DNA from: Pseudovibrio denitrificans JCM 12308
GTDB lineage: Bacteria; Pseudomonadota; Alphaproteobacteria; Rhizobiales; Stappiaceae
NCBI RefSeq assembly: GCF_001310815.1
Contig: NZ_BAZK01000007.1
Span: 124,001-188,000 of the forward strand
Length of the DNA stretch: 64,000 bases
Reading direction: 5' to 3'
In this document: piece after piece, positions 1 through 64,000 of the stretch
Layout of the letters: every line of letters begins with the position of its first letter
Numbering within the stretch: position 1 is the stretch's first letter
Made by a program: the position numbers and the translations under genes
Notes under the pieces: model-generated
The model's input: the letters and a program-made list of their open reading frames with translations, nothing else
Told to the model about the DNA's origin: nothing
Databases searched by the model: none

Positions 1-64
1 TTGCAGACAATGCTCTATATCTAATCTGTCTGCTGGAGGAGCGAAAGAGCACCCCTCACATCTT

Positions 65-2457
65 TTAGCGGCAGAGCTTTCTGGCAACGTTCAGTACGAA
101 CATCCAGAGGATCGCCTGCGCCCAGACAATGCCGATCAACTCCCAACTGATAGCTGGAACAAGGAAGCCAGATCGACAGATGACAACTGCGAGCAATTGC
201 GTGGTGATAATTGCCATGAGCAATTTGGCGGAGGGTCGAGGTGCCTGCCAGAACCAGTGATCGTGCCTGCAGACGAACAGGAGCAAATGTCCGGCCACAA
301 CCAGCTGCAGGAACATGACGCTCTGCAGTTCTGCGGCTGGCACATCCAGCCAATGTCGTGCGGCCATCATGAGGATGAAGTTCTCGACAACGGATATGAG
401 TCCGAGCACGGTTGCTGTGCGCAGCATGTTTCCGAGTTGCCATTCCATAGGCGCGGGTGCGGCCTCGGTGTTGTCGTAGGCAATGGTGATGATCGGGATA
501 TCATCGAGGAGTGCCAACATAACAATCATGATGGCTGTCAAAGGCACCTCTTCCAGCAACAGCACGCTGGCGGAAACGAACACCATCAGGTTGATAGTCA
601 TCGCCACGCGGTAGTCTACGTAGCTGATCATGCGCGCGAAGATCTTGCGTGCCTCGATCACTGCATCTGTAATGACGGAAAGACCCGGCAGAGTGAGGAT
701 CAGATCTGCTGCTGAACGGGCAGCATCTGTTGCGCCTGAAACGGCAATGCCCACATCCGCCTGCTTCAATGCGGGTGCATCGTTTACGCCGTCTCCTGTC
801 ATGGCAACGTAGTCGCCGGATTGTTGGAGCGCTTTCACGATGCCGTATTTGTGTTCTGGGAATACGCGTGCAAAGCCGTCTGCGTTGACGATCTCCTCGC
901 GGATGTTGGCGGGCAGATTGTCCATGTCCTTGTTTTCGGAAAAGACCTGACTTGCGCTTTCCAGTGAAGTGCCCAGACCCAGCTGTCCTGCAATCTCCCT
1001 GCCAATAGCAACATCGTCACCTGTCACCATCTTAACGGTGATGCCCGCATTCTGAGTTTCTTCGATCACCGCTTTGGAGTCATCGCGTGGTGGGTCGTAG
1101 AGCGAAAGAATTCCCAGCAGCCGCAGCTCGTGTTGTTCGTTGGTTTTGGCGATGCCGAGGGCGCGGAGTCCCTTCGCTGCAAATTCATGCACGGCCTTGC
1201 TGGCTGCAGCCTTCTCTTCAGGCGCGTTGGCACAGAGATCGATCACCACCTGCGGAGCGCCCTTGATCACTTTGAATGCCCCGCGTGGACCGGAGACACC
1301 CGCTTCAGTTCTCTTGCTGACTGGGTCAAACGGTGTAAAGGTGTTCTGCTTGTAAAGTTCCAGGATGCCCCGTTCTGCCTTGCTGACAATCAGGTGGTCG
1401 ATAACGTCCTTCTCGATTGTGCTGGAAGCAAGAGCAGCCATAACCACCAGCTCTTTCTCACTCGCAGCATCAAACAGAACTGGTTCGCCCAAAGTGAGTT
1501 CGTTTTTGGTGAGTGTCCCTGTTTTGTCCGAGCACAGCACATTCACGCCTGCGAGTTCTTCGATGGCCTGCAGATGAGAGACGATGGCTTTCTTTTTGGA
1601 AAGAGTGAGTGCGCCAAGGGCCATGGTGACTGAAAGCACGGCTGGCATGGCGACAGGGATTGAGGCGATGACCAGCACGAGCACCAGCTCGATGATGTCG
1701 AGAATGCTTTGTTGAAGATAGAGCTGTTTGACGATGATAAGCGCAGCAAGCAGAGCCGTGCCCAGAATAAGGAACTTGCCGATGCCCAGAACACTTTTCT
1801 GGAAATGTGAAATGTTGCCGGCGGACTGAACAAGCTTGGCTGTGTTGCCGAAGAACGTATTTCCCCCGGTCGCCGTCACCAAGGCCTGCATTGTGCCTTG
1901 TTTGATGATGGATCCTGAATAAGCCACATCCCCCACTTGTTTATCGACCGGAAGAGACTCGCCTGTGAGTGCTGCTTGATCGACGGCAAGGTACGGCCCA
2001 CTCTCTAAAATGCAGTCAGCAGGAATGATGTCTCCGTTTTCCAGATTGATGATGTCGCCGGGCACGATGTCGGTTGCGGGAATGTCAGCCCACTTCCCGT
2101 CGCGCTTCACGCGGGCTTTCAGTGCATGGAGGATTTCAGCGCTGCCAGTGCATCAGCAGCTTTGCTGCTTTGAACGAACTCGATACCGGAGTTCAGAACC
2201 AGCATGAACAGAATGATGGTGAAATCAGCCCAGTGCTCAATGATTGCGGAAAGGATTGCTGCGATTTCGATGAGCCACGGGATTGGCCCCCAGAATGTCA
2301 GAAGCAGTTGGACCAGCTTGCTGGTTTTCTTCTCTTCCAGCGCATTGGGGCCGTATTGCTTCAGCCTGTTGGATGCGGTGGAACCAGTCAGCCCTTCGGG
2401 TGAGCTTTCCAGGCGTTTGAATTCATCAGCAAGATTGGGCTTATCCTGTTCAGCCAT
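65..2457 (-). pseudogene. P-type (P3A, proton-efflux) ATPase, frameshifted
   Basis: Plasma-membrane-type H+-ATPase that would export protons using ATP. The N-terminal part (112 aa, 2119-2457) and the rest (681 aa, 65-2110) lie in different frames. Restoring one G near 2120 (ATG-CACTG to ATG-GCA-CTG) joins them as one protein of about 800 aa, the normal family length. TGES of the actuator domain is near residue 166, the phosphorylated Asp in DKTGTLT near 308, and the hinge motif GDGVNDAP near 552; several C-terminal membrane segments follow. All catalytic motifs are intact, so a sequencing error is as likely as real inactivation. No partner gene is adjacent. Confidence 0.85.
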
Positions 2458-2652
2458 CAGGTCTTTCCATGCTCTGCACGTGCTTAACTAACCTATTCTC
2501 ACCAGAGCGTGTAAACGGATGATGAGAGAGCGGGGGGCTTCTGCAAACCGTGGTTTCCTGATTACGAAGCTGCTTGCTCAAATTTGGTGCGTCTTGAGTA
2601 CAGGGGAGGGGAGTTACACCTAGCGTTGTGGTTGCGCTCACTGTGTTTCCGT

Positions 2653-2672
2653 AACATACTCACGAGTATGTT
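2653..2672. promoter_or_regulatory. Palindromic operator, copy 1 (AACATACT-N4-AGTATGTT class)
   Basis: AACATACTCACGAGTATGTT is a near-perfect palindrome 20 bp before the start of the quinone-reductase-like gene at 2692. Nearly the same sequence recurs at 8442-8461, between the other two arms of this catabolic island. The size and symmetry are typical of a TetR-family operator. No TetR gene lies inside the island; the regulator at 23926 is one candidate, with no direct evidence. Confidence 0.7.
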
Positions 2673-2691
2673 TTGATTTGGGAGGGAAATC

Positions 2692-3678
2692 ATGCGTGCT
2701 GTTGTTTGTTCGGAATACGGCCCACCAGAAGCGTTGCGGGTTGAAGATGTTGAACGCAAAGAGCCAAAGAAAGGACAAGTGCGGATTGCAGTGGAAGCTG
2801 CAGGCGTCAACTTTCCGGATACGCTGGTGATTGCAGGTAAGTACCAGATCAAGCCACCAATGCCATTCGTGCCAGGTGGAGAGGTCGCGGGTAGAATTGA
2901 AGCGGTTGGTGAAGGTGTGACGGACTTCGCGCCCGGTGACCCCGTTATGGCGCTTCTGCTGCAACAGGGCGGATATGCCGAAGAGGTTGTGGTGGATGCA
3001 TCCGCCGTTATGAAGCGGCCAGAAACCATGTCAGCGCAAGTGGCAGCTGGTTTTACGATGACATACGGCACATCCATGCACGCTCTGAAGCAACGGGCAC
3101 AGTTGCAACCGGGAGAGACGCTGCTTGTTCTCGGTGCTGGCGGTGGTGTTGGGCTGACAGCGGTTGAGATTGGCAAGATTATGGGTGCCAAAGTGATTGC
3201 GGCAGCCAGCTCTGCTGAAAAGCTGGAAGCGGCGCGCAAAGCTGGGGCGGATGAGCTGATCAACTACTCCACGCAGGATCTGAGGGAGCGCCTGAAAGAG
3301 ATTGTCGGCAAGGCAGGCGTTGATGTGGTTTATGATCCAGTCGGTGGTGACCTCTTTGAACAGGCGCTGAGATCAACAGCCTGGAACGGTCGCGCATTGG
3401 TTGTAGGCTTTGCTGCTGGCGATATTCCCTCCATCCCGACTAACCTGCCCTTGCTCAAAGGATGCTCGGTCATGGGTGTGTTCTGGGGCGCATTCCGTAT
3501 GAGAGAGCCAAGGAACGACCAGAATAACTTCTCAGAGCTGCTTAAATGGCTGCAGGAGGGCAAACTCAACCCAACTGTTAGTAGGAGCTATTCGCTTGAA
3601 GAAGCGCCTCAGGCGCTTCGAGACTTGATAGAAAGGCGCGTGGTTGGCAAAGTTGTTCTGGAAACGGGGAGGACTTGA
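2692..3678 (+). CDS. Zinc-independent NAD(P)H:quinone oxidoreductase-like MDR enzyme
   Basis: Medium-chain dehydrogenase/reductase of the quinone-oxidoreductase branch (328 aa). It has an N-terminal GroES-like fold (FPDTLVIAGKYQ, then FVPGGEVAG), then a Rossmann domain with the nucleotide loop GAGGGVGLTAVE near residues 148-159. The catalytic zinc ligands of alcohol dehydrogenases are absent. The start is preceded by GGGAGGGAAATC. It lies 2 nt from the SDR gene downstream, so the two are probably co-transcribed from the palindrome-controlled promoter. Context suggests reduction of an enoyl or quinone-type intermediate of acyl-CoA catabolism; the substrate is unknown. Confidence 0.85.
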   Translation: MRAVVCSEYGPPEALRVEDVERKEPKKGQVRIAVEAAGVNFPDTLVIAGKYQIKPPMPFVPGGEVAGRIEAVGEGVTDFAPGDPVMALLLQQGGYAEEVVVDASAVMKRPETMSAQVAAGFTMTYGTSMHALKQRAQLQPGETLLVLGAGGGVGLTAVEIGKIMGAKVIAAASSAEKLEAARKAGADELINYSTQDLRERLKEIVGKAGVDVVYDPVGGDLFEQALRSTAWNGRALVVGFAAGDIPSIPTNLPLLKGCSVMGVFWGAFRMREPRNDQNNFSELLKWLQEGKLNPTVSRSYSLEEAPQALRDLIERRVVGKVVLETGRT

Positions 3679-3680
3679 CG

Positions 3681-4472
3681 ATGCAACCCAGATTTGCAGG
3701 AGAAACAGCGCTGATCACAGGTGCCGGCAGTGGCATCGGGCGTGCAACCGCCATTCGGCTGGCCGAGGAAGGTGCTGCTGTTGCATTAGTGGACCGCAAC
3801 GAGGAGGGACTGGATGAAACCGCCTCGCTGCTTCCTGAAGGCTGCCGAGCGCGCATTTACGTCGTGGATGTCGCCGATGAGGAGGCCGTTGAAACCTGCG
3901 TGGAGGCCGTTGAAAACACCTTTGGCGGCATCAGTATCCTTTGCAACAATGCTGGCGTTATCTGCGAAGGTTCGTGGGGCGGCAGTCATGAAGACTTCGG
4001 CGACTGGCTCAAGGTTTACGAGGTGAATGTATTGGGTGCGATGCTATTTACCAAGTACACCCGCGAACAGCTCAAAGCTTCGGGCCGTGGTTCTATTGTG
4101 AATACTGCCTCAGTTGCGGGGATTCGCGCTGGCGCAGGTGGAAATGCCTATAGTGCCTCCAAAGCGGCGCTCATCAATTTCACGATGACATCGGCCTGTG
4201 ATTTCGGTGAACATGGGGTGCGTGTGAATGCGGTTTGTCCCGGTCTGATTGAAACCGGAATGACAAAACCGGTGTTTGATCACGCCCGCAGTGTGGGCAA
4301 AGAGGACAAGCTCGGCTCTCGCGCAGAGCTGCGTCGGCACGGCGATCCTGCTGAAGTTGCAGCTACAATTGCATTTCTTGCCAGTAAGGATGCCAGCTTC
4401 ATTACGGGGCAGGCATTGGCCGTGGACGGGGGTAACACATCCTCTCTCAACATGCCTGGAATGAAGATCTGA
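3681..4472 (+). CDS. Short-chain dehydrogenase/reductase (SDR)
   Basis: Classical NAD(P)-dependent SDR of 263 aa. TGAGSGIG cofactor loop near residue 13, NNAG near 92, catalytic Tyr157 and Lys161 in YSASK, and the C-terminal ITGQALAVDGG typical of FabG-like enzymes. ATG 3681 is preferred over TTG 3675 because GGGGAGG lies 8 nt before it. It follows the MDR gene by 2 nt and is followed by a strong hairpin, so it closes a two-gene operon. The likely role is hydroxyacyl or alcohol oxidation in the surrounding pathway. Confidence 0.87.
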   Translation: MQPRFAGETALITGAGSGIGRATAIRLAEEGAAVALVDRNEEGLDETASLLPEGCRARIYVVDVADEEAVETCVEAVENTFGGISILCNNAGVICEGSWGGSHEDFGDWLKVYEVNVLGAMLFTKYTREQLKASGRGSIVNTASVAGIRAGAGGNAYSASKAALINFTMTSACDFGEHGVRVNAVCPGLIETGMTKPVFDHARSVGKEDKLGSRAELRRHGDPAEVAATIAFLASKDASFITGQALAVDGGNTSSLNMPGMKI

Positions 4473-4498
4473 TGAGTTGATTTGGTTAGCCAAAAAGA

Positions 4499-4545
4499 GA
4501 GAGCCAGTCTGCAACACCGGGCAATGCTGTTGCGGACTGGCTCTC
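4499..4545 (+). terminator. Stem-loop after the MDR-SDR operon
   Basis: GAGAGCCAGTCTGCAAC (4499-4515) pairs with GTTGCGGACTGGCTCTC (4529-4545) with one G-T pair. This is a 17-bp stem between convergent genes. No clear U-tract follows, so it may act as a transcript-end stabiliser or bidirectional terminator. Confidence 0.6.
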
Positions 4546-4628
4546 GCTGATCCAAAGGGGTGGACCAGATAACTGCGATTATGAAGTTACTTTAGAAACA
4601 ATCACAAGTAGAAATACGGATTATACAG

Positions 4629-5743
4629 TTAAAGACCCCGTCTTTTTAGCAGAAAGTCTATATGGTGAGCGCTATCACCGAGCATCTCTGTTAACACTCG
4701 GTCGCGTTTCATAAACAATCCGACATCAACTTCATCGGTCATACCGATTCCACCATGCATCTGCACCGCTTCTTCTGTCGCCAGTCGTGAAACCTTAGCA
4801 ACCTTGGCTTTCGCTGCTCGGGTGAGTTCCTCAGCGCTATCTGAGGTTGTATCTATCGATCTCAGCGCGGCAGAGATGAGAGATGCTGTTTCTTCAATCT
4901 GGCAATAAAGGTCGGCCATTCTGTGCTGAAGTGCCTGAAACATGCCAATTGGAACACCAAATTGCTTGCGCTCATTCAGATAGGCTGTTGTGCGCTCTGC
5001 AACCTCTCTGGCAACTCCAAGTTGTTCTGAGGCAGAGATTGCGCGCCCAGACCGGAGTGTGGCTTCCAGCACCTCGGTACCTTTGTCGAGCGGGCAAAGC
5101 AGATCTTTGCCGTCCAGATGCAGATTGGTGATCTGGATGTTCGCCGCATTGCGGCTGTCCAGCATGGCATTGCGTTCAACGTCCACTTCAGCGGCACTTG
5201 GATCGACGAGGAAGAGGCAGGTCTCATCCCCACTCTTTGCAGCCACAATCAGGCGATCTGCATTGTATCCGTCAAACACCGCGCGTTTTCTGGCATTGAG
5301 GATGAAACCGTTCCCATCTGGTTCAGCAGTTGCCTTGATGCGGGAAGGATTGTGTTTTGCGCCTTCATCAATTGCCAAAGCCATGACAGCTTCGCCAGCT
5401 GCGATCTTCGGCCCCCATTCGCTCAGATGCTCGCCTCCTGCCTGACGCAGGGCAATTGCGCTCAAAACAGCGGTTGAGAGGAACGGGGAGGCTGTCAGGT
5501 TGCGGCCCATTTCTTCTGCCACAAGGCCTGCAGCGCGGTGGCCGAAATCATAACCGCCAGCCTCTTCCGGCAGAAGCATGCCGAACCAACCCATCTCGGC
5601 GAGAGTTTTATGGAGCTCCTGATTGAAGCGAGGGCTTCTTTCTGGTCACGCAGATCACGCAGCGCTTGCACCGGGGCGTTTTCTGACATGAAGCCAGCGG
5701 CGGAGTCCTTCAATAGGGTTTCTTCAGAGCTGAAAAGTTCCAT
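4629..5743 (-). pseudogene. Acyl-CoA dehydrogenase (small subunit type), frameshifted
   Basis: FAD-dependent acyl-CoA dehydrogenase. The first 45 residues (from MELFSSEETLL, 5743) are out of frame with the remaining 321 aa (from about 5615). Restoring one A near 5623 gives ALASNQELHKTLAEMGWFGM and a protein of about 371 aa, normal for the family. The C-terminal part has the FAD/oligomerisation signature EEAVQMHGGIGMTDE. It sits 11 nt after the next dehydrogenase (5755-6945) in one operon. Such adjacent pairs often form alpha2-beta2 enzymes for steroid-like or branched acyl-CoA; that pairing is inferred here. Confidence 0.82.
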
Positions 5744-5754
5744 GTTTTCTCTCC

Positions 5755-6945
5755 TTAACCCAGTGATGGCAGACGCAGAACTGCCTTTGAAATGATGGAA
5801 AGCATGATCTCGGAGGTACCACCCTCGATGCTGTTGCCCTTGGAGCGTAACCAGGAAGCTGACTGGTTGCCGATGCCGCTGTTCTCTTCTGGCCCAGACA
5901 GCGCTTCCAGCCCTCCAGCCTGTACAACGAGGCTCTGGCGGCGTTTGTTTAGTTCTGTGCCAAGATACTTCAGCTCCGCAGAACGGGCACCCAGCTGGTT
6001 GCCAGCGCGGTGAAAGTCCTTCGCAGCAGCCAAATGTGCGGTCAGAGCCATCTCATCGACGAGGAAGTCGCCAATATCGGCGCGAAGCAGCGGATCATCC
6101 AGCCGACCGGTTTCATCCAGACCAATCGATTCCACGGCGGTTTCATAAAGCCCCGCAGAACCGCCGAAGATCGCATCCAGATTGCTGACCATTTCGCGTT
6201 CGTGGGTCAGCAGGTACTTGGCGATTGTCCAGCCGTTGCCGCGCTCGTCGACCACGTTTTCCATGGGCACCTTCACTTCATCAAAGAAGGTTTCGCAGAA
6301 GGGAGAACTGCCAGAGATGAGGCGGATTGGCTTGGTGGAAACACCCTCGCTGGTCATATCAAACAGCAGGAAAGAGATGCCCTTGTGCTTCTTCGCGTCT
6401 GGCTCAGTACGCACCAGTGCAAAGATCCAGTCAGCTTTGTCGGCATAGGACGTCCAGATCTTTTGGCCGGAGACGAGGAAGTGATCGCCCATGTCCACGC
6501 CCTTGGTCTGGACGGAAGCCAGGTCGGAGCCGGACCCCGGTTCGGAGTAGCCCTGACACCAACGGATTTCACCGCGGGCGATCTTGGGCAAGTGCTCCAG
6601 TTTCTGCTCGTGGGAGCCGTATTTCAGCAGTGCAGGACCAAGCATCCAGATGCCAAAGCTTTCCAGCGGAGACATGGCGTCGATGCGCTTCATCTCTTCC
6701 TTGAGGATCTTGACCTCATCTCCGCTCAGACCGCCGCCGCCGTATTCTTTCGGCCAGCTTGGAACGGTCCAGCCGCGTTCGGCCATCCGCTCCAGCCACT
6801 GCTTTTGCGCTTCGGACTTGAACGTCCAGTTGCGGCCACCCCAACAGATGTCCTCTTCGGTGGTTACAGCTTTTCGCATGTCCTGAGGGCAGTTCTCTTC
6901 CAGCCAAGCCCTTGTTTCCATGCGGAATTCATCAAGCGATGTCAT
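5755..6945 (-). CDS. Acyl-CoA dehydrogenase (large subunit type)
   Basis: Acyl-CoA dehydrogenase of 396 aa. It has WCQGYSEPGSGSDLASVQT (FAD-binding middle domain, near residue 132), WTSYADKADWIFALVRT, and a C-terminal SKGNSIEGGTSEIMLSIISK, which matches the conserved GGTxEI segment contacting FAD. It belongs to the FadE28/29-like branch often paired with a second, shorter dehydrogenase, here the gene immediately downstream. The gene 63 nt upstream is a third dehydrogenase on the same strand, so all three are probably co-transcribed. Confidence 0.9.
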   Translation of the reverse strand: MTSLDEFRMETRAWLEENCPQDMRKAVTTEEDICWGGRNWTFKSEAQKQWLERMAERGWTVPSWPKEYGGGGLSGDEVKILKEEMKRIDAMSPLESFGIWMLGPALLKYGSHEQKLEHLPKIARGEIRWCQGYSEPGSGSDLASVQTKGVDMGDHFLVSGQKIWTSYADKADWIFALVRTEPDAKKHKGISFLLFDMTSEGVSTKPIRLISGSSPFCETFFDEVKVPMENVVDERGNGWTIAKYLLTHEREMVSNLDAIFGGSAGLYETAVESIGLDETGRLDDPLLRADIGDFLVDEMALTAHLAAAKDFHRAGNQLGARSAELKYLGTELNKRRQSLVVQAGGLEALSGPEENSGIGNQSASWLRSKGNSIEGGTSEIMLSIISKAVLRLPSLG

Positions 6946-7008
6946 TGCGTTCTCCCTGTTTTGGAGTGCAGATGCAAAGAAAAGGAGAGCCGTAGCTCTC
7001 CTGCCCTA

Positions 7009-8268
7009 TCAGATCTTTTCCTGAGTGTGTTTGCGCAGCTCTGAGCGACCAATGAAATTGCGATGCACGGCGTCCGGTCCATCCGCAAAGCGCAAGGTGC
7101 GCAGGTTCATCCAGTTGGTTGCCAATGGTGTGTCCTGCGAGATGCCCTGACCGCCAAACATCTGCATAGCCTCGTCAGTGACCTTCAGAGACATACGCGG
7201 CGCGACCACTTTGATCTGGCTGATCCAGAACGCAGCTTCACGGGCTGAGGCATTATCCATCATCCATGCGGCTTTCAGGCAGAGGAGGCGGGCCTGCTCG
7301 ATCTCCATGCGGCATTCAGCGATGATGTCGAAGTTGGCACCCAGCTTGTAGAGCTGCTTGCCGAAAGCTTCGCGGTTGATAGAGCGCTTACACATCAGCT
7401 CTATTGCTTGTTCTGCCTGTCCAATTGCACGCATACAGTGGTGGATGCGGCCCGGCCCAAGGCGGCCTTGTGCAACTTCAAACCCGCGTCCTTCTTCCAG
7501 AAGCAGGTTCTCAACCGGCACACGCACATCTTCAAACCGCAAATGTAAGTGACCGTGTGGTGCATGGTCATGGCCAAACACCTGCATCGGGCGCAGCTTG
7601 GTGATGCCCGGTGTGTTGGCGTCCACCACGATCATGGAGTGCTGTTGGTGCTTGTTTCCATCTGTTGGGGTGTACACCATGGTGATGTAGACGGCACAGC
7701 GTGGATCACCGGCGCCGGAAGACCACCACTTCTCGCCGTTCAGCACATAATGATCGCCGTCACGCACGCAGGACATGCGGATGTTGGTGGCGTCAGAGGA
7801 GCCGTGGTCCGGCTCTGTCATCAGATAAGCAGAGCGGATTTCGCCGTTGAGCATGCGTTTCAGCCATGTCTCCTTCATGGCGTCAGAACCATAGCGCTCA
7901 AACACTTCCATATTGCCGGTGTCTGGGGCGTTGCAGTTGAATACTTCTGGTGCGAGGGGGGATTTGCCCATCTCCTCTGCCAGATACGCGTATTCAACGG
8001 TGCTAAGGCCATAACCACGCTCAGAGTCCGTCAGCCAGAAATTCCAGAGGCTTTTGGCGCGTGCGCTTGCCTTCAGGCTCTCCAGAATCTCTGTCTGCCG
8101 CGGAGTATGCTGCCAGCGGTCGCCCACGGGAATCTCATCATGGAACTCATCTTCAAGGGGCATGATTTCATCGCGAACCATGGCGCGCACTTGTTCAATC
8201 AGTGGTGCCACACGCGTGCTCACCCCAAGGTCCATAGCTGGACGTTCGGCTAATAAAGTGTCGCTCAT
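7009..8268 (-). CDS. Acyl-CoA dehydrogenase (ACAD10/11-like)
   Basis: Acyl-CoA dehydrogenase of about 419 aa. It contains AYLMTEPDHGSSDATNI, WWSSGAGDPRC and a C-terminal MFGGQGISQDTPLA, the arrangement seen in ACAD11/FadE36-associated enzymes. ATG 8268 is favoured because GGGAGGG lies just upstream; an in-frame TTG at 8283 sits inside that site. An APH-like kinase gene at 10921 is the usual partner of this dehydrogenase type. It is the first gene of the leftward operon and faces the shared palindrome at 8442. Confidence 0.9.
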   Translation of the reverse strand: MSDTLLAERPAMDLGVSTRVAPLIEQVRAMVRDEIMPLEDEFHDEIPVGDRWQHTPRQTEILESLKASARAKSLWNFWLTDSERGYGLSTVEYAYLAEEMGKSPLAPEVFNCNAPDTGNMEVFERYGSDAMKETWLKRMLNGEIRSAYLMTEPDHGSSDATNIRMSCVRDGDHYVLNGEKWWSSGAGDPRCAVYITMVYTPTDGNKHQQHSMIVVDANTPGITKLRPMQVFGHDHAPHGHLHLRFEDVRVPVENLLLEEGRGFEVAQGRLGPGRIHHCMRAIGQAEQAIELMCKRSINREAFGKQLYKLGANFDIIAECRMEIEQARLLCLKAAWMMDNASAREAAFWISQIKVVAPRMSLKVTDEAMQMFGGQGISQDTPLATNWMNLRTLRFADGPDAVHRNFIGRSELRKHTQEKI

Positions 8269-8283
8269 CAATGACCCTCCCAA

Positions 8284-8617
8284 GACATTTGAGCTCTTTT
8301 ATCCTTTCGCCGATGCGGGAAAAATCCGCTTAATATCAATAGGATGTGTGATTATGAGCTCCCACGCACAATCAGGATCCAAGGCTGGAGAGACAAAAGA
8401 TATCTGCTAAAAATTTTGCTTTACAACTCTTGATATACGGAAACATACTAGTGAGTATGTTGTCAACTGCACGCGGCGAGGAGCACGCTTGACCATTGGT
8501 TTAAGGTTGCATCCCCCTAAATAATGGGTACCGGTTTTCGGTTGAGGATGCGCTACAGTCAGGTCACAGGAGATGCGGTGGCAGCTCGAAGAACACTATG
8601 GGAGGTAGGGTGTCTTC
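8284..8617. promoter_or_regulatory. Divergent promoter region with operator copy 2 at 8442-8461
   Basis: This 334-bp intergenic region drives the dehydrogenase operon leftward and the SDR-MaoC-SDR operon rightward. AACATACTAGTGAGTATGTT at 8442-8461 matches the palindrome at 2653-2672 in 17 of 20 positions, so one repressor probably controls all three transcription units. The stretch between the operator and 8600 shows no other convincing gene or motif. Confidence 0.7.
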
Positions 8618-9448
8618 ATGGGATATCTTGAGGAACTGTTTGGTGTTGCTGGCAAAACGGCGCTGGTAACAGGCGGTGGCACCGGCATTGGCCGCATGGT
8701 TGCAACAGCGCTGGCAGAAGGCGGAGCACGCGTTTTCATCTGCTCTCGCAAGCTGGATGTGGTTGAGAAAACTGCAGATGAAATTAATGCCAACCTGAAA
8801 GCCAACAATCCGGAAGCTGCCGGATCTGTTGAAGCATTTCAGGGGGATGTAGGCTCTGAGGAGGGTGTGCTTGCACTGGCTGAAGCAGTGCGTGAGCGGA
8901 GCCCGAAGCTGGACATTCTGGTCAACAACGCTGGCATCACCTGGGGCGAGCCACTGGGCTCTTTCCCTTACTTCGCGTGGAAGCGTGTGATGGATGTGAA
9001 CGTGGCGGGCCTGTTCCACCTGACCCAGACCTTGCTGCCAGAACTGAAAGCCAGCGGACGTCCGGAAGATCCGGCTCGTGTGATCAATCTTGGCTCCGTA
9101 ATGGGCTCTACCCCAATTGGGGACGGCGCATATTCATATTCCGCATCCAAAGCCGCAGTGCACCAGCTGACGCGAATTCTCGCCAAAGAGCTGGCGCATG
9201 AACACATCACGTTCAACGGCTTCGCACCGGGGCCGTTCCAATCCAACATGACAGCGTTTGCGACGGATACGGACGAGAAAGCTGCTCGTGTCGGCAAAGG
9301 CGTGCCTCTTGGGCGGATCGGCCACCCGGACGATATTGCAGGTGCAACACTGTTCCTGTGTGGCAAGGGCGGATCTTACGTGACGGGTGAGGTGATCCCA
9401 CTGGATGGCGGCATTCACATTGCCACTGGCACAAACCTGTTTGGATAG
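8618..9448 (+). CDS. Short-chain dehydrogenase/reductase (SDR)
   Basis: SDR of 276 aa. Cofactor loop TGGGTGIGR near residue 17, NNAGITWGE, and YSASK with Tyr174 and Lys178. GSYVTGEVIPLDGG closes the fold. It is first in the rightward operon, 11 nt before the MaoC gene. The family oxidises hydroxyacyl or secondary alcohol groups; with MaoC next to it, a 3-hydroxyacyl-CoA dehydrogenase role fits but is inferred. Confidence 0.87.
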   Translation: MGYLEELFGVAGKTALVTGGGTGIGRMVATALAEGGARVFICSRKLDVVEKTADEINANLKANNPEAAGSVEAFQGDVGSEEGVLALAEAVRERSPKLDILVNNAGITWGEPLGSFPYFAWKRVMDVNVAGLFHLTQTLLPELKASGRPEDPARVINLGSVMGSTPIGDGAYSYSASKAAVHQLTRILAKELAHEHITFNGFAPGPFQSNMTAFATDTDEKAARVGKGVPLGRIGHPDDIAGATLFLCGKGGSYVTGEVIPLDGGIHIATGTNLFG

Positions 9449-9459
9449 GGAGAAGCCCT

Positions 9460-9930
9460 GTGGAACTGACAGTAGAAGAACTAGAGGCCCGTGTTGGCCA
9501 GCAGATTGGCTTGTCTGACTGGGTGGAAGTGGATCAGGAGATGATCTCCACCTTCGGCAAACTGACGTTTGATGAGCAGTTCATCCATATGGATCCCGAG
9601 CGTGCTAAGGCGGAAACCCCTTTTGGGGGAACCATCGCCCATGGGTTCCTTACGCTTTCACTCGCCAGCAAGTTCGCTATCGAATCCCTGCCGGATGTGA
9701 AAGGGCGGACCATGGGCATCAACTATGGTTTCAATAAAATCCGCTTTTTGCATCCCGTCGCCACTGGTAAACGCATTCGGGGACGTTTCACTCTGGATGG
9801 TCTGACCCGCAAGGGAGATGGGCAGATCCTCCAGGAGTTTGGTCTTTCAATAGAGATTGAGGGTGTTGAAAGCCCTGCGTTGGTCGCACAATGGCTGACT
9901 ATGACGTTTTTTGAGGAGGTAGCTGCATGA
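9460..9930 (+). CDS. MaoC-like (R)-specific enoyl-CoA hydratase
   Basis: Single hot-dog-domain hydratase of 156 aa. FIHMDPERAKAETPFGGTIAHGFLTLSL contains the hydratase-2 segment, with catalytic Asp and His expected in DPERA and AHGF. The start is GTG 9460 after GGGAGAAG. The stop overlaps the next SDR start by 4 nt (ATGA), indicating translational coupling. The SDR-MaoC-SDR order fits hydration and oxidation steps of a beta-oxidation-like route. Confidence 0.88.
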   Translation: MELTVEELEARVGQQIGLSDWVEVDQEMISTFGKLTFDEQFIHMDPERAKAETPFGGTIAHGFLTLSLASKFAIESLPDVKGRTMGINYGFNKIRFLHPVATGKRIRGRFTLDGLTRKGDGQILQEFGLSIEIEGVESPALVAQWLTMTFFEEVAA

Positions 9931-10838
9931 CGCAGGACACGATGAATTTTGCCGGTCAGGTAGCGATTATCACAGGTGCAGGCGGTGGGCTTGGCCGCCT
10001 TTATGCACTGGAGCTTGCTGCGCGCGGTGCTGCCGTGGTGGTGAATGATCTCGGCGGCTCGGTTGACGGCTCCGGCTCTTCCGCAACAGCGGCGGAGACG
10101 GTTGTTGAGGAGATCAAGGCAACGGGTGGCAGAGCAATTGCAAATGCTGCAGATGTGACGGATGAAGCTGCGGTCAATGCGATGGTTGCGGAAGCTGTCG
10201 AAGCCTTTGGCCGCGTTGATATTCTCATCAACAACGCTGGCATTCTGCGCGATAAGTCCTTTGCCAAGATGGAAATGGCCAACTGGAACAAGGTGGTAGA
10301 TGTGCACCTCAACGGTGCAGCGCTCTGCACCAAGGCTGTCTGGAACGTGATGAAAGAGCAAGGCTATGGCCGTATCATCATGACCACCTCTCCCTCTGGT
10401 ATCTATGGCAACTTCGGTCAGGCGAACTACGGCGCGGCAAAAGCAGGCCTGTGGGGCATGATGAATACGCTCGGCCTTGAAGGTGCCAAGAGCAACATTC
10501 ACGTAAACTGCATCGCACCTTCTGCGGGCACGCGTATGACTGAAACCATCATGGATGCTGGCACGCTGAAGATGCTGGCGCCAGAAAACATCACTCCCGC
10601 TGTTGTGTTCCTGTGCTCTCAGGCTGCCCCAACCCGCAAAGTGCTTGTAGCTGCTGCTGGCACCTACACACTGGCTGAAATGGTGGAAACGCAAGGCATT
10701 CATCTGGCGGAGGGGGATCGCACGCCAGAGGCAATCGCTGCCAACTGGGGCCGGATTTCTGATCGCACGGATGCGGAACCAGTCAATAGCGCCATGGAGG
10801 GTGTCGCCAAGTTGGTTAAGGCAATGGCCAACGCCTGA
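9927..10838 (+). CDS. SDR of the multifunctional-enzyme (HSD17B4-like) type
   Basis: SDR of 303 aa with TGAGGGLGR near residue 14, NNAGILRDKSF, Tyr168 and Lys172 in YGAAK. The segment VVNDLGGSVDGSG is characteristic of the hydroxyacyl-CoA dehydrogenase part of peroxisomal multifunctional enzyme 2. It continues about 40 residues past the usual SDR end. The start overlaps the MaoC stop; together the two would give hydratase plus dehydrogenase activity as two chains instead of one fused protein. Confidence 0.88.
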   Translation: MTQDTMNFAGQVAIITGAGGGLGRLYALELAARGAAVVVNDLGGSVDGSGSSATAAETVVEEIKATGGRAIANAADVTDEAAVNAMVAEAVEAFGRVDILINNAGILRDKSFAKMEMANWNKVVDVHLNGAALCTKAVWNVMKEQGYGRIIMTTSPSGIYGNFGQANYGAAKAGLWGMMNTLGLEGAKSNIHVNCIAPSAGTRMTETIMDAGTLKMLAPENITPAVVFLCSQAAPTRKVLVAAAGTYTLAEMVETQGIHLAEGDRTPEAIAANWGRISDRTDAEPVNSAMEGVAKLVKAMANA

Positions 10839-10920
10839 TTTCAGAGCAAAGTGAGAGCCTGACTGTTCACGGGACGGAGGAACTGTCAAGCTAGTGGATG
10901 TTTCATGGAGGAGGGAGCCC

Positions 10921-11958
10921 ATGACGAACGCCTTGCATACATTGGAAAAACCAGCGCTTCAGGCTTACCTGCAGCAACACGTGCCGGAATTTGGTGAGCT
11001 TCTGGAAATTGAGAAGTTTCCGGGCGGACAATCCAATCCGACCTACAAACTGGTGACTTCCGACAAGACATACGTCATGCGCGCCAAGCCTCCGGGAAAC
11101 CTGCTGAAGTCCGCACACATGGTGGATCGTGAGTATCAGGTGATGGCCGCGCTGGCAGACAGTGATGTACCGGTGCCTAAGGTCTACCACCTGTCGGAGG
11201 ACGAATCTCCAATCGGTACCATGTTCTTCGTCATGGAGTACGTTGAGGGGCGTATCTTCTGGGATCCGGCATTGCCGGAATGTTCAAACGAAGAGCGTAT
11301 GGCGATCTTTGCGGAGATGAACCGCGTGCTTGCAGCGCTGCATGATGTTTCTCCCAATGCTGTTGGTTTGATGGATTACGGCAAGCCGGGCAACTACTTC
11401 GCGCGGCAAACAGGGCGCTGGATCAAGCAGTACAAGGCTTCCGAGACCGTCAGCATTCCAGCCATGAACCGACTGATGGAATGGCTGGAAGCAAACATGG
11501 TGGAAGATGACGGTTCTTCCTCTCTGGTCCATGGGGATTACCGGCTCGACAACCTGATCTTCCATCCCACAGAACCTCGCATTGTTGCGGTGCTGGATTG
11601 GGAGCTCTCCACTCTTGGCCATCCTCTGGCGGACCTTGCCTATCAGTGCATGCAGTGGCGTTTGCCGTCCTTCAAAGGACTGCGGGGTCTTGCGGGACTG
11701 GATCGCGTTGCGCTCGGCATTCCGCTTGAAGAGGAGTACGTGCGCCAGTACTGTATGCGTCGAGGGCTCAGCGAAATTGAGAACTGGGAGTTCTATCTGG
11801 CGTTCTCCATGTTCCGATTAGCGGCTATTATTCAAGGGGTTGTGGCGCGTGCGGAAGCGGGCAATGCGTCCAATCCTGAAGCCGCAGATATGATGCGCAA
11901 AGCCGTTCCTCTCATCGCCACCATGGCCTGCGAGGTGATCGGCGAACTGGTGGAGTAA
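10921..11958 (+). CDS. APH-family phosphotransferase (ACAD10/FadE36 type)
   Basis: Aminoglycoside-phosphotransferase-like kinase of about 345 aa. FPGGQSNPTYKL is the nucleotide loop, HGDYRLDNLIF carries the catalytic Asp206 region, and VLDWELSTLGHPLADLAYQ the metal-binding DxD-type segment. ATG 10921 is preceded by GGAGGAGGGAGCCC. Family members next to acyl-CoA dehydrogenases are thought to phosphorylate hydroxyacyl-CoA so that phosphate can be eliminated; this matches the ACAD11-like gene at 7009. Last catabolic gene of the rightward operon before a GFA protein. Confidence 0.88.
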   Translation: MTNALHTLEKPALQAYLQQHVPEFGELLEIEKFPGGQSNPTYKLVTSDKTYVMRAKPPGNLLKSAHMVDREYQVMAALADSDVPVPKVYHLSEDESPIGTMFFVMEYVEGRIFWDPALPECSNEERMAIFAEMNRVLAALHDVSPNAVGLMDYGKPGNYFARQTGRWIKQYKASETVSIPAMNRLMEWLEANMVEDDGSSSLVHGDYRLDNLIFHPTEPRIVAVLDWELSTLGHPLADLAYQCMQWRLPSFKGLRGLAGLDRVALGIPLEEEYVRQYCMRRGLSEIENWEFYLAFSMFRLAAIIQGVVARAEAGNASNPEAADMMRKAVPLIATMACEVIGELVE

Positions 11959-11961
11959 GCA

Positions 11962-12384
11962 ATGAAACGATCCGGGCGTTGTATGTGTGGGGCGGTGTCT
12001 TACCAAATTGACGGCGACCCTGTGGTCACCGCGCAATGCCACTGCGAAGAGTGCCGCAGAACCAGCGGCACCGGTCATTCAGTCGGCGCTATGTTCCGTG
12101 TGGACCAGGTAAACATCTCCGGCGACCTGGGAGAATATGTCTACACCTCCGCCAACGGTTCGCAGGTCACCAAAGCGTTCTGCCCAAACTGCGGAAGCCC
12201 AATCTATGGCCGCAATACCAACGCGCCAGATCACATGACGTTGCCACTCGGTTCCATGGACAAAGCTGAAGATCTGGAAGTGCAAGTCGTCATCTTCAAC
12301 CGCGACAAGCAACATTGGGACACTCTGCCAGAAACCACCGCGATTTTCGAAACCCAACCGGACTGGAAGCCTGAAAAGGCGTGA
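11962..12384 (+). CDS. GFA/CENP-V domain zinc protein
   Basis: Glutathione-dependent formaldehyde-activating-like protein of 140 aa. Zinc ligands are visible in CMCGAV, CHCEECRR and CPNCGSPIYGR. It starts 4 nt after the phosphotransferase stop, so it is in the same operon. The biochemical role of most GFA proteins is not established; here it may handle a small aldehyde or only be co-expressed. Confidence 0.85.
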   Translation: MKRSGRCMCGAVSYQIDGDPVVTAQCHCEECRRTSGTGHSVGAMFRVDQVNISGDLGEYVYTSANGSQVTKAFCPNCGSPIYGRNTNAPDHMTLPLGSMDKAEDLEVQVVIFNRDKQHWDTLPETTAIFETQPDWKPEKA

Positions 12385-12404
12385 GTTAGTCTCTCAAAAC
12401 AACA

Positions 12405-12434
12405 ATGCCCGCCTAATTCGGGTTAGGCGGGCAT
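12405..12434. terminator. Bidirectional stem-loop between convergent genes
   Basis: ATGCCCGCCTAA pairs perfectly with TTAGGCGGGCAT across a 6-nt loop. It separates the rightward catabolic operon from the leftward solute-binding protein gene. A-rich sequence on the left and modest T content on the right suit termination from both sides. Confidence 0.75.
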
Positions 12435-12459
12435 GTTACGCAGAGCTCAATTGAGGTGC

Positions 12460-14358
12460 TTACTTCTCAAAGTAGAGCTGCTGCGGGTATGCGAGGCCAA
12501 CGCCGCGTAACGCGTCGTCATGGACAAACCCCGCAGGGAAGTTCTTCAGATTGTTTTTGCGCACATAGATTGCTGGTGTTTCGCCCACCAGTCCAATGTG
12601 CCAAACGTTCTTGGTGTGAACGTCAACCATCTGTTTTGCATAGGCATTTGCTTCTTCCAGACTTGTTGCTGTCTGTGCTGAATCCCAAGCTGCCCAAACA
12701 TCGCGGATCGCGTGATCCTTCGGTGGCTCTTCACCGGACTTGCCGTTGGAGTACCACCAGTTGAAGTAGTTCTGCGCAAAGCCGCCGCGACCGAGGAAAC
12801 GAACCGGATCAGCGGTGATGACGGAAGAGCGATCGAACGTGTCGAGGATCATGTCGAAATCAGCGGTTTCAACATGCTGCTGGAACAAAGTCCGGTCGAT
12901 AATGCGGACCAGCACTTCGATGCCCATGTCCTGCCAGTAAGTTCGCACCACTTCCAGCAGCTCACCCTGAATATCCCAGCGAGTCTCAAGTACGAAACTG
13001 AGGCGACGACCATCCGGCATCAGACGGAAACCATCGGAATCGTGTTCTGTCAGGCCGATTTCGTCCAGCAGAGCAGCAGCCCGCTCTGGATCATACTCTG
13101 TCCAGCGGCTTTCAGCGGTTTCATCATAGAATGGAGAACCGGAAATCGGGGAGGCCTGACGGGCTTCACCAAGGCCGGAGAACGCCAACTCGTTGATAGT
13201 TTCGCGATCTACGGAAACGTTAAGCGCTTCGCGGAAGCGAATGTCTTCAAACAAAGCCTGTTTGGTTGCATCTGCCGAATTCAGGTTCGGCATAATGCTC
13301 CATGTGAGCGCCTTGGTCCATTTCTCAATGGTGTAGTCGCCCTTGGCCTCGTTCTCCTTCAGGAGCGTGAAGTCAGCTACGTTGATGTGGCGGTTTTGTA
13401 GGTCGATCTCGCCTTGAATAGCCATGAAGTTGATGGCTTCCGGGTCCTGGAACAAGCGGTGCTCGATCTGATCGATATAAGGAAGCTGATTTCCTTCTGC
13501 ATCCACGCCGTAATAGTAAGGGTTGCGCTCCATGACCACGGTGTCGGATGGCGGCGGTGTTTTCACCCGCCATGCAGTCAGGACCGGCATATCCGGATTG
13601 AACCACCAGGCCTGGATCTGGCCTTTGGAGTCCCAGAGATCGGTCCATTTCTTCGCACCATGTTTGGCAATAGCTGCGTCCAGCTTGGCCGGATCTGCGT
13701 GGGTTGGATGGTAGTCCTTGAGGTAGTGGAATGGTTCGATGAAGCCTGGACGATCAAGGCCCGGACGGCCCGTGCTTTCCTTGGCCAGAACGGTCAGGAA
13801 CAGCGGGTATGGCTTTTCAAAAGAGACGGTGAAGGTGTAATCGTCGGCAAAAGACAGCTTCATTGGCACACCGTTGGAGGTGTACAGCGCCTTGATGGAT
13901 GGCATCAGGTCTTCGTTGAGGAACACGTCCTCATACCAGAAGCGTACGTCACGAGTGGTGACAGGCGCGCCATCAGACCAGCGCAGACCTTCGCGGATTG
14001 TGAAGGTGAACTCGCGGGCATCTTCACTCACGGAGTATTCGCCGATCCAGCCCGGAACCAGAGACAGGTTCTTGTCGCCATCCATGTAGGTTTCCACCAC
14101 ACGCTCTTCCATGAGCTTGGTTGGTCCCCAGCGGTCACTTGGGCCTTTGAAAGCGCGCTTCAGGACACCGCCATAGGTGCCGATGCTGTCGTAGACCGGG
14201 ATGACGCGTGGATTTTTCGGCAGGCGCTCTTCAACCGGTGGTAATTGACCGGCTTCGACCAGCTGCTTGAGCATTGGCGCTTCGCTGTAAGCCCAGCCAT
14301 TGGCGGCCAGAAACGGCAGCGTCAAAGCAGCAATCGATGTGAGTGTAACGCTCTTCAT
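12460..14358 (-). CDS. ABC transporter substrate-binding protein, family 5 (long, oligosaccharide-like)
   Basis: Periplasmic solute-binding protein of about 632 aa with a signal peptide (MKSVTLTSIAALTLPFLAANGWA). The start ATG 14358 follows GGGGAGAAT. The mature N-terminus (VEERLPKNPRVIPV, then IGTYGGVLKRAFKGPSDRW) and the length above 600 aa resemble the subgroup linked with oligosaccharide importers more than the shorter dipeptide binders. It lies 157 nt downstream of the GH95-like gene on the same strand, so a fucosylated glycan or oligosaccharide ligand is a reasonable inference. It has no permease of its own nearby apart from the set at 16876-20196. Confidence 0.85.
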   Translation of the reverse strand: MKSVTLTSIAALTLPFLAANGWAYSEAPMLKQLVEAGQLPPVEERLPKNPRVIPVYDSIGTYGGVLKRAFKGPSDRWGPTKLMEERVVETYMDGDKNLSLVPGWIGEYSVSEDAREFTFTIREGLRWSDGAPVTTRDVRFWYEDVFLNEDLMPSIKALYTSNGVPMKLSFADDYTFTVSFEKPYPLFLTVLAKESTGRPGLDRPGFIEPFHYLKDYHPTHADPAKLDAAIAKHGAKKWTDLWDSKGQIQAWWFNPDMPVLTAWRVKTPPPSDTVVMERNPYYYGVDAEGNQLPYIDQIEHRLFQDPEAINFMAIQGEIDLQNRHINVADFTLLKENEAKGDYTIEKWTKALTWSIMPNLNSADATKQALFEDIRFREALNVSVDRETINELAFSGLGEARQASPISGSPFYDETAESRWTEYDPERAAALLDEIGLTEHDSDGFRLMPDGRRLSFVLETRWDIQGELLEVVRTYWQDMGIEVLVRIIDRTLFQQHVETADFDMILDTFDRSSVITADPVRFLGRGGFAQNYFNWWYSNGKSGEEPPKDHAIRDVWAAWDSAQTATSLEEANAYAKQMVDVHTKNVWHIGLVGETPAIYVRKNNLKNFPAGFVHDDALRGVGLAYPQQLYFEK

Positions 14359-14514
14359 CAAATTCTCCCCCCATCTCACGGCGGCTCACTCCTCAATGAT
14401 CCAGCCATGAAATATTTATTGCGTGAGATCGGGAATCTCGACGCATTGCAATGTTTACGGGATGAGAATAAGTAGTTCCTCAGTGGTATATCAAAGTATT
14501 ACTATGAAAATATT

Positions 14515-16796
14515 TTAATAAATATCCTGTTTTTTACGTGGAATTACGATTCCTTGCTTGGTGAACCTGATCTTGGACTGTTCTTCTTTAAGGAAAGAAG
14601 CAATATCAAATTTTTGTGTTGCCCAAACGTAATTTTTACCTGCAGCCAAATGAATGCTGGTGTTGCGCAATTCTTCAGGAAGAAACTTAGACTGCAAAGT
14701 AAACTCACCCGTCCTTTTTGCTTTTACAGAGAGGAACGCAAGCACACCGTCACGCAGGACAGCGCTGACCAGATATCCGCCGTGGGCTGGCAGGTTGAAG
14801 AATGAGGCATCTTTCCAGCCTTGCGGGATTGCCGGGAACACGCGGATCTTTCCACCCCAGCTTTGCAGCAGCATGTCTATAGCCGCCGTTGCCCCCGTGA
14901 GAGGAACTTCCACCGTGGTCGCGTCAACTCCGGCGTGTTCATAATATTGCGTGTTGGTCAGATGCATGCGTCCGCCTGCACCAGTATCGAGAAACGCCCG
15001 CAAATACTCATGGGCAAGGTCGCCTTCGCCAATGGCGGCGTAGAGTGAAGCTGCCCCGGTAAAGGAGTAACCAACTAGTTTCTCGTGTGGTTCATGAGGT
15101 GATTTTGAGAAACTCTGCCAATGATCGACAGACTTTTGAATACGTTCCTTCTCGCCCTCTTGATCCGCATTGCGCAGGTAAAACGGATAGGCCATCAGCA
15201 AGTGGCTGTAATGCCGGTGCGCGTCGGTTAGGCTAACATCCTGACCAATCAGATACCCAGTCTCCTCTGAGTAGGGATAGTCCACCAATCGCCCCAGAAT
15301 CTCAGCGTATTCCAGCCTTTCTTCAGTGTCAGGCTCAAGGGCCAGATAGGTGGAGATCGCCCACTTCAGCACGGCAAGGTCATAGTTGCAATTGCGGGCG
15401 GACTTGTATTCTGGTGAGAACGTTTCTGGCAGATGGATGGAACCATCGGACGCATAGATGAAATGATACCGGTAGAACTGAATTCCCTTTTTCAGGAAGT
15501 GTTTAACGACTGTATGAAGCGTATCCTGATCGTCTTCATATGAGGCTGAGAGCCACAGGTTATGGACGAGCCAGAGGAAGTTCCCAAGCGTGGCATCCTG
15601 CACGTTTTGTGTGTGGTAGGCCGTACCATCCGCAATGCCAGCACCTTCGGTGAAGGGTGCGATTGGCGTCGGTTTTGGTCCTGGTTGGCAGAAGTCTGCG
15701 TTGGTGACGGTGTAAAGATTGTAACCACCTGCCTCTCCACCCATTTTTGCCAGTTGGTGCTCATGTTCCTCTAACTGGCGAATGAGTGGTTTCATCAGAT
15801 CAGAGCGATTGCCATATGCGCAGATCCAATAGGTAAGCTGGGAGTTGAGATTGTGCCAGACGCCGGGCCACGGGGTTGTGGGATCAAACCAAACGCCTTG
15901 CAGATCAATCAGCGCACCATCCGGCCGAGTGAGGCAGCGGAGCTTGTAGAACTGGAAATCAACATAGGACTCAAGCTCCTCATCCGGCAGCGAAATCAGC
16001 GTTCTGCTGGCGTACTCCGCCCATTCGTCCTCATGGGATTGCCTTTGTGTTTCATAGGGTTCGTTTAGTGCTGCCTGAAGGTTGGCGCGTGCGGTCTCCG
16101 CGAGTTGCCCGTTGTTGTAGCGATCGTACTCTACACGGCAGAAATGCCGGAGGCTTTGGTGATGGCGCTGAGTTGAGGTGGCAACGATCACCTCTCCAGC
16201 TTCATACCACGCTCACGATAGGTCGTGCTTGTGTACGCGCCAATATCATCTGCGTAGGACCGAACGTCTGCTAGCTCAAACGGTCCATTGTCGTGCGGGT
16301 GTGAGTTTCGGGTGCGGGAGGACTGCGGGTTTTCGATTGGATGATAGGTGAGTGTGGAACTAGTCACGACCTGCTTCACATCAAGTATGATGCTGTCGCT
16401 TAAAGCGTGGCAGAAGCAAGTGAGGGTGACGTTCTCCTCTTCCAGCTGCAACGTGCCGGAGAGGATGCCCGCGGCAAGATCAAGCCGTAACTGGACGCCT
16501 TTGATTTTGCTGGAGAAGGTGAGTTCACAGTACCCGAGTGGTTTGCGGTGGGCCGTCACTTCGGGGTTCACGTTGTAGACGTCCGCTCGTCCCAGAGCCA
16601 GCTGCAGCGTGGTGTCGCTCGTCTGGAACAGCATCACACCGACGAGCCCGGACCCAAGCAGAGTGCTTTCCTGCTGTCGTTGTGGGAGAGCGTTGTAGAG
16701 CACCTTGTTCCTTCTGAGTTTGCCAAGCTGGGCGTCTAGGCTGATCTGTTCAATGTCACTCTTTTCCAGAAGGGGCATGCTCAATCCAAAATACAA
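14515..16796 (-). pseudogene. GH95-like alpha-L-fucosidase, frameshifted
   Basis: Glycoside hydrolase family 95-like protein in two frames: 202 aa (16188-16796) and 558 aa (14515-16191). Restoring one G in the GG at 16191-16192 fuses them at about 760 aa, the family length. The first part is the beta-sandwich domain (TLLGSGLVGVMLF). The second is an alpha/alpha toroid with HNLNSQLTYW (the NxN pair of the active site) and DAHRHYSHLLMAYPF. No signal peptide is visible, so it is probably cytoplasmic and acts on imported oligosaccharide. Genes on both sides encode ABC uptake components, which supports that. Confidence 0.8.
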
Positions 16797-16875
16797 ACTG
16801 GCGAAATGGTTTTCGCCAGAGACTATCGGAGTGTTTTGTCGCAGGGCAGCACAGTTTATTGAAAAATTTCAATGC

Positions 16876-17622
16876 CTAGGCAGCTGGAGCGGAATACCTC
16901 GAGATCTCAACAAATCTACGTGACAACTCATGCTCAGGAGCATCGAAGAACTCCTCTGTTGCTTTGTGTTCCACGATCCTGCCGCCATCCATGACGGCGA
17001 TATCATCTGCTAGTTTTGCCAGGGTTTGCAGGTCGTGGGAGATGATGAGGATGCCCATGTTCATCTCTGCGCGCACCTTGCGCAAGAGGGATGTGATCTG
17101 CTCTTGAGTGACCAGATCCAGTGCGGAAAGCGGTTCATCCAACACCAGAAACTTGGGCTTCACGGCCAAAGCGCGTGCCAGTGCAATGCGTTGGCATTGT
17201 CCGCCGGAAAGTTGATGTGGGCGTTTTGCGGCGCAGGCATCTTCCAGCCCAACCATTTGGAGTAGCTCACGGGCCTGCCTTTGCCGCGCAGCTTTAGGCA
17301 GCTTATGGATGGCTTTCAGTGGCTCGCAGATCAGGTCCAGCGCGCTCAGGAAAGGGCTGAGTGCAGCCAATGGGTCCTGCCACATGTAGTGGATGATATT
17401 TCCTGTTTTGCTGAGGTCGGGAAAGAAGATCTGGTTGTTGTGAAACAGGGCATCTTGCGGTGTGGGGATGATCCCTGTCATTGCCTTGGCCAGCGTAGAT
17501 TTTCCGCAGCCAGAGCGGCCAACAAGGCCTGTGGTGCGCGAGGGATGCAGGGTCAGGCTGACTTGCGAAAGCACCTGATTGTCGCCATAGGCGATGGAGA
17601 GATGTCTTGCTTCCATGGTCAT
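16876..17622 (-). CDS. Oligopeptide/nickel-type ABC transporter ATPase (DppF-like)
   Basis: ABC ATPase of 248 aa. Walker A GRSGCGKS at residues 35-42, signature LSGGQCQR, and Walker B LVLDEPLSALD. It overlaps the start of its partner ATPase by 4 nt, and forms the last of five genes (binding protein, two permeases, two ATPases). It lacks the C-terminal oligopeptide-binding extension with the iron-sulfur cysteines found in some members. Confidence 0.88.
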   Translation of the reverse strand: MTMEARHLSIAYGDNQVLSQVSLTLHPSRTTGLVGRSGCGKSTLAKAMTGIIPTPQDALFHNNQIFFPDLSKTGNIIHYMWQDPLAALSPFLSALDLICEPLKAIHKLPKAARQRQARELLQMVGLEDACAAKRPHQLSGGQCQRIALARALAVKPKFLVLDEPLSALDLVTQEQITSLLRKVRAEMNMGILIISHDLQTLAKLADDIAVMDGGRIVEHKATEEFFDAPEHELSRRFVEISRYSAPAA

Positions 17623-18404
17623 AGTTGAAGCCTTTCCATAGCTCTGGTGATTTCAGCAGTGGCGCGGTGGCAGTCTGGCGCGACGGGTTGGTTGAGATCG
17701 CACGCGTCGACGATCCTGCCAGCATCCATCACCAGCACGGAGGTGCAGGTCTGGCGGACAATGCGCAGGTCGTGGCTGACAAACAACAGAGCAGAACCGG
17801 TTTCCTGCCGAACTACATCGAGCGCCTGCAAGGTTTCATGCTCGGTGATCACATCAAGACCGGTGGTTGGTTCATCGGCTATCAGAATAGTTGGCTTTAA
17901 AATCAAGGCCATAGCCATCATTACCCGCTGTTTCATGCCTCCACTGAGAGCATTGGGGTATTGCTTCAGGCAATGCTTGGGGAGAGAGACAGCTTCAAGA
18001 GCCTGACAGATTGCATTGTGGGCGTCTTGTCCGAGCAGCGAGACATTGTTAGCGGTTTCCAGCAGTTGTCTCTCAACAGTCAGGCTGGGGTGCAACGCGC
18101 TGCTGGGGCTTTGGAAAATGCAGAAGATGCCTGTACCTCTGATCCGCTGCTTTTCTGCATGCTGCATCTGCAACAGGTCTTTGCCCTGAAAGTGGATCGA
18201 GCCCCTAGTTGCTTCAAGTGGAGCACGTAAAGCGCCGGTAATTGCATGGCATGTCAGAGACTTACCGCAGCCGGATTTGCCGATGAGGCCTAAGCGTTGC
18301 CCCGCGGCAAGTTCAAAACTCACCTCCTCAACCAGTGGCTCGCTGTTCTGGGCTGCATTGGCGATGGTGAGGTCTTGGACCTGAAGAAGCGGTGTTTCTA
18401 CCAT
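17619..18404 (-). CDS. Oligopeptide/nickel-type ABC transporter ATPase (DppD-like)
   Basis: ABC ATPase of 261 aa. Walker A GKSGCGKS at residues 42-49, signature LSGGMKQR, Walker B ILIADEPTTGLD. The start is taken at ATG 18404, which overlaps the permease stop by 7 nt. An upstream extension in the same frame has no family similarity and runs through the permease gene in the wrong frame. With its neighbours it forms a family-5 (peptide, nickel or chelate) importer. Confidence 0.88.
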   Translation of the reverse strand: MVETPLLQVQDLTIANAAQNSEPLVEEVSFELAAGQRLGLIGKSGCGKSLTCHAITGALRAPLEATRGSIHFQGKDLLQMQHAEKQRIRGTGIFCIFQSPSSALHPSLTVERQLLETANNVSLLGQDAHNAICQALEAVSLPKHCLKQYPNALSGGMKQRVMMAMALILKPTILIADEPTTGLDVITEHETLQALDVVRQETGSALLFVSHDLRIVRQTCTSVLVMDAGRIVDACDLNQPVAPDCHRATAEITRAMERLQL

Positions 18405-19266
18405 CTGTAGGGTTTCCTCTTGTCCAGCTGAAAACGGATGCCTTCGCCCACCAGATTGAAGCTGAGAACGGCGAGGATGATGACGATGCCTGGTGCTAGC
18501 ACCACGCTTGGGCGCTCGGCAAAGAAAGGCCGTGCCTCGTTGAGCATGGCACCCCATTCTGCAGCAGGGGGCTGTGCGCCGAGACCGAGGAAGCTGAGGG
18601 ACGAGAGCACCAGCAGAAGACCCGCCATCTCCAGGGAGAGGACCACGAGCAGAGGTGGTAAGATCTGCGGGAGGATGTGTTTTGTGATTATACTCAAAGG
18701 CTTCTGCCGCATTGACGGGAGGCGAGCACGTACTCCTTAGAGGCAGCATCCAGCGTGAGGGTTCGCACCAAACGCGCCAGACTTGGCCACCAAGCCAGAG
18801 CAACGCCGATGACGGCGGAGGTCAGGGATGCGCCCAGATAGCCGATGATTGCGAGGGCAAAGACCAGCATGGGAAAGGCGAGGAAGATATCTGCAATCCG
18901 CATCAAAATCGCATCAACCCAACCCTTGCAGAGAGCTGAGAGCATGCCGGCAGGCAGTGCGATGGCGAGGATAAGGCCGGCTGTTGTGAGCGCTGTGCCC
19001 AGAGAAAGTGCTGTTCCAGCCATCAGACGGGAGAGGATACAGCGGCCCAGATGGTCTGTACCAAGCGGATAGGTCAGGTTAGGTGCGCTGAGGCGGTGAA
19101 GCAAGTCGATCTGGTTGGGTGGGTGTGGCGCGAAGGCTTCTCCGCCTAAAGCCAGCGTGATGAAGACGCATAGGAAGAGACCGCCCAGTAGAAACGTGGT
19201 TTTGCCTCTGAAGAGGTCTGTAACCCGCGAAAGAGGGAGGGATCTGGCACTCTCAACGTAAGCCAT
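18398..19266 (-). pseudogene. ABC transporter permease (DppC-like), frameshifted
   Basis: Inner-membrane permease. The N-terminal part to SKEYVLASRQ and the C-terminal part from MRQKPLSIITKHILP are in different frames. Restoring one A near 18712 joins them as ASRQMRQKPL, where the EAA loop of DppC-type permeases is expected. Total about 290 aa with six membrane segments. ATG 19266 is chosen because AAGGAGG lies 6 nt upstream. The gene overlaps the preceding permease by 14 nt. Confidence 0.82.
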
Positions 19267-20196
19267 GGTCATCCTCCTTGAGTTGAGGCATGAGCCAGTG
19301 ATTTGTTAGGTCTGCTAGGAAGTTCGCCAGAAAGAACACCAGTCCCATAAACAGCAGATACGCCTGCAAAATTGCGAAGTCCCGCTCTGCGATGGCCTGC
19401 AGAGCCAGTTGACCAAGCCCCGGCAAGTTGAAGATATTTTCGATAATTACCGAGCCGCCAAGCAGCGAGCCGAATGAGATTGCCCAGTTGGTGACAAGGG
19501 GTGGCAGAATGGATTTCAACACATGGCGGCCCAAAATAGCGCGGCGGGACAGACCCTTCGTGATGGCCAGACGAATATAATCCTCGCTCATCACGCAATG
19601 ATCCGCTCTCTCACCAATCGGCTCATCACGGCCGCATTGCCAAGCGCCAGCGTAATCACGGGCAAGATCAGATCTTGCGCATTGCCGAACTGCAGCAGCT
19701 TGAACCACCCGAGATCCAACGCAAACACTGCAAGCAGAAACAGCGCCAGCCAGAAGGATGGCACGGAGACCAGAAACATGGTCAGCACGTAAAGGCTGGT
19801 GGAGAGCGATGTGCGCTGTGAAACAGCCGTTACGGTGCCGAGCACCAGCGACAGGACCAGCGAGCTGACAAAGGCCAGAACAGACAGCGTTGCTGTGATC
19901 GGCAAGTGCTCTTTGAACAGCTCCAGCACGGGCCGGCCCGAGGCGATGGATGTGCCCAGATCCAAACGGAAGAGATCCATCAGCCAGATAAAATAGCGTT
20001 GTATCAGAGGCTTATCGAGCCCGTACTCTGCGCGCAAGGCATCCACTTGCTCAGCGGAAAACGCCACGCCCAGACGGCGCAGTTCCATCTCGATGGGATC
20101 ACCAGGGGTGAGGCCTATGATCAGAAAACCAATCAGGGTCATGCCAAACAGAGTTGGTATTCCCGAAAGCGTGCGCTTGAAAACAAACTGCTTCAT
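19253..20196 (-). pseudogene. ABC transporter permease (DppB-like), frameshifted
   Basis: Inner-membrane permease with the typical N-terminal membrane helix and periplasmic GDPIEMELRRLG segment. The frame ends at RLVRERIIA and resumes as VMSEDYIRLAITKGLSRR. One G missing near 19594 accounts for the break. The restored protein is about 314 aa. It follows the binding protein gene after a 65-nt gap with a stem-loop. Confidence 0.82.
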
Positions 20197-20216
20197 TTGC
20201 TTATCTTTCGTGAAAA

Positions 20217-20254
20217 GGCAGCACAGCGCACCGCGTTGCGATGGCCTGTGCTGC
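20217..20254 (-). terminator. Stem-loop between binding protein and permease genes
   Basis: GGCAGCACAG pairs with CTGTGCTGC just after the binding-protein stop. There is no T-tract. Such hairpins commonly stabilise the binding-protein portion of ABC operon transcripts so that it is made in excess over the membrane parts. Confidence 0.5.
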
Positions 20255-20261
20255 GCCTCTC

Positions 20262-21818
20262 TTATTTGGTCTGAGTAACCTGACCGTAGTCGATCCAGTC
20301 AGCGTGCTCGAACATTGGAATCTTCAGGCCCGGACGGGACAGGTTGAAGTTCGGCACCATCAGGATTGGAATAGCAGCCAGTTTGGTCTGCACGATTTCA
20401 CGGTGCGCTTCACGAACAAGTTCAATGACTTCTTCGCGGCTCTGCGCCTGACGGGCGTTGTCGAGGATGGTGTCCAGCTTGCCACCCGGTGCGGTATACT
20501 GGTAGCCCCACGGGGTTTTGGAGTGGAACAGGTTGTACAGCAGGTAGGTTGGGTCTGCGTTGTTGTTGGAGGCAAACTCCATGTACAGATCCGCTTCGCC
20601 TGTTGCCAGATAGGTGTCGTCGTAAACGCCTGAATCATCTACCTGAACCAGCTCAATATCGATGCCGATAGTGCGGAACATCTGCTCCAACAGCTCTGGC
20701 ATAGGGCGCACGCTGGAAACGTTCGGGTAAGCAGCAACAAGGCGCAGTTTCATCGCTTTGCCGTCTTTGCTGCGCATGCCATCGCTGCCTTTGGTCCAGC
20801 CCGCTTCATCCAGCAGGGCTTCTGCTTTCTGGATGTTGTAGTCAAAGCCGTCGACGTGATCGTCACCAAGACCAAACATCCAGTTTGGCAAAATGCCTTT
20901 CGCAACAACGCCTTTGCCGTTGAACAGCACCTGAGCGAGCTGCTCGCGGTTGATGGCGTACGCCAGCGCTTCACGAACGCGCTTGTCCTTCAGCGTGTCG
21001 TAAGGCGCCTTGCCGTGCAGGTTGGTCAGCAGAGCCACGTAACGGATTGGGCGGGATTCGTGCACCACAACAGAGCCATCTTTTGGCAGGCTCAGCAGCA
21101 TCTGAGGGGTGACCTCGGCTACGATGTCGACTTCCTTGTTCTGCAGTGCCAGCAAACGGACCTGATCATCAGCAATGAAGTGATAGGTGATGTTCTCGAC
21201 CTTCGGCTTCTCACCCCAGTACGCCTCATTGCGCTTCATGCTGATGGACTGTTTAGGCTGATAGCTGTCCAGCAGGTAAGGGCCTGTTCCGATTGGATTT
21301 TCTGCGCGATCACCATGAATGGAGAACAAGGAGGCTCCACGGTGGGTCATGTTTTCAATGACGAGTGAGGAGTTGATCTCGGACTTGAAGGTGAAGGTGT
21401 AAGGTCCGGTCTGGTTAAAGCTCTCCTGATCAATCTGCAGGAAGTCAGAGCGGCCCTGATCGTACAGCTTCAACGCGTCGATTGCGGCTTTTGCATCAAA
21501 GGTTTGTCCGTCATGGAACTTGATGCCTTCGCGCAGCTTGATGCTGTAGACGCCGTCTTTGTAGTCCCAGGTTTCAAACAGAACGCCTTGCGGAATGAAG
21601 TTTTCGTCTGGCTTTACAGCGGTTTCCACGATCTGCCCGGCTGGACGGCGGGTGGTGAAGTTGAACTTCTTCGGATCCACACTGTAGCGGTCTTTTTTCA
21701 CCGCAATGCGCAGTTGCTGGATGTCTTCCGCGTGCACTGTGGAGACGCCAGAAACCAGAGCAGGAAGCGACGCTGCCAGAATGCCACTGACGCTAAGTAG
21801 TTGTTTGAACTTGTTCAT
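20262..21818 (-). CDS. ABC transporter substrate-binding protein, family 5 (DppA/NikA-like)
   Basis: Periplasmic binding protein of 518 aa with a signal peptide ending near STVHA-ED. It contains NPIGTGPYLLDSY, ISMKRNEAYWGEKP and LRLVAAYPN, all standard for family 5. First gene of the five-gene importer operon running down to 16876. Two DUF2946-like genes, a family often found near metal handling, lie directly upstream, so a metal chelate or nickel is possible besides peptides. The ligand cannot be read from sequence. Confidence 0.87.
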   Translation of the reverse strand: MNKFKQLLSVSGILAASLPALVSGVSTVHAEDIQQLRIAVKKDRYSVDPKKFNFTTRRPAGQIVETAVKPDENFIPQGVLFETWDYKDGVYSIKLREGIKFHDGQTFDAKAAIDALKLYDQGRSDFLQIDQESFNQTGPYTFTFKSEINSSLVIENMTHRGASLFSIHGDRAENPIGTGPYLLDSYQPKQSISMKRNEAYWGEKPKVENITYHFIADDQVRLLALQNKEVDIVAEVTPQMLLSLPKDGSVVVHESRPIRYVALLTNLHGKAPYDTLKDKRVREALAYAINREQLAQVLFNGKGVVAKGILPNWMFGLGDDHVDGFDYNIQKAEALLDEAGWTKGSDGMRSKDGKAMKLRLVAAYPNVSSVRPMPELLEQMFRTIGIDIELVQVDDSGVYDDTYLATGEADLYMEFASNNNADPTYLLYNLFHSKTPWGYQYTAPGGKLDTILDNARQAQSREEVIELVREAHREIVQTKLAAIPILMVPNFNLSRPGLKIPMFEHADWIDYGQVTQTK

Positions 21819-21853
21819 TTCAATTCCAATCTTTGTCTGTAATCTTGCGAAAA

Positions 21854-22273
21854 TCAGAGAAAGACCGGAGGGGCTCGCGGGGCATGGCTTCGCCGTGGAA
21901 TTGCATAGTGCCCCACCTCGTTGGGGGCGAAGACATGCATTGGCTTTGCAGGTTCAAGGACAAAAATGCTCTGAGAAGCAGCTTCTGGTAGCTTCAGCGA
22001 AGCAAATGAGAACATACAGAACGCGTTGTTCTGCTTGTCTTTTTGCTCATCGTCTTCATCAGAGGTCTCTATGAAAATCTGCTGAAGGCCCTGCGAAGTG
22101 CAGATCGTGATTTCAAAACCATCCGTACCGGCGCGCGGCATCATGCCGGGCGGCGCGATAAGCTGCAGGATCACAAACCATGTTGCGAGCCAGCAGGCCA
22201 ATACGGTTGTCGGTTTCAAAGCCAAGTGAGTGCACCATGCGCTTGATGAGCCATCAGAGCCAACCTCAGCCAT
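21854..22273 (-). CDS. DUF2946-like small exported or membrane protein (paralogue 1)
   Basis: Small protein with one hydrophobic segment (VLACWLATWFVILQLIAPP), followed by GTDGFEITICTSQG and ending in PRAPPVFL. The ICTxxG segment plus a C-terminal APRAPP is the DUF2946 pattern. A paralogue lies at 22481-22875 with the same layout. ATG 22273 is the nearest in-frame start; an earlier one exists but adds unrelated sequence. Function unknown; position before a family-5 importer hints at metal or chelate handling. Confidence 0.6.
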   Translation of the reverse strand: MAEVGSDGSSSAWCTHLALKPTTVLACWLATWFVILQLIAPPGMMPRAGTDGFEITICTSQGLQQIFIETSDEDDEQKDKQNNAFCMFSFASLKLPEAASQSIFVLEPAKPMHVFAPNEVGHYAIPRRSHAPRAPPVFL

Positions 22274-22480
22274 TGCTGAGATTGAGGGGATAAGCGAGTG
22301 GCAGGAGCGGCGTCCTGCGGGTCCGATGCATGCAATTGTGGCACTGGCTTTCCTGCAAGCAGCCTGCAGAAAACCTTTGGTTGCCATGGGTTTGCATGAC
22401 GGAGCCAGAATGTCCTTTGAGAAAATAGCCCTTTTATGTCAGCATATTAGCCAAACTAAAAAAGGCCGGGACAAACCAGT

Positions 22481-22875
22481 TTATGCTTGGACGGGAGGTG
22501 CTCTGGGCGCAGCAATGCGCACGGTCGTTTCCGTAAGTGCAATACTTGTCGGAAGCGTAACCACATCAATAGGAAGGGGAGAAGCGTCGAACTCTGTGTG
22601 AGGGGAAGCGCTGAGTGCCTTGGCAACAACATTGCCGAACGCGCAATTGTCGTAGCTTCCTGCTCTTCAGCCTGCTGGATTTCGTTGCCATGTTCATCAA
22701 GCAGCACGGTTTGCATACCTTGCGCGGTGCAGATGACAATCTCAAAGCCGTCCTCTCCTCCGGAAACCATCATTCCGGGAGGTGCAACAAGCTGCATCAA
22801 CACAAACAGTGCAGCTAATACAGTCGCTTTGGCTTTTGTCAGTTTCACAGCAAACTCTAGTGACGCTAAGTGCAT
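22481..22875 (-). pseudogene. DUF2946-like small protein (paralogue 2), frameshifted
   Basis: It starts MHLASLEFAVKLTKAKATV, followed by a hydrophobic segment and GEDGFEIVICTAQG. The first frame then runs into unrelated sequence. Restoring one A near 22647 yields TTNCAFGNVVAKALSAS and a C-terminus of RIAAPRAPPVQA, matching the end of paralogue 1. Restored length about 131 aa. The match of both ends to its neighbour is the evidence for the corrected frame. Confidence 0.65.
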
Positions 22876-22932
22876 TTCCGCCTTAGGCTAGTACAAAATA
22901 CGTGTCAATGACTTTTACTTATCTCTCTTGTG

Positions 22933-23022
22933 ACTCTATGAAAAAATTTTAGTGGGCTGTGGTGCACTTTTGCTTGGTAGGCACAGGTAAGCGCTCAAGA
23001 AAATATCATGTTTTCATAGAGT
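22933..23022. repeat. Perfect 12-bp inverted repeat with 66-bp spacer
   Basis: ACTCTATGAAAA (22933-22944) and TTTTCATAGAGT (23011-23022) are exact reverse complements. They lie in the gap between the DUF2946-like gene and the HExxH gene. The spacer is AT-rich and shows no ORF. It may be paired regulator sites or the ends of a small mobile remnant. Confidence 0.5.
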
Positions 23023-23080
23023 TATTGCGCGCAAGAGGTGTAGAGACTACGGGAATAAACTGAGTACTGCCCAGATAGCG

Positions 23081-23776
23081 TTAAACCGCCGCAGCTTGAT
23101 AAGCCTGGGTTGCGTTGAGGAGCAGGGCAGATGGGTCGGAGGCGGTTTCAGGGTATTCCTGAACCTGCAGCAGAGACTGTAAGCCACTGACTTCGCTGGC
23201 TTCCTGCTCTTCACCACCGCCAAGATTCTTCTCGCGAAGCTCGGTGTAGGCTTGTGCCAGGTTGGTTTGAGCCTGAGCTGCAACGGCCTGATCCTGACCG
23301 GATGGCTGTGCGGGTGCGAGGGCTGCTGCGATGACGGTGGTCAGCTTTGCGATGCTGGCTTCTGGGTCTCCGGAGATCGGTGCGGAGTCAATTGAGACTT
23401 CGCCGCCAATGGCATAGCTGTGGCCGTCGGGGCCGCGGGTTTCGGTGTAACTTGGTGCACCAGCGAATGCGCCGCCGGCTGCTGCATGGGCTTGCTCGTG
23501 AGCGCGAACTTCCGCGTCGCGGGTCTTAAGCTCTTGAACTTGCTCCTGTTCTCCTTCGGAAAGCTGTCCGTTTTCATTCTTGGACTTTTCAGAGGAGGAC
23601 GAGGCTGCAACCGGGTTGGCGGAAAGGTCGCTGGTGATCGTGACCGAATCCTTCGGAACCGCATGCTCAATGGAAAAAGGCGTTGTTTCCTGCTGGTTTA
23701 CGCGTGCAGGCTGGGCCGCGTTGTAAGACGCGGGGCGAGCAAGTCCAGCAAATGAGGAGCCAATTCCATCTATCAT
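23081..23776 (-). CDS. Putative metalloprotease, SprA-related (CJM1_0395-like)
   Basis: Protein of 231 aa with a low-complexity N-terminal half and a conserved core: LKTRDAEVRAHEQAHAAAGG. HEQAH at residues 93-97 is an HExxH zinc-protease motif; the AGGxFAGAP and GPDGxxYAIGGEV segments that follow are diagnostic for this family. No signal peptide. Its substrate is unknown. It is monocistronic, with unrelated neighbours. Confidence 0.8.
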   Translation of the reverse strand: MIDGIGSSFAGLARPASYNAAQPARVNQQETTPFSIEHAVPKDSVTITSDLSANPVAASSSSEKSKNENGQLSEGEQEQVQELKTRDAEVRAHEQAHAAAGGAFAGAPSYTETRGPDGHSYAIGGEVSIDSAPISGDPEASIAKLTTVIAAALAPAQPSGQDQAVAAQAQTNLAQAYTELREKNLGGGEEQEASEVSGLQSLLQVQEYPETASDPSALLLNATQAYQAAAV

Positions 23777-23925
23777 AGGTTGAACTTATACAAGTTACCG
23801 GTGCTTTTGGTAAAGGGTTTTCTGGTACACAATTTTGTTAGGTGTGCTACGGTTTTGCTTTGGGCGTATGCTGTAAACCTGTGTATCTAAAGGAAAGATT
23901 GCGTGGGGCTTGAGGGAATTCGGGA

Positions 23926-24561
23926 ATGATTGAAGATTTGAGCCGGTCTCAGCAGGAGATATTGGATGCTGCCGCCGAGTGCTTCATGAAGATGGGGCCG
24001 GATGTGGCTTCCATTGATGATATCGCCGGTCTTCTGGGGTCCACGAAAGGCCGTGTCTACCACCATTTCCGCTCCAAGGGCGAACTGCTTTATGCGGTGC
24101 GCCTGCGCTCAGTTTCCCTGCTGATGGAACGGGTTAGCCCAATCGCCGCGCAGGATATTCCCCCACTGGAGAAGCTGCGCGCCATGTCGTTTGCCCATGT
24201 GCTGCGCATTCTCAAATTCCTGAGTTATCACCGTGTTGTCAGCGAAGACACGCGCATGTTCTTCCGTGGGTCGGCGAAACCGCATGAGAAGGAGATGATT
24301 GAGCAGATCATTGAAATGCGCCGCTCCTATGAGAACTTGTATCGTGCGGTGCTGACAGAGGGCATAGAAGCTGGCGTGTTCGCCAATCAGTCCGTCTCCA
24401 TCACCTTGCATTCCATCATTATTTTGATGAACGGCCCATGCTTCTGGTACTCCCCGCGTCCCGAGCAAACCGACAAGGACGTTGAGGAAATTGCCCGCAG
24501 CGTGTCTGATCTGGTGCTGCGTGCTGTGGTGGCTGACCCGGCAGTGCTGGAAACGGCTTAG
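23926..24561 (+). CDS. TetR-family transcriptional regulator
   Basis: TetR regulator of 211 aa. The N-terminal HTH (ASIDDIAGLLGSTKGRVYHHFRSKGELL, residues about 25-52) is clear; the ligand domain is divergent. The family members most similar in layout control acyl-CoA or steroid catabolism. It might bind the palindromes at 2653 and 8442, but no such site is present in front of this gene, so the link is only a suggestion. Confidence 0.87.
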   Translation: MIEDLSRSQQEILDAAAECFMKMGPDVASIDDIAGLLGSTKGRVYHHFRSKGELLYAVRLRSVSLLMERVSPIAAQDIPPLEKLRAMSFAHVLRILKFLSYHRVVSEDTRMFFRGSAKPHEKEMIEQIIEMRRSYENLYRAVLTEGIEAGVFANQSVSITLHSIIILMNGPCFWYSPRPEQTDKDVEEIARSVSDLVLRAVVADPAVLETA

Positions 24562-24671
24562 CGCCCGCTCCCAACGGGGATATCTCGTTTGCGTTGAAAT
24601 GTGCGTTGGTTTGCGCGCTTTTGCGTTTTTCTGCGTTGCTGTGTTTTGGCGAGCCTCGCCAGCCCGTCGCG

Positions 24672-25059
24672 TCAGTCCGCGTGTAGATTTTCCAGCAGCG
24701 GACACTGCACATTGCCGCTTTCGCAATTTCCCATCAGCTCCTCCAGCGCCTTTTCCAGTTGGCGAAGGCTTTCGATTTTTTCACGCACAGATTCCAGATG
24801 TGCTTTGCTCATATCATGAGCGATTTTACAGTTTTCGTCCTGCTGCTCGCCGAGACTCAGAAGTGCCTGTGCATCTTTGATGGTGAAGCCCAGATCCCGG
24901 CAGCGTTTGATAAAGCGCAGGTGGCCGATTTCCTTCTCAGTGTAGGCGCGGCGCCCATTATCCCCGCGCTGGTTTGGCAACGATGCCTTCGCGCTCGTAG
25001 TAGCGGATCGTTTCAATGGCAACGCCGCTGCGCTTTGAGGCTTCTCCAATCGCGAACAT
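24672..25059 (-). pseudogene. merR: MerR mercury-responsive regulator, frameshifted
   Basis: The N-terminal wing-helix (MFAIGEASKRSGVAIETIRYY, from ATG 25059) is out of frame with the rest (DNGRRAYTEKEIGHLRFIKR). The break is at the GGGG of 24962-24965 on this strand; loss of two bases or gain of one would explain it. The effector part has Cys at ENCKIA and the pair GNCESGNVQCPL, matching the three mercury-binding cysteines of MerR. It is divergent from a MerT-like gene, across a canonical MerR promoter. Confidence 0.8.
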
Positions 25060-25074
25060 GTGAACTCTCCCGCC

Positions 25075-25105
25075 TTGATCCTGTAGCCACTACAGCATTT
25101 ATAAG
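25075..25105 (+). promoter_or_regulatory. MerR-type promoter with 19-bp spacer and operator dyad
   Basis: -35 TTGATC (25075-25080), then CTGTAGCCACTACAG (perfect 6+6 dyad, 25081-25095) and -10 TATAAG (25100-25105). The spacer is 19 bp, the overlong distance that MerR proteins correct by DNA untwisting. It sits between the merR locus and the MerT-like gene and would drive the latter. Confidence 0.88.
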
Positions 25106-25146
25106 CCTGAGGCAGAACCTTCTCAACCGAACAAACGGACCGGCCA

Positions 25147-25470
25147 ATGAAGACCTTTCTCAAAATGAGCTATGCGGGCTCGTTCACCTCGCTGGGGGTT
25201 GCCACTTGCTGTGTGCTGCCCATCGCTTTGATGCTGGCCGGGCTTGGCGGCAGTTGGCTGGCGGTGTTCGGCAAGATCGCGGCTGCAAGCTACGTCGTGC
25301 TGGTGGCGTCTTCCGTGTTGTTGATGCTGGCGTGGGGTGTTGCTGTGCACCGGGGCTCTGTGGTCCGCCTGAAAACACATTTGCTGCTGAGCACCATCGT
25401 GACGGCACTGGCCTGGGCTATCGTGTTCAACGAAACCGCCATAAACGACCACCTGATCAGCCTGATGTGA
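25147..25470 (+). CDS. MerT-like mercuric ion transporter
   Basis: Inner-membrane protein of 107 aa with three membrane segments. Vicinal Cys21-Cys22 in ATCCVLPIALMLAGLGG match the first-helix mercury-binding pair of MerT. The second cysteine pair usual in the MerT cytoplasmic loop is not present. It is under the MerR-type promoter and 4 nt before the GDCCVxC gene. No merP or merA is nearby, so uptake without local reduction would be unusual. Confidence 0.75.
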   Translation: MKTFLKMSYAGSFTSLGVATCCVLPIALMLAGLGGSWLAVFGKIAAASYVVLVASSVLLMLAWGVAVHRGSVVRLKTHLLLSTIVTALAWAIVFNETAINDHLISLM

Positions 25471-25474
25471 TGCC

Positions 25475-25690
25475 ATGACCAAAACAGTGATGCTTGAAAG
25501 CACCGTGACTTGCCCGGAATGCGGCCACCGCGAAACCGAAGTGATGCCCACCGATGCCTGCCAATGGTTTTATGAGTGCAAAGGCTGCGGCACCCTGCTG
25601 AAACCTCTGCCCGGCGACTGCTGCGTCTACTGCTCTTACGGCACCGTCCCTTGCCCACCAATCCAGCTGGATGAGGCGTGCTGCGGCTAG
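25475..25690 (+). CDS. GDCCVxC-domain protein
   Basis: Cysteine-rich protein of 71 aa. CPECGH, CKGCGT and GDCCVYCSYGTVPCPPIQ define the GDCCVxC family, which includes selenoprotein members and is often found in mercury-resistance loci. Here all positions are Cys codons (TGC), so it is the non-seleno form. Probably a metal-binding or thiol redox protein; function not established. Co-transcribed with the MerT-like gene. Confidence 0.82.
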   Translation: MTKTVMLESTVTCPECGHRETEVMPTDACQWFYECKGCGTLLKPLPGDCCVYCSYGTVPCPPIQLDEACCG

Positions 25691-25696
25691 CCCTGA

Positions 25697-25830
25697 CCGC
25701 AAAGCTTTCACATCGCGCAGGCTCAACGTAAATCGATGACAGGCCCAAACGGTGTAGCCGACGATACTGCGCGGAAACGGTAGCCTTTCAGGCGCGGTAA
25801 AGCATCAAGATCAAACGTGGTTTTCACTTA
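25697..25830 (-). mobile_element. IS6-family transposase N-terminal remnant
   Basis: Read leftward from about 25830, one frame gives LDALPRLKGYRF and the next frame continues PRSIVGYTVWACHRF, then TLSLRDVKALRSG. This matches the N-terminus of alphaproteobacterial IS6 transposases (xRFPxxIIxxxVWxYxRFxLSxRDVE). A one-base loss near 25773 separates the frames, and similarity stops by about 25697, next to the GDCCVxC stop. The rest of the transposase and the inverted repeats are gone. The remaining gap to 25971 shows nothing else. Confidence 0.6.
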
Positions 25831-25971
25831 ACTCAATTCGCCAATTTCAACAAATTGACAAAGCCCTTACTACAACCACCCGCAGCGCATAACTCAAGCT
25901 GCTGCGTAATCGGGGAGCGGATCCACTTATAAAACGCGCTCACCTGTCCAAACAAACGGGACCACCTCACT

Positions 25972-26379
25972 TTAATACTGAGAGGCATTAAGGGAGTTAA
26001 TAGTCAGGCTCCAAAGTTTTACGAGTTTTATGAACTCATCCAGTCTTTCCTCAAACATTTGGAAATCGAGTTCTGAGGCTGAAAATCTTGAGTTTAGAGC
26101 GGGTTGGTTATCGCCTTCGGTCATTGCAAGTGCTGCATTGCCGGTGCCTTTGCCGAGTAAATTGGCCTGAAGCAGGAGTTGATACCCAGTCAGGCGCTTA
26201 TCTGTTTCAATATCAGGCAGATGAGCAAACAAGATCATTTCATCTTGTTTATTAGCGGCAATCGTAAGGATGAACTCCTCTTCAATATCAAGTGAACAAG
26301 TTCCGTCCTTATCCAATTTCAGATGTGGTAATCCAATTTTTTTGCCAAGATTGGTTATGAGTGTTTCGATGTTGCTCAT
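25972..26379 (-). CDS. CesT-like type III secretion chaperone
   Basis: Small acidic protein of 135 aa. LITNLGKKIGLPHLKLDKDG, then LLLQANLLGKGTGNAALAM and MFEERLDEFIKLVKLW follow the CesT/Tir chaperone pattern (alpha, beta, dimerisation helix). ATG 26379 follows GAGGAGC. It lies downstream of the 666-aa gene on the same strand, the usual effector-chaperone pairing. No type III apparatus genes are in the window. Confidence 0.75.
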   Translation of the reverse strand: MSNIETLITNLGKKIGLPHLKLDKDGTCSLDIEEEFILTIAANKQDEMILFAHLPDIETDKRLTGYQLLLQANLLGKGTGNAALAMTEGDNQPALNSRFSASELDFQMFEERLDEFIKLVKLWSLTINSLNASQY

Positions 26380-26402
26380 GATGCTCCTCATAGCCTTGGG
26401 AT

Positions 26403-26508
26403 CTAGAGCGTGTCGCGTTCATTAGCACTCAAGCTACACACTCTGACATATTTATCGGAGCGAATTCTTATCATTTCATTGAATCCCATCATATGGAACG
26501 CGCTCTAG
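26403..26508. repeat. Imperfect palindromic intergenic element, about 106 bp
   Basis: CTAGAGCGTGTCGCGTTC on the left is complementary, with a 4-nt interruption, to GGAACGCGCTCTAG on the right. Size and ends resemble RIME-type intergenic repeats of Rhizobiales. Its right end supplies the TAG stop of the 666-aa gene. It separates that gene from its chaperone gene and may tune the downstream message. Confidence 0.55.
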
Positions 26509-28505
26509 GCTTTATCTTTGGCGTTTTCTGCCGCGTAGCTATGTTCATCAAAATAATTTACCGTCGCGTCGAGTGCATGTTCTTTTGCTCTCCCCAGAGC
26601 CTGGCCCGTTTCTGTTCCGTCATAAAGGCCAATAAAATCATTGAGGTCTGACACGTAGTCAGTTGGATTAGATGGTTGATCATCTGGAGTAGTTTTTTCT
26701 AAACCAAGATTAAGCTCTAACTCTCCATCCAGGTACTGTCCGGTCCATAGTGCCTCATGAATTGCATGTCCGCCGTCATAGGTCAGGAACATGGTGGTGA
26801 GGAGCATGTAATCTTTCGGGTCCGGAACTGTATTCTCATTATCGCTGTTCTCCATGAGATGCTTTAAGAAAAACAGATTCAGGTTTGTTGAACCCGAGAC
26901 ACCGCTGGCAACCGGTATCCCATGTTTTAGTGCTTTAAGCTGTGTTTGCGACGGTTTTTCCAGCACCGGGATATTGCGTCGGGATGGATGCGTGCTTGGG
27001 ATTTTAGTTTGGTCGTCTTCAAAGGTGACAGCACCAGGCTGGTAATCGAGTGTAATTCCAGCCTGTAATTTATCTGATACTTCACTGGTGCCGAAAAGAT
27101 TTCCTGGCGCTGTTCTGCGATTAGCTTCTCGGTGTACAAGCTGATAAGCTTTGTTCGCTTTATGTATAAAGCTGACCAGATCTTGTTCTCCCTCTTTTAC
27201 TGGAGGGCGGTCTTCAGGCCATTGATTGGTGAGGATATTATTAAGGTTCACACAGAGTTTAACCGTTAACATTGGGACAGCGATGGCTTCGTAACCATTG
27301 GTCGTTGGAGCGCTCAGAAAATCTTGTAAATTCTTAAATGCGTCCTCTGCTGGGCAGTCTGCCAGTTTTTGTAGTTGCGGGCATTCAGTTATCCAAAACC
27401 TCTTATCGCGCTGCAGAGCCGACTGAAGATTTTTGGCAAGATCTTGCTGGACACGGGGTGTCTGTTCTGAAACCGTTTGAAGAGTGCCTAGCTTTGCTGT
27501 GTGTCCGGCATCTAAAACTGACTGCGGGGGATTGTGAACAAGGTCTGCAACCAGATTGCTGTCAAGTACCCTTGAGTAAACGGCATCGTGTAGTCTTGTA
27601 AGGGGTTGCTCGTCTGATTTTCCCATCTGTACGGAAAATTCTATCGCCCGTGCTGCAAGTTCCTCAAGGCCGTTGTCTTTTAGCTCTTTTGCTGACTTGT
27701 ATAATATAGCCCGTGTTTCCGGCACTGACAGCTGATGGCCAAGAATCTGTTTTCTTACAACTTCATCAACTTTGTCCAATGCGATAGATGCTGTTTGGTC
27801 TAGATCCGGATTTTGCTTTTCTTTTTTTAGCAGAGAGAGAAAGTTCGTGGTGACTTCGCCAGGTGTGCGGGGAACTTCGCCCCCTTGTGCTGCGTTTTTT
27901 CTTCTCTGATTTTTGGGATACACGATATTGGTATGAACATCTTTTAATGAAAGAGCGACTGCTTCCTTCAGGACGGGATTGTCAGCGTTACTCAGAACAT
28001 TGAGTGAACGGGTGATACTTGAAATGCCGTCGTCATCTGCATCTTCTGCCAATTTCATAACTTTGGATGTGATTTGCTTGGAAGCCTCTATAGGATCTTC
28101 TGGTACTGACTTGCCTTCGAAGAAAACCTCCATGGTTAGTCTGGTTCCAAAGTCCTTGGCATCGTCGAAAAGATCATTTGCTCTTTTTACGGTTTTTTCG
28201 GAGATCTCAGTTGGAGATTTAAGCGCCCTTTCAAGTAATTTCAGTGTTCGAATAGTGCTCCTTTTCGCTAAAAAATGATCAGCAACTTTTCCGGCTACAT
28301 CTTGGGTGAAAACGGCATTAAGTTCATCCTTAAGTGCTGTCACGGTAGATTTGCTTTGAAGTGCCTCTTTTATCTCAAAGTCAAGCAGGCCTTCTGATGC
28401 CTGCTCAGTGCCATCAGTTTGGTCCTCGGGGAAATTAAGTTGTAAACAGCTATAAACTTTCTGAGCCCATGTCTGCTCTACCGGAGTTATCTTACGTTTG
28501 GGCAT
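26505..28505 (-). CDS. Large unknown protein, putative type III effector
   Basis: Protein of 666 aa that I do not recognise. It has no signal peptide or membrane segment and is rich in charged helices through residue 400. The C-terminal third is more globular, with GVSGSTNLNLFFLKHL near residue 538 and GGHAIHEALWTGQYL near 577, a spacing of Ser and His residues that could form a catalytic site. Base composition is more AT-rich than in most neighbours. The CesT-like chaperone gene directly downstream is the main reason to propose secretion by a type III system. The 265 bp upstream are AT-rich and carry no gene. Confidence 0.55.
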   Translation of the reverse strand: MPKRKITPVEQTWAQKVYSCLQLNFPEDQTDGTEQASEGLLDFEIKEALQSKSTVTALKDELNAVFTQDVAGKVADHFLAKRSTIRTLKLLERALKSPTEISEKTVKRANDLFDDAKDFGTRLTMEVFFEGKSVPEDPIEASKQITSKVMKLAEDADDDGISSITRSLNVLSNADNPVLKEAVALSLKDVHTNIVYPKNQRRKNAAQGGEVPRTPGEVTTNFLSLLKKEKQNPDLDQTASIALDKVDEVVRKQILGHQLSVPETRAILYKSAKELKDNGLEELAARAIEFSVQMGKSDEQPLTRLHDAVYSRVLDSNLVADLVHNPPQSVLDAGHTAKLGTLQTVSEQTPRVQQDLAKNLQSALQRDKRFWITECPQLQKLADCPAEDAFKNLQDFLSAPTTNGYEAIAVPMLTVKLCVNLNNILTNQWPEDRPPVKEGEQDLVSFIHKANKAYQLVHREANRRTAPGNLFGTSEVSDKLQAGITLDYQPGAVTFEDDQTKIPSTHPSRRNIPVLEKPSQTQLKALKHGIPVASGVSGSTNLNLFFLKHLMENSDNENTVPDPKDYMLLTTMFLTYDGGHAIHEALWTGQYLDGELELNLGLEKTTPDDQPSNPTDYVSDLNDFIGLYDGTETGQALGRAKEHALDATVNYFDEHSYAAENAKDKA

Positions 28506-28770
28506 ATGGGGCTCCAGAGTTCATATTATTAAATATGAGATATATTATCTGGAGGTAATTTTGATACTCAGTTGTGTAGTTTTGGTGTAGTTAAATATCA
28601 AAATGAGTATATAGTTTTATTTTGTATTTCTGCTTGGTAGCTTGATTTTTATTGTAACACTACTTTTGAAGGAAAAGAGAAGACCTCGGTCTCTCGTTTT
28701 CCATGAGTGACGTTGCTCACTTGGGGTGACTCGCTTAGGCTCTGGCTTGTTTGTCTTTGAGTGGTGTCAG

Positions 28771-29292
28771 ATGCGGAAGTTGATTGTTACTGGTGCCAAT
28801 GGCGCTGGCAAAAGCTTTGTGGCTGCTCGCCTAAGTGCGGTGAGGCCAGAGATTCCGCTGATTTCTTTTGACAAGATCAAGCTCACTAGCGATTGGCAGC
28901 ACCGGCCAAGGGCTGAGATTGAGCAAGGTCTGGAGCAGGTTATTTCGAAGGAGGCTTGGATACTTGAGGGCGGCCCAAGTCTGCTGACCCATGCTCTGCC
29001 AAAAGCTGATGCCATTATCTGGCTCGACCCGCCTTTGATTTTACGGGCTTGGCGCTTACTGGTTCGGCCTTGGCAGAACCGAGGTAAGACGCGGGCAGAA
29101 CTTCCAGCTGGGAACTTTGACTAGCCTGTTCAGCAGTATCGGTTCGCGTTCCGCAGCCTTCGGAACAGCTCTACTTTCCAAAGCAAGATCCTGGCTCATC
29201 TGGAAACGGCGAAAACTCAACGGATTTGGTACTGCCGTACTCAGGAAGATATTGAAATTGCGCTCAATTCCTGGCGACTTGCAGGAAACTGA
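28771..29292 (+). pseudogene. FlaR-like P-loop NTPase with internal amber codon
   Basis: P-loop nucleotide kinase of the topology-modulation (FlaR) type: VTGANGAGKSFVAARLS at the N-terminus, SFDKIKLTSDW, and ILEGGPSLLTHALPKADAIIWLDPP. The frame hits TAG at 29122-29124 after ELPAGNFD, but the same frame continues for 56 plausible codons (PVQQYRFAFRSLRNSS to SWRLAGN) to TGA 29290-29292. Relatives have an aromatic residue here, so a TGG to TAG change is likely. Unlike the other broken genes, this is a substitution, not an indel. Confidence 0.7.
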
Positions 29293-29397
29293 GTGGCTCA
29301 GTTACCTGTGAAGTTTCGGATACTCCTCTCACAACGGTGAGAGGAGGCCTGTGGTTTTAAGGGGCTCTCTGACAACTTGATGAGGGAGCAAAATCCT

Positions 29398-29793
29398 ATG
29401 AAGAGAACTGCTGTGAATCCGTGGGCGTGGTCGTTGAAGCTGGGGTACAATCAGGCGGAGGTGATTGAGGGCACCAAGCGGCAGGTGGTCTGCGCGGGCC
29501 AGACCTCCGTGGACGACGAGGGCAATCCGCAGCATCCCGGCGATATGCGCAGCCAGATTGCGCTTGCTCTGGATAATCTGGAGGCTGTTCTCAGCGCTGC
29601 GGATATGGGCCTTGCCAACATCACCCAGCTGCGGATTTATGCCACCGACGTGGATGAGGCCATGAAGCATTTCGATTTGCTTGGCGCCCGCTTTGGTCCG
29701 GTGCAGGCGGCTCCTCCCATGACGCTGCTTGGCGTTACGCGGCTCGCCATTCCCCCGCTGATGTTTGAGATTGAAGCCACCGCTGCGGATTGA
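29398..29793 (+). CDS. RidA-family protein
   Basis: YjgF/YER057c/UK114 family protein of 131 aa. It has VVCAGQTSVDDEGNPQHPGDM, then LDNLEAVLSAADMGLANI and APPMTLLGVTRLAIP, the standard fold segments. The conserved Arg of true RidA imine deaminases near the C-terminus (usually in RxxVEV) is not obvious, so it may belong to a non-deaminating subgroup. ATG 29398 is preceded by AGGGAG. A WYL regulator follows. Confidence 0.85.
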   Translation: MKRTAVNPWAWSLKLGYNQAEVIEGTKRQVVCAGQTSVDDEGNPQHPGDMRSQIALALDNLEAVLSAADMGLANITQLRIYATDVDEAMKHFDLLGARFGPVQAAPPMTLLGVTRLAIPPLMFEIEATAAD

Positions 29794-29909
29794 TCAACAC
29801 CATCAGCTGCGCCTCGAAAGTCCATAGTTTCGAGGCGCTTAAGCTGTGCTATGCTCTGCACGACGGAGGCAGAGTAGCCTGCGCTGGAATTTGGGTGTGA
29901 GTGAGAGTT

Positions 29910-30593
29910 ATGCGGCGGGCAGAAAGACTTTTCCGGTTGGTGAACGAGATGCGCACTCGTGGTGTCAGCCGGGCTAATGAGCTGGCCGAGCATCTGGAAG
30001 TCAGCGTCAGCACCATCTACCGCGATATCGCTCACTTGCAGGCCTCCGGCATGCCCATTGAGGGGGAGGCCGGTGTTGGTTATTTGCTGAGGCCGGGATT
30101 TGACCTGCCCAACACCACGTTTACGCATGACCAGATCGACGCGCTGGCCGTTGGCCTCGCCTTTGTTGAAAGCACGGGCGATCCGGCACTGATGAGTGCA
30201 GCGCGAGAGGTTCGGGCAAAAATTCAGGCAGGTCTGCCAGCGCCGGAAGAACGCAAACTGGCCGATGCGCCCTATTACAGCCTGCAAAGCAAGAACAGCG
30301 CACCCGCTGATGTGGGTATTCTGCGCGAGGCAATCCGCACGCAGCAAGTGGTTGAGATAACCTACACAAATGCGGGTGGTAGCACTTCAACCCGTCGCCT
30401 GCGCCCACTCGTGATCTGGAACCTGACCGACGGCTGGATGTTCTCCGCTTGGTGCGAACTGCGCCAGGACTTCCGCACCTTCCGCTTCGACCGCATCGCC
30501 GAACTCACCGTCACCGGTGAGCACTTCATCGCCGACGAAGACACCAGCCTGACAGCCTTCATGGAGCGGGAAGGCTGCGAGGAGCAGGTTTAG
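29910..30593 (+). CDS. HTH-11/WYL-domain transcriptional regulator
   Basis: DeoR-type HTH at the N-terminus (SRANELAEHLEVSVSTIYRDIAHLQ) followed by a WYL domain (EITYTNAGGSTSTRRLRPLVIWNLTDGWMFSAWC), about 227 aa. ATG 29910 is used; an upstream GTG at 29901 is possible. WYL domains bind nucleotides or nucleic acid ligands. It lies after RidA and may regulate it. Confidence 0.87.
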   Translation: MRRAERLFRLVNEMRTRGVSRANELAEHLEVSVSTIYRDIAHLQASGMPIEGEAGVGYLLRPGFDLPNTTFTHDQIDALAVGLAFVESTGDPALMSAAREVRAKIQAGLPAPEERKLADAPYYSLQSKNSAPADVGILREAIRTQQVVEITYTNAGGSTSTRRLRPLVIWNLTDGWMFSAWCELRQDFRTFRFDRIAELTVTGEHFIADEDTSLTAFMEREGCEEQV

Positions 30594-30620
30594 CTTTTCG
30601 CAGATCAAGAGGTCTGTAGC

Positions 30621-31181
30621 CTACTTCACCATTTTGACATCGCTTGATTTTGTTCGCTTTTTTGTCTCAGCAATAGCCGCGTCACCGATCTTTTTGGCCT
30701 GTTTGTTTTCATCGCCTTTCAGCGAGGCATAACTTCGGTCCATTTCGATATCAAAGGTTCCATTTGAAGCAGGAAAACCAACATCTTCATAGCGGAACGT
30801 CCAGACTGCCTTTTTACCAGCGCTTGAGGCGTTGTGGTAAAACTTGGGCTTAGATTGTTTAACAACTTTGACCGTGAATGACCCGGTTGGCAGCTTCAGG
30901 CCAGCGCTCAGCTTGTGCGCAGCTTCAAACAGTTTCATGACTTTTGGTTTGATGTCATCCGCTTGTTTTTGCTTGTTTGGATCAGCCCTCTTTGCATCAA
31001 AAAGTAAGAAGTTTCCGAGCTTTTGTAATGCCAAATCGGCTAGTTTTCGGGCTTGTGAGTCTCCGGCCAGCTTTGCACGGGCCTGAAGGATCTTGATGCT
31101 TCTTCTGGCCTCATTCTCACTAGGAATACCACCGCTTGGCCAGCTTTTGGGGAGATCCGGTGCTTTTGTTAGTGTTGGCAT
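30621..31181 (-). CDS. Hypothetical lysine-rich protein
   Basis: Protein of 186 aa, not recognised. It has a helical N-terminal half (ARRSIKILQARAKLAGDSQARKLADLALQK) and a beta-rich part (GSFTVKVVKQSKPKFYH, then WTFRYEDVGFPASNGTFDIEM), and ends in a basic tail KKRTKSSDVKMVK. No signal peptide. ATG 31181 has an AAGG site 10 nt upstream. It is monocistronic, convergent with the WYL regulator. Confidence 0.65.
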   Translation of the reverse strand: MPTLTKAPDLPKSWPSGGIPSENEARRSIKILQARAKLAGDSQARKLADLALQKLGNFLLFDAKRADPNKQKQADDIKPKVMKLFEAAHKLSAGLKLPTGSFTVKVVKQSKPKFYHNASSAGKKAVWTFRYEDVGFPASNGTFDIEMDRSYASLKGDENKQAKKIGDAAIAETKKRTKSSDVKMVK

Positions 31182-31386
31182 CTTCAGCAACCTTTACGCA
31201 GACAATCCTCAAACAATCTCGTCTGAGCAATTGTCACTACGTCTCTAAGCGCGATCAAGAGGGCGGTTTTAGTTAAGCTTAAAAGCGGCAATTAGAGGTT
31301 TCTTTGAGTGAACCTGCGAGTGAGCTGATGAGTAAATGTCGGTTTCGATCTGGGGTACCGGCGATCAAGAGAATGCAACGGCGGCT

Positions 31387-31767
31387 TTACTCCTCCTCAA
31401 CCCGATCCCTCTCATAGGTCTTGGAGACCGGAAATTCTGGCAACCAGTTTTCGCGGCGGGTGGTCCAGAGTTCGTAAGTTGGGGCCATCTGGTTGGGCTC
31501 GTCCAGAATGCCCAGATGAACCTCCACCTCGCCTTCGCTGGTGGAATAGACGGATGAGCCGCAGCGCGGGCAGAAGAAGCGGCCCTGATAGCTGTTGGTC
31601 TCACCCTCAACGCTTACAGCATCTTCCGGATAAATTGCCGAGGCATGAAACACCGCTCCATGGTGCTTACGGCAATCCATGCAGTGGCAAACACCAACCC
31701 TATCCGGCTCCCCGGACGCCACAACCCGAACCGCCCCACACAAACAACTCCCTGTTATGCGTTCCAT
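31387..31767 (-). CDS. GFA/CENP-V domain zinc protein
   Basis: Protein of 126 aa with zinc ligands in CLCGAVRV, CHCMDCRKHHG and CPRCGSSVY. ATG 31767 follows GGGAGAGG; an upstream frame extension lacks similarity. It is paralogous in fold to the protein at 11962. It follows the TetR/membrane protein pair on the same strand but with a separate ribosome site and a 57-nt gap. Confidence 0.85.
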   Translation of the reverse strand: MERITGSCLCGAVRVVASGEPDRVGVCHCMDCRKHHGAVFHASAIYPEDAVSVEGETNSYQGRFFCPRCGSSVYSTSEGEVEVHLGILDEPNQMAPTYELWTTRRENWLPEFPVSKTYERDRVEEE

Positions 31768-31824
31768 CTCAAACCTCTCCCACAGTCCGGCGGGCAGGGT
31801 ACTGCGGAAATGTGCAACAGCCAA

Positions 31825-32262
31825 CTACCCCCGTCTCATCGCCCATCTTACGATGAGGGCGGCTATGATCATTTCTAGCCAGGCGAGGGGTAGGGCGGTG
31901 AGGATGACTTGGGTTGGGGCGAGGTTCATGTTCCAGAGGCCGAGCCAAAGGATGACGAAGACCGTAGCCCAGATTGCGCTGCCTGCGTAAAATGCGTTGC
32001 GGATGGTTGGGCCGAACCGCTCGAGCAGCACCCAGCTGAGGCCGGTTGCAGCGAGTACAAGCACCGTGTCCCACAGGCCCCACACCATAAACACCGGCAG
32101 GTTCATTGGCGCGACATCATGGATTTGCGGCAGCGCGCTGCGCATGAGCGGCATCACAAACGCGAAATAGCGAAACACTTCGGAAGCATTGATCCAGATG
32201 AGGTTGAGCAATATGGCAAGCCAAAAGGCTCGCTTGGGGTTTGAGAGAGCGAGTGCGGTCAT
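31825..32262 (-). CDS. Four-helix inner-membrane protein
   Basis: Protein of 145 aa with four predicted membrane segments, starting at AFWLAILLNLIWINASEVF. I do not recognise the family. Its start overlaps the TetR stop as ATGA, so it is translationally coupled to that regulator and is its probable target. Confidence 0.7.
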   Translation of the reverse strand: MTALALSNPKRAFWLAILLNLIWINASEVFRYFAFVMPLMRSALPQIHDVAPMNLPVFMVWGLWDTVLVLAATGLSWVLLERFGPTIRNAFYAGSAIWATVFVILWLGLWNMNLAPTQVILTALPLAWLEMIIAALIVRWAMRRG

Positions 32263-32852
32263 GGGGCAGTTATCCGTGTTCTGATTGTCTCTAAAAATTG
32301 GTCTGCACTGGTGCGCAGAAACTCGCCGTCTTTGGTGAGACGAGAGGTGGACCAGAGGCCGTTGGTGAACACCACCAGCAATCCTGCGAGCATCTCCAGC
32401 TCCTCGGGAGGCACATCTGGCTTCTCGTTGTTCAACGCATTGAGGAAGCCCTGCTTCAGGCGGGTGTTGTGTGCGTCCACCTTGGCATGAACCTCAGTGT
32501 CGTGCGGGGCGACTTCGGTGGCGGAGTTGGCGACAAGACAACCGGGTCCGGGTAGGCCGATTTCTTCTGCGCGGGTGATCTGAATTTCAAAGTAACTGGC
32601 AACTTGCTCCAGTGTCGCGTCGTCCTCTTCCACTTGAGTGAATGCGGGAGAGACGACCAGATCCTGATAGCGCTGAAAGCAGGCTAGAAACATCTGCTTT
32701 TTTCCGCCAAATGCGCCGTAAATGGCGTGACGGGTGGCACCGGTTGATTTCACCAGATCATCCATGGAGGAGGCGTGGAAGCCGTTCTTCCAAAAATGCT
32801 CCAGTGCGCGGTCGGTCAAATCTTGTGTGCTGATATTGGCTTTTCTTGGCAT
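32259..32852 (-). CDS. TetR/AcrR-family transcriptional regulator
   Basis: TetR regulator of 197 aa. HTH in FHASSMDDLVKSTGATRHAIYGAFGGKKQMF, followed by a C-terminal domain of the LfrR/AcrR type with GPGCLVANSATEVAPHD. A 20-bp palindrome lies 12 bp upstream of the start, pointing to autoregulation together with the downstream membrane protein. Confidence 0.88.
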   Translation of the reverse strand: MPRKANISTQDLTDRALEHFWKNGFHASSMDDLVKSTGATRHAIYGAFGGKKQMFLACFQRYQDLVVSPAFTQVEEDDATLEQVASYFEIQITRAEEIGLPGPGCLVANSATEVAPHDTEVHAKVDAHNTRLKQGFLNALNNEKPDVPPEELEMLAGLLVVFTNGLWSTSRLTKDGEFLRTSADQFLETIRTRITAP

Positions 32853-32864
32853 GAATCAGTTTAT

Positions 32865-32884
32865 ATCAGAACGATCATTCTGAT
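32865..32884 (-). promoter_or_regulatory. Palindromic operator of the TetR gene
   Basis: ATCAGAACGATCATTCTGAT: arms ATCAGAA and TTCTGAT are perfect reverse complements around CGATCA. It lies directly before the TetR start codon, where a bound repressor would block transcription of both genes. Confidence 0.75.
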
Positions 32885-33002
32885 TCAAATGAGCCGCATT
32901 GATGCTGGTGCCTTTAGCCAACTCTGCCCGATCACTCGGCCTTCATCGCTCCTATGAGAAGCAGGGGGTGAGAAACGAAGGGCGATAAGGAAGAGGAATA
33001 GA

Positions 33003-33602
33003 ATGCTGCTCTTGAAGAAGATCGTTGGTTGGCCTGCTGCGGCGCTGCTTGTGCTGGTGGTTGCGGCGTGTGGGTCCGTGGAAGATGACTATGAGATCGC
33101 GCGGTTTGATCGGCTGGGGGATGAGCTGGTGATGAATGGGGTGATCAGCACCTCCACACCGGATGACCTGCTGGTGGCGCTGCAAAAGTACCCGAAGACC
33201 AAGCGTATCGTGATGCTGGATGTGCCGGGGTCGGATGATGACTATGCCAATCTGGAAGCAGCCCGCATCGTGCATGAGCGCGGTCTGACGACGGTCATTC
33301 CTTCCAACGGCATCATCGCCTCTGGTGGAACGGACTTCTTCCTGGCGGGCAAGACACGCGTTGTTGTGAAGGGCGCGCGCATTGGTGTGCATTCGTGGTC
33401 CTCTGACGAGTACAGTGCGCTGGATCTGCCCAAGTCACATGAAGAGCACAACAAATACCTCAACTACTACAAGAGCATCGGCATTGATCCGCAGTTCTAT
33501 TGGTACACGCTGGAAGCGGCCCCGCCAGAAGACGTGCATTGGATGACGGAAGCTGAAATGAAGCGCTACAGAGTTGGCACGCAGTATACGTCTGTGCTGT
33601 AA
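33003..33602 (+). CDS. Lipoprotein with ClpP/crotonase-like domain (COG3904-like)
   Basis: Lipoprotein of 199 aa; the lipobox VVAAC places the acylated Cys at residue 23. The mature part has KRIVMLDVPGSDDDYANLEAARIVHERGLTT and IIASGGTDFFLAGKTRVVVKGARIGVHSW, the layout of periplasmic ClpP-fold proteins. The catalytic Ser is uncertain: Ser in IASGG is the candidate nucleophile and His in GVHSW the candidate base. Likely outer-membrane or periplasm-facing. Confidence 0.75.
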   Translation: MLLLKKIVGWPAAALLVLVVAACGSVEDDYEIARFDRLGDELVMNGVISTSTPDDLLVALQKYPKTKRIVMLDVPGSDDDYANLEAARIVHERGLTTVIPSNGIIASGGTDFFLAGKTRVVVKGARIGVHSWSSDEYSALDLPKSHEEHNKYLNYYKSIGIDPQFYWYTLEAAPPEDVHWMTEAEMKRYRVGTQYTSVL

Positions 33603-33705
33603 ATCTGCATCGGGAGCCACATGTCAGTGGCTCTCGTGTTTTATCTGTCTTGCGTCTCCCCCTGTTGCTTTTTAAGGATACTCCCCTGAGCAGAGGGAGT
33701 GTGGG

Positions 33706-34296
33706 ATGACTGGAACAGATCTGCAAACCAAAGGCATGCTGTGTGATCCGGGTGATCACTTCGTTGGAGCCTATGAGGTGGAACGCAAATATGCTGTTGC
33801 CGACCTTGAGGTGATCCGCAGCCAGCTGGAAGCGCGCGGGGCGGTGCCCTTCACCCTTGGCAACACCGAGCAGGATATTTTCTACGACCTTGCCGACAGA
33901 CGCCTTGCTCACAACGATCAGCAACACGTGCTGCGCATTATGCGTCCGTCAGGCCGTGCGCTCTGGATCAGCAAAGGGCCGGGACCGGACAAATGCGTTT
34001 CCATGGATCTGCCGGAGGCGGATCAGGCTCACAAGATGATCGTGTCTCTGGGCTTTGAGGAAGTTGAACGGTTTGAGAAGAACCGTGACATCTACTTCCT
34101 TGGCAAGTTCCACGTGACCCTTGATGACGTGCCCGGCCTTGGCCGCTTTATTGAGCTGGCGATCATGACGGATGATGCTGACAAGCTTGCTGAGTATGAG
34201 CGCGAGATTGCTGATCTGGCGGATACCTTCTCCCTGTCACCCGAAGCCCTGCAAACCCAATCCTACCGCGCTATGCAACAGGCTTTGAAAGCCTAA
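33706..34296 (+). CDS. CYTH-domain protein (class IV adenylate cyclase/thiamine triphosphatase type)
   Basis: Protein of 196 aa. ExExK motif at residues 24-28 (EVERK), then LRIMRPSGRALWISKGPGPD and GRFIELAI with the paired charged residues of the triphosphate tunnel. The order matches CyaB-like members. Substrate (ATP, ThTP or polyphosphate) cannot be decided. Monocistronic. Confidence 0.85.
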   Translation: MTGTDLQTKGMLCDPGDHFVGAYEVERKYAVADLEVIRSQLEARGAVPFTLGNTEQDIFYDLADRRLAHNDQQHVLRIMRPSGRALWISKGPGPDKCVSMDLPEADQAHKMIVSLGFEEVERFEKNRDIYFLGKFHVTLDDVPGLGRFIELAIMTDDADKLAEYEREIADLADTFSLSPEALQTQSYRAMQQALKA

Positions 34297-34376
34297 AATG
34301 CTGCAAAATATGACGGTTTTGCCAGAAAATTACACTGCGGTTTCCTGAGTGTTTAAGCAGAAACTGAAGGCATCTG

Positions 34377-34430
34377 CCTTATGCAACAAAAAAGGTGCAT
34401 TTGACTATGCAATGAAATTGTTGCATAAGG
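34377..34430 (+). promoter_or_regulatory. Long inverted repeat operator before ArsR-type gene
   Basis: CCTTATGCAACAA (34377-34389) and TTGTTGCATAAGG (34418-34430) are perfect 13-bp inverted repeats, with inner TGCAT/ATGCA half sites between. The right arm ends 4 nt before the ArsR start, so binding would cover the ribosome site and promoter; autorepression is likely. Confidence 0.75.
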
Positions 34431-34434
34431 GCGT

Positions 34435-34740
34435 ATGACTGCATCAGATGATCATCTTAACGCACTGTTCAAAGCACTTGGCGATCCCACACGGCGGCGC
34501 ATAATTGACGAATTATCCCGGCGCGACAGGCAATCGCTCTTCGAAATCCATACTCGGGTTTTACAGGAATACGGTGTCGACTTAACGAGGCAAGCTTTCT
34601 CGCGGCACCTTTCAGCATTAGAGGCAGCGGGCGTACTCACCATCGAGTGGCAGGGAACAACGAAGTTGCATTCGTTGAACACCAAGCCGCTGGCAGAGTT
34701 GCGTTCCGGATGGCTCTCTAAGTTTGGAGAGAATGAATGA
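34435..34740 (+). CDS. ArsR-type HTH regulator
   Basis: Winged-helix regulator of 101 aa starting LFKALGDPTRRRIIDELSRRD, a standard ArsR/SmtB opening. No cysteine metal site is present, so it is probably of the non-metal group (similar to regulators next to SRPBCC or VOC genes). Its stop overlaps the next start as ATGA. Confidence 0.87.
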   Translation: MTASDDHLNALFKALGDPTRRRIIDELSRRDRQSLFEIHTRVLQEYGVDLTRQAFSRHLSALEAAGVLTIEWQGTTKLHSLNTKPLAELRSGWLSKFGENE

Positions 34741-35123
34741 AGATCTATGTCACAAGCGTCTTTGTCGATGATCAGCAAAAAGCGCTGGAGTTCTACACCG
34801 AGAAGCTCGGCTTTGAGACAAAACACGACATCCCTCTGGGCGAAAGCCGCTGGCTGACGGTGGTCAGCAAAGAGGATGAAAACAGCATTGAGCTGCTGCT
34901 GGAACCAAGCAGCCATCCGGCGGTTCCTCCCTTCAAGAAAGCGCTCGCGGCGGATGGCATTCCGGCGGCTTCTTTCAGCGTGGAAGATCTGGAGAAAGAG
35001 CACCAGCGCCTGCAAGATCTTGGCGTTACCTTTGTTCAGGCCCCAACTTCATTTGGTGAAGTAAAACTTGCAGTATTTGATGATACCTGCGGAAACCTGA
35101 TCCAGCTGGTTCAGCTCGCCTGA
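34737..35123 (+). CDS. VOC-family (glyoxalase-like) protein
   Basis: Single-chain VOC protein of 128 aa: VTSVFVDDQQKALEFYTEKLGFETK opening and a C-terminal FDDTCGNLIQLVQLA. The Glu/His metal ligand pattern of glyoxalase I is only partly kept. Translationally coupled to the ArsR-type gene, so it is the regulated output of the pair. Confidence 0.87.
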   Translation: MKIYVTSVFVDDQQKALEFYTEKLGFETKHDIPLGESRWLTVVSKEDENSIELLLEPSSHPAVPPFKKALAADGIPAASFSVEDLEKEHQRLQDLGVTFVQAPTSFGEVKLAVFDDTCGNLIQLVQLA

Positions 35124-35426
35124 TTTCTGGTAATTGCGCGCCTTTGCAAATGGTTATGGTAATCGCAAAACATCAAAGCCGCCAGAGCTTTAAGTAGGAT
35201 AATGAGAATGGGCATCTGCCGGGCGCAAGGGGCTTTAAGGCTTCTGCGAACCTGTTCGGCTGCCCATTTTTGCCGTTTGACCCCACTTTTCTATGCGTAA
35301 AGGCTGAAAATATTCCCAAAGGTAATATTGGGGTTAAGTCAGGTTGTTTAGTTGATACTAAAAATATGCGCTAGGTATAAATGCATAATGAATTTAATTT
35401 TGGAATAGTTATGACTGGAATTTTAG
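35124..35426 (+). terminator. Intergenic region with terminator-like hairpin at 35207-35271
   Basis: AATGGGCA (35207-35214) pairs with TGCCCATT (35261-35268), followed by a short T-run; inner GCCG/CGGC and CGCA/TGCG pairs give a branched stem. It could end the VOC transcript or a small RNA. The AT-rich remainder (35280-35420) probably holds the promoter of the AraC gene; nothing else was seen. Confidence 0.5.
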
Positions 35427-36401
35427 ATGCAATCAGAAGGGTCCTATTTGAATGACGGACATTTTCGCAAGTATTTTGATGCATCTGCCCCAATATACGT
35501 AAATAATGAAAATGTTTCCGCGATAATAAGTAATATAGAGTATAGCCAAGAGCTTCAGGTCAGAATTGCCAAAATACTTCCAAAGCGAGATTTTAGCGCT
35601 TGCTATACTTCCTTCAGAAACAAGGCATGTACAATATCAGGAAACTTTCTCCTGCAAGGTTCACTGGTTGCAACTGTAGCGGGTGTAGAGCAGTTCTCAC
35701 TTAGTGCCGACAGAGCGAATCTAGTCAAATACGGACCGTCTACAACTAAGTTTCAGATTGCCCGTGGAACGGACCTTCAGATGCTCTCCTACTCCATTTC
35801 GGAGGAGTATCTGATGCGGGCGCTGGAAAAGGATCTTCCGGCGACTTTTTTGCCCTTTGTGAAAGAGGGGGACGAGGAGTTCAGCCTGCTGGAGTTTCGC
35901 CCTACACCCGAGATGCGCCGGTTGGTACGCTCCGTCATTAGCAGTCCGCTGGTTGGGTCCATGCGCAGCCTTTTTATTGAAGGCGCGGTGCTGCAACTGA
36001 TTGCCTTGAAGGCCAGCTTTCTCAGCAATCAGGTGTCCAGCAGCGGCAACCTGAATGAGTATGAGGTCGCCAGTGTGCAGCGGGCCTACAAACTGCTGAT
36101 GGGCAGCCTCAGCACGCCGCTGTCTTTGAGTGAGTTGGCGTACAAGGTGAACCTTGGCGAAAAGCGCCTGAACAGCGGATTTAAGCGAATTTTTGGTGGC
36201 ACCGTGTTTGAGGTCTACCGCAATGAGCGGCTGGAGATTGCGCGCAAAACCATTGAGCAGAGTGATGCCTCGCTCTCCAAAATTGCGCAACACATCGGCT
36301 ACCGCCACTACAACAATTTCATCAGCGCATTCACGCGTCAGTTTGGCGTGTCTCCTGCAAAATACCGAAGGCACTCGCGGCATAACCAGAAAATGGAGTA
36401 G
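35427..36401 (+). CDS. AraC-family transcriptional regulator
   Basis: Protein of 324 aa with a C-terminal double HTH: LSLSELAYKVNLGEKRLNSGFKRIFGGTVFEVYRNERL and IAQHIGYRHYNNFISAFTRQFGVSPAKYRR. The N-terminal effector domain is of the siderophore-regulator (PchR-like) layout, though no iron or siderophore genes adjoin. A short gene of unknown function follows 31 nt downstream. Confidence 0.88.
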   Translation: MQSEGSYLNDGHFRKYFDASAPIYVNNENVSAIISNIEYSQELQVRIAKILPKRDFSACYTSFRNKACTISGNFLLQGSLVATVAGVEQFSLSADRANLVKYGPSTTKFQIARGTDLQMLSYSISEEYLMRALEKDLPATFLPFVKEGDEEFSLLEFRPTPEMRRLVRSVISSPLVGSMRSLFIEGAVLQLIALKASFLSNQVSSSGNLNEYEVASVQRAYKLLMGSLSTPLSLSELAYKVNLGEKRLNSGFKRIFGGTVFEVYRNERLEIARKTIEQSDASLSKIAQHIGYRHYNNFISAFTRQFGVSPAKYRRHSRHNQKME

Positions 36402-36432
36402 CCGCTCAACGACAAGTATAGGGGGTAGGTAC

Positions 36433-36684
36433 ATGGCGGAATTGGACTTTTTGAAAGAGGAAGGCTCCTCATTTTGTCAGGAGTTGGAAAGCCTGCAGCT
36501 TGCCTCCTGTCACCTGAACAACCTTGTTGAGGCACTCAACATCGTGCTGACCAACAGGCTGGAGCACACGCGGGAATACGACATGCTGCTGACCATCAAT
36601 CAGGCCATTCTTGGTCACAATGATGAGCTGCAGCTCCGGTCCAACCGGGTTCTTGAGCTTCTCCAGCATCCCCACGCCGATTGA
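36433..36684 (+). CDS. Hypothetical small helical protein
   Basis: Protein of 83 aa (MAELDFLKEEGSSFCQELES start), nearly all helical and acidic. ATG 36433 has GGGGGTAGG upstream. No family recognised. It lies between the AraC gene and another small gene at 36821 on the same strand. Confidence 0.55.
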   Translation: MAELDFLKEEGSSFCQELESLQLASCHLNNLVEALNIVLTNRLEHTREYDMLLTINQAILGHNDELQLRSNRVLELLQHPHAD

Positions 36685-36820
36685 TCTGATCGCAGCAGCA
36701 CACCCCTGTGCCGGGTGGTGCGGAGAGGCCGTCAGCGGGCATATGGGCATCCCATCCTGCCTGCCCGCTGACACCCGCTTTTGCGAGATGAGGCAAAGCA
36801 TTTGAAAAAGGATCGAGGCA

Positions 36821-37105
36821 ATGACCCAGAACAACCCTCGGCAACAACAGCAACAGATTGAACCAAGCAGCATTCGTGTGCCCGGGCTGGTGGTGAGAGA
36901 GCAACCGCGCATCAACCGCATTCAGTTTATTTTTGATGAGCAGCCAGGCGAGGATATCTGCCGCATTCTGAAGAACCACGCCTTCCGCTGGTCTCGCCAT
37001 GAGGATGCATGGCAGCGGCAGCTGAGCGTCACCAGCCGCAAGCTGGCGGTGAAGGTGCTGTTGGAAATTCAGGAGCTCACCAAGGCGAAGAGCGGCGCCG
37101 GGTGA
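36821..37105 (+). CDS. Hypothetical protein with LPD/DUF3560-like C-terminal fold
   Basis: Protein of 94 aa. After a Gln-rich start, INRIQFIFDEQPGEDICRILKNHAFRWSRHEDAWQRQL resembles the small domain (xxLKxxGFRWSxxxxAWQRxL) found at the ends of large plasmid or phage anti-restriction and partition proteins. Here it stands alone. Start uncertain (36821 ATG has GATCGAGGCA upstream). Confidence 0.5.
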   Translation: MTQNNPRQQQQQIEPSSIRVPGLVVREQPRINRIQFIFDEQPGEDICRILKNHAFRWSRHEDAWQRQLSVTSRKLAVKVLLEIQELTKAKSGAG

Positions 37106-37115
37106 TCCGTGCCGC

Positions 37116-37484
37116 TTACTTCTGCCCTTCCGTTTCCATCCACCACTTGTGCATGGCGTGGAACATGTCCGTCAGAGCAATGGCGCGCTCGGTTGCGGAG
37201 TACTCCACGCGCGGTGGCACCTCTGCGTAGATCTTCCGTGACACCAATCCATCCCGCTCCAAGGCACGAAGCTGGCTGGTCAGCATGGTCTGAGTGACGC
37301 CATCAATCATCCGCCGCAGCTCGTTGAAGCGCTTGGTGCCCTTGAAAATCAAAATTTGCAGGACAATCAGTTTCCACTTGCCGCCGATGAGTTGAGCGAT
37401 ATCCGGCATCGGGCAAAGCTCTTCAGTTTCAGTAGGTTGGCATTCTGGTTCAGTTGTTTTCTCTGCGATTGTCATTGGGGACAA
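37116..37484 (-). CDS. HxlR-family transcriptional regulator
   Basis: HxlR regulator of 122 aa: IAQLIGGKWKLIVLQILIFKGTKRFNELRRMIDGVTQTMLTSQLRALERDGLV is the diagnostic winged helix. A cysteine (ELCPM) just before the core could be a redox sensor as in related regulators. Divergent from the GST gene, with shared control region. Confidence 0.9.
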   Translation of the reverse strand: MSPMTIAEKTTEPECQPTETEELCPMPDIAQLIGGKWKLIVLQILIFKGTKRFNELRRMIDGVTQTMLTSQLRALERDGLVSRKIYAEVPPRVEYSATERAIALTDMFHAMHKWWMETEGQK

Positions 37485-37588
37485 GTCCTCAATAGTATTG
37501 TTTTCCGTAGTATCTACGAAAAAACTGCCTTCTTGCTCTATAATACCACAGGTCTATCTTTCTCCCCATAGCAAACGGGAGAAATAAG
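37485..37588. promoter_or_regulatory. HxlR/GST divergent promoter
   Basis: Contains CGTAGTATCTACG (37506-37518), a 5-bp-arm palindrome, and a second TAGTAT at 37493-37498. TATAAT at 37539-37544 is a good -10 for the GST gene. The palindrome lies about where a -35 element is expected, so HxlR would repress the GST gene. Confidence 0.55.
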
Positions 37589-38290
37589 ATGGTTTTATCA
37601 TTGTACACGATCAGTGGAGCTCCTCGTGGCTGGCGGGTTTTATTGGCTCTCGCCTTTAAAGGGCTTTCTGCTGACGTCATTTACTTAAAAGCCTCTGAAA
37701 AAGAACATAAGCAGCCGAAGTTCACGGCGCTCAACCCACGCGCAACCGTGCCCGTGCTGACCAGCGACCATGGGGTGCTGCGGGATTCCATCGCGATCCT
37801 TGCCTGGCTCGATCACGCTTATCCTGAAAAGCCGCTGTTTGGCCACTCGCCAGAGGCGGCTGCAGAGATTTGGCAGCTGACCATGGAATGCTGCGACTAT
37901 CTGCGTGAAGCCAACCGGCAGCTGCTTGTGCCCGTGTTTGCCGGAGACGGGAGTCCACCAGAGGCAGGCAGTGACGCGGCGAGGCAGCTGACCGCCGCCA
38001 CTGAGCTCGCCCACGCAGAGTGTCGCTATCTGGAAGGCATCCTCTCCGACGGCAGGGCGTATCTGTGCGGTGATGAGCCAAGCGCAGCAGATGCCATCGC
38101 GTTTCCTGAAGTCAGGCTCATCCAGCGGGCGGTGGAGACTAAATCCAACTTGATGGCCTCACTCGGGTTCGGCCACCCGCCGGATCTCTACCCCTTTGTG
38201 GCGGCGTGGAAAGCACGGCTGAACGAGGATCCGCGTGTGGAGGCGACCATGCCAACCCATTGGCAAGCTCCGCAACCAGTGCACCAATAG
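37589..38290 (+). CDS. Glutathione S-transferase-like protein
   Basis: GST-fold protein of 233 aa. Thioredoxin-like N-terminus LYTISGAPRGWRVLLALAFKG with Ser and the Arg-Gly pair at the usual active-site turn, NPRATVPVLTSDHGVLRDSIAILAWLD (cis-Pro and SxAI glutathione site), and an all-helical C-terminal domain. Transcribed away from HxlR and 12 nt before the DUF899 gene; likely a detoxification operon. Confidence 0.87.
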   Translation: MVLSLYTISGAPRGWRVLLALAFKGLSADVIYLKASEKEHKQPKFTALNPRATVPVLTSDHGVLRDSIAILAWLDHAYPEKPLFGHSPEAAAEIWQLTMECCDYLREANRQLLVPVFAGDGSPPEAGSDAARQLTAATELAHAECRYLEGILSDGRAYLCGDEPSAADAIAFPEVRLIQRAVETKSNLMASLGFGHPPDLYPFVAAWKARLNEDPRVEATMPTHWQAPQPVHQ

Positions 38291-38302
38291 GAGATGACTG
38301 CG

Positions 38303-39007
38303 ATGAAACCGACACAGATTGCATCACGAGAAGACTGGCTTTCTGCCCGCAAAGCCTTGCTGGAGCAGGAAAAAGAACTGACCCGCAAAAAAGATGAGAT
38401 CACCCGCCTCCGCCAAGCCCTGCCTTGGGTGTCGCTGGAAAAGTCCTATGTGTTCCAGAGCGATAAGGGTGAAGTGTCCCTTGAAGATCTGTTTGAGGGG
38501 CGCGAGCAACTCATCATCTATCACTTCATGTTCGGCCCCAAATGGAAGGCGGGTTGCGTCAGTTGCTCGTTCTGGGCCGATGGCTTCAACGGCCTCGATC
38601 CGCATCTGGCTGCTCGGGATATCGCCTTTGCCGTGGTCTCCAGTGCGCCCATGTCCATGATCACGCCATTCAAAGAGCGGATGGACTGGGACTTCACCTG
38701 GGTCTCGTCGAACGGCACCTCGTTCAACCAAGACTTTAACGTGGGCTTTCCTGAGGATATGCCAGCAGACGAGCCCATCATCTACAACTTCCGCCAGTTG
38801 GAGAAAGCACCTCATGATGAAATGCCGGGCGTCAGCGTGTTTGTGAAAGGCGAGGATGGCACGATCTATCACACCTACTCCGCCTATAGCCGCGGTCTCG
38901 ACAGCACCAATGCTGCCTACACCTTCATGGACCTGACACCGATGGGGCGCAACGAGCCGACCTCCGGCAACCCCATGGCATGGGTCCGCCACCACGACGC
39001 CTACTAG
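38303..39007 (+). CDS. DUF899 thioredoxin-like protein
   Basis: DUF899 protein of 234 aa. MFGPKWKAGCVSCSFWADGFNG contains the CxxC-like pair (Cys-Val-Ser-Cys) at the thioredoxin active-site position; SVFVKGEDGTIYHTYSAYSRG and the ending WVRHHDAY are typical. ATG 38303 is chosen for spacing to GGAG. Function unknown; context suggests thiol-based detoxification. Confidence 0.88.
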   Translation: MKPTQIASREDWLSARKALLEQEKELTRKKDEITRLRQALPWVSLEKSYVFQSDKGEVSLEDLFEGREQLIIYHFMFGPKWKAGCVSCSFWADGFNGLDPHLAARDIAFAVVSSAPMSMITPFKERMDWDFTWVSSNGTSFNQDFNVGFPEDMPADEPIIYNFRQLEKAPHDEMPGVSVFVKGEDGTIYHTYSAYSRGLDSTNAAYTFMDLTPMGRNEPTSGNPMAWVRHHDAY

Positions 39008-39224
39008 GCTCTGCGGGGCATGCAGGCAAAGCCCTCCCTTTGTCTGCGCGCCTCATAAGCTTGACAGCAGCGCATCCACCCCTCCATCATTCCTAAAATT
39101 TTAAATATTTGAGGCGGTTTGCTTTTATGAGGCCGCAACCAAACTGCTTTAAGCGATACCTGCGTGTTTAACCCAGTCAGTATTTGAGTTTTGAGCGAGA
39201 CGCGCGCAAAAAATTGGGGTGAAG

Positions 39225-40301
39225 ATGATTGAGATTCCAACACTTCTGGACGCGCGGACGGTTCAATCGGCTCGTTTGAAAACACGGGTTCTGTTTTCCG
39301 GCCCTGAGGACGGCGTGCCGATCATCTTTGTTCATGGCAACCTTTCTGCGGCTACATGGTTTGAGGAAACCATGCTGCGCCTGCCGAACATCTTCCGCGC
39401 CATCGCGCCAGACCTGCGCGGGTATGGTGGCGCTGACCCTGCTGCGTCGGTGGACGCCACCCGTGGTACCAAGGATTTCTCGGATGATCTGGCCGCGCTG
39501 ATGGATGAGCTGGGCGTGAAAGCCGCGCATATGGTTGGACATTCCCTTGGCGGCGGTGTGCTGTGGCAGTTCCTTGCCGATTACCCGCAGCGTGTGCTCT
39601 CCCTCACACAGGTGAGCCCGTCCTCTCCCTACGGTTTCGGCTGCTCTCGCGCTGATGGAACGCCGTGCTTTGAAGATGGCGCAGGCAGTGGCGCGGCAGC
39701 GGTTAACCCGGAGTTCGTTAAGCTGTTGATGTCGCGGGATACCAGCACAGACAGCGACTTTTCTCCGCGCAACATCCTGAACACGTTTGTCTGGAAGCCA
39801 CCTTTTCAACCCAAGCGACTCACCGACTATATGGCCACCGTTTTCGCCCAGCATACCGGCGACAAATCCTATCCGGGAGATGTGATCCCCTCCGCCAACT
39901 GGCCGGGCGTTGCACCGGGCAACTTCGGCAGCATCAATGCACTCGCCCCCAACCGACAGGCAAACCCACTGGGTTTCTGCAAGGTTCCAGTGAAACCGCC
40001 CGTGTTGTGGGTGCATGGTGCAGATGATCTGGTGGTCTCCGATGCCTCCATGTTCGACCTCGGCTCATTGGGCAAACTGGGCTTCCTGCCCAGCTGGCCG
40101 GGAGAAGCCATCTTCCCGCCGCAGCCCATGGTCACCCAAACCTCCAACGCGCTCGACCACTACGAGCAAACCGGCGGCACCACCGAGCGCCACACCATCC
40201 CCAACTGCAGCCACACCGCCTACATCGAAAAGCCCAAAGAGTTCGACCAACTCTTCCACGCCTTCCTCCAAAAACACGCAAGCGTGGCTGAGGCGGGGTG
40301 A
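39225..40301 (+). CDS. Alpha/beta hydrolase
   Basis: Alpha/beta-hydrolase of 358 aa. Oxyanion region VHGNLSAATWF near residue 35, nucleophile Ser107 in GHSLGG, acid Asp in VHGADDLVVSD, and catalytic His in NCSHTAYIEKP. A cap insert lies between residues 130 and 240. No signal peptide. Followed by the first copy of the structured RNA element. Confidence 0.87.
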   Translation: MIEIPTLLDARTVQSARLKTRVLFSGPEDGVPIIFVHGNLSAATWFEETMLRLPNIFRAIAPDLRGYGGADPAASVDATRGTKDFSDDLAALMDELGVKAAHMVGHSLGGGVLWQFLADYPQRVLSLTQVSPSSPYGFGCSRADGTPCFEDGAGSGAAAVNPEFVKLLMSRDTSTDSDFSPRNILNTFVWKPPFQPKRLTDYMATVFAQHTGDKSYPGDVIPSANWPGVAPGNFGSINALAPNRQANPLGFCKVPVKPPVLWVHGADDLVVSDASMFDLGSLGKLGFLPSWPGEAIFPPQPMVTQTSNALDHYEQTGGTTERHTIPNCSHTAYIEKPKEFDQLFHAFLQKHASVAEAG

Positions 40302-40413
40302 GGTGGAATTCTGCAATACTATTGGGTTTCAGAGTTGAAATCTCGCCATTGAGAATAGTCTAGATAAATCATGATGTTGCTGGTCTGTTCCGGTCAGCAT
40401 ACGCTCACCAATA

Positions 40414-40629
40414 CCACCCCTTTGCAAAGCAGCAGCACGCGCCAGTCCGTGCAATCGGAGAGGTTAGGCACTCCGACAGTAGCAAAGCCTGGTCAAAGGA
40501 GGTGGTGGTTAGGTGAGGTTTGAATTGAAACTCAAAATAAGGAAGGCCCGAAACAGACTGGTACTCTGGTTCCGGGCCATCATTAAAGTAACCTAACAAC
40601 TGGGGCGGGGAGTTGAGGCTTCCCGCTCC
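40414..40629 (+). ncRNA. Structured RNA with small ORF, copy A
   Basis: Repeated element also at 59355. Helices: P1 40414-40424 with 40494-40505 (11 bp, one bulged A) covering the ribosome site; H1 GCACG/CGTGC (40435-40452); H2 TCGGAG/CTCCGA (40455-40476); H3 GGCCCG/CGGGCC (40545-40578) inside the ORF; H4 40602-40612 with 40619-40629 (11 bp). P1, H1, H3 and H4 carry paired changes relative to copy B. Sequence GCAAAGCCTGGT before the ribosome site is identical in both. Reads as a leader that hides the Shine-Dalgarno site, a short coding part and a terminal hairpin. Not recognised as a known family. Confidence 0.7.
40513..40596 (+). CDS. 27-aa basic amphipathic peptide (copy A)
   Basis: GTG start 10 nt after AAGGAGG. 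The peptide begins MRFELKLKIRKARN and ends WFRAIIKVT; it has 9 Lys/Arg in 27 residues and a hydrophobic C-terminal half. The second copy at 59451 has the same length, with 7 synonymous codon differences and mostly conservative replacements, which supports translation. It could be a membrane-acting type I toxin or a leader peptide; neither is shown. Confidence 0.6.
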   Translation: MRFELKLKIRKARNRLVLWFRAIIKVT

Positions 40630-40712
40630 TAGTCTCTCTAATATACCCTGTCTTCTCTAGTCCTTCAAGAAACCTGCCGGTCTTCCAGCCCCCTGAATGT
40701 TGCTGAGACAAG

Positions 40713-41734
40713 CTAAACACCCTCGGCAAACTCTTCGAATTCAGGGCGGTCCCGCCAGGAGCCGTCGGGCCAGAGGGCTTTGAGGGCTTTGGCGATGGGA
40801 TCGCTCCAGCCTGTTTGCCTTGGGATTGTGCGTCCAGCAGTTCGTCGCCGATCAAGCCGGGGCAGGCTTGTTCCAGCACCTCAATCAGTGCCTTGGCCTG
40901 AGCCAGATCTTTGGTGACCTTGGTGGCCGTATGCGTTCGCTTTTGTGAGAGGATGAGCTTGTGCACGGCGTAGCGGGCTGGACGCGGCACGAACACGGGA
41001 ATGCCTGCGCCGTAAGGCAGAGCAGCGGGGGAGGCATCGTCGATCAGCCATGCCAGATACTGCAGGCTCATAGCGCCCGCATCTAACCCTTGCAGCTCCA
41101 GCGGCTGCTTTTCGCCGCGTTTGCGTGTTGGCGTGAGCAGATCCACAACAAAGCCGATGCCAGAGCGAAAACGCGAGGACTTGGCACGGCCATCCAGTTC
41201 CGGAATAGGCTCAAATGTGGGGTCGGCATCCTTCAGGATAGAGAGCATATCAATGCCTTCATCTGCTTTGATCGCCAGTGAGGCGGCCACGAGATCCGCG
41301 TCGTCTGTTGCCAGCTGGGTGGAGGGCAGCGTGCAGCCCAACAGCAGCGGGTAGCATTGATAGGCCAGAGTGCCCACTAGAATAGCACCATTGCGGAACA
41401 GGCCATGATAGGCCATGGCATCCAGCACACGACCGGCATAACTATGGGTGGAAAGCACACCAACTTTGTTGAGTACGCTCAGGTCTTTACGGCGTGCTCG
41501 GGCGCGCTCACTGGCCTGTTTGATCCGCTCCACTTTGGCCTGCGTTTCCGGCTGCAAAGCAGGCCCCACATAAAGGCTCTTGCGTCCGGCACCCACGGGC
41601 ATTTTGACGAAGACGTTCTCAACATTCCCCTTCGCTTGCTGATAAACTGAGCCCCGAAGAGCCCTGCTATCATCATGCGTTTTCTGAATGTAATCCGCAG
41701 CGAGGTTTTGATAAGCGAGAGGAAGATCTGTCAT
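40713..41734 (-). pseudogene. GSU2403-family nucleotidyltransferase-fold protein, frameshifted
   Basis: Nucleotidyltransferase-like protein (NTP_transf_8). NGAILVGTLAYQCYPLLLG is the start of the transferase core and TDDADLVAASLAIKA holds the metal-binding Asp pair. The frame as read runs to 40583 with a Pro/Ser-rich tail, but restoring one base near 40810 gives GWSDPIAKALKALWPDGSW and a stop at 40713, a proper C-terminus of about 340 aa. Adjacent 32-bp palindrome at 41742 sits directly upstream of its start. Function unknown; family often lies in defence or plasmid contexts. Confidence 0.75.
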
Positions 41735-41741
41735 GGGAGTA

Positions 41742-41773
41742 GTATAGACAGTTTAATTTGAAAATGTCTATAC
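41742..41773. repeat. 32-bp palindromic repeat, copy 1
   Basis: GTATAGACA, 14 nt, TGTCTATAC: 9-bp perfect arms. A second copy at 42955-42986 in the same orientation differs in 3 of 32 positions. This copy begins 8 bp before the start codon of the nucleotidyltransferase gene (leftward), so it could be its operator. Confidence 0.75.
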
Positions 41774-42021
41774 CGAGACTGGATGCTCAGCACAGTATGT
41801 ATGGAATCGATTTTATCAAGTAACGTATTGCATGGCTTATGAGAATTCATGTGATTAATGCATGTATTGTGATAGAATAGCTGCACCTTTGATTGCGTCG
41901 TTTTCTTGGAAATAGATTCCGTTGTCAGGTTTGCTGCAGACTTTCGATGAAAGAGCATGAGGCTATTCTGCAGACTCGGATTAACCGAGATGTCCCGTTG
42001 TTTCCAGAAAGGGGCAGAAAC

Positions 42022-42885
42022 ATGAATTCTGTTGGTTTAAATAATAGTAGTGTCCAGCTTTTTGAGATTCAAAACCCCAACTCCCCTGCGGTTCAGCAAG
42101 ATGCGGAGGAGGGCCTCAAGATTCTTCGAGAGAACGCAACAGGGATTGACTTTAAGCCTGTTGCAATGGGTGAAGGAACTTCGGACAGCCTGATTTCTGA
42201 AGAAACCAGAAATGTGCTGGCAGAGATGACGCTCAAGTATCATGCTGCGGAACTTCAGTTTGAGCTTGCTCCAGTTCGCGCTGCATTTACCGCGATGAAT
42301 GCATCAATTGCGGAAAATAATGGAAACTATTCAGAGCTTGCTGATCACCTCGAGAATTTTCAGGAAGGCGTCAACAGCCTGCTTGCGAATGGTATCGAGT
42401 TTAATCCAGCCAATCCCTTTCTCAAGGATCAAGAACTTCTCAACGCGCTGGTAGATATTCTGCCAGGTAGCACGGATGGTGAGCCAAACGACTTAACTGG
42501 CTTGCAGACTTGGGTTCTTCAAGGGGAAGCTGCTGAAAACGCAGGTTTGGCCGGGGTAAATCTCCTTACCTTTGATTTCTCCGAGGTGCTTGAGGGTGAT
42601 GATGCTGAGAGCGTTGTAAGTGTTCTGGGAGAAGCCTTTGCTAACTGGCAAGGTGCACTTGATCAGGCTTACAACAAGATTGGTGCGATCCGTGACGAGA
42701 AGATTGCTGGGTTGTCTCAGCCAACAGAATCTGTCGTTTCTGAGGCTGCCGCTAACGTTGAAAAAGACATGAACGTGGATCAGGCGCGGGAGAAAGCGCA
42801 ACTGACGCAGTCTGAGCTCGCTAAGCAGGTCTTCTCTCTGGTCAATGCGACCTCCCCAAGCGCTTTGGCGTCCTTCAGCTTGTAA
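42022..42885 (+). CDS. Cysteine-free protein of unknown function
   Basis: Protein of 287 aa, acidic, helical and without a single Cys. ATG 42022 follows AAAGGGGCAGAA. It has no signal peptide and no recognised family. The N-terminus is Ser/Asn/Gln-rich (MNSVGLNNSSVQLFEIQNP) and the C-terminus (QSELAKQVFSLVNATSPSALASFSL) superficially recalls the flagellin D0 end. These traits fit a protein exported by a flagellar or type III route, which is only an inference. It lies alone between two 32-bp palindromes. Confidence 0.6.
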   Translation: MNSVGLNNSSVQLFEIQNPNSPAVQQDAEEGLKILRENATGIDFKPVAMGEGTSDSLISEETRNVLAEMTLKYHAAELQFELAPVRAAFTAMNASIAENNGNYSELADHLENFQEGVNSLLANGIEFNPANPFLKDQELLNALVDILPGSTDGEPNDLTGLQTWVLQGEAAENAGLAGVNLLTFDFSEVLEGDDAESVVSVLGEAFANWQGALDQAYNKIGAIRDEKIAGLSQPTESVVSEAAANVEKDMNVDQAREKAQLTQSELAKQVFSLVNATSPSALASFSL

Positions 42886-42954
42886 GATGCGTTGGACTGC
42901 GCTTGCCTCAGGTGAGCGCAGTTCTGAAACCGCAGAAGATCCTGTAAAAAGTTG

Positions 42955-42986
42955 GTATAGACAGATTTATTTGAAAGTGTCTATAC
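42955..42986. repeat. 32-bp palindromic repeat, copy 2
   Basis: Same sequence and orientation as 41742-41773 with 3 differences; CTGGATG follows closely in both copies. The pair flanks the gene at 42022-42885 with 1.18 kb between them. Either two operator sites for one regulator or footprints of an inserted segment. Confidence 0.75.
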
Positions 42987-43105
42987 CATCTGGATGGCTG
43001 CTTCTCCCAGCACTACCCACTGCATCGCATGTCATATCTACCTATGATTGTAATTTCCTCTTTCCTCGCCAAATATTACTTATGCGGTGAAGAGGGGGAG
43101 AGCTT

Positions 43106-43342
43106 TTGGAAAATGAAGGTGGAAAGAAGAGACCGAGTAAAACGCTTATTGTTACAGGTGTGCTTGGTTGGCTCCTCTTTATTGGGGAATGCATCTACGC
43201 CCTCACGCGTCTTCCTGTCCTAATAATACTGGCAGCAGGTGCTGGTTTCTTTACTCTTGAGAAGACACTGGATGTCGTGCTCGGGCGCATTTTCCGAAGA
43301 AAGCCCAAAGAGCAAATCCCTCACAATCGCCCGAAGGATTAG
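43106..43342 (+). CDS. Small membrane protein
   Basis: Protein of 78 aa with two hydrophobic segments (TLIVTGVLGWLLFIGECIYALTRL and LIILAAGAGFFTLEKTL) and a basic tail. The start is TTG 43106 with GAGGGGGAG upstream. No family recognised. Confidence 0.55.
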   Translation: MENEGGKKRPSKTLIVTGVLGWLLFIGECIYALTRLPVLIILAAGAGFFTLEKTLDVVLGRIFRRKPKEQIPHNRPKD

Positions 43343-43417
43343 AACTCCACCTTTGAATGGCTGACGGGGCTTGTGAAGTTCTGCTAGGCTTCCCCGTGCA
43401 TTTTAGGGGAGGGGATT

Positions 43418-44191
43418 ATGGCGGTTCATTTTGAGGTTGAGGGGACGATGGCGATCATTACGCTGGACCGGCCCGAGCGGCGCAATGCGGTGGATGGGGA
43501 GACGGCGCAGCTGCTGGTGGATGCCTTCACCCGTTTTGATCAGGATGACAGCCTTTCCGTTGCCGTGTTCACTGGATCTGAAGGCACATTCTGTGCAGGC
43601 GCTGACCTGAAAGCCATTTCCGAAGGCAACCTCAACATATTGAAAGAAGAGGGCGATTTTGCCCCGATGGGTCCCTCCCGCATGCGGCTTTCCAAGCCGG
43701 TGATTGCGGCCATTGAAGGCCATGCGGTGGCTGGCGGGCTGGAACTGGCGCTCTGGGCGGATATGCGTGTTGCGGGAAGATCAGCAGTGTTTGGCGTCTA
43801 TTGTCGCCGGTTTGGTGTGCCACTGATTGATATGGGCACCATTCGTCTTCCTCGCCTAATCGGCCAGTCCCGTGCTGCAGATATGATCCTGACAGGGCGC
43901 AGTGTGAGTGGAGAGGAAGCGGTTGCCTTTGGCCTCGTCAACCGGCTCGTGGGAGATGGTGAGGCACTCGCTAAAGCAAAGGAGCTTGCCGCGCACATCG
44001 CGCAGTTTCCGCAAATGTGCATGCGCAGCGACCGGCTTTCCATGTTTGAGCAATGGGACATGACAGAGACTGAAGCCATCAAAAACGAAATGCGACGCGG
44101 CCTTTCGGTGATCTCCAGCGGAGAGACCGTTTCCGGCGCAACAGCTTTCAGCCACGGCAAAGGGCGCCATGGGGCTGGCGTGGAAAGCTGA
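43418..44191 (+). CDS. Enoyl-CoA hydratase/isomerase (crotonase) family protein
   Basis: Crotonase-fold protein of 257 aa. First oxyanion segment GTFCAGADLKAI, second EGHAVAGGLELALWADMRVA, then GLVNRLV. One catalytic Glu expected after GGxE is present (GGLELAL); the second position is Arg/Arg-Phe (CRRFGVPL), as in several non-hydratase members. Likely acts on an acyl-CoA; monocistronic, far from the acyl-CoA island. Confidence 0.85.
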   Translation: MAVHFEVEGTMAIITLDRPERRNAVDGETAQLLVDAFTRFDQDDSLSVAVFTGSEGTFCAGADLKAISEGNLNILKEEGDFAPMGPSRMRLSKPVIAAIEGHAVAGGLELALWADMRVAGRSAVFGVYCRRFGVPLIDMGTIRLPRLIGQSRAADMILTGRSVSGEEAVAFGLVNRLVGDGEALAKAKELAAHIAQFPQMCMRSDRLSMFEQWDMTETEAIKNEMRRGLSVISSGETVSGATAFSHGKGRHGAGVES

Positions 44192-44344
44192 TGGGTCTTG
44201 AGCAAAAGTAAATAAGTACGATGCAATTTTGCGAGATGAGCTAAGCCTGCTTACACCTAAACTCCAACAAGCATTACTTAACGGAAAGCGTTTCTCTTAG
44301 CATGACACAATATGTCTCTCAGGACCGATTGTGGGAGGAACGCC

Positions 44345-45952
44345 GTGCCTGCTCAACCTCAAAACCCCGCTGGAAATCAGGAAAACCTGCCGCCAGAGCA
44401 AGAGCAATGGCTGGATGCTGTGGAGCGGGCGCTCAACGTCCGGCTGGGTGAAATTCCGCCTCAGGGTGACAATGACGTCGAGCCTATGATTGTTGATGGG
44501 CCTGAGGAAGAGCGCGGCGAGTTCATGGCCATCGTTGAGGATGATGAGCAGGAAAACATCGAGGAAGGGATCGAGCAGCGGGCAACGCATGATCAGCAGG
44601 GTCGTGTCATCGAAGAGCGGGGTGAGTTTCTGGCGCTTGGAGATGATGAGGACGAGCGCGACATAGAGCGGGGTGTTGAGCAACGTGGTATGGATCTGCG
44701 GCAACCTGAAATCCCGTTTGAGGCCCCGCCTCCATATGATCCTCCGCCACCTTATGAAGCAGGTGAACAGGAGGATATGGAGGACGAAGAGTTTGAGGAA
44801 CTGGAGCTGCCCGAGCATCGTGAGCTGCATCAGCGTGATCCGCAGCCGGAGGATGGGGAGCATCAACCTCGTGTTTACAACGAGATGCCGCGGGCCGGCA
44901 GCCCAATCCGCGTCAACCGTCGCAATGATGGTACCATGGTGATTGACCGCAGGTCCGTGCCCGCAACCATCAAAGCAAGGCGTCAACGCCGGCGTGGGCA
45001 GCCTGATAAGGTGACTTATGAGCCCACACAGCATTCGATGAACATCGAAGGGCTGATTACGCCGCCCAATCAGATAGAGAACGATCGCCTGCAAAGTGTG
45101 TTTGCCACGGGGGCGACAGGTTACCTGCAGAAGTTTCCGGATATCGAAGACTCCGTGATCAAGCGGTGCCATGCGATGAAAAACGGAGATGGCTCCTTAC
45201 AGTTTATCGGTGCGGATCAGGTGGTCCATGAGACCAAGATCCTCACGGCCCTCTCGCACTTCAAGGATGCCAAGGGAGCTGAAAACATCATTGAATATCG
45301 CGGCTCAGGTATTTCCCAGTTTGGGGAACCGTTCCTGATTATGGAAGAGATGAACGGTGGCACCCTGGCAAATCGCATTCCTGATGATCGCGGTCTGGAA
45401 GAGCCTCAACTGAATGATTTCGCAAAAGGAGTGCTCTCCGGCATGGCGTTTTTGCAAAACCGGAACATCATCCATCAGGACCTGAAGGCGGATAACATTC
45501 TGTTCCGTGACAATGAGAGCACTGTGCCGGTGATCAGTGATTTTGACACAGCCTCAGCACATGAAGGCATTGCATCTGACAACGAGAATGGCCGGGACTA
45601 TCGCTATAAAAGAGGTGGTTCTCCAGACATTCAGCCGCCGGAAGTTTATGATGCCAACGGGCAGGCAACTGGCAAAATCGACTCCTGGAATGGCGGCATT
45701 CTGCTGTTGCAGGCCGCAATCGGTAACGATGGACGGCAAGCCTTTCTCAATGAAACGGCAGCGTTTCGCGCGCAAGACGGGCAAAGGGATCAGGGTGTCT
45801 ATGATGCCTTTCTGGAACCCCGCATCGCCAATGTGCCGCCAAACATTCAGGCGGTGATCAAGGGTTTGCTGAAGGTAGACCTGAACGAGCGCATGACTGC
45901 GGAGCAGGCACTGGCGTTGATTGAGGACGAGCCGGAAGAGGAGCAGCAGTAG
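44345..45952 (+). CDS. Eukaryotic-like Ser/Thr kinase with acidic, PPxY-bearing N-terminus
   Basis: Protein of about 535 aa. GTG 44345 is chosen for GGGAGG 6 nt before it. The N-terminal 150 residues are acidic, with a duplicated unit (EERGEFMAIVEDDE and EERGEFLALGDDED) and two PPPY motifs at 128-131 and 134-137. The kinase domain has Lys in SVIKRC, Glu in VHETKIL, catalytic loop HQDLKADN (His377, Asp379) and DFD in place of DFG at 399-401; PPE replaces APE. The metal-binding Asp is kept, so activity is plausible. No membrane segment or sensor domain. Paired with the homologous gene at 46108. Host-directed effector function is possible. Confidence 0.75.
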   Translation: MPAQPQNPAGNQENLPPEQEQWLDAVERALNVRLGEIPPQGDNDVEPMIVDGPEEERGEFMAIVEDDEQENIEEGIEQRATHDQQGRVIEERGEFLALGDDEDERDIERGVEQRGMDLRQPEIPFEAPPPYDPPPPYEAGEQEDMEDEEFEELELPEHRELHQRDPQPEDGEHQPRVYNEMPRAGSPIRVNRRNDGTMVIDRRSVPATIKARRQRRRGQPDKVTYEPTQHSMNIEGLITPPNQIENDRLQSVFATGATGYLQKFPDIEDSVIKRCHAMKNGDGSLQFIGADQVVHETKILTALSHFKDAKGAENIIEYRGSGISQFGEPFLIMEEMNGGTLANRIPDDRGLEEPQLNDFAKGVLSGMAFLQNRNIIHQDLKADNILFRDNESTVPVISDFDTASAHEGIASDNENGRDYRYKRGGSPDIQPPEVYDANGQATGKIDSWNGGILLLQAAIGNDGRQAFLNETAAFRAQDGQRDQGVYDAFLEPRIANVPPNIQAVIKGLLKVDLNERMTAEQALALIEDEPEEEQQ

Positions 45953-46107
45953 CTGCAATTCTCATGATTTTGGTAGGTCAGCTTACACGCTGTTTTGGCT
46001 GTTTGCTTTTCAGCGCATAGGCGAACAACGATACTTCCCTTCACGGCAGGCTGAGAAGAGGAGATCTCGAGTGGTTCGCAAGGCCGGTGAAGTTCCCGGA
46101 GGTGACA

Positions 46108-47274
46108 ATGGCTGAATATGACCAGTGGCTCAACGCCGTCGCCAAAGTGCTTAGTATCGACCTTCCGCCGGATCCTTCCGGAGCGGGCGGCAGCGTGCGC
46201 GGTGAACCTCGCGAAACCCCTCCTGATGACAGCCCAATCCGAGTGCAGAGCAAGCCAGATGGCAGCATGGTGATTGAGCCAAGCTCTGTGCCCACCGCTT
46301 TCCAGCCCGGCAACACCAACGGTGGCAAGCAGCCTTACGGCAACATGTTCAGCATCTCTGAAGAGCATGCCGTGGATGTTACCGGTAAGGTGAGCCCCCC
46401 TATTACAGGCGGTGCGGCCAATGCCGAAAACGTGCTGTCCTATGATGCCTCCGGCGTGGTGCAGGACTATCCGCATATGGAAAATGCGGTGATCAAACGC
46501 CCCAATGCTTACGCTGCCGGACCGGATTCTCCGCCAACCTTTGTGGGTGCTGAACTGCTGGTGCATGAGGCCAAAATTCTCACTGCGCTTGGTGAGTTTG
46601 ATGAGGCGCCGGGCAGCGAAAACATCCTGAAGCTGAAAGGCGCTGGCCTCACCGAGTTTGGCGAGCCTTTTGTCATTCGCGAGAAGCTGAATGGTGGCTC
46701 GCTGGATGATCGCCTGCCAGAAGACAAAGGCATGGATGAAGAGCCGCTGAATGATTTTGCTGGTGGCTTGCTTGCTGGCGTCGCGTTTCTTCAAAAGCGC
46801 AACATCTTCCATCAGGATTTAAGCACTGACACCATCCAGTTCCGTGAAGATGAAGACACCTCGCCGGTGATCACCAGCTTTGACTGTGCAACGGCGCATG
46901 AAGGCGTTGCGGCTGATTGTGAGGACGGCCAGCATTTTGAGCTTGAGATTGGTGGCACGCCCAACAACCAACCCCCTGAGCGTTTTGTTGATGGCGCGGA
47001 ACTCTCCTCCAAAGTAGATTCCTGGGCCGGTGGCCTTGTGTTGGTGGCTGCAGCAGCAGGTAAGAACGCACAGCAAGAGCTGATTGCAGAGCTGCAGGAG
47101 TTCCGCAGTGGCAGCAGCACAGACCAGTCCGAACTGGATGAAAAGCTGGAGGCACGGCTGAATGGCACGCCGGAAAACATCAAGGGTGCGATCAAAGGCC
47201 TGCTGAAGCTCTCACCAGAGGAGCGCCTTTCTGCAGAAGAAGCGCTTGGAGTTGTTGGCGAGCGTCCCGAATAG
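46108..47274 (+). CDS. Pseudokinase paralogue of the preceding kinase
   Basis: Protein of 388 aa, homologous along its length to the upstream kinase, including WLNAVAKVLSIDLPPD and SPIRV...DGSMVIE. It lacks the acidic PPPY insert. Lys in AVIKRP and Glu in VHEAKIL remain, but the catalytic loop is HQDLSTDT (Lys and Asn both replaced, residues 235-242) and DFG is SFD (residue 257), so the metal-binding Asp is lost. It should bind nucleotide poorly and not phosphorylate; a regulatory or scaffold role toward the kinase is likely. ATG 46108 follows GGAGGTGAC. Confidence 0.78.
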   Translation: MAEYDQWLNAVAKVLSIDLPPDPSGAGGSVRGEPRETPPDDSPIRVQSKPDGSMVIEPSSVPTAFQPGNTNGGKQPYGNMFSISEEHAVDVTGKVSPPITGGAANAENVLSYDASGVVQDYPHMENAVIKRPNAYAAGPDSPPTFVGAELLVHEAKILTALGEFDEAPGSENILKLKGAGLTEFGEPFVIREKLNGGSLDDRLPEDKGMDEEPLNDFAGGLLAGVAFLQKRNIFHQDLSTDTIQFREDEDTSPVITSFDCATAHEGVAADCEDGQHFELEIGGTPNNQPPERFVDGAELSSKVDSWAGGLVLVAAAAGKNAQQELIAELQEFRSGSSTDQSELDEKLEARLNGTPENIKGAIKGLLKLSPEERLSAEEALGVVGERPE

Positions 47275-47418
47275 GCGGTTTGAAAATTTATTCCTGAAAG
47301 TAGTTACCTGAGGTTGGTCGTTAGATTATTCTTCTGCCAAAGGCCCTGATTGCGCTAAACGCTTTTATGCACTATGCCAAAGAAGCACGCATTTTTGAGG
47401 GCGTCTCGGGAGGGGATC

Positions 47419-48087
47419 ATGACAACTGCTGCAGCCAACTGGATCGATCGGTTCCAAGGCCTTTCCAAACTGGAAAATCACATCAGAGAAATTCTGGTCA
47501 ACCGCAGCACCATCGTTTCCGTTCCTGCTGGCACCGTCATCTTTGGCCCCGGTAAGGCCCCGGAAAACCTGCTGCTTTTGCTGTCAGGTTCTGTGCGCGT
47601 GCAGCAACTCTCTGAAGGCGGACGTGAGATCATTCTCTACCGTGTGCATGCGGGCGAAAGTTGCGTTCTGACCACGGCATGTCTGCTGGCCTACGAGGAT
47701 TACTCCGCAGAAGGCATCGCGGAAACGGACACGCAGGCCGTCGCCATTCCGCGCATGGTGTTTGATGATCTCATCGCCCAATCCGAAACCTTCCGCCGCT
47801 TCGTGTTCTCCGCGTACTCCAAGCGCATCACGGACCTGTTTCTGGTGATTGAGGAAATCGCCTTCCAGCGCATGGACATCCGGCTTGCCCAGAAACTGCT
47901 GGAGCTTGCAGGCAGCGGCACTCAGATCGCCACCACCCATCAGCAAATGGCCGCCGAACTGGGCACCGCCCGCGAAGTCGTCTCCCGCCAACTGCGAGAA
48001 TTCCAACGCCGCGACTGGATCACCCAATCCCGCGGCACCATCGAAATCACCGATCGCTCCGGACTGGAAGTTCTGGCAAAGGCGTGA
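47419..48087 (+). CDS. Crp/Fnr-family transcriptional regulator
   Basis: Regulator of 222 aa. Cyclic-nucleotide-type sensor fold (PAGTVIFGPGKAPENLLLLLSGSVRV), then GESCVLTTACLLA with two cysteines, and C-terminal HTH (THQQMAAELGTAREVVSRQLREFQ). No N-terminal FNR cluster cysteines. ATG 47419 has GGGAGGGGATC upstream. Regulators of this type often sit by DUF2892 and sulfide oxidation genes, as here (49574 onward, beyond one gene); the two cysteines could sense thiols or persulfides. This is inference. Confidence 0.85.
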   Translation: MTTAAANWIDRFQGLSKLENHIREILVNRSTIVSVPAGTVIFGPGKAPENLLLLLSGSVRVQQLSEGGREIILYRVHAGESCVLTTACLLAYEDYSAEGIAETDTQAVAIPRMVFDDLIAQSETFRRFVFSAYSKRITDLFLVIEEIAFQRMDIRLAQKLLELAGSGTQIATTHQQMAAELGTAREVVSRQLREFQRRDWITQSRGTIEITDRSGLEVLAKA

Positions 48088-48095
48088 CTTGACGC

Positions 48096-49331
48096 TTAGC
48101 TCTTGAGAGTAACCCTCGGATCGCGCGCCATCCACTTTTGGATTTCATGGCTCTCGCGATCGTAATCATGATCTGATCGTGCTTTTTCAGGCTCGATGTG
48201 ATTGGTGTTTGTGGGCGAGGCGAAGAAGTCAAAGCCGTAGATATCTATCTGCTTGTAACCACCCAGTTCCTCCAGCAAACACAGCAGCCGGAAGCCTGTG
48301 CTGGGTTTTTTCTCGGTTCGGGCGTGATAGCGCTTCAGTTCCGCTGTCTTCAGCAGGTAGACAATGTCGCTGTGTTTGGCGAGCCAATGAGGCAGAGAAA
48401 AGCTGCGTTCTGCCGGTGTCCAAATGACCCGCTGCGCCTGCTGGTTATAGACAAAGCTTTTGGGAATATCGAGGCTGGTTGCCACCCATGACAACTTTTG
48501 TCCGTGGCTTTTGATGTGCGGGATTGCACCGCGATTGATCCGGATAACGATGTCATGCTGATCAATCTCCGGCCCGTAATCCTTCGCGCACAATGACTGC
48601 GCGTTGCCAACCACAGCTATACGCTTTCCGGCAATGTCATTCTGCAGTTCGTGTTTTGGAACATGGCCTCTCAGCAGCCGCATGCGCAGCATACGCAGGA
48701 TGTGTTTGCGTTTGGCAACGGAGTGCGCCCGTCTGCGTTGGCGGTACACCATCTTCAGGTTCTGGCGTGCTTCAGCTGAAACATCCCAGGTGACATAGAA
48801 TTGCTGGTCGTTGTTGATGCTGCGCAAGACCTCAACATAAGGGAAGTGCTGGGCAAGCTTCTCCTGCCACCATACGGACGAGTGCACGGTGCAATGAGCG
48901 TTGGAGCCATCTGCCAGCAAGGCTGTGGCGTAGAGTGTTGGGATATGGAAGATCACATTCTCTGATTTAGTGCGAATGTCGGCCAGTACGGCATCCAGTT
49001 CCGCCTCCGGCACATGCTCCAGCACATCGGTGTTCAGCACAAGATCAAACGCCCCTTCAGGAGGCGTACTGTATTCGGGAATGCAGGGATCATAACGGTG
49101 GGAGGCACAGCCAAGCTGAGCAGCTAGCTCTTCCACCAACGAGCTTTTTCCGCAGCCGTAGTCGAGAATTCTTGCTGGCTTGAGATCAGCGGCCAGTGGC
49201 AGGATCACGTCCATCAGGTAGGACGAGGATGTACCATAGCCGGGGTTGGATTTATGAAGCTGCGTGTAAAAGTCTTTGTTCGTGACGGAAACTTCGGTCA
49301 ACTGGAACCCCAACTGCTTTCTGGCCCACAT
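48096..49331 (-). CDS. Methyltransferase fused to GT29-like sialyltransferase domain
   Basis: Two-domain protein of about 411 aa. Residues 45-180 form a SAM methyltransferase-like domain (ILDYGCGKSSLVEELA, then FDLVLNTDVLEHVPEAE). Residues 235-405 resemble family GT29: VVGNAQSLCAKDYGPEID with VIRINRG (sialylmotif L-like), PSTGFRLLCLLEELG and IDIYGFDFF (motif S-like), and HDYDRESHE near the end (motif VS-like). No membrane anchor, so it is cytosolic. Probably modifies a surface glycan; donor sugar not certain. Start is uncertain because no good ribosome site precedes 49331. Confidence 0.72.
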   Translation of the reverse strand: MWARKQLGFQLTEVSVTNKDFYTQLHKSNPGYGTSSSYLMDVILPLAADLKPARILDYGCGKSSLVEELAAQLGCASHRYDPCIPEYSTPPEGAFDLVLNTDVLEHVPEAELDAVLADIRTKSENVIFHIPTLYATALLADGSNAHCTVHSSVWWQEKLAQHFPYVEVLRSINNDQQFYVTWDVSAEARQNLKMVYRQRRRAHSVAKRKHILRMLRMRLLRGHVPKHELQNDIAGKRIAVVGNAQSLCAKDYGPEIDQHDIVIRINRGAIPHIKSHGQKLSWVATSLDIPKSFVYNQQAQRVIWTPAERSFSLPHWLAKHSDIVYLLKTAELKRYHARTEKKPSTGFRLLCLLEELGGYKQIDIYGFDFFASPTNTNHIEPEKARSDHDYDRESHEIQKWMARDPRVTLKS

Positions 49332-49573
49332 TCCGGGTCACAGCACGTGCCGCGCATCTACTTTGCCGCCATGCTAGCCAGAAAACGGGTCTCTGAAACC
49401 TACGGATTGTTCTGGGATGGGCAGCTGGCATTATGAGCTGCAGGCATTTCGCGTTGATTTTTAAGGTGCTTCTACAAAAAAGGCAGCGATTGGGGCGGAG
49501 TTTGGTGACTTCGTCACTGAAGCGATAGAAAAGACTCGTTATCCGTTGAGCCACGTACCTGGAGGACGAGACT

Positions 49574-49786
49574 ATGACGGCTAACGTTGGAACTATTGAT
49601 CGCATTCTTCGTTTTATCATCGGTGTCGTGCTGATTGCACTGCCGCTGTCAACCACAATTTCTTTGTTTGCGCAGCCACTTTTCTTCTATGGCGCAATCA
49701 TTGTCGGCATCGTAATGCTGCTGGTTTCCGTTGTGCGGATTTGCCCGCTCTACTCCATTTTCGGAATTAAAACCTGCCGCGTTTAA
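49574..49786 (+). CDS. DUF2892 (YgaP membrane-part-like) protein
   Basis: Protein of 70 aa with two membrane segments. NVGTIDRILRFIIGVVLIAL and CPLYSIFGIKTC are the diagnostic ends; the terminal cysteines may carry sulfane sulfur. First gene of the sulfide/persulfide operon, preceded by GGAGGACGAG. Confidence 0.88.
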   Translation: MTANVGTIDRILRFIIGVVLIALPLSTTISLFAQPLFFYGAIIVGIVMLLVSVVRICPLYSIFGIKTCRV

Positions 49787-49935
49787 GCTTGCCCGCGGAG
49801 ATCGCAAACTGATTTCCGACAAAAAATTATAATAAGAAAAGCTTAGGCGGCTGTGCAGGCGGTCGAACACGAAAACAACTTTGGTGCACGTACCATCGAC
49901 CGCCACTGCGCACATGTTAACTTATTGAGGAAGTT

Positions 49936-50820
49936 ATGACTAACTACCCCGTAAACATGGCTGTCGAGCCTGAAGTGAAGGCCTTTTTTGACCCGGCCAC
50001 ACACACGATCAGCTATGTTGTGAAAGACCCTGCCTCGTCGTCCGTTGCCATCGTGGATTCCGTCATGGATATCAACTATGCAGCGGGCCGTATCACCTAT
50101 GATAATGCAGATGAAATCATCAAATACGTGCAGGACAACAACCTCACTGTTGAGTGGTTGATTGAAACCCACGTTCATGCAGATCACCTTTCTGCTGCGC
50201 CTTACATTCAGCAAAAGCTGGGCGGTAAGATCGGCATTGGTGAGCACATCACTGTGGTACAGGACACCTTTGGCAAGGTGTTCAATGAAGGAACTGAATT
50301 CCAGCGCGATGGAAGCCAGTTTGACAAGCTGTTCAAGGACGGTGACAGCTATCAGATCGGCACCATGACTGCGTTTGCCATTCATACGCCAGGCCACACA
50401 CCTGCCTGTATGGTGCACGTGATCGGTAACGCTGCTTTTGCAGGTGACACCTTGTTTATGCCGGATGGCGGTTCTGCCCGTGCGGACTTCCCTGGCGGTG
50501 ATGCTGCAACGCTCTACGACAGCATTCAGAAAGTGCTGACACTGCCAGACGAAATGCGTCTGTTCATGTGCCACGACTACGGCCCCAATGGCCGCGACAT
50601 CGCATGGGAAACCAGCGTCGGTGATGAGAAAGAGCACAACATCCATGTTGGCAAAGGCCATTCGCGCGAGGACTTCATCAAGTTCCGTACAGAACGTGAT
50701 GCGCAGCTGGATGTGCCAAAACTGATCATTCCTTCCTTGCAGGTGAACATGCGTGCAGGCGAAGTGCCGACCGATGAGGACGGTGTTCCAATGCTTAAAG
50801 TGCCAGTCAACGCACTTTGA
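49936..50820 (+). CDS. Persulfide (sulfur) dioxygenase, MBL fold
   Basis: Metallo-beta-lactamase-fold protein of 294 aa. Iron-binding ETHVHADHLSAAPYIQ holds His79, His81, Asp83 and His84; HTPGHTPACMVHVIG and FMCHDYGPNGRD give the remaining ligands. This ETHVHADH type is the ETHE1/Blh group that oxidises glutathione persulfide to sulfite. Co-transcribed with DUF442-SQR (28 nt downstream). Confidence 0.88.
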   Translation: MTNYPVNMAVEPEVKAFFDPATHTISYVVKDPASSSVAIVDSVMDINYAAGRITYDNADEIIKYVQDNNLTVEWLIETHVHADHLSAAPYIQQKLGGKIGIGEHITVVQDTFGKVFNEGTEFQRDGSQFDKLFKDGDSYQIGTMTAFAIHTPGHTPACMVHVIGNAAFAGDTLFMPDGGSARADFPGGDAATLYDSIQKVLTLPDEMRLFMCHDYGPNGRDIAWETSVGDEKEHNIHVGKGHSREDFIKFRTERDAQLDVPKLIIPSLQVNMRAGEVPTDEDGVPMLKVPVNAL

Positions 50821-50847
50821 TCTGATGATGTGAGGAGGGGAAACATC

Positions 50848-52519
50848 ATGGATATCAAAAGTATCAGCTCATCACTTTCTGTCTGTCCGCAGATCACTGC
50901 GCAAGACGTTCAGAAAATTGCGGACCTGGGCTTCCGCAGTATCGTTTGTAACCGTCCCGATGGGGAAGGCGCAGACCAGCCGGTGTTTGACGAGATTGAA
51001 GCAGCGGCGAAAAAGCTGGGTCTGGAAACCCGCTATCTGCCGGTGATCTCCGGCAAGGTGTCTGATGAAGATGCCGATGCCTTTGGTAAGGCAATGAACG
51101 AAATTCCGCGCCCTGTGCTGGCCTACTGCCGCACTGGCACGCGCTGCGCCACCCTTTGGTCTCTCAGTCAGGCTGAGACGATGACCGTAGCCGACATTCT
51201 GGCAGCGACCAAATCTGCTGGCTACGACATGGCAGGCGTTGTGCGCCGCATTGCCAATGGCGGCAGAACCCCGACAGATCGCGCTGATGCGTCCTACGAC
51301 GTTGTGATTGTTGGCGGTGGGGCGGCGGGCATCGCCGTGGCGGCCAGCCTGAAATCCCGAAAGAGCGATCTTGATATCGCTGTGATTGATCCTGCTGATA
51401 TTCATTATTATCAGCCGGGTTGGACCATGGTTGGCGGTGGCGTCTTTAAAGCTCCCAGACCGCCAAAACCATGGGCTCTCTGATACCGCGAGGCGTGCAC
51501 TGGCTCAAATCCGCGGTGGCCGCGTTTGAACCGCAGGACAATGCGGTCATTCTGGATGGCTGCCGTGTCGTGAAATACGATCGCCTTGTGGTGTGCCCCG
51601 GTCTGAAGCTAGACTGGCACAAGGTGGAAGGTCTTGTGTCCACGCTTGGCAAGCACGGCGTAACCTCCAACTACCGCTATGATCTGGCGCCCTACACCTG
51701 GGAACTGGTCAGCGGCATGAAAGAGGGCCGTGCGATCTTCACCCAGCCGCCGATGCCGATCAAATGTGCTGGTGCTCCGCAAAAAGCGCTTTATCTTTCA
51801 GGTGACTACTGGCGCAAGCAAGGTGTGTTGAAGAACATCGACATCCAGTTCCACAACGCTGGTGGTGTTCTGTTTGGCGTGAAGGAGTATGTGCCTGCGC
51901 TGGAGAAGTACATTGATCTGTACGGCGCAAACCTCAACTTCTTCAACAATCTGGTTGCCATCGACGGGCCAGCGAAGAAAGCGTGGTTTGATGTGGCTAA
52001 GCCCGATACGCCGGTTGAGCGGGTGGAAGTGGACTTCGACATGATCCATGTCTGCCCACACAGTCTGCCCCGGATTTTATCCGCGTCTCGCCTCTAGCTG
52101 ATGCGGCAGGCTGGGTGGATGTGGACCACATCACCCTGCGCCACAAGACCTACACCAACATCTGGTCACTGGGTGATGTGATGAACGCGCCCAACGCGAA
52201 GACAGCTGCGGCTGCCCGCATGCAGGCACCGATTGTTGCTGAAAACCTTGTGGCCGATTTGGAAGGCAAGACACCCTCTGCGCAGTACAACGGCTATGGC
52301 TCCTGTCCACTGACAGTGGAACGCGGCAAGATCGTTCTGGCTGAGTTCGGGTATGGCGGCACCTTGCTGCCGAGCTTCCCCACATGGCTGCTGGATGGCA
52401 CCAAGCCGACCCGAGCTGCGTGGATCCTGAAAGAGCAGATCCTGCCACCGGTCTATTGGTGGGCAATGTTGCGCGGCAAGGAATGGATGATCAAGCCCGA
52501 GAAAGTTAGCGCAAGCTAA
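50848..52519 (+). pseudogene. DUF442-sulfide:quinone oxidoreductase fusion, two frameshifts
   Basis: N-terminal DUF442/TIGR01244 sulfurtransferase-like domain (phosphatase-like loop AYCRTGTRCATLW, residues about 90-105), then an FAD-dependent SQR domain (VVIVGGGAAGIAVAASL, near residue 155). Three frames must be joined. One A missing near 51458 (PRTAKTMGSLIPRG restored) and one C missing near 52056 (CPTQSAPDFIRVSPLADA restored) do this, giving about 557 aa. SQR cysteines are seen in QPPMPIKCAGAPQK and NGYGSCPLTVE. It would oxidise sulfide to persulfide, feeding the dioxygenase upstream. Confidence 0.82.
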
Positions 52520-52609
52520 AATACAAGTTGCGGCCTTTGCTGAATCAATATCATGTATCCGGGGGAGCTTCTTCCCCGGATTAATCAAAAGCACTTTGAA
52601 GGCAGACCC

Positions 52610-54357
52610 ATGTTTTCCTCGGCCTTTCGGCGATACCTGCCCGTTTTCGATTGGGGCAGAAACTATAATAAAGACAGTTTTTCCAATGACATGATTGCTG
52701 CAGTGATTGTGACGATCATGCTGATCCCGCAATCTCTTGCTTACGCCCTGCTTGCCGGTCTGCCGCCGGAAATGGGGCTCTACGCATCTATCCTCCCGAT
52801 TATTCTTTACGCGATTTTCGGCACCAGCCGCGCTTTGGCCGTTGGCCCTGTGGCTGTTGTTTCCTTGATGACGGCCGCTGCCATTGGCAGATCGCAGAAA
52901 GCGGAACAGCTGGCTACGCCATTGCCGCGTTGACGCTTGCCATGCTCTCTGGCGGTATTTTGTTGCTGATGGGCGTGTTCAAGCTCGGCTTCCTCGCCAA
53001 CTTCCTCTCCCATCCAGTGATCGCAGGTTTCATCACCGCCTCCGGTGTGTTGATTGCCAGCAGTCAGCTCAAGCACATTTTGGGCGTGGATGCCAAAGGG
53101 CATACGCTGGTGGAGATTGTGGTGTCCATCTTTGAGCATCTGGGTGAGGTGAACCTAGCCACGCTCCTGATTGGCGTGTCCGCCACGCTGTTCCTGTTCT
53201 GGGTGCGCAAGGGCATGAAGCCTATGCTGCTGGAGATGGGCCTGAAGCCACGTCTTGCTGATGTTCTCACCAAAGCTGGTCCCGTAGGTGCTGTTGTGGT
53301 GACAACTGCTGTTGTCTGGATTTTCGGGCTCGATCAGTCCGGCGTAAAGATCGTCGGCTCTGTGCCACAAAGCCTGCCACCGCTGACCATGCCAAGCTTT
53401 TCCAGTGAGCTGATCGGCGCTTTGTTTGTGCCAGCTCTGCTCATTTCCATCATCGGCTTTGTGGAGTCTGTCTCTGTTGCCCAAACATTGGCCGCCAAAA
53501 AGCGTCAGCGCATCGACCCGGATCAGGAGCTGATCGGTCTTGGTGCTGCAAACATCGGTGCGGCCTTCACGGGTGGTTATCCGGTGACCGGTGGGTTTGC
53601 CCGTTCTGTGGTGAACTTTGATGCTGGTGCGGAAACGCCTGCAGCTGGTGCTTACACTGCGGTTGGCCTTGCTATCGCCGCTGTTTCCCTCACGCCTCTT
53701 ATCTTCTTCCTGCCCAAGGCAACATTGGCAGCGACCATCATCGTGGCTGTGCTGTCTCTGGTAGACTTCAGCATCCTCAAGCACAGCTGGAGCTACTCCA
53801 AGTCAGACTTCTCAGCTGTGGCTGCAACCATTCTGCTGACGCTTGGTTTTGGTGTTGAAACGGGTGTGTCTGCGGGTGTGATCCTTTCCATTGGGCTCTA
53901 CCTCTACAAAACCTCGCGGCCTCACATTGCTGAGGTTGGGCTGGTGCCGGGGACTGAGCATTTCCGCAACATCAATCGTCATGAGGTGCTCACCAGCCCA
54001 CAGCTGCTGACCATCCGCATCGATGAGAGCCTCTACTTCGCCAACGCGCGTTTTCTGGAAGATTACATCTACGACCGTGCGGTGGATGATGACTGCCTCA
54101 AGCATGTGGTGCTGCAATGTTCTGCGGTGAATGAGGTGGACTTCAGCGCTCTGGAATCTCTGGAAGCCATCAACCATCGCCTGCAGGATGCAGGTATCCA
54201 GCTGCACCTTTCTGAGGTGAAAGGCCCGGTGATGGATCGTCTGCAACGCTCGCATTTTCTGGATGAGCTCTCTGGCCGGGTGTTCCTCTCGCAATATCAA
54301 GCGCAAGAGGAACTCGCTTCCGTCTGTACCCGCCAAACAGCTCAAGCTCCTGCCTGA
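52610..54357 (+). pseudogene. SulP-family anion transporter with STAS domain, frameshifted
   Basis: SulP transporter of about 582 aa once one G is restored near 52903 (AGTAGYAIAALTLAML). The first transmembrane section has IPQSLAYALLAGLPPEMGLYAS and FGTSRALAVGPVAVVSLM, the family signature. About ten membrane helices follow, then a C-terminal STAS domain from residue 460 (VNEVDFSALESLEAINHRL). As last gene of the sulfide operon it probably exports sulfite or sulfate made upstream. ATG 52610 is used. Confidence 0.83.
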
Positions 54358-54388
54358 TTAACCCCCCTTATCAGGCAGTGCTAAGAGA

Positions 54389-54416
54389 CCCCGTGGATCC
54401 CCTCCACGGGGTTTTT
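54389..54416 (+). terminator. Rho-independent terminator of the sulfide operon
   Basis: CCCCGTGGA pairs with TCCACGGGG around a 5-nt loop, followed by TTTTT. It lies 32 nt after the SulP stop. Confidence 0.92.
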
Positions 54417-54451
54417 GTGTGATAAGGAGTAGATATCTACGAGGAAGATCG

Positions 54452-55222
54452 ATGGCACCTGAAGCAGAATTACTCTCCAGCCTATGTTTTCAAATTGCTC
54501 GTGTTTTGAATGAATCTCTCGTTGATCCTCAAGCAAAGGATGGTGCTGAAGATATATACGATTACGGTCAAGCACCTTACACGAGCGCTTGCTGGTTGTT
54601 GGTACGTTTTAATGTCCTTCAGGATGTCACCAACAACACGTTCAATGTCATTGTGCCTTTTGAAAAAATCGAAGAGCACCTTAATCTGGTCGATCCAGAA
54701 AAGCTCTTAAAAGAGAAAGACGAAATCTTCCGGATCTTTCTGCGCTGTATGTTGGATTATCGAGAGGATCTGTCCTCAGAACTAGATCCATTTGATGTTG
54801 CGGCGATAATGGTGCCAACGATGGAGCTGTTAGTACAGTGTGGCTATGCCGAAAAAATGCAGGATTTGTATCGTTGGACGCCGGAAATCACGGATCATAT
54901 GATTGCGGCACTCGAATGGGTTGAGGATCAAGGGCGTGCCTTTGCGCTTCGAGATGTAGATACGTCTATTCGGTGTGATGAAGTATGGTTTCGTATCACA
55001 CCGTGGCATCAGCATTTTCTGGCTTTGAAGTGTGCCACAATGAGCGAGGATCAGCTTTGGGATTACATTTACAAACGCCTGAGACCAGACCAGTTATGTT
55101 TCTTTGAGATCCCGGATGAAGAGCGATGCACACCACCTCGAAATCAAGATGAACTCGCTGCTGAACTACGAGCGCGTCTGGAAGAGGTAAGGGCACGTCA
55201 GCCGTTCTGGACGCGGCTCTAA
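54452..55222 (+). CDS. Hypothetical protein
   Basis: Soluble protein of 256 aa, acidic and helical, not recognised. ATG 54452 has GAGGAAG 5 nt upstream. A segment IRCDEVWFRITPWHQHFLALK and a C-terminal coiled stretch (DELAAELRARLEEVRARQ) are visible. It begins just after the SulP terminator, so it has its own promoter. No link to its neighbours is evident. Confidence 0.65.
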   Translation: MAPEAELLSSLCFQIARVLNESLVDPQAKDGAEDIYDYGQAPYTSACWLLVRFNVLQDVTNNTFNVIVPFEKIEEHLNLVDPEKLLKEKDEIFRIFLRCMLDYREDLSSELDPFDVAAIMVPTMELLVQCGYAEKMQDLYRWTPEITDHMIAALEWVEDQGRAFALRDVDTSIRCDEVWFRITPWHQHFLALKCATMSEDQLWDYIYKRLRPDQLCFFEIPDEERCTPPRNQDELAAELRARLEEVRARQPFWTRL

Positions 55223-55333
55223 GTTCAGTTATGGATATTACCCGAATACCTCCCTTCGCCTACTTGCCGATCAGTCCTCCTGATTTATGCTGTGTAGCAA
55301 GATGTTAGGTGCGGATGGGCATGGGAAGCGGCT

Positions 55334-55918
55334 GTGGGGCGTAAGAGCTTAAAGGTAGAGAACACCAACCGGATCCTCGACGCTTTTGAGCAATGCATTG
55401 AGGCTTACGGCTTACGCGGAGCGACGCTGGAAGTGGTTGCCAAACAGGCGGAGATGGACCGGCGCATGGTGCTCCACTACGTCGGCAAGCGTGAGGCCCT
55501 GGTGGCTGCGCTGGTGGAGCGGATTGTTGCCCGTTTTGAAGAAAACGCACTGGATTTTCTGCGGGATCAGCAAAGTGAAGATCTGCAAAGCGTACTGCTG
55601 GAGTATCTGTTCAGCTCAGAGTTCAACACGCACCCAAGCACGCGACTGGTCGCAGCGTTGCTGCCGGAAGCGTTGCATGATGATCAGATCCGACCTGCGG
55701 TGAAATCCATCTACGATGCTTTCCACCAAAGCGTTGCGGGCTTCCTTCGTGAAATCGCACCGCAAGCAGACGAAAGCCGTTTGGAGCACACAGCATTCCA
55801 GATCATGTCACTTTCATTCGGTGGCGGCTGGATGACCAACATCGGCTTCCAGCCAGCTCTGACCGAGGCAAACAAGGCATTGGCGAAAACGCTGTTAGCC
55901 GACCTTGCCGCCTCTTGA
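55334..55918 (+). CDS. TetR-family transcriptional regulator
   Basis: TetR regulator of 194 aa starting at GTG 55334. HTH: ATLEVVAKQAEMDRRMVLHYVGKREALV. The C-terminal domain ends SLSFGGGWMTNIGF. It is convergent with the broken hydrolase at 55926. No palindrome is obvious in its upstream region. Confidence 0.85.
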   Translation: MGRKSLKVENTNRILDAFEQCIEAYGLRGATLEVVAKQAEMDRRMVLHYVGKREALVAALVERIVARFEENALDFLRDQQSEDLQSVLLEYLFSSEFNTHPSTRLVAALLPEALHDDQIRPAVKSIYDAFHQSVAGFLREIAPQADESRLEHTAFQIMSLSFGGGWMTNIGFQPALTEANKALAKTLLADLAAS

Positions 55919-55925
55919 GGTGTGA

Positions 55926-56722
55926 TCAGTTCTCTTCCAGCTCTTCTGTTTGCGGGACGATGTTGTTCTCCGCAACCCATTGATCAAACTCTCGCATTGT
56001 GTTCTTGAGCTCTTTGCCCACCATCATCACGTGGTCGGAGTCCGGCAGAACCACGAGCTTGCCGTTCTTTTTGTATCGGTTGGCGGTGACGCGGGCTATG
56101 CGTGGGGCGACGACGCGGTCTTTGGCGCCGCCGAGGATGAGGACGGGGGCGGTGATTGCATCCACATCAACCCAGGATGATCGCTGCGGATCAAGGAACC
56201 AGAAGCCCATATCCATGTAGCGCGGCCAGATTCCAGCTTGAGGGAGTAGAAGAACTCTTTCGCCTTCTCTTCAGTCTGCTCGTTGACCACCGACCAGCGG
56301 AATTCCTCCCAATGTGGGTAGAGCGGTTTGCGCCAAAAGCCCCATTGCAGGAAGTGCTTGTAAAACGTGCGCAGCATGGATGGGTAGAACGGGAACATAC
56401 CCCAGGCAGGTGCCGGGGAAAGCAGCAGAACGCCTTTGTTTTCAATGCGCGCAGCCACAAGCTGAGCCAGCAGGCCGCCCATGGAAACCCCTCCGATTAT
56501 TGGCGGCTCATCAAGCGTTTTTACGAAGTCCACCAGATCGTTCACATAGTCCAGCAGTCGCACTGTGCCGAGTTTGAGAGCGCCCTCCAAACGGGTAGAT
56601 CATGATACCGCAAAATAGGTGTGTGCACGGTGTAGCCACGCGCTTCCAACTCTGCGCGCATCTCATCCAGTTGCTGGCATGCCCCATGTGCCATGGATGA
56701 GAACAATCTCTTTCTTAGCCAT
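55926..56722 (-). pseudogene. Alpha/beta hydrolase, multiply frameshifted
   Basis: Begins MAKKEIVLIHGTWGMP at 56722 and continues across at least three frame changes: near 56665-56680 (two bases missing to give WDEMRAELEARGYTVHTP), near 56590 (one T, giving LEGALKLGTVRLLDY), and near 56224. Nucleophile motif GVSMGG, acid in LGGAKDRVVAP and catalytic His in DSDHVMMVG are all present. The rebuilt protein is about 267 aa. Four indels in 800 bp is the densest cluster in the window, so this one could be a true pseudogene or a poor-quality stretch. Confidence 0.75.
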
Positions 56723-56971
56723 CTCTTCGCCCCTCCCAGTGCAAAGTTTATCCCATCAAGCCTAGCTTATGCCCGTCCCAACAGGCAGAGCGATGCATAA
56801 TAGATTCCCTATGATGGGAATTTATGCAGAAATGACGAGAAGGGTCAACAATACGTCAACTGATGCTAATGGTGCAGTCCGAGAGAATTGGCGGGTGTCG
56901 GGCATCGGTTATGGCGGGGTAAGCTGGTGCTGTTCGGCTGGTTTCAGCGTTTGTGGCGGGCTTCATTCTCT

Positions 56972-58291
56972 ATGAAAGATAGCGAGACTTCACAGCTTCA
57001 AAAAGGAGCAGCGGGCTGGTTTTTACTGGCAACGCTTGGGGTTTCCTATGTGATTTCGGGCAGTTTTGCGGGGTGGAACTTCGGGTTCGCGGTGACAAGC
57101 TGGTTCGGCATGATGATCGCCGTGGCGTTGATGGGGCTCATGTACTTCTGCCTCGTCCTTTGCCTTGCGGAAATGTCTGCAGCCTTGCCAAGCGCTGCGG
57201 GCGGATACCGGATTTCGCGGAAGGTCATGGGTGACACCGGAGGCTTTGCGACGGCGCTAGCGGTTTTGCTGGAATACTCCATTGCACCGGCAGCTATTGT
57301 GATCTTCATCGGCCAGTATCTTGAAGCGCTGTTGGGGATCAACGGACCTGTCGTTTATGCCGTGTTCTATCTCCTGTTTATCGGAGTGCATCTGCTGGGT
57401 GTTGGAGAAGCCTTGCGTTTTATGCTGGTGGTGACGGCTTTTGCAGTGCTCGCCATAGCGATCACTCTAATCACTCTTGGACCACACTTCAGCCTAGCCA
57501 ATCTGGTTGTCGCTGACAGCACTGAATCGGCACAACAAAACCTTCTCGCCTTTGATGCAGTGTCCGTTTGGGCGGCATTTCCGTTTGCGATGTGGCTGTT
57601 TCTGGCCGTGGAGGGGGTTCCGTTGGCAGCTGAGGAAGCCAATGACCCTGCCGTGGATCTGCCGCGTGGGATTATCGGGGCCATGCTCTTTCTGCTGATA
57701 AGCGCGTTTCTGATTGTGGTGTTCGTTCCCGGTGCCGCGACCTCCGAAGAGGTCGGCTACTATGGTGCCCCACTGGTGGATGCAATAAAGCATGTGCTGG
57801 GAGAGGACTCCGTTCTGGCAGATTTCGTCAACTTGGTTGGACTTGCCGGGCTGACTGCCTCCTTCTTCTCCATCATCTTTGGCTACAGTCGTCTGGTCTT
57901 TGCCATGTCTCGTGAAGGGTATCTGCCACGCTTCATGTCAGCGATCAGCTCGCGAAAAGTGCCTCACTGGGCGCTGATCATTCCCGGCGTAATCGGGTTT
58001 ATTTGCTCGCTGACGGGGAAGGGCGAACTGATGATCAACATCGCGGTCATTGGTGCGACGCTCTCTTATGCGCTGCAAAGTATCAGCTATATTTTGCTGA
58101 AGCGAAATCATGCTGATTTACATCGGCCTTACAACGCACCGGGCGGACAGAGGACGGCCTATGTCACGCTGGCACTCTCACTCTTGGCGCTCACTTCCTG
58201 CTTTGCGTATGACGTAGGCGCGGCCTTGATCGCGCTGGGGCTGATGGGGCTGGGTGTCGGCTATTACGTTGTGCTGGGCAGGCGGGCTTAG
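56972..58291 (+). CDS. Ethanolamine-type permease (APC superfamily)
   Basis: Amino acid-polyamine-organocation transporter of about 439 aa with 12 membrane segments. SGSFAGWNFGFAVTSWFGM, LPSAAGGYRISRKVMG and AFPFAMWLFLAVEGVPLAAEEANDP match the ethanolamine permease (Eat) subgroup closely. ATG 56972 is chosen because the earlier in-frame part is not hydrophobic and not conserved. No ethanolamine ammonia-lyase genes are nearby. Confidence 0.82.
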   Translation: MKDSETSQLQKGAAGWFLLATLGVSYVISGSFAGWNFGFAVTSWFGMMIAVALMGLMYFCLVLCLAEMSAALPSAAGGYRISRKVMGDTGGFATALAVLLEYSIAPAAIVIFIGQYLEALLGINGPVVYAVFYLLFIGVHLLGVGEALRFMLVVTAFAVLAIAITLITLGPHFSLANLVVADSTESAQQNLLAFDAVSVWAAFPFAMWLFLAVEGVPLAAEEANDPAVDLPRGIIGAMLFLLISAFLIVVFVPGAATSEEVGYYGAPLVDAIKHVLGEDSVLADFVNLVGLAGLTASFFSIIFGYSRLVFAMSREGYLPRFMSAISSRKVPHWALIIPGVIGFICSLTGKGELMINIAVIGATLSYALQSISYILLKRNHADLHRPYNAPGGQRTAYVTLALSLLALTSCFAYDVGAALIALGLMGLGVGYYVVLGRRA

Positions 58292-58297
58292 TGCGGG

Positions 58298-59137
58298 TTA
58301 TGCCGTTGGCTTGGAACCGTAGAGCTTGATGGTTTTCACCTTCCCGGAAAGCTCGTTCACGGCCTTGGTCAGCATCGCTTCCTTGGAAAGACCCAGATGC
58401 TTGGAGAGTTCATCCAGAGCGATCGGCAACTCTTCCTCAATCAACTGCTTCAACGCAGCATCCTCATAAGTCATGCGGTCGAGTATTTTCAAGTCTGTGA
58501 GCCCAGCCTGATGAGCAAGCTCAAGATAATCTGCCTCTGACACGGCGCCCGAAATGCAGGCGGAGAGAAGGTCCTGATGCAAGTGCATCCAGTCAGGCAA
58601 CGCCTCTGCAATCATGTCGGAAATCATGAGATGCCCACCGGGTTTTAGCACCCGATAAACTTCCGCAAAGACGGCGGCTTTGTCGGCGGACAGGTTGATA
58701 ACGCAGTTTGAGATGATCCAGTCAATGGAGACGTCTGGGAAGGGAAGGTCCTCGATTACGCCCTGATGCAACTCGATGTTCTGAAGACCATGCTTATCGC
58801 AATTGCTTCTGGCCTGCACGATCATATCTTCACTGACATCGATACCGATCACTTTGCCTGATGGCCCGGTTTTCTCTGCTGCGAGGATGAGATCGAGCCC
58901 TGCGCCAGACCCTAAATCCAGTACTGTCTCTCCCTCTTTGATTTGAGAAAATGCCAGCGGGTTGCCGCAACCAAAGCTGGAGCCTAGGAGGTCCTCGGAG
59001 ATTTCTTGAGCATCGTAATCCGGCGCAAGAACCTGCTGAAAGGTGTTCCTGCCTTTCGTGTCTGCAAGCTTCTCAGCGTAAAACGCTTCGATGCTCGCGA
59101 CATGAGCTGATTTTGCTTTGTGGCCGGTCATTGGCAT
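58298..59137 (-). CDS. arsM: Arsenite S-adenosylmethionine methyltransferase
   Basis: SAM methyltransferase of 279 aa. Cys57 (SFGCGNP), Cys145 (ISNCVINLS) and Cys194 (LSACISGA) match the three arsenite-binding cysteines of ArsM; SAM motif I is VLDLGSGAGLD. ATG 59137 lies just after AGGAAGGTG (59131 also possible). It would methylate As(III). No ars operon genes are adjacent; convergent with the permease. Confidence 0.85.
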   Translation of the reverse strand: MPMTGHKAKSAHVASIEAFYAEKLADTKGRNTFQQVLAPDYDAQEISEDLLGSSFGCGNPLAFSQIKEGETVLDLGSGAGLDLILAAEKTGPSGKVIGIDVSEDMIVQARSNCDKHGLQNIELHQGVIEDLPFPDVSIDWIISNCVINLSADKAAVFAEVYRVLKPGGHLMISDMIAEALPDWMHLHQDLLSACISGAVSEADYLELAHQAGLTDLKILDRMTYEDAALKQLIEEELPIALDELSKHLGLSKEAMLTKAVNELSGKVKTIKLYGSKPTA

Positions 59138-59354
59138 CACCTTCCTGAAGAGGTGGTAACTCCGCTTTGGTTCGGTGCTCGGGTACTGAGCTAATCTTAG
59201 TTTGCGCAATGGGGAGCGGGCAAATGCCAAGCAATGTTAGGCAAAAGGAAGCGTTAAACGCTGATGAGATTGGCCTGGGGAATGCACTAAGCAGTTTGGG
59301 CGGGAGAGGATCGGGGGACGCGATGACATCCCCGGCTTGATAGGCTCTCTACAG

Positions 59355-59564
59355 CCACTTCCTTACGAAGCAGCAGCGCGTGTCAGTCCGCGCAATCGGA
59401 GAGTTAGGCACTCCGATCGAAGCAAAGCCTGGTAAGGAGGTGGTAGTTGCGTGAGAGTTGAACTCAAGTTCAGCATGAAAAAGGCTCGGAAAAGATTGAC
59501 CATCCGCCTCCGAGCCCTCTTCAAAATCACATAACGGGAGTGGGGGGCGAGAGCCTCCCATTCC
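59355..59564 (+). ncRNA. Structured RNA with small ORF, copy B
   Basis: Second copy of the element at 40414. P1: 59355-59365 with 59433-59443 (11 bp, one G-U); H1 GCGCG/CGCGC (59376-59393) around a loop ending CAGTC; H2 TCGGAG/CTCCGA (59396-59416); H3 GGCTCGG/CCGAGCC (59483-59516); H4 12 bp 59537-59548 with 59553-59564 closed by a GAGA tetraloop. Compared with copy A, pairs change on both sides (A-T to G-C in H1, C-G to T-A in H3 and H4). It lies between arsM and the IalB gene, on the opposite strand to both. Confidence 0.7.
59451..59534 (+). CDS. 27-aa basic amphipathic peptide (copy B)
   Basis: GTG start 10 nt after AAGGAGG. The peptide runs MRVELKFSMKKARK to RLRALFKIT, the same length as copy A with shared R2, E4-L5-K6, K11-A12-R13, R15-L16, R21-A22, K25 and T27. 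Ten Lys/Arg. Likely translated only when P1 of the leader opens. Confidence 0.6.
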   Translation: MRVELKFSMKKARKRLTIRLRALFKIT

Positions 59565-59625
59565 TATCTTCCTCAATATAAACCTTAAAGCTTAAGGCTT
59601 CAACCGTGGGTCTTGGCAGGCAAAA

Positions 59626-60138
59626 TTAGCCAGTTGTCTCATCTGGCAGCAGCACTGCCATGCGTTTGGTGAACTCATCCCAGCTGCGGGTAAAGCCGAT
59701 CAGGGAGTATTTCAGCGCCAGCTTTTTGCGGTCACTGGATTTTGTGACCACGATAGACATGGCTTTGCCGCGTTTGAGGAAGTTGACGATGGCCTTGTTG
59801 GCGTTGAAGGCAGCCTCGCACCCATCCGGCTGACAGGTGATCAGCTTTGCATCGAACAAGGCATCATCATCGATACCAATCTGGATTCCACTGGGAATGT
59901 GAATTCCGAGCGGCAGCTTGAGAATGGCGGCGTAAACATCCTTATCAAGTTTGCGAAACATGATGGAGTTAATGAGAGCCCCGTTGTCAAGCCGGATCTC
60001 AGCGTAGACTTCGCACAAGTCGCTGCTGCATTTGACAGACCAGTCCTCTTCATTGGAAGGCTCAGTGGTGCTGTACGCGCTTGCACCCTGAAGGAAAAAG
60101 AGAAGTGCCGCTGTCAGCAGGGTCCAGATCGGTTTCAT
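59626..60138 (-). CDS. Invasion-associated locus B (IalB)-like protein
   Basis: Exported protein of 170 aa with a signal peptide ending GASA-YS. WSVKCSSDLCEVYAE, LPLGIHIPSGIQIGIDDD and CQPDGCEAAFNA match the IalB family, with its paired cysteines. In Bartonella the family is linked with host cell entry; elsewhere its role is unclear. It lies 14 nt downstream of the trimeric adhesin gene, so the two are co-transcribed. Confidence 0.83.
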   Translation of the reverse strand: MKPIWTLLTAALLFFLQGASAYSTTEPSNEEDWSVKCSSDLCEVYAEIRLDNGALINSIMFRKLDKDVYAAILKLPLGIHIPSGIQIGIDDDALFDAKLITCQPDGCEAAFNANKAIVNFLKRGKAMSIVVTKSSDRKKLALKYSLIGFTRSWDEFTKRMAVLLPDETTG

Positions 60139-60152
60139 GATCTACATCCTCG

Positions 60153-61142
60153 TTAGAAGGAGAAGCCCAGACCAGCGCCAGCAGTGACGTTGTTGCTGAA
60201 GTCTGTTGCCACAGATGCAGTGACAGCCATGTTTTCGGTCGGCAGGAAGGCAACCTTCAGAGCAGAAGCGCCTTTGCCTTTGAAGTGACCAAAACCGCCG
60301 GACACGGAGAAGCCATGCTTGCCGCCCTGAAGGACTGGAGCGTTTGCAATCGCAACTGCCATGGCCACACCACTGCGCAGCTCATCAACATCGTTCTCCA
60401 GTGACACAATGCGATCGGTGTTGGAGGAGATGTTCGCAGCGTTGGTTGCGATGTTGGTGGTGTTTGTCGCGATGTTCTGCTCGTTCACACCAATACGGGA
60501 GGTATTAGACGCGATATTGGTGGCGTTGGTGGCGATGTTGGTGGTGTTTGTTGCGATATGTCCTTCATTCACGCCGATGCGAGTCGTGTTGGAGGCAATG
60601 TTGCTCGTGTTTGTTGTGATGTTGGCTTTGTTCTGGTCGATGGAAGCCAGGTTGACTGCAATTGCATTTGCATTGGTTTTGATGTCGTCAACGTTGGTTT
60701 GGATGTTAGTTGCATTCAGCTCGTGTGCAGCTTTGTTTGAAGCTATTGCGGTTTTGTTGGTTGCAATATCGCTCAGGTTTGTGCTGATTGCAGACGCATT
60801 TGCATTGATACGCAGCTTCTCTGCTTCAAGTGCGCTCTGGTCAGCTTTGCCGTTGATCTTTGTTGTAAGTGCATCGCTCAGATCCGACTCATCAACTTTG
60901 GCGTTGATTTTGAGCTGAAGAGCGCTGCTGAGGTCGGATTCATTAATATCACTTATAGTTGCAGTGATGCCGGTTGCTGTGCCGGTCTGGCCAGTAGTTG
61001 TTGAACCGCTTGCAGAGCCACTGGTGACGGAGCCACCGGTGGTGGTTACAGTACCGTCAGATACAGTGATATTAGCGGCGTGAGCGGTGCTCATGCCTGC
61101 GATGAGGGCCACGGCAGCAGCGGAAAGCTTCAATGCGTTCAT
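60153..61142 (-). CDS. Trimeric autotransporter adhesin (YadA-like)
   Basis: Protein of 329 aa with a signal peptide (ending STAHA-AN). A Ser/Thr/Gly-rich stretch is followed by a long coiled coil of Asn-rich heptads (units of NIATNTTNIATNATN and IASNTSRIGVNE, residues about 130-245), then the C-terminal YadA anchor (LRSGVAMAVAIANAPVL to AGAGLGFSF). No large YadA head; the stalk is short, so it would project little beyond the surface. Start ATG follows AAAGGACAT. Followed by IalB. Confidence 0.88.
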   Translation of the reverse strand: MNALKLSAAAVALIAGMSTAHAANITVSDGTVTTTGGSVTSGSASGSTTTGQTGTATGITATISDINESDLSSALQLKINAKVDESDLSDALTTKINGKADQSALEAEKLRINANASAISTNLSDIATNKTAIASNKAAHELNATNIQTNVDDIKTNANAIAVNLASIDQNKANITTNTSNIASNTTRIGVNEGHIATNTTNIATNATNIASNTSRIGVNEQNIATNTTNIATNAANISSNTDRIVSLENDVDELRSGVAMAVAIANAPVLQGGKHGFSVSGGFGHFKGKGASALKVAFLPTENMAVTASVATDFSNNVTAGAGLGFSF

Positions 61143-61565
61143 CTTCTTATGTCCTTTCAGATGGGTGTAGCTCGCGTGCGCGTCACCCGTTCTAAATTCT
61201 GTCAGGCACGGCGTGTCGCTTGCCGGTCTGAACTGAAGACGAGTTTATTAGTTCCGCAAAATCAACGACTTGCAGATAGGGAATGTTCTAATATTCTCGA
61301 TTTCCCAGAAGCATATGGTGCTAGTATTTTACCGGAGTGTCAAAAAGCACTTGCGTGAAACTGGGGAGATTACCTAGGGATATGGAACGTAACCCTAGGG
61401 TGAAATTATCAAGAAAAATTCAGGCGGATCTTGCAAAGGTTAATGTTTGTAAACATTCGCAAAATGGCTGGAAATGAGGTGACTCTGGGGTATTTTTCAG
61501 AAAATTCTGAGATGAGTGACTTTCTTATAATTTTAATTGATAAAATATGGGAATAGGTGTGGACA
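61143..61565 (-). promoter_or_regulatory. Upstream region of the adhesin operon, otherwise empty
   Basis: About 420 bp, AT-rich from 61250 on, between the adhesin start and the nap terminator. It must hold the adhesin promoter, but I find no palindrome or clear -10/-35 pair, and no credible gene on either strand. Confidence 0.5.
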
Positions 61566-61597
61566 AGAAAAACCCCGCGGTTTCAAACCGCAGGGTT
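61566..61597 (-). terminator. Rho-independent terminator of the nap operon
   Basis: On the minus strand, AACCCTGCGGTTT pairs with AAACCGCGGGGTT around a tight loop and is followed by TTTTTCTTG. It lies 130 bp after the napC stop. Confidence 0.82.
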
Positions 61598-61724
61598 CTT
61601 GGATCTGAGCTGGTGACAGGCCCCGGATATCGCCACGTGCACTTGCACTTCACGCTTTGATGTCCAGTTCTGTTGCCAGAGCTGTTTGAGGTGTTTGACC
61701 GTAACCAATCAAACAACCGTGCTC

Positions 61725-62315
61725 TTAGTGACCTTCTTTCAGCAGGCTCAGATCAGGTAGCTTGTGTGCGATGCCTTTGTGGCAGTCGATACAGGTCTTC
61801 TCGCCAGTCACGAGGAATTTCTCGTGCTGTTCAGAAGCCCTCACACTCTGACGTGTAAAGTCCATGGACTCTTCACTGTGACAGTTACGGCACTCGAGGG
61901 AGTCGTTTGCTTTGAAGCGAGCCCACTCGTGGCTTGCCAGCTCAAGACGCTTGCTCTCGAATTTCTCTGGCGTGCTGATTGTGCCAAAGATTTTGCCGTA
62001 AACTTCCTTGGATGCCTGAATCTTACGGGCAACCTTGGATGTCCAGTTGTGAGGCACGTGACAATCAGGGCAAGTCGCACGCACACCAGACCGGTTGGTA
62101 TAGTGAATGGTGGTCTTGAGTTCCTGATAGACAGTGTTTTCCATCTCGTGACAACCAATACAGAATTCTTCTGTGTTGGTGACCTCCAGGGCGGTGTTGA
62201 AACCACCCCAGAAGATGATGCCGGCGACAAACCCGCCAAGTGTCAGAAAGCCAAGGCTGTAATGGACACTAGGTTTGCTGATGATCTGCCAGAACCGTTT
62301 GATAATTGAAATCAT
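61725..62315 (-). CDS. napC: NapC tetraheme cytochrome c
   Basis: Membrane-anchored quinol dehydrogenase of 196 aa. One N-terminal helix ([22 protein letters not shown]) and four CxxCH sites: CIGCH, CPDCH, CRNCH and CIDCH. It passes electrons from quinol to NapB/NapA in the periplasm. Third gene of napABC, 11 nt after napB. Confidence 0.94.
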
Positions 62316-62326
62316 GCCTGGCGCTC

Positions 62327-62787
62327 CTACTTCTTAGCTTCGCCTTTGAGCACTTCATCAACGTCAACGAATGTGTTCTCAACCAAAGGCTTGGATTCGG
62401 TCTGAGGTACGTGACACTGGGTGCAGAAGAAGCGGCGAGGGGATACAGACGCCAGGAACTGGTTATCACGGTTCATGAAGTGCGTGATAGAGATCATTGG
62501 AGCCTGAGACTGCCAATCGCTTTACGGCTGTGGCAGGTCATGCATTTGTTCAGACGCTTATCGATCTGGTAGCCGTCGATCTTGTGCGGGATCAAAGGTG
62601 GCTGCTCAGGGTAGTTACGCACCTGACGTTCGTCGCTGTTCACGACTTTCGGGATACGCGGTGCGGCATCCTGAGTCAGGATGTCCGCGTTGCGCAGTTC
62701 GTTGATGGAGTCAGCTGCGAAAGAGCTTGCTCCACCGAGGACTGAAAGTGCAAAGAGGCTTGCTACAACAAGTTTCAGAAGTTTCAT
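62327..62787 (-). pseudogene. napB: NapB diheme cytochrome c, frameshifted
   Basis: Periplasmic electron-transfer subunit of nitrate reductase, with signal peptide MKLLKLVVASLFALSVLGG. First heme site CMTCH is in the first frame; after KAIG the frame is lost. Restoring one A near 62510 gives SQAPMISITHFMNRDNQF and the second heme site CTQCH, ending at TAG 62327. The rebuilt protein is about 153 aa, normal for NapB. With napA and napC intact, an actual defect would disable the complex. Confidence 0.88.
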
Positions 62788-62795
62788 GGCGTACC

Positions 62796-64000
62796 TCACA
62801 CGGCTACGATCTTGACCGCGCACTTCTTGAAGTCGGTCTGTTTAGAAAGTGGATCGGTTGCATCCAGAGTCACCTTGTTGATGAGCTGGCTTGCATCGAA
62901 GAACGGTACAAACACGAGGCCTTTTGGCGGCTTGTTACGGCCACGGGTCTCAATGCGGGTGGTGATTTCGCCACGACGGGAGATCACGCGCACTTCAGAA
63001 CCACGGCGCAGGCCTTTTGCTTTTGCATCATCCGGGTGCATGTAGCACAGAGCGTCTGGAACAGCTTTGTAAAGCTCAGGTACGCGCTGGGTCATGGTGC
63101 CGGTGTGCCAGTGTTCGATCACACGACCGGTGCAGAGCCAGAAATCGTACTCTTCATCAGGCATTTCCGGTGGTGCTTCGTAAGGCAGTGCGAAGATGCG
63201 AGCCTTACCGTCTTTATGACCGTAGAACTCGTAGCCTTTGCCCTTGCCAACGTACGGGTCAGAACCTTCGCGGAAGCGCCACTGGGTTTCTTTGCCGTTT
63301 ACGACAGGCCAGCGCAGACCGCGCTCCTGATGGTATGTGTCGAAGTCTGCCAGATCGTGCGCTTTGCCGCGACCGAATGTGGCGTATTCTTCGAACAGGC
63401 CTTTCTGAATGTAGAAACCGAAGTCTTTTGCTTCCTGGTTCTCGTAATCAGGGTTCAGCTGAGACACTGGGAACTTGTCAACCTGACCGTTTGCGAACAG
63501 GACGTCGAACAGTGTTTTACCGCGGTATTCTGGTGCTTTTTCAAGCAGTTCTTCTGGCCATACGTCTTCAACTTTGAAGCGCTTGGAGAATTCAACGGTC
63601 TGCCAAAGGTCAGACTTTGCTTCACCTGGTGCGTTTACCAGCTGGTTCCAGAACTGGGTACGACGCTCAGCGTTACCGTATGCACCTTCTTTTTCCACCC
63701 ACATAGCGGTTGGGAGGATCAAGTCAGCTGCCATTGCAGAAACGGTTGGGTATGGATCAGAAACCACGACGAAGTTTTCTGGGTTTCTCCAACCTGGGTA
63801 GATTTCTTCTACAACGTTCGGGCCAGCCTGCATGTTGTTGGTGACCTGGGTCCAGTAGAAGTTCAGCTTGCCGTCTTTAAGCATACGGGACTGCAGAACA
63901 GCGTGGTAACCAGGCTTTGCAGGAATAGTACCTTCTGGCAGTTTCCAGATTTTCTCTGCAATTTCACGATGTTTAGGGTTCTTCACAACCATGTCTGCTG
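62796..64000 (-). CDS. napA: NapA periplasmic nitrate reductase, partial
   Basis: C-terminal 401 residues or so of the molybdenum catalytic subunit; the gene continues beyond the window edge. [44 protein letters not shown] and [21 protein letters not shown] are standard NapA segments of the MGD-binding domains. The Fe-S cluster and catalytic Cys are outside the window. Stop 62796 is 8 nt before the napB start. Confidence 0.95.

Follow-up and report, generated by a model that had tools for sequence, protein, structure and literature searches.

The two elements at 40414 and 59355 of the window (the whole 64-kb stretch of DNA analysed here) belong to a family that is real and had not been classified before; it occurs in rhizobia-like bacteria, on chromosomes and plasmids and in some phages, and is best read as a type I toxin-antitoxin variant. 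Judged from its sequence, each element is probably a type I toxin-antitoxin-like module made up of a silenced mRNA, an antisense RNA and a cationic peptide. Re-reading of the window confirmed both copies in place, with the common layout that a sequence-only reading had described (Table 1), and a covariance model of the leader (R1, alignment A1, built from 23 leader sequences) matched at both elements and nowhere else in the window up to E 10. That reading had counted two copies; covariance-model searches of the same genome located five places, three on the window contig and the others on contigs C25 and C31. Nor did it note several features described below: the kissing loop between leader and ORF, the promoter and terminator of the antisense RNA, the family to which the peptide belongs and the spread over plasmids and phages.

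Table 1. Parts of the two elements, in window positions.
Feature	Position	Strand	Basis or remark
Copy 1 candidate sense promoter, weak, TTGCTG-17-TACGCT	40377..40405	+	score 6/12
Copy 1 P1 5' strand (anti-SD), CCACCCCTTTG	40414..40424	+	fold
Copy 1 hairpin H1, loop 40440-40447	40435..40452	+	two-sided changes in 3/5 pairs, 22 copies
Copy 1 kissing site A GCCAGTC, H1 loop	40441..40447	+	partner 40556-40562
Copy 1 hairpin H2	40455..40476	+	all cells paired over 22 copies (100%)
Copy 1 P1 3' strand, CAAAGGAGGTGG, SD AAGGAGGT at 40496-40503	40494..40505	+	fold
Copy 1 ORF, GTG start, 27 aa VRFELKLKIRKARNRLVLWFRAIIKVT	40513..40596	+	pN/pS of its subtype lowest in this frame
Copy 1 hairpin H3 within ORF; minus strand = predicted antisense terminator hairpin	40545..40578	-	
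Copy 1 kissing site B GACTGGT, within ORF	40556..40562	+	
Copy 1 end hairpin H4: predicted mRNA 3' end; antisense 5' hairpin	40601..40632	+	fold
Copy 1 antisense promoter TTGAAG-17-TATATT	40640..40668	-	sole promoter-like site reported in 40300-40760
Copy 1 predicted antisense RNA	40536..40633	-	ends inferred from promoter + terminator; fold z -2.72
Copy 2 P1 5' strand CCACTTCCTTA	59355..59365	+	fold
Copy 2 hairpin H1, kissing site A GTCAGTC 59382-59388	59376..59393	+	
Copy 2 hairpin H2	59395..59417	+	fold
Copy 2 P1 3' strand with SD, TAAGGAGGTGG	59433..59443	+	
Copy 2 ORF, GTG start, 27 aa VRVELKFSMKKARKRLTIRLRALFKIT	59451..59534	+	
Copy 2 hairpin H3 within ORF, predicted antisense terminator	59483..59516	-	
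Copy 2 kissing site B GATTGAC	59494-59500	+	
Copy 2 end hairpin H4	59534..59566	+	fold
Copy 2 antisense promoter TTGAAG-17-TATATT	59575..59603	-	sole promoter-like site reported in 59230-59700
Copy 2 predicted antisense RNA	59478..59568	-	ends inferred; fold z -3.04

Leader fold, proposed Shine-Dalgarno lock and kissing loop

Both elements fold more stably than expected from their composition. Stretches of 241 nt gave fold z values of -3.54 (copy 1) and -5.98 (copy 2), with 0/200 dinucleotide shuffles as stable in either case, and the leaders alone gave -2.55 (3/200 shuffles as stable) and -5.31 (0/200). The pairing of a 5' strand with the Shine-Dalgarno (SD) strand before the GTG, previously put at 11 bp, was confirmed in both copies; this stem, P1, contains one bulged A in copy 1 and one G-U in copy 2, and AAGGAGGTGG precedes the GTG in both. 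The earlier picture of a structured leader that hides a strong ribosome site, with a short coding region and then an end hairpin behind it, is supported.

Weaker R1 matches proved to be a second (sister) subtype with the same layout; the window copies, with their GTG start, are subtype 1. The earlier claim that P1 pairing is held despite base change stood in part, in that both window copies pair, but the 22 aligned copies of the window subtype offered no P1 pair with a two-sided change. In these copies 97.7% of P1 cells were paired and the changes were one-sided, as the SD side is constrained, and the cognate-versus-permuted test was moderate (78/10,000 permutations as good; 20 sequences, kinship of copies ignored). 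In the sister subtype, where P1 lies just upstream of the SD, cognate strands scored 5.90 versus 4.54 (0/10,000; n=98, kinship ignored). There the SD itself is complementary to a CTCCGG-type strand 3' of the end hairpin and the two strands covary (5.91 versus 5.24, 0/10,000 permutations as good; n=100, kinship ignored), with pairs such as CCGGAG/CTCCGG, CAGGAG/CTCCTG, CTGGAG/CTCCAG, TCGGAG/CTCCGA and CTTGGAG/CTCCAAG. The SD is thus hidden in the mRNA fold in both subtypes, by a 5' strand in the window copies and by a 3' strand in the sister subtype; such folds are common among type I toxin-antitoxin systems. Of the two-sided hairpin changes proposed for the leader, those of H1 held at three of five pairs, and H2 showed them at 3/6 pairs, each from one sequence alone (22 aligned copies).

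Family-wide comparisons were made on a set of 122 copies. From 212 anchor hits we obtained 162 distinct stretches, 131 of them with a parsed ORF; three were then dropped by eye as badly parsed or decayed and six failed loop parsing. The set is non-exhaustive (the anchor missed L015, for one) and includes related copies, and some ORF or loop parses in it are wrong (e.g., L001, L004, L009), which lowers the cognate score given below.

The H1 loop in the leader is complementary to a loop within the ORF, in both window copies (sites A and B, Table 1) and in other copies with other sequences (CCAATC/GATTGG, TCCAG/CTGGA, GCAAG/CTTGC, CCAAC/GTTGG). In the ORF loop, natural copies show a silent Leu difference, CTG versus TTG. 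Over 111 unique loop pairs the cognate mean was 5.49 versus 4.58 for non-cognate pairs, with 0/10,000 permutations as good and a mean of 3.63 for letter-shuffled loops; this test, like all our permutation tests on loops and strands, ignores the kinship of copies. In the 22-copy alignment 99.4% of kissing-site cells were paired, versus 4.5-43.5% when the sites were slid, and seven cells had a two-sided change versus 1.4 in shuffles; two pairs were affected, which is not unusual (160/500 shuffles). When loops were compared genome by genome in five genomes, 76% of the 25 cognate loop pairs and 14% of the 118 non-cognate ones contained a Watson-Crick run of 6 or more; four ORF loops were here entered by hand, and one copy came from another genome, its loops being identical. 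Since the H1 loop and the loop of the predicted antisense terminator both complement the ORF loop, they share a recognition sequence, and self-locking of the mRNA and antitoxin binding should therefore compete.

Opposite strand and peptide

The only promoter-like site reported in the region around each window copy is a minus-strand one immediately beyond the end hairpin; shuffled versions of the two regions contained 0.3 and 0.4 such sites on average. A sigma-70-like minus-strand promoter scoring at least 8/12 was present 34-48 nt past the stop in 104/122 copies, versus a mean of 2.8 (maximum 7) in shuffles and 6 on the plus strand of the same copies, in a position window chosen following an open scan. 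The RNA predicted from this promoter has two hairpins in each window copy, with the fold scores given in Table 1. Departures from Watson-Crick pairing in H3 were mostly A-C rather than G-U on the plus strand (117 versus 39; 61 elements versus 12), that is, G-U on the minus strand, so that H3 is better taken for a structure of the opposite strand. An A-rich tract (at least 5/9) precedes H3 on the plus strand in 86/122 copies, versus 10% of ORF 9-mers, and is predicted from the sequence to be the U tract of the antisense terminator. H4 and H1 lean to the plus strand (G-U 181 versus A-C 108 over 121 copies, and 24 versus 11, respectively). H2 leans to the minus strand (A-C 92 versus G-U 62), perhaps as an artefact of parsing.

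In copy 1 (40545-40578) and family-wide, the Lys-Lys/Arg codons conserved immediately ahead of T-R in the peptide coincide in part with the predicted terminator U tract of the antisense RNA, and one stretch may therefore serve both strands. Lys codons at this overlap were 40 AAA versus 19 AAG; codon choice gives no extra support to dual-strand use, because the other Lys codons show 10 versus 5.

On the sense strand, promoter scores over the whole upstream stretch reached 8 or more in 31/122 copies, near the shuffled 20%. Just before P1, 43/122 copies scored at least 7 (shuffled mean 8.6, maximum 15), in a position window chosen once the cluster was seen. The sense promoter appears weak in sequence and stands out by its fixed position only.

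These observations bear on how the leader might be opened. A ligand, temperature or antisense RNA had been proposed to open it; antisense control alone is supported, by the recurrent minus-strand promoter, and the antisense RNA more likely closes the mRNA than opens it. A riboswitch or thermosensor controlling the short ORF would account for a conserved leader, invariant core pairs and a sequestered SD, but the same tiny ORF follows the leader wherever the ORF is readable, the antisense promoter recurs and a coding-region loop covaries with the leader. Moreover, the window gave 0 Rfam matches at the gathering score and its best sub-threshold matches were chance-like, none of them credible, in line with the earlier statement that no known family has this layout; neither did the elements of 10 further loci match, where the gathering score returned group II introns alone, all in L044. 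We consider a ligand- or temperature-opened leader scarcely credible. A known Rfam RNA was rejected for lack of any gathering-score match to the element in the window or these 10 loci, and a lead to the c-di-GMP-I riboswitch, which GCAAAGCC in our estimation resembles, was rejected as no such match occurred among the sub-threshold Rfam results.

The ORF encodes a peptide of roughly 28 residues, 25-32 aa in most copies, after a strong SD, short (below about 60 aa) as in the type I toxin-antitoxin class. Its consensus is MW..P.S.TL..KKTR..W....RV.F, from 80 aligned rows; these are the 80 of 87 peptides with 28-31 aa and an M start, and so are nearly all of subtype 2. The pN/pS ratio in frame 0 was 0.41 for subtype 1 (95 pairs) and 0.59 for subtype 2 (1,673 pairs; pairs non-independent in both). 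For the two subtypes it rose to 0.70 and 1.02, respectively, in frame +1, and to 1.61 and 1.56 in frame +2. Codons 2-12, which lie ahead of the hairpin, also had their lowest ratio in frame 0 (0.41 and 0.48). Three copies (L012, L020, L021) carry in-frame 12-nt insertions, three (L016, L087, L100) have early stops and one (L023) a frameshift.

RNA structure also occupies a large part of the ORF's 3' half, as might be expected of a pair of non-coding sRNAs with an incidental ORF. However, the SD, start and frame are kept, selection is strongest in the coding frame also over codons 2-12, the pattern KKTR..W....RV recurs in the 80 aligned peptides and the 12-nt insertions keep the frame. An incidental ORF was rejected on the pN/pS minimum in the coding frame, and we hold the sRNA-pair explanation to be very improbable.

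In several subtype-1 copies (L010, L011, L012, L018 and L020 among them) another ATG or GTG lies 4-8 nt before the peptide start. It opens a very short ORF, mostly of 3-9 codons but of 26 in L011, which runs over the peptide start and is possibly a translational-coupling ORF.

The peptide had no relative in the libraries searched. Five peptides each gave 0 matches to E 5 in Pfam and NCBIfam, the three compared with PADLOC had no match, the three compared with PHROGs had a best E of 0.07, and the PDB held no match to the peptide; of the 80 aligned peptides two had weak Pfam matches (E 0.011 and 0.025) to unrelated families, and these libraries gave no profile match to Hok, Ldr, Ibs, AapA or other named families. 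Type I toxins usually, though not universally, form a hydrophobic membrane-spanning helix. Our peptides do not have the character of one: over 108 distinct peptides the mean net charge was +5.4, the mean GRAVY 0.15 and the mean best 15-aa window 0.44, and two strands were predicted for one sister-subtype peptide. At the beta angle the hydrophobic moment was 0.57 for one half (shuffled 0.33) and 0.61 for the other (shuffled 0.30), and the moment at the alpha angle in the C half (0.295) equalled that of shuffles (0.298). AlphaFold modelling of this peptide, from a Rhizobium sp., with 80 sequences placed strands at 5-14 and 19-28 (pLDDT 71, pTM 0.22), which suggests with modest confidence a beta-hairpin.

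Distribution on chromosomes, plasmids and phages

The covariance-model search of the genus and related genomes that had been suggested as a check recovered further copies, and these show covariation. R1 matched 12/16 genomes of the genus, including the one studied here, at 39 places (E<=0.01), and 22/87 genomes of the taxonomic family, in two genera of seven (E<=0.1). R2, the covariance model of the sister subtype, was used for searching only, because its RNAalifold structure lacks H1. It matched 24/397 genomes in the order sample (E<=0.01), 23 of them credible and 18 of these outside the family; 3/385 in the class sample, namely the genome studied here and two weak matches; and 4/398 in the phylum sample (E<=0.001), all from the same order. 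Genome counts of these large searches are lower bounds, because stricter filters were applied. Beyond the order there was no credible match in the class (385) and phylum (398) samples. One match in the order sample (G405), two in the class sample (G671 and G787) and one in a Reyranella MAG (L129) were judged, by eye or ORF parse, to be chance matches. Occurrence is patchy, with no copy in 4/16 genus genomes and in 373 or 374/397 order genomes at the thresholds used. An initial DNA blast (11/61 genomes) was superseded by these searches.

A DNA pattern run on one genome per species (84,980 species) returned 62 stretches, of which we take 59, by name, to be from Hyphomicrobiales; the carriers presumably of this order include Pseudovibrio, Roseibium, Stappia, Phyllobacterium, Microvirga, Aureimonas, Sinorhizobium, Rhizobium and Mesorhizobium. 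The other three came from the 'Rhodobacterales' strain BW5, the Reyranella MAG and a Maricaulis MAG, the last with both peptide and layout present. Up to eight copies occur in one genome (G009), and tandem copies were seen in G353 (three at 381-nt spacing) and G283 (two at 328 nt). Group II introns have inserted in three elements, once just past the end hairpin and twice within the ORF (L044:1854-2145, L051:1198-1422, L070:691-915). A decayed, leader-only copy, its peptide and antisense promoter unrecognisable, lies 1.4 kb downstream of an intact one (L018:2869-3080, = L024:1502-1713).

A RepC gene (G000:C7:114690-115205) lies on the window contig, 9 kb ahead of the window, which therefore belongs to a repABC-type replicon or an integrated one; contigs C25 and C31 had no RepC match. 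RepC scored above cut-off on the contigs of 7/8 copies in G009, whose RepC contigs make up about 1.2 of 6.0 Mb (a hand estimate, with tandem pairs non-independent), and of 3/4 in G005. With a sister-subtype peptide, tblastn matched 39/72,556 plasmid records at E<=0.1; at E<=5 the 43 records comprised 17 conjugative, 11 mobilizable and 15 neither, and among the 43 plasmid rows listed no annotated gene lay under the match, one record having no annotation. Among phage-labelled records 14/50,697 matched at E<=1, with the three lowest-ranked above E 0.05; one of the 14, MW462191, has bacterial-looking genes and may not be a phage. The R2 leader stood directly 5' of the peptide in 3/5 stretches examined (pRmeGR4a, Ochrobactrum phage POI1126 and Rhizobium phage RHEph10); in MW462191 it was weak before the peptide (E 0.038), with a strong match at another place, and the Sinorhizobium meliloti T073 psymA copy (L184:2841-3087) keeps the peptide ORF with no R2 leader before it. 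For the window subtype, DNA similarity gave nothing for copy 2 against plasmids or copy 1 against phages, and a subtype-1 peptide had no match among plasmid records. Beside copy 2 is an ORF with a YadA-like anchor domain (60156-61142, minus strand), adjoining an IalB-domain ORF (59629-60138, minus strand).

In four annotated plasmid regions the neighbours were psiB, methyltransferase, DUF736 or rep genes. Together with a peptide that is mildly hydrophobic, cationic and predicted to form a beta-hairpin, unlike most type I toxins, this setting would suit a small antisense-controlled regulatory peptide that is not a toxin, with a role in, for example, plasmid transfer or entry, or envelope or ribosome modulation. 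However, silencing at several levels, tandem arrangement, decay of some copies and carriage by plasmids and phages are what addiction modules typically show, and we regard such a regulatory peptide as unlikely.

Proposed mechanism and relation to known systems

Under the toxin-antitoxin reading, the plus strand would be transcribed into an mRNA of some 220 nt, and this would encode a short peptide, cationic and amphipathic, with a predicted beta-hairpin fold. Two locks would keep the full-length mRNA inert: pairing of the SD with the 5' end (window subtype) or with a strand past the end hairpin (sister subtype), and kissing of the leader H1 loop with the loop in the coding region. Trimming, processing or breathing may then open the mRNA. 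The stronger minus-strand promoter past the end hairpin would produce a short two-hairpin antisense RNA that covers the 3' half of the ORF and whose terminator loop repeats the recognition sequence of H1; this RNA would seize the opened mRNA at the ORF loop and block or destroy it. If the antisense RNA were lost, e.g., with a plasmid, the opened mRNA would be translated and the peptide would harm the cell. Against this reading stand the weak sense promoter, the moderate P1 covariation in the window subtype and the absence of plasmid matches for it, the patchy occurrence, a peptide unlike the usual hydrophobic helix, and the minus-strand lean of H2, a feature not needed by the model.

Tandem multicopy loci are known from ldr/rdl and ibs/sib of Escherichia coli, which the present elements resemble in having tiny peptides with (here predicted) antisense RNAs, but the sequences are unrelated by the libraries searched, with SIB_RNA sub-threshold at 19.7 versus 56 bits. 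Of the two, ldr/rdl is described in PMC8167048 as a tiny peptide with an antisense RNA. According to the same paper, hok/sok of plasmid R1 is plasmid-borne, with an mRNA whose 3' end folds back on the 5' region and an antisense RNA (PMC8167048); plasmid carriage, the 3'-to-5' fold-back and the antisense RNA would be shared by our elements, as predicted here. They differ from hok/sok in that the five peptides compared with each library have no Pfam or NCBIfam match and the predicted antisense RNA spans the ORF and the 3' end; several copies have an ORF of 3-6 codons overlapping the start, which may be a mok-like coupling ORF.

In aapA/isoA of Helicobacter pylori the full-length mRNA is translationally inactive, its SD sequestered by a long-distance 5'-3' interaction, and the isoA-type antitoxin contacts the aapA mRNA through two kissing loops (PMC8167048). 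The SD-hiding fold predicted here is similar to this sequestration. However, no Rfam or Pfam relation was found for our elements, which have a second lock between leader loop and coding-region loop and a predicted antisense terminator within the ORF, and AapA1 has an amphipathic transmembrane helix (PMC8309996), versus a predicted beta-hairpin here. The proposed mechanism would work like hok/sok and aapA/isoA; no sequence membership in either was found.

A more specific proposal, to which we give an even chance, is that of a new Hyphomicrobiales type I toxin-antitoxin family with a beta-hairpin peptide, in which H1 is an internal copy of the antitoxin loop, self-lock and antitoxin compete for one seed in the ORF, and drift of this seed acts as an address code insulating up to eight modules per genome. 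If right, the toxin-antitoxin reading would account for loci at which no gene is listed, on plasmids of rhizobia, Agrobacterium and Roseibium and in some rhizobial phages, would bring a beta-hairpin peptide into a class in which membrane helices prevail, and would provide a natural set of kissing-loop pairs that differ in sequence.
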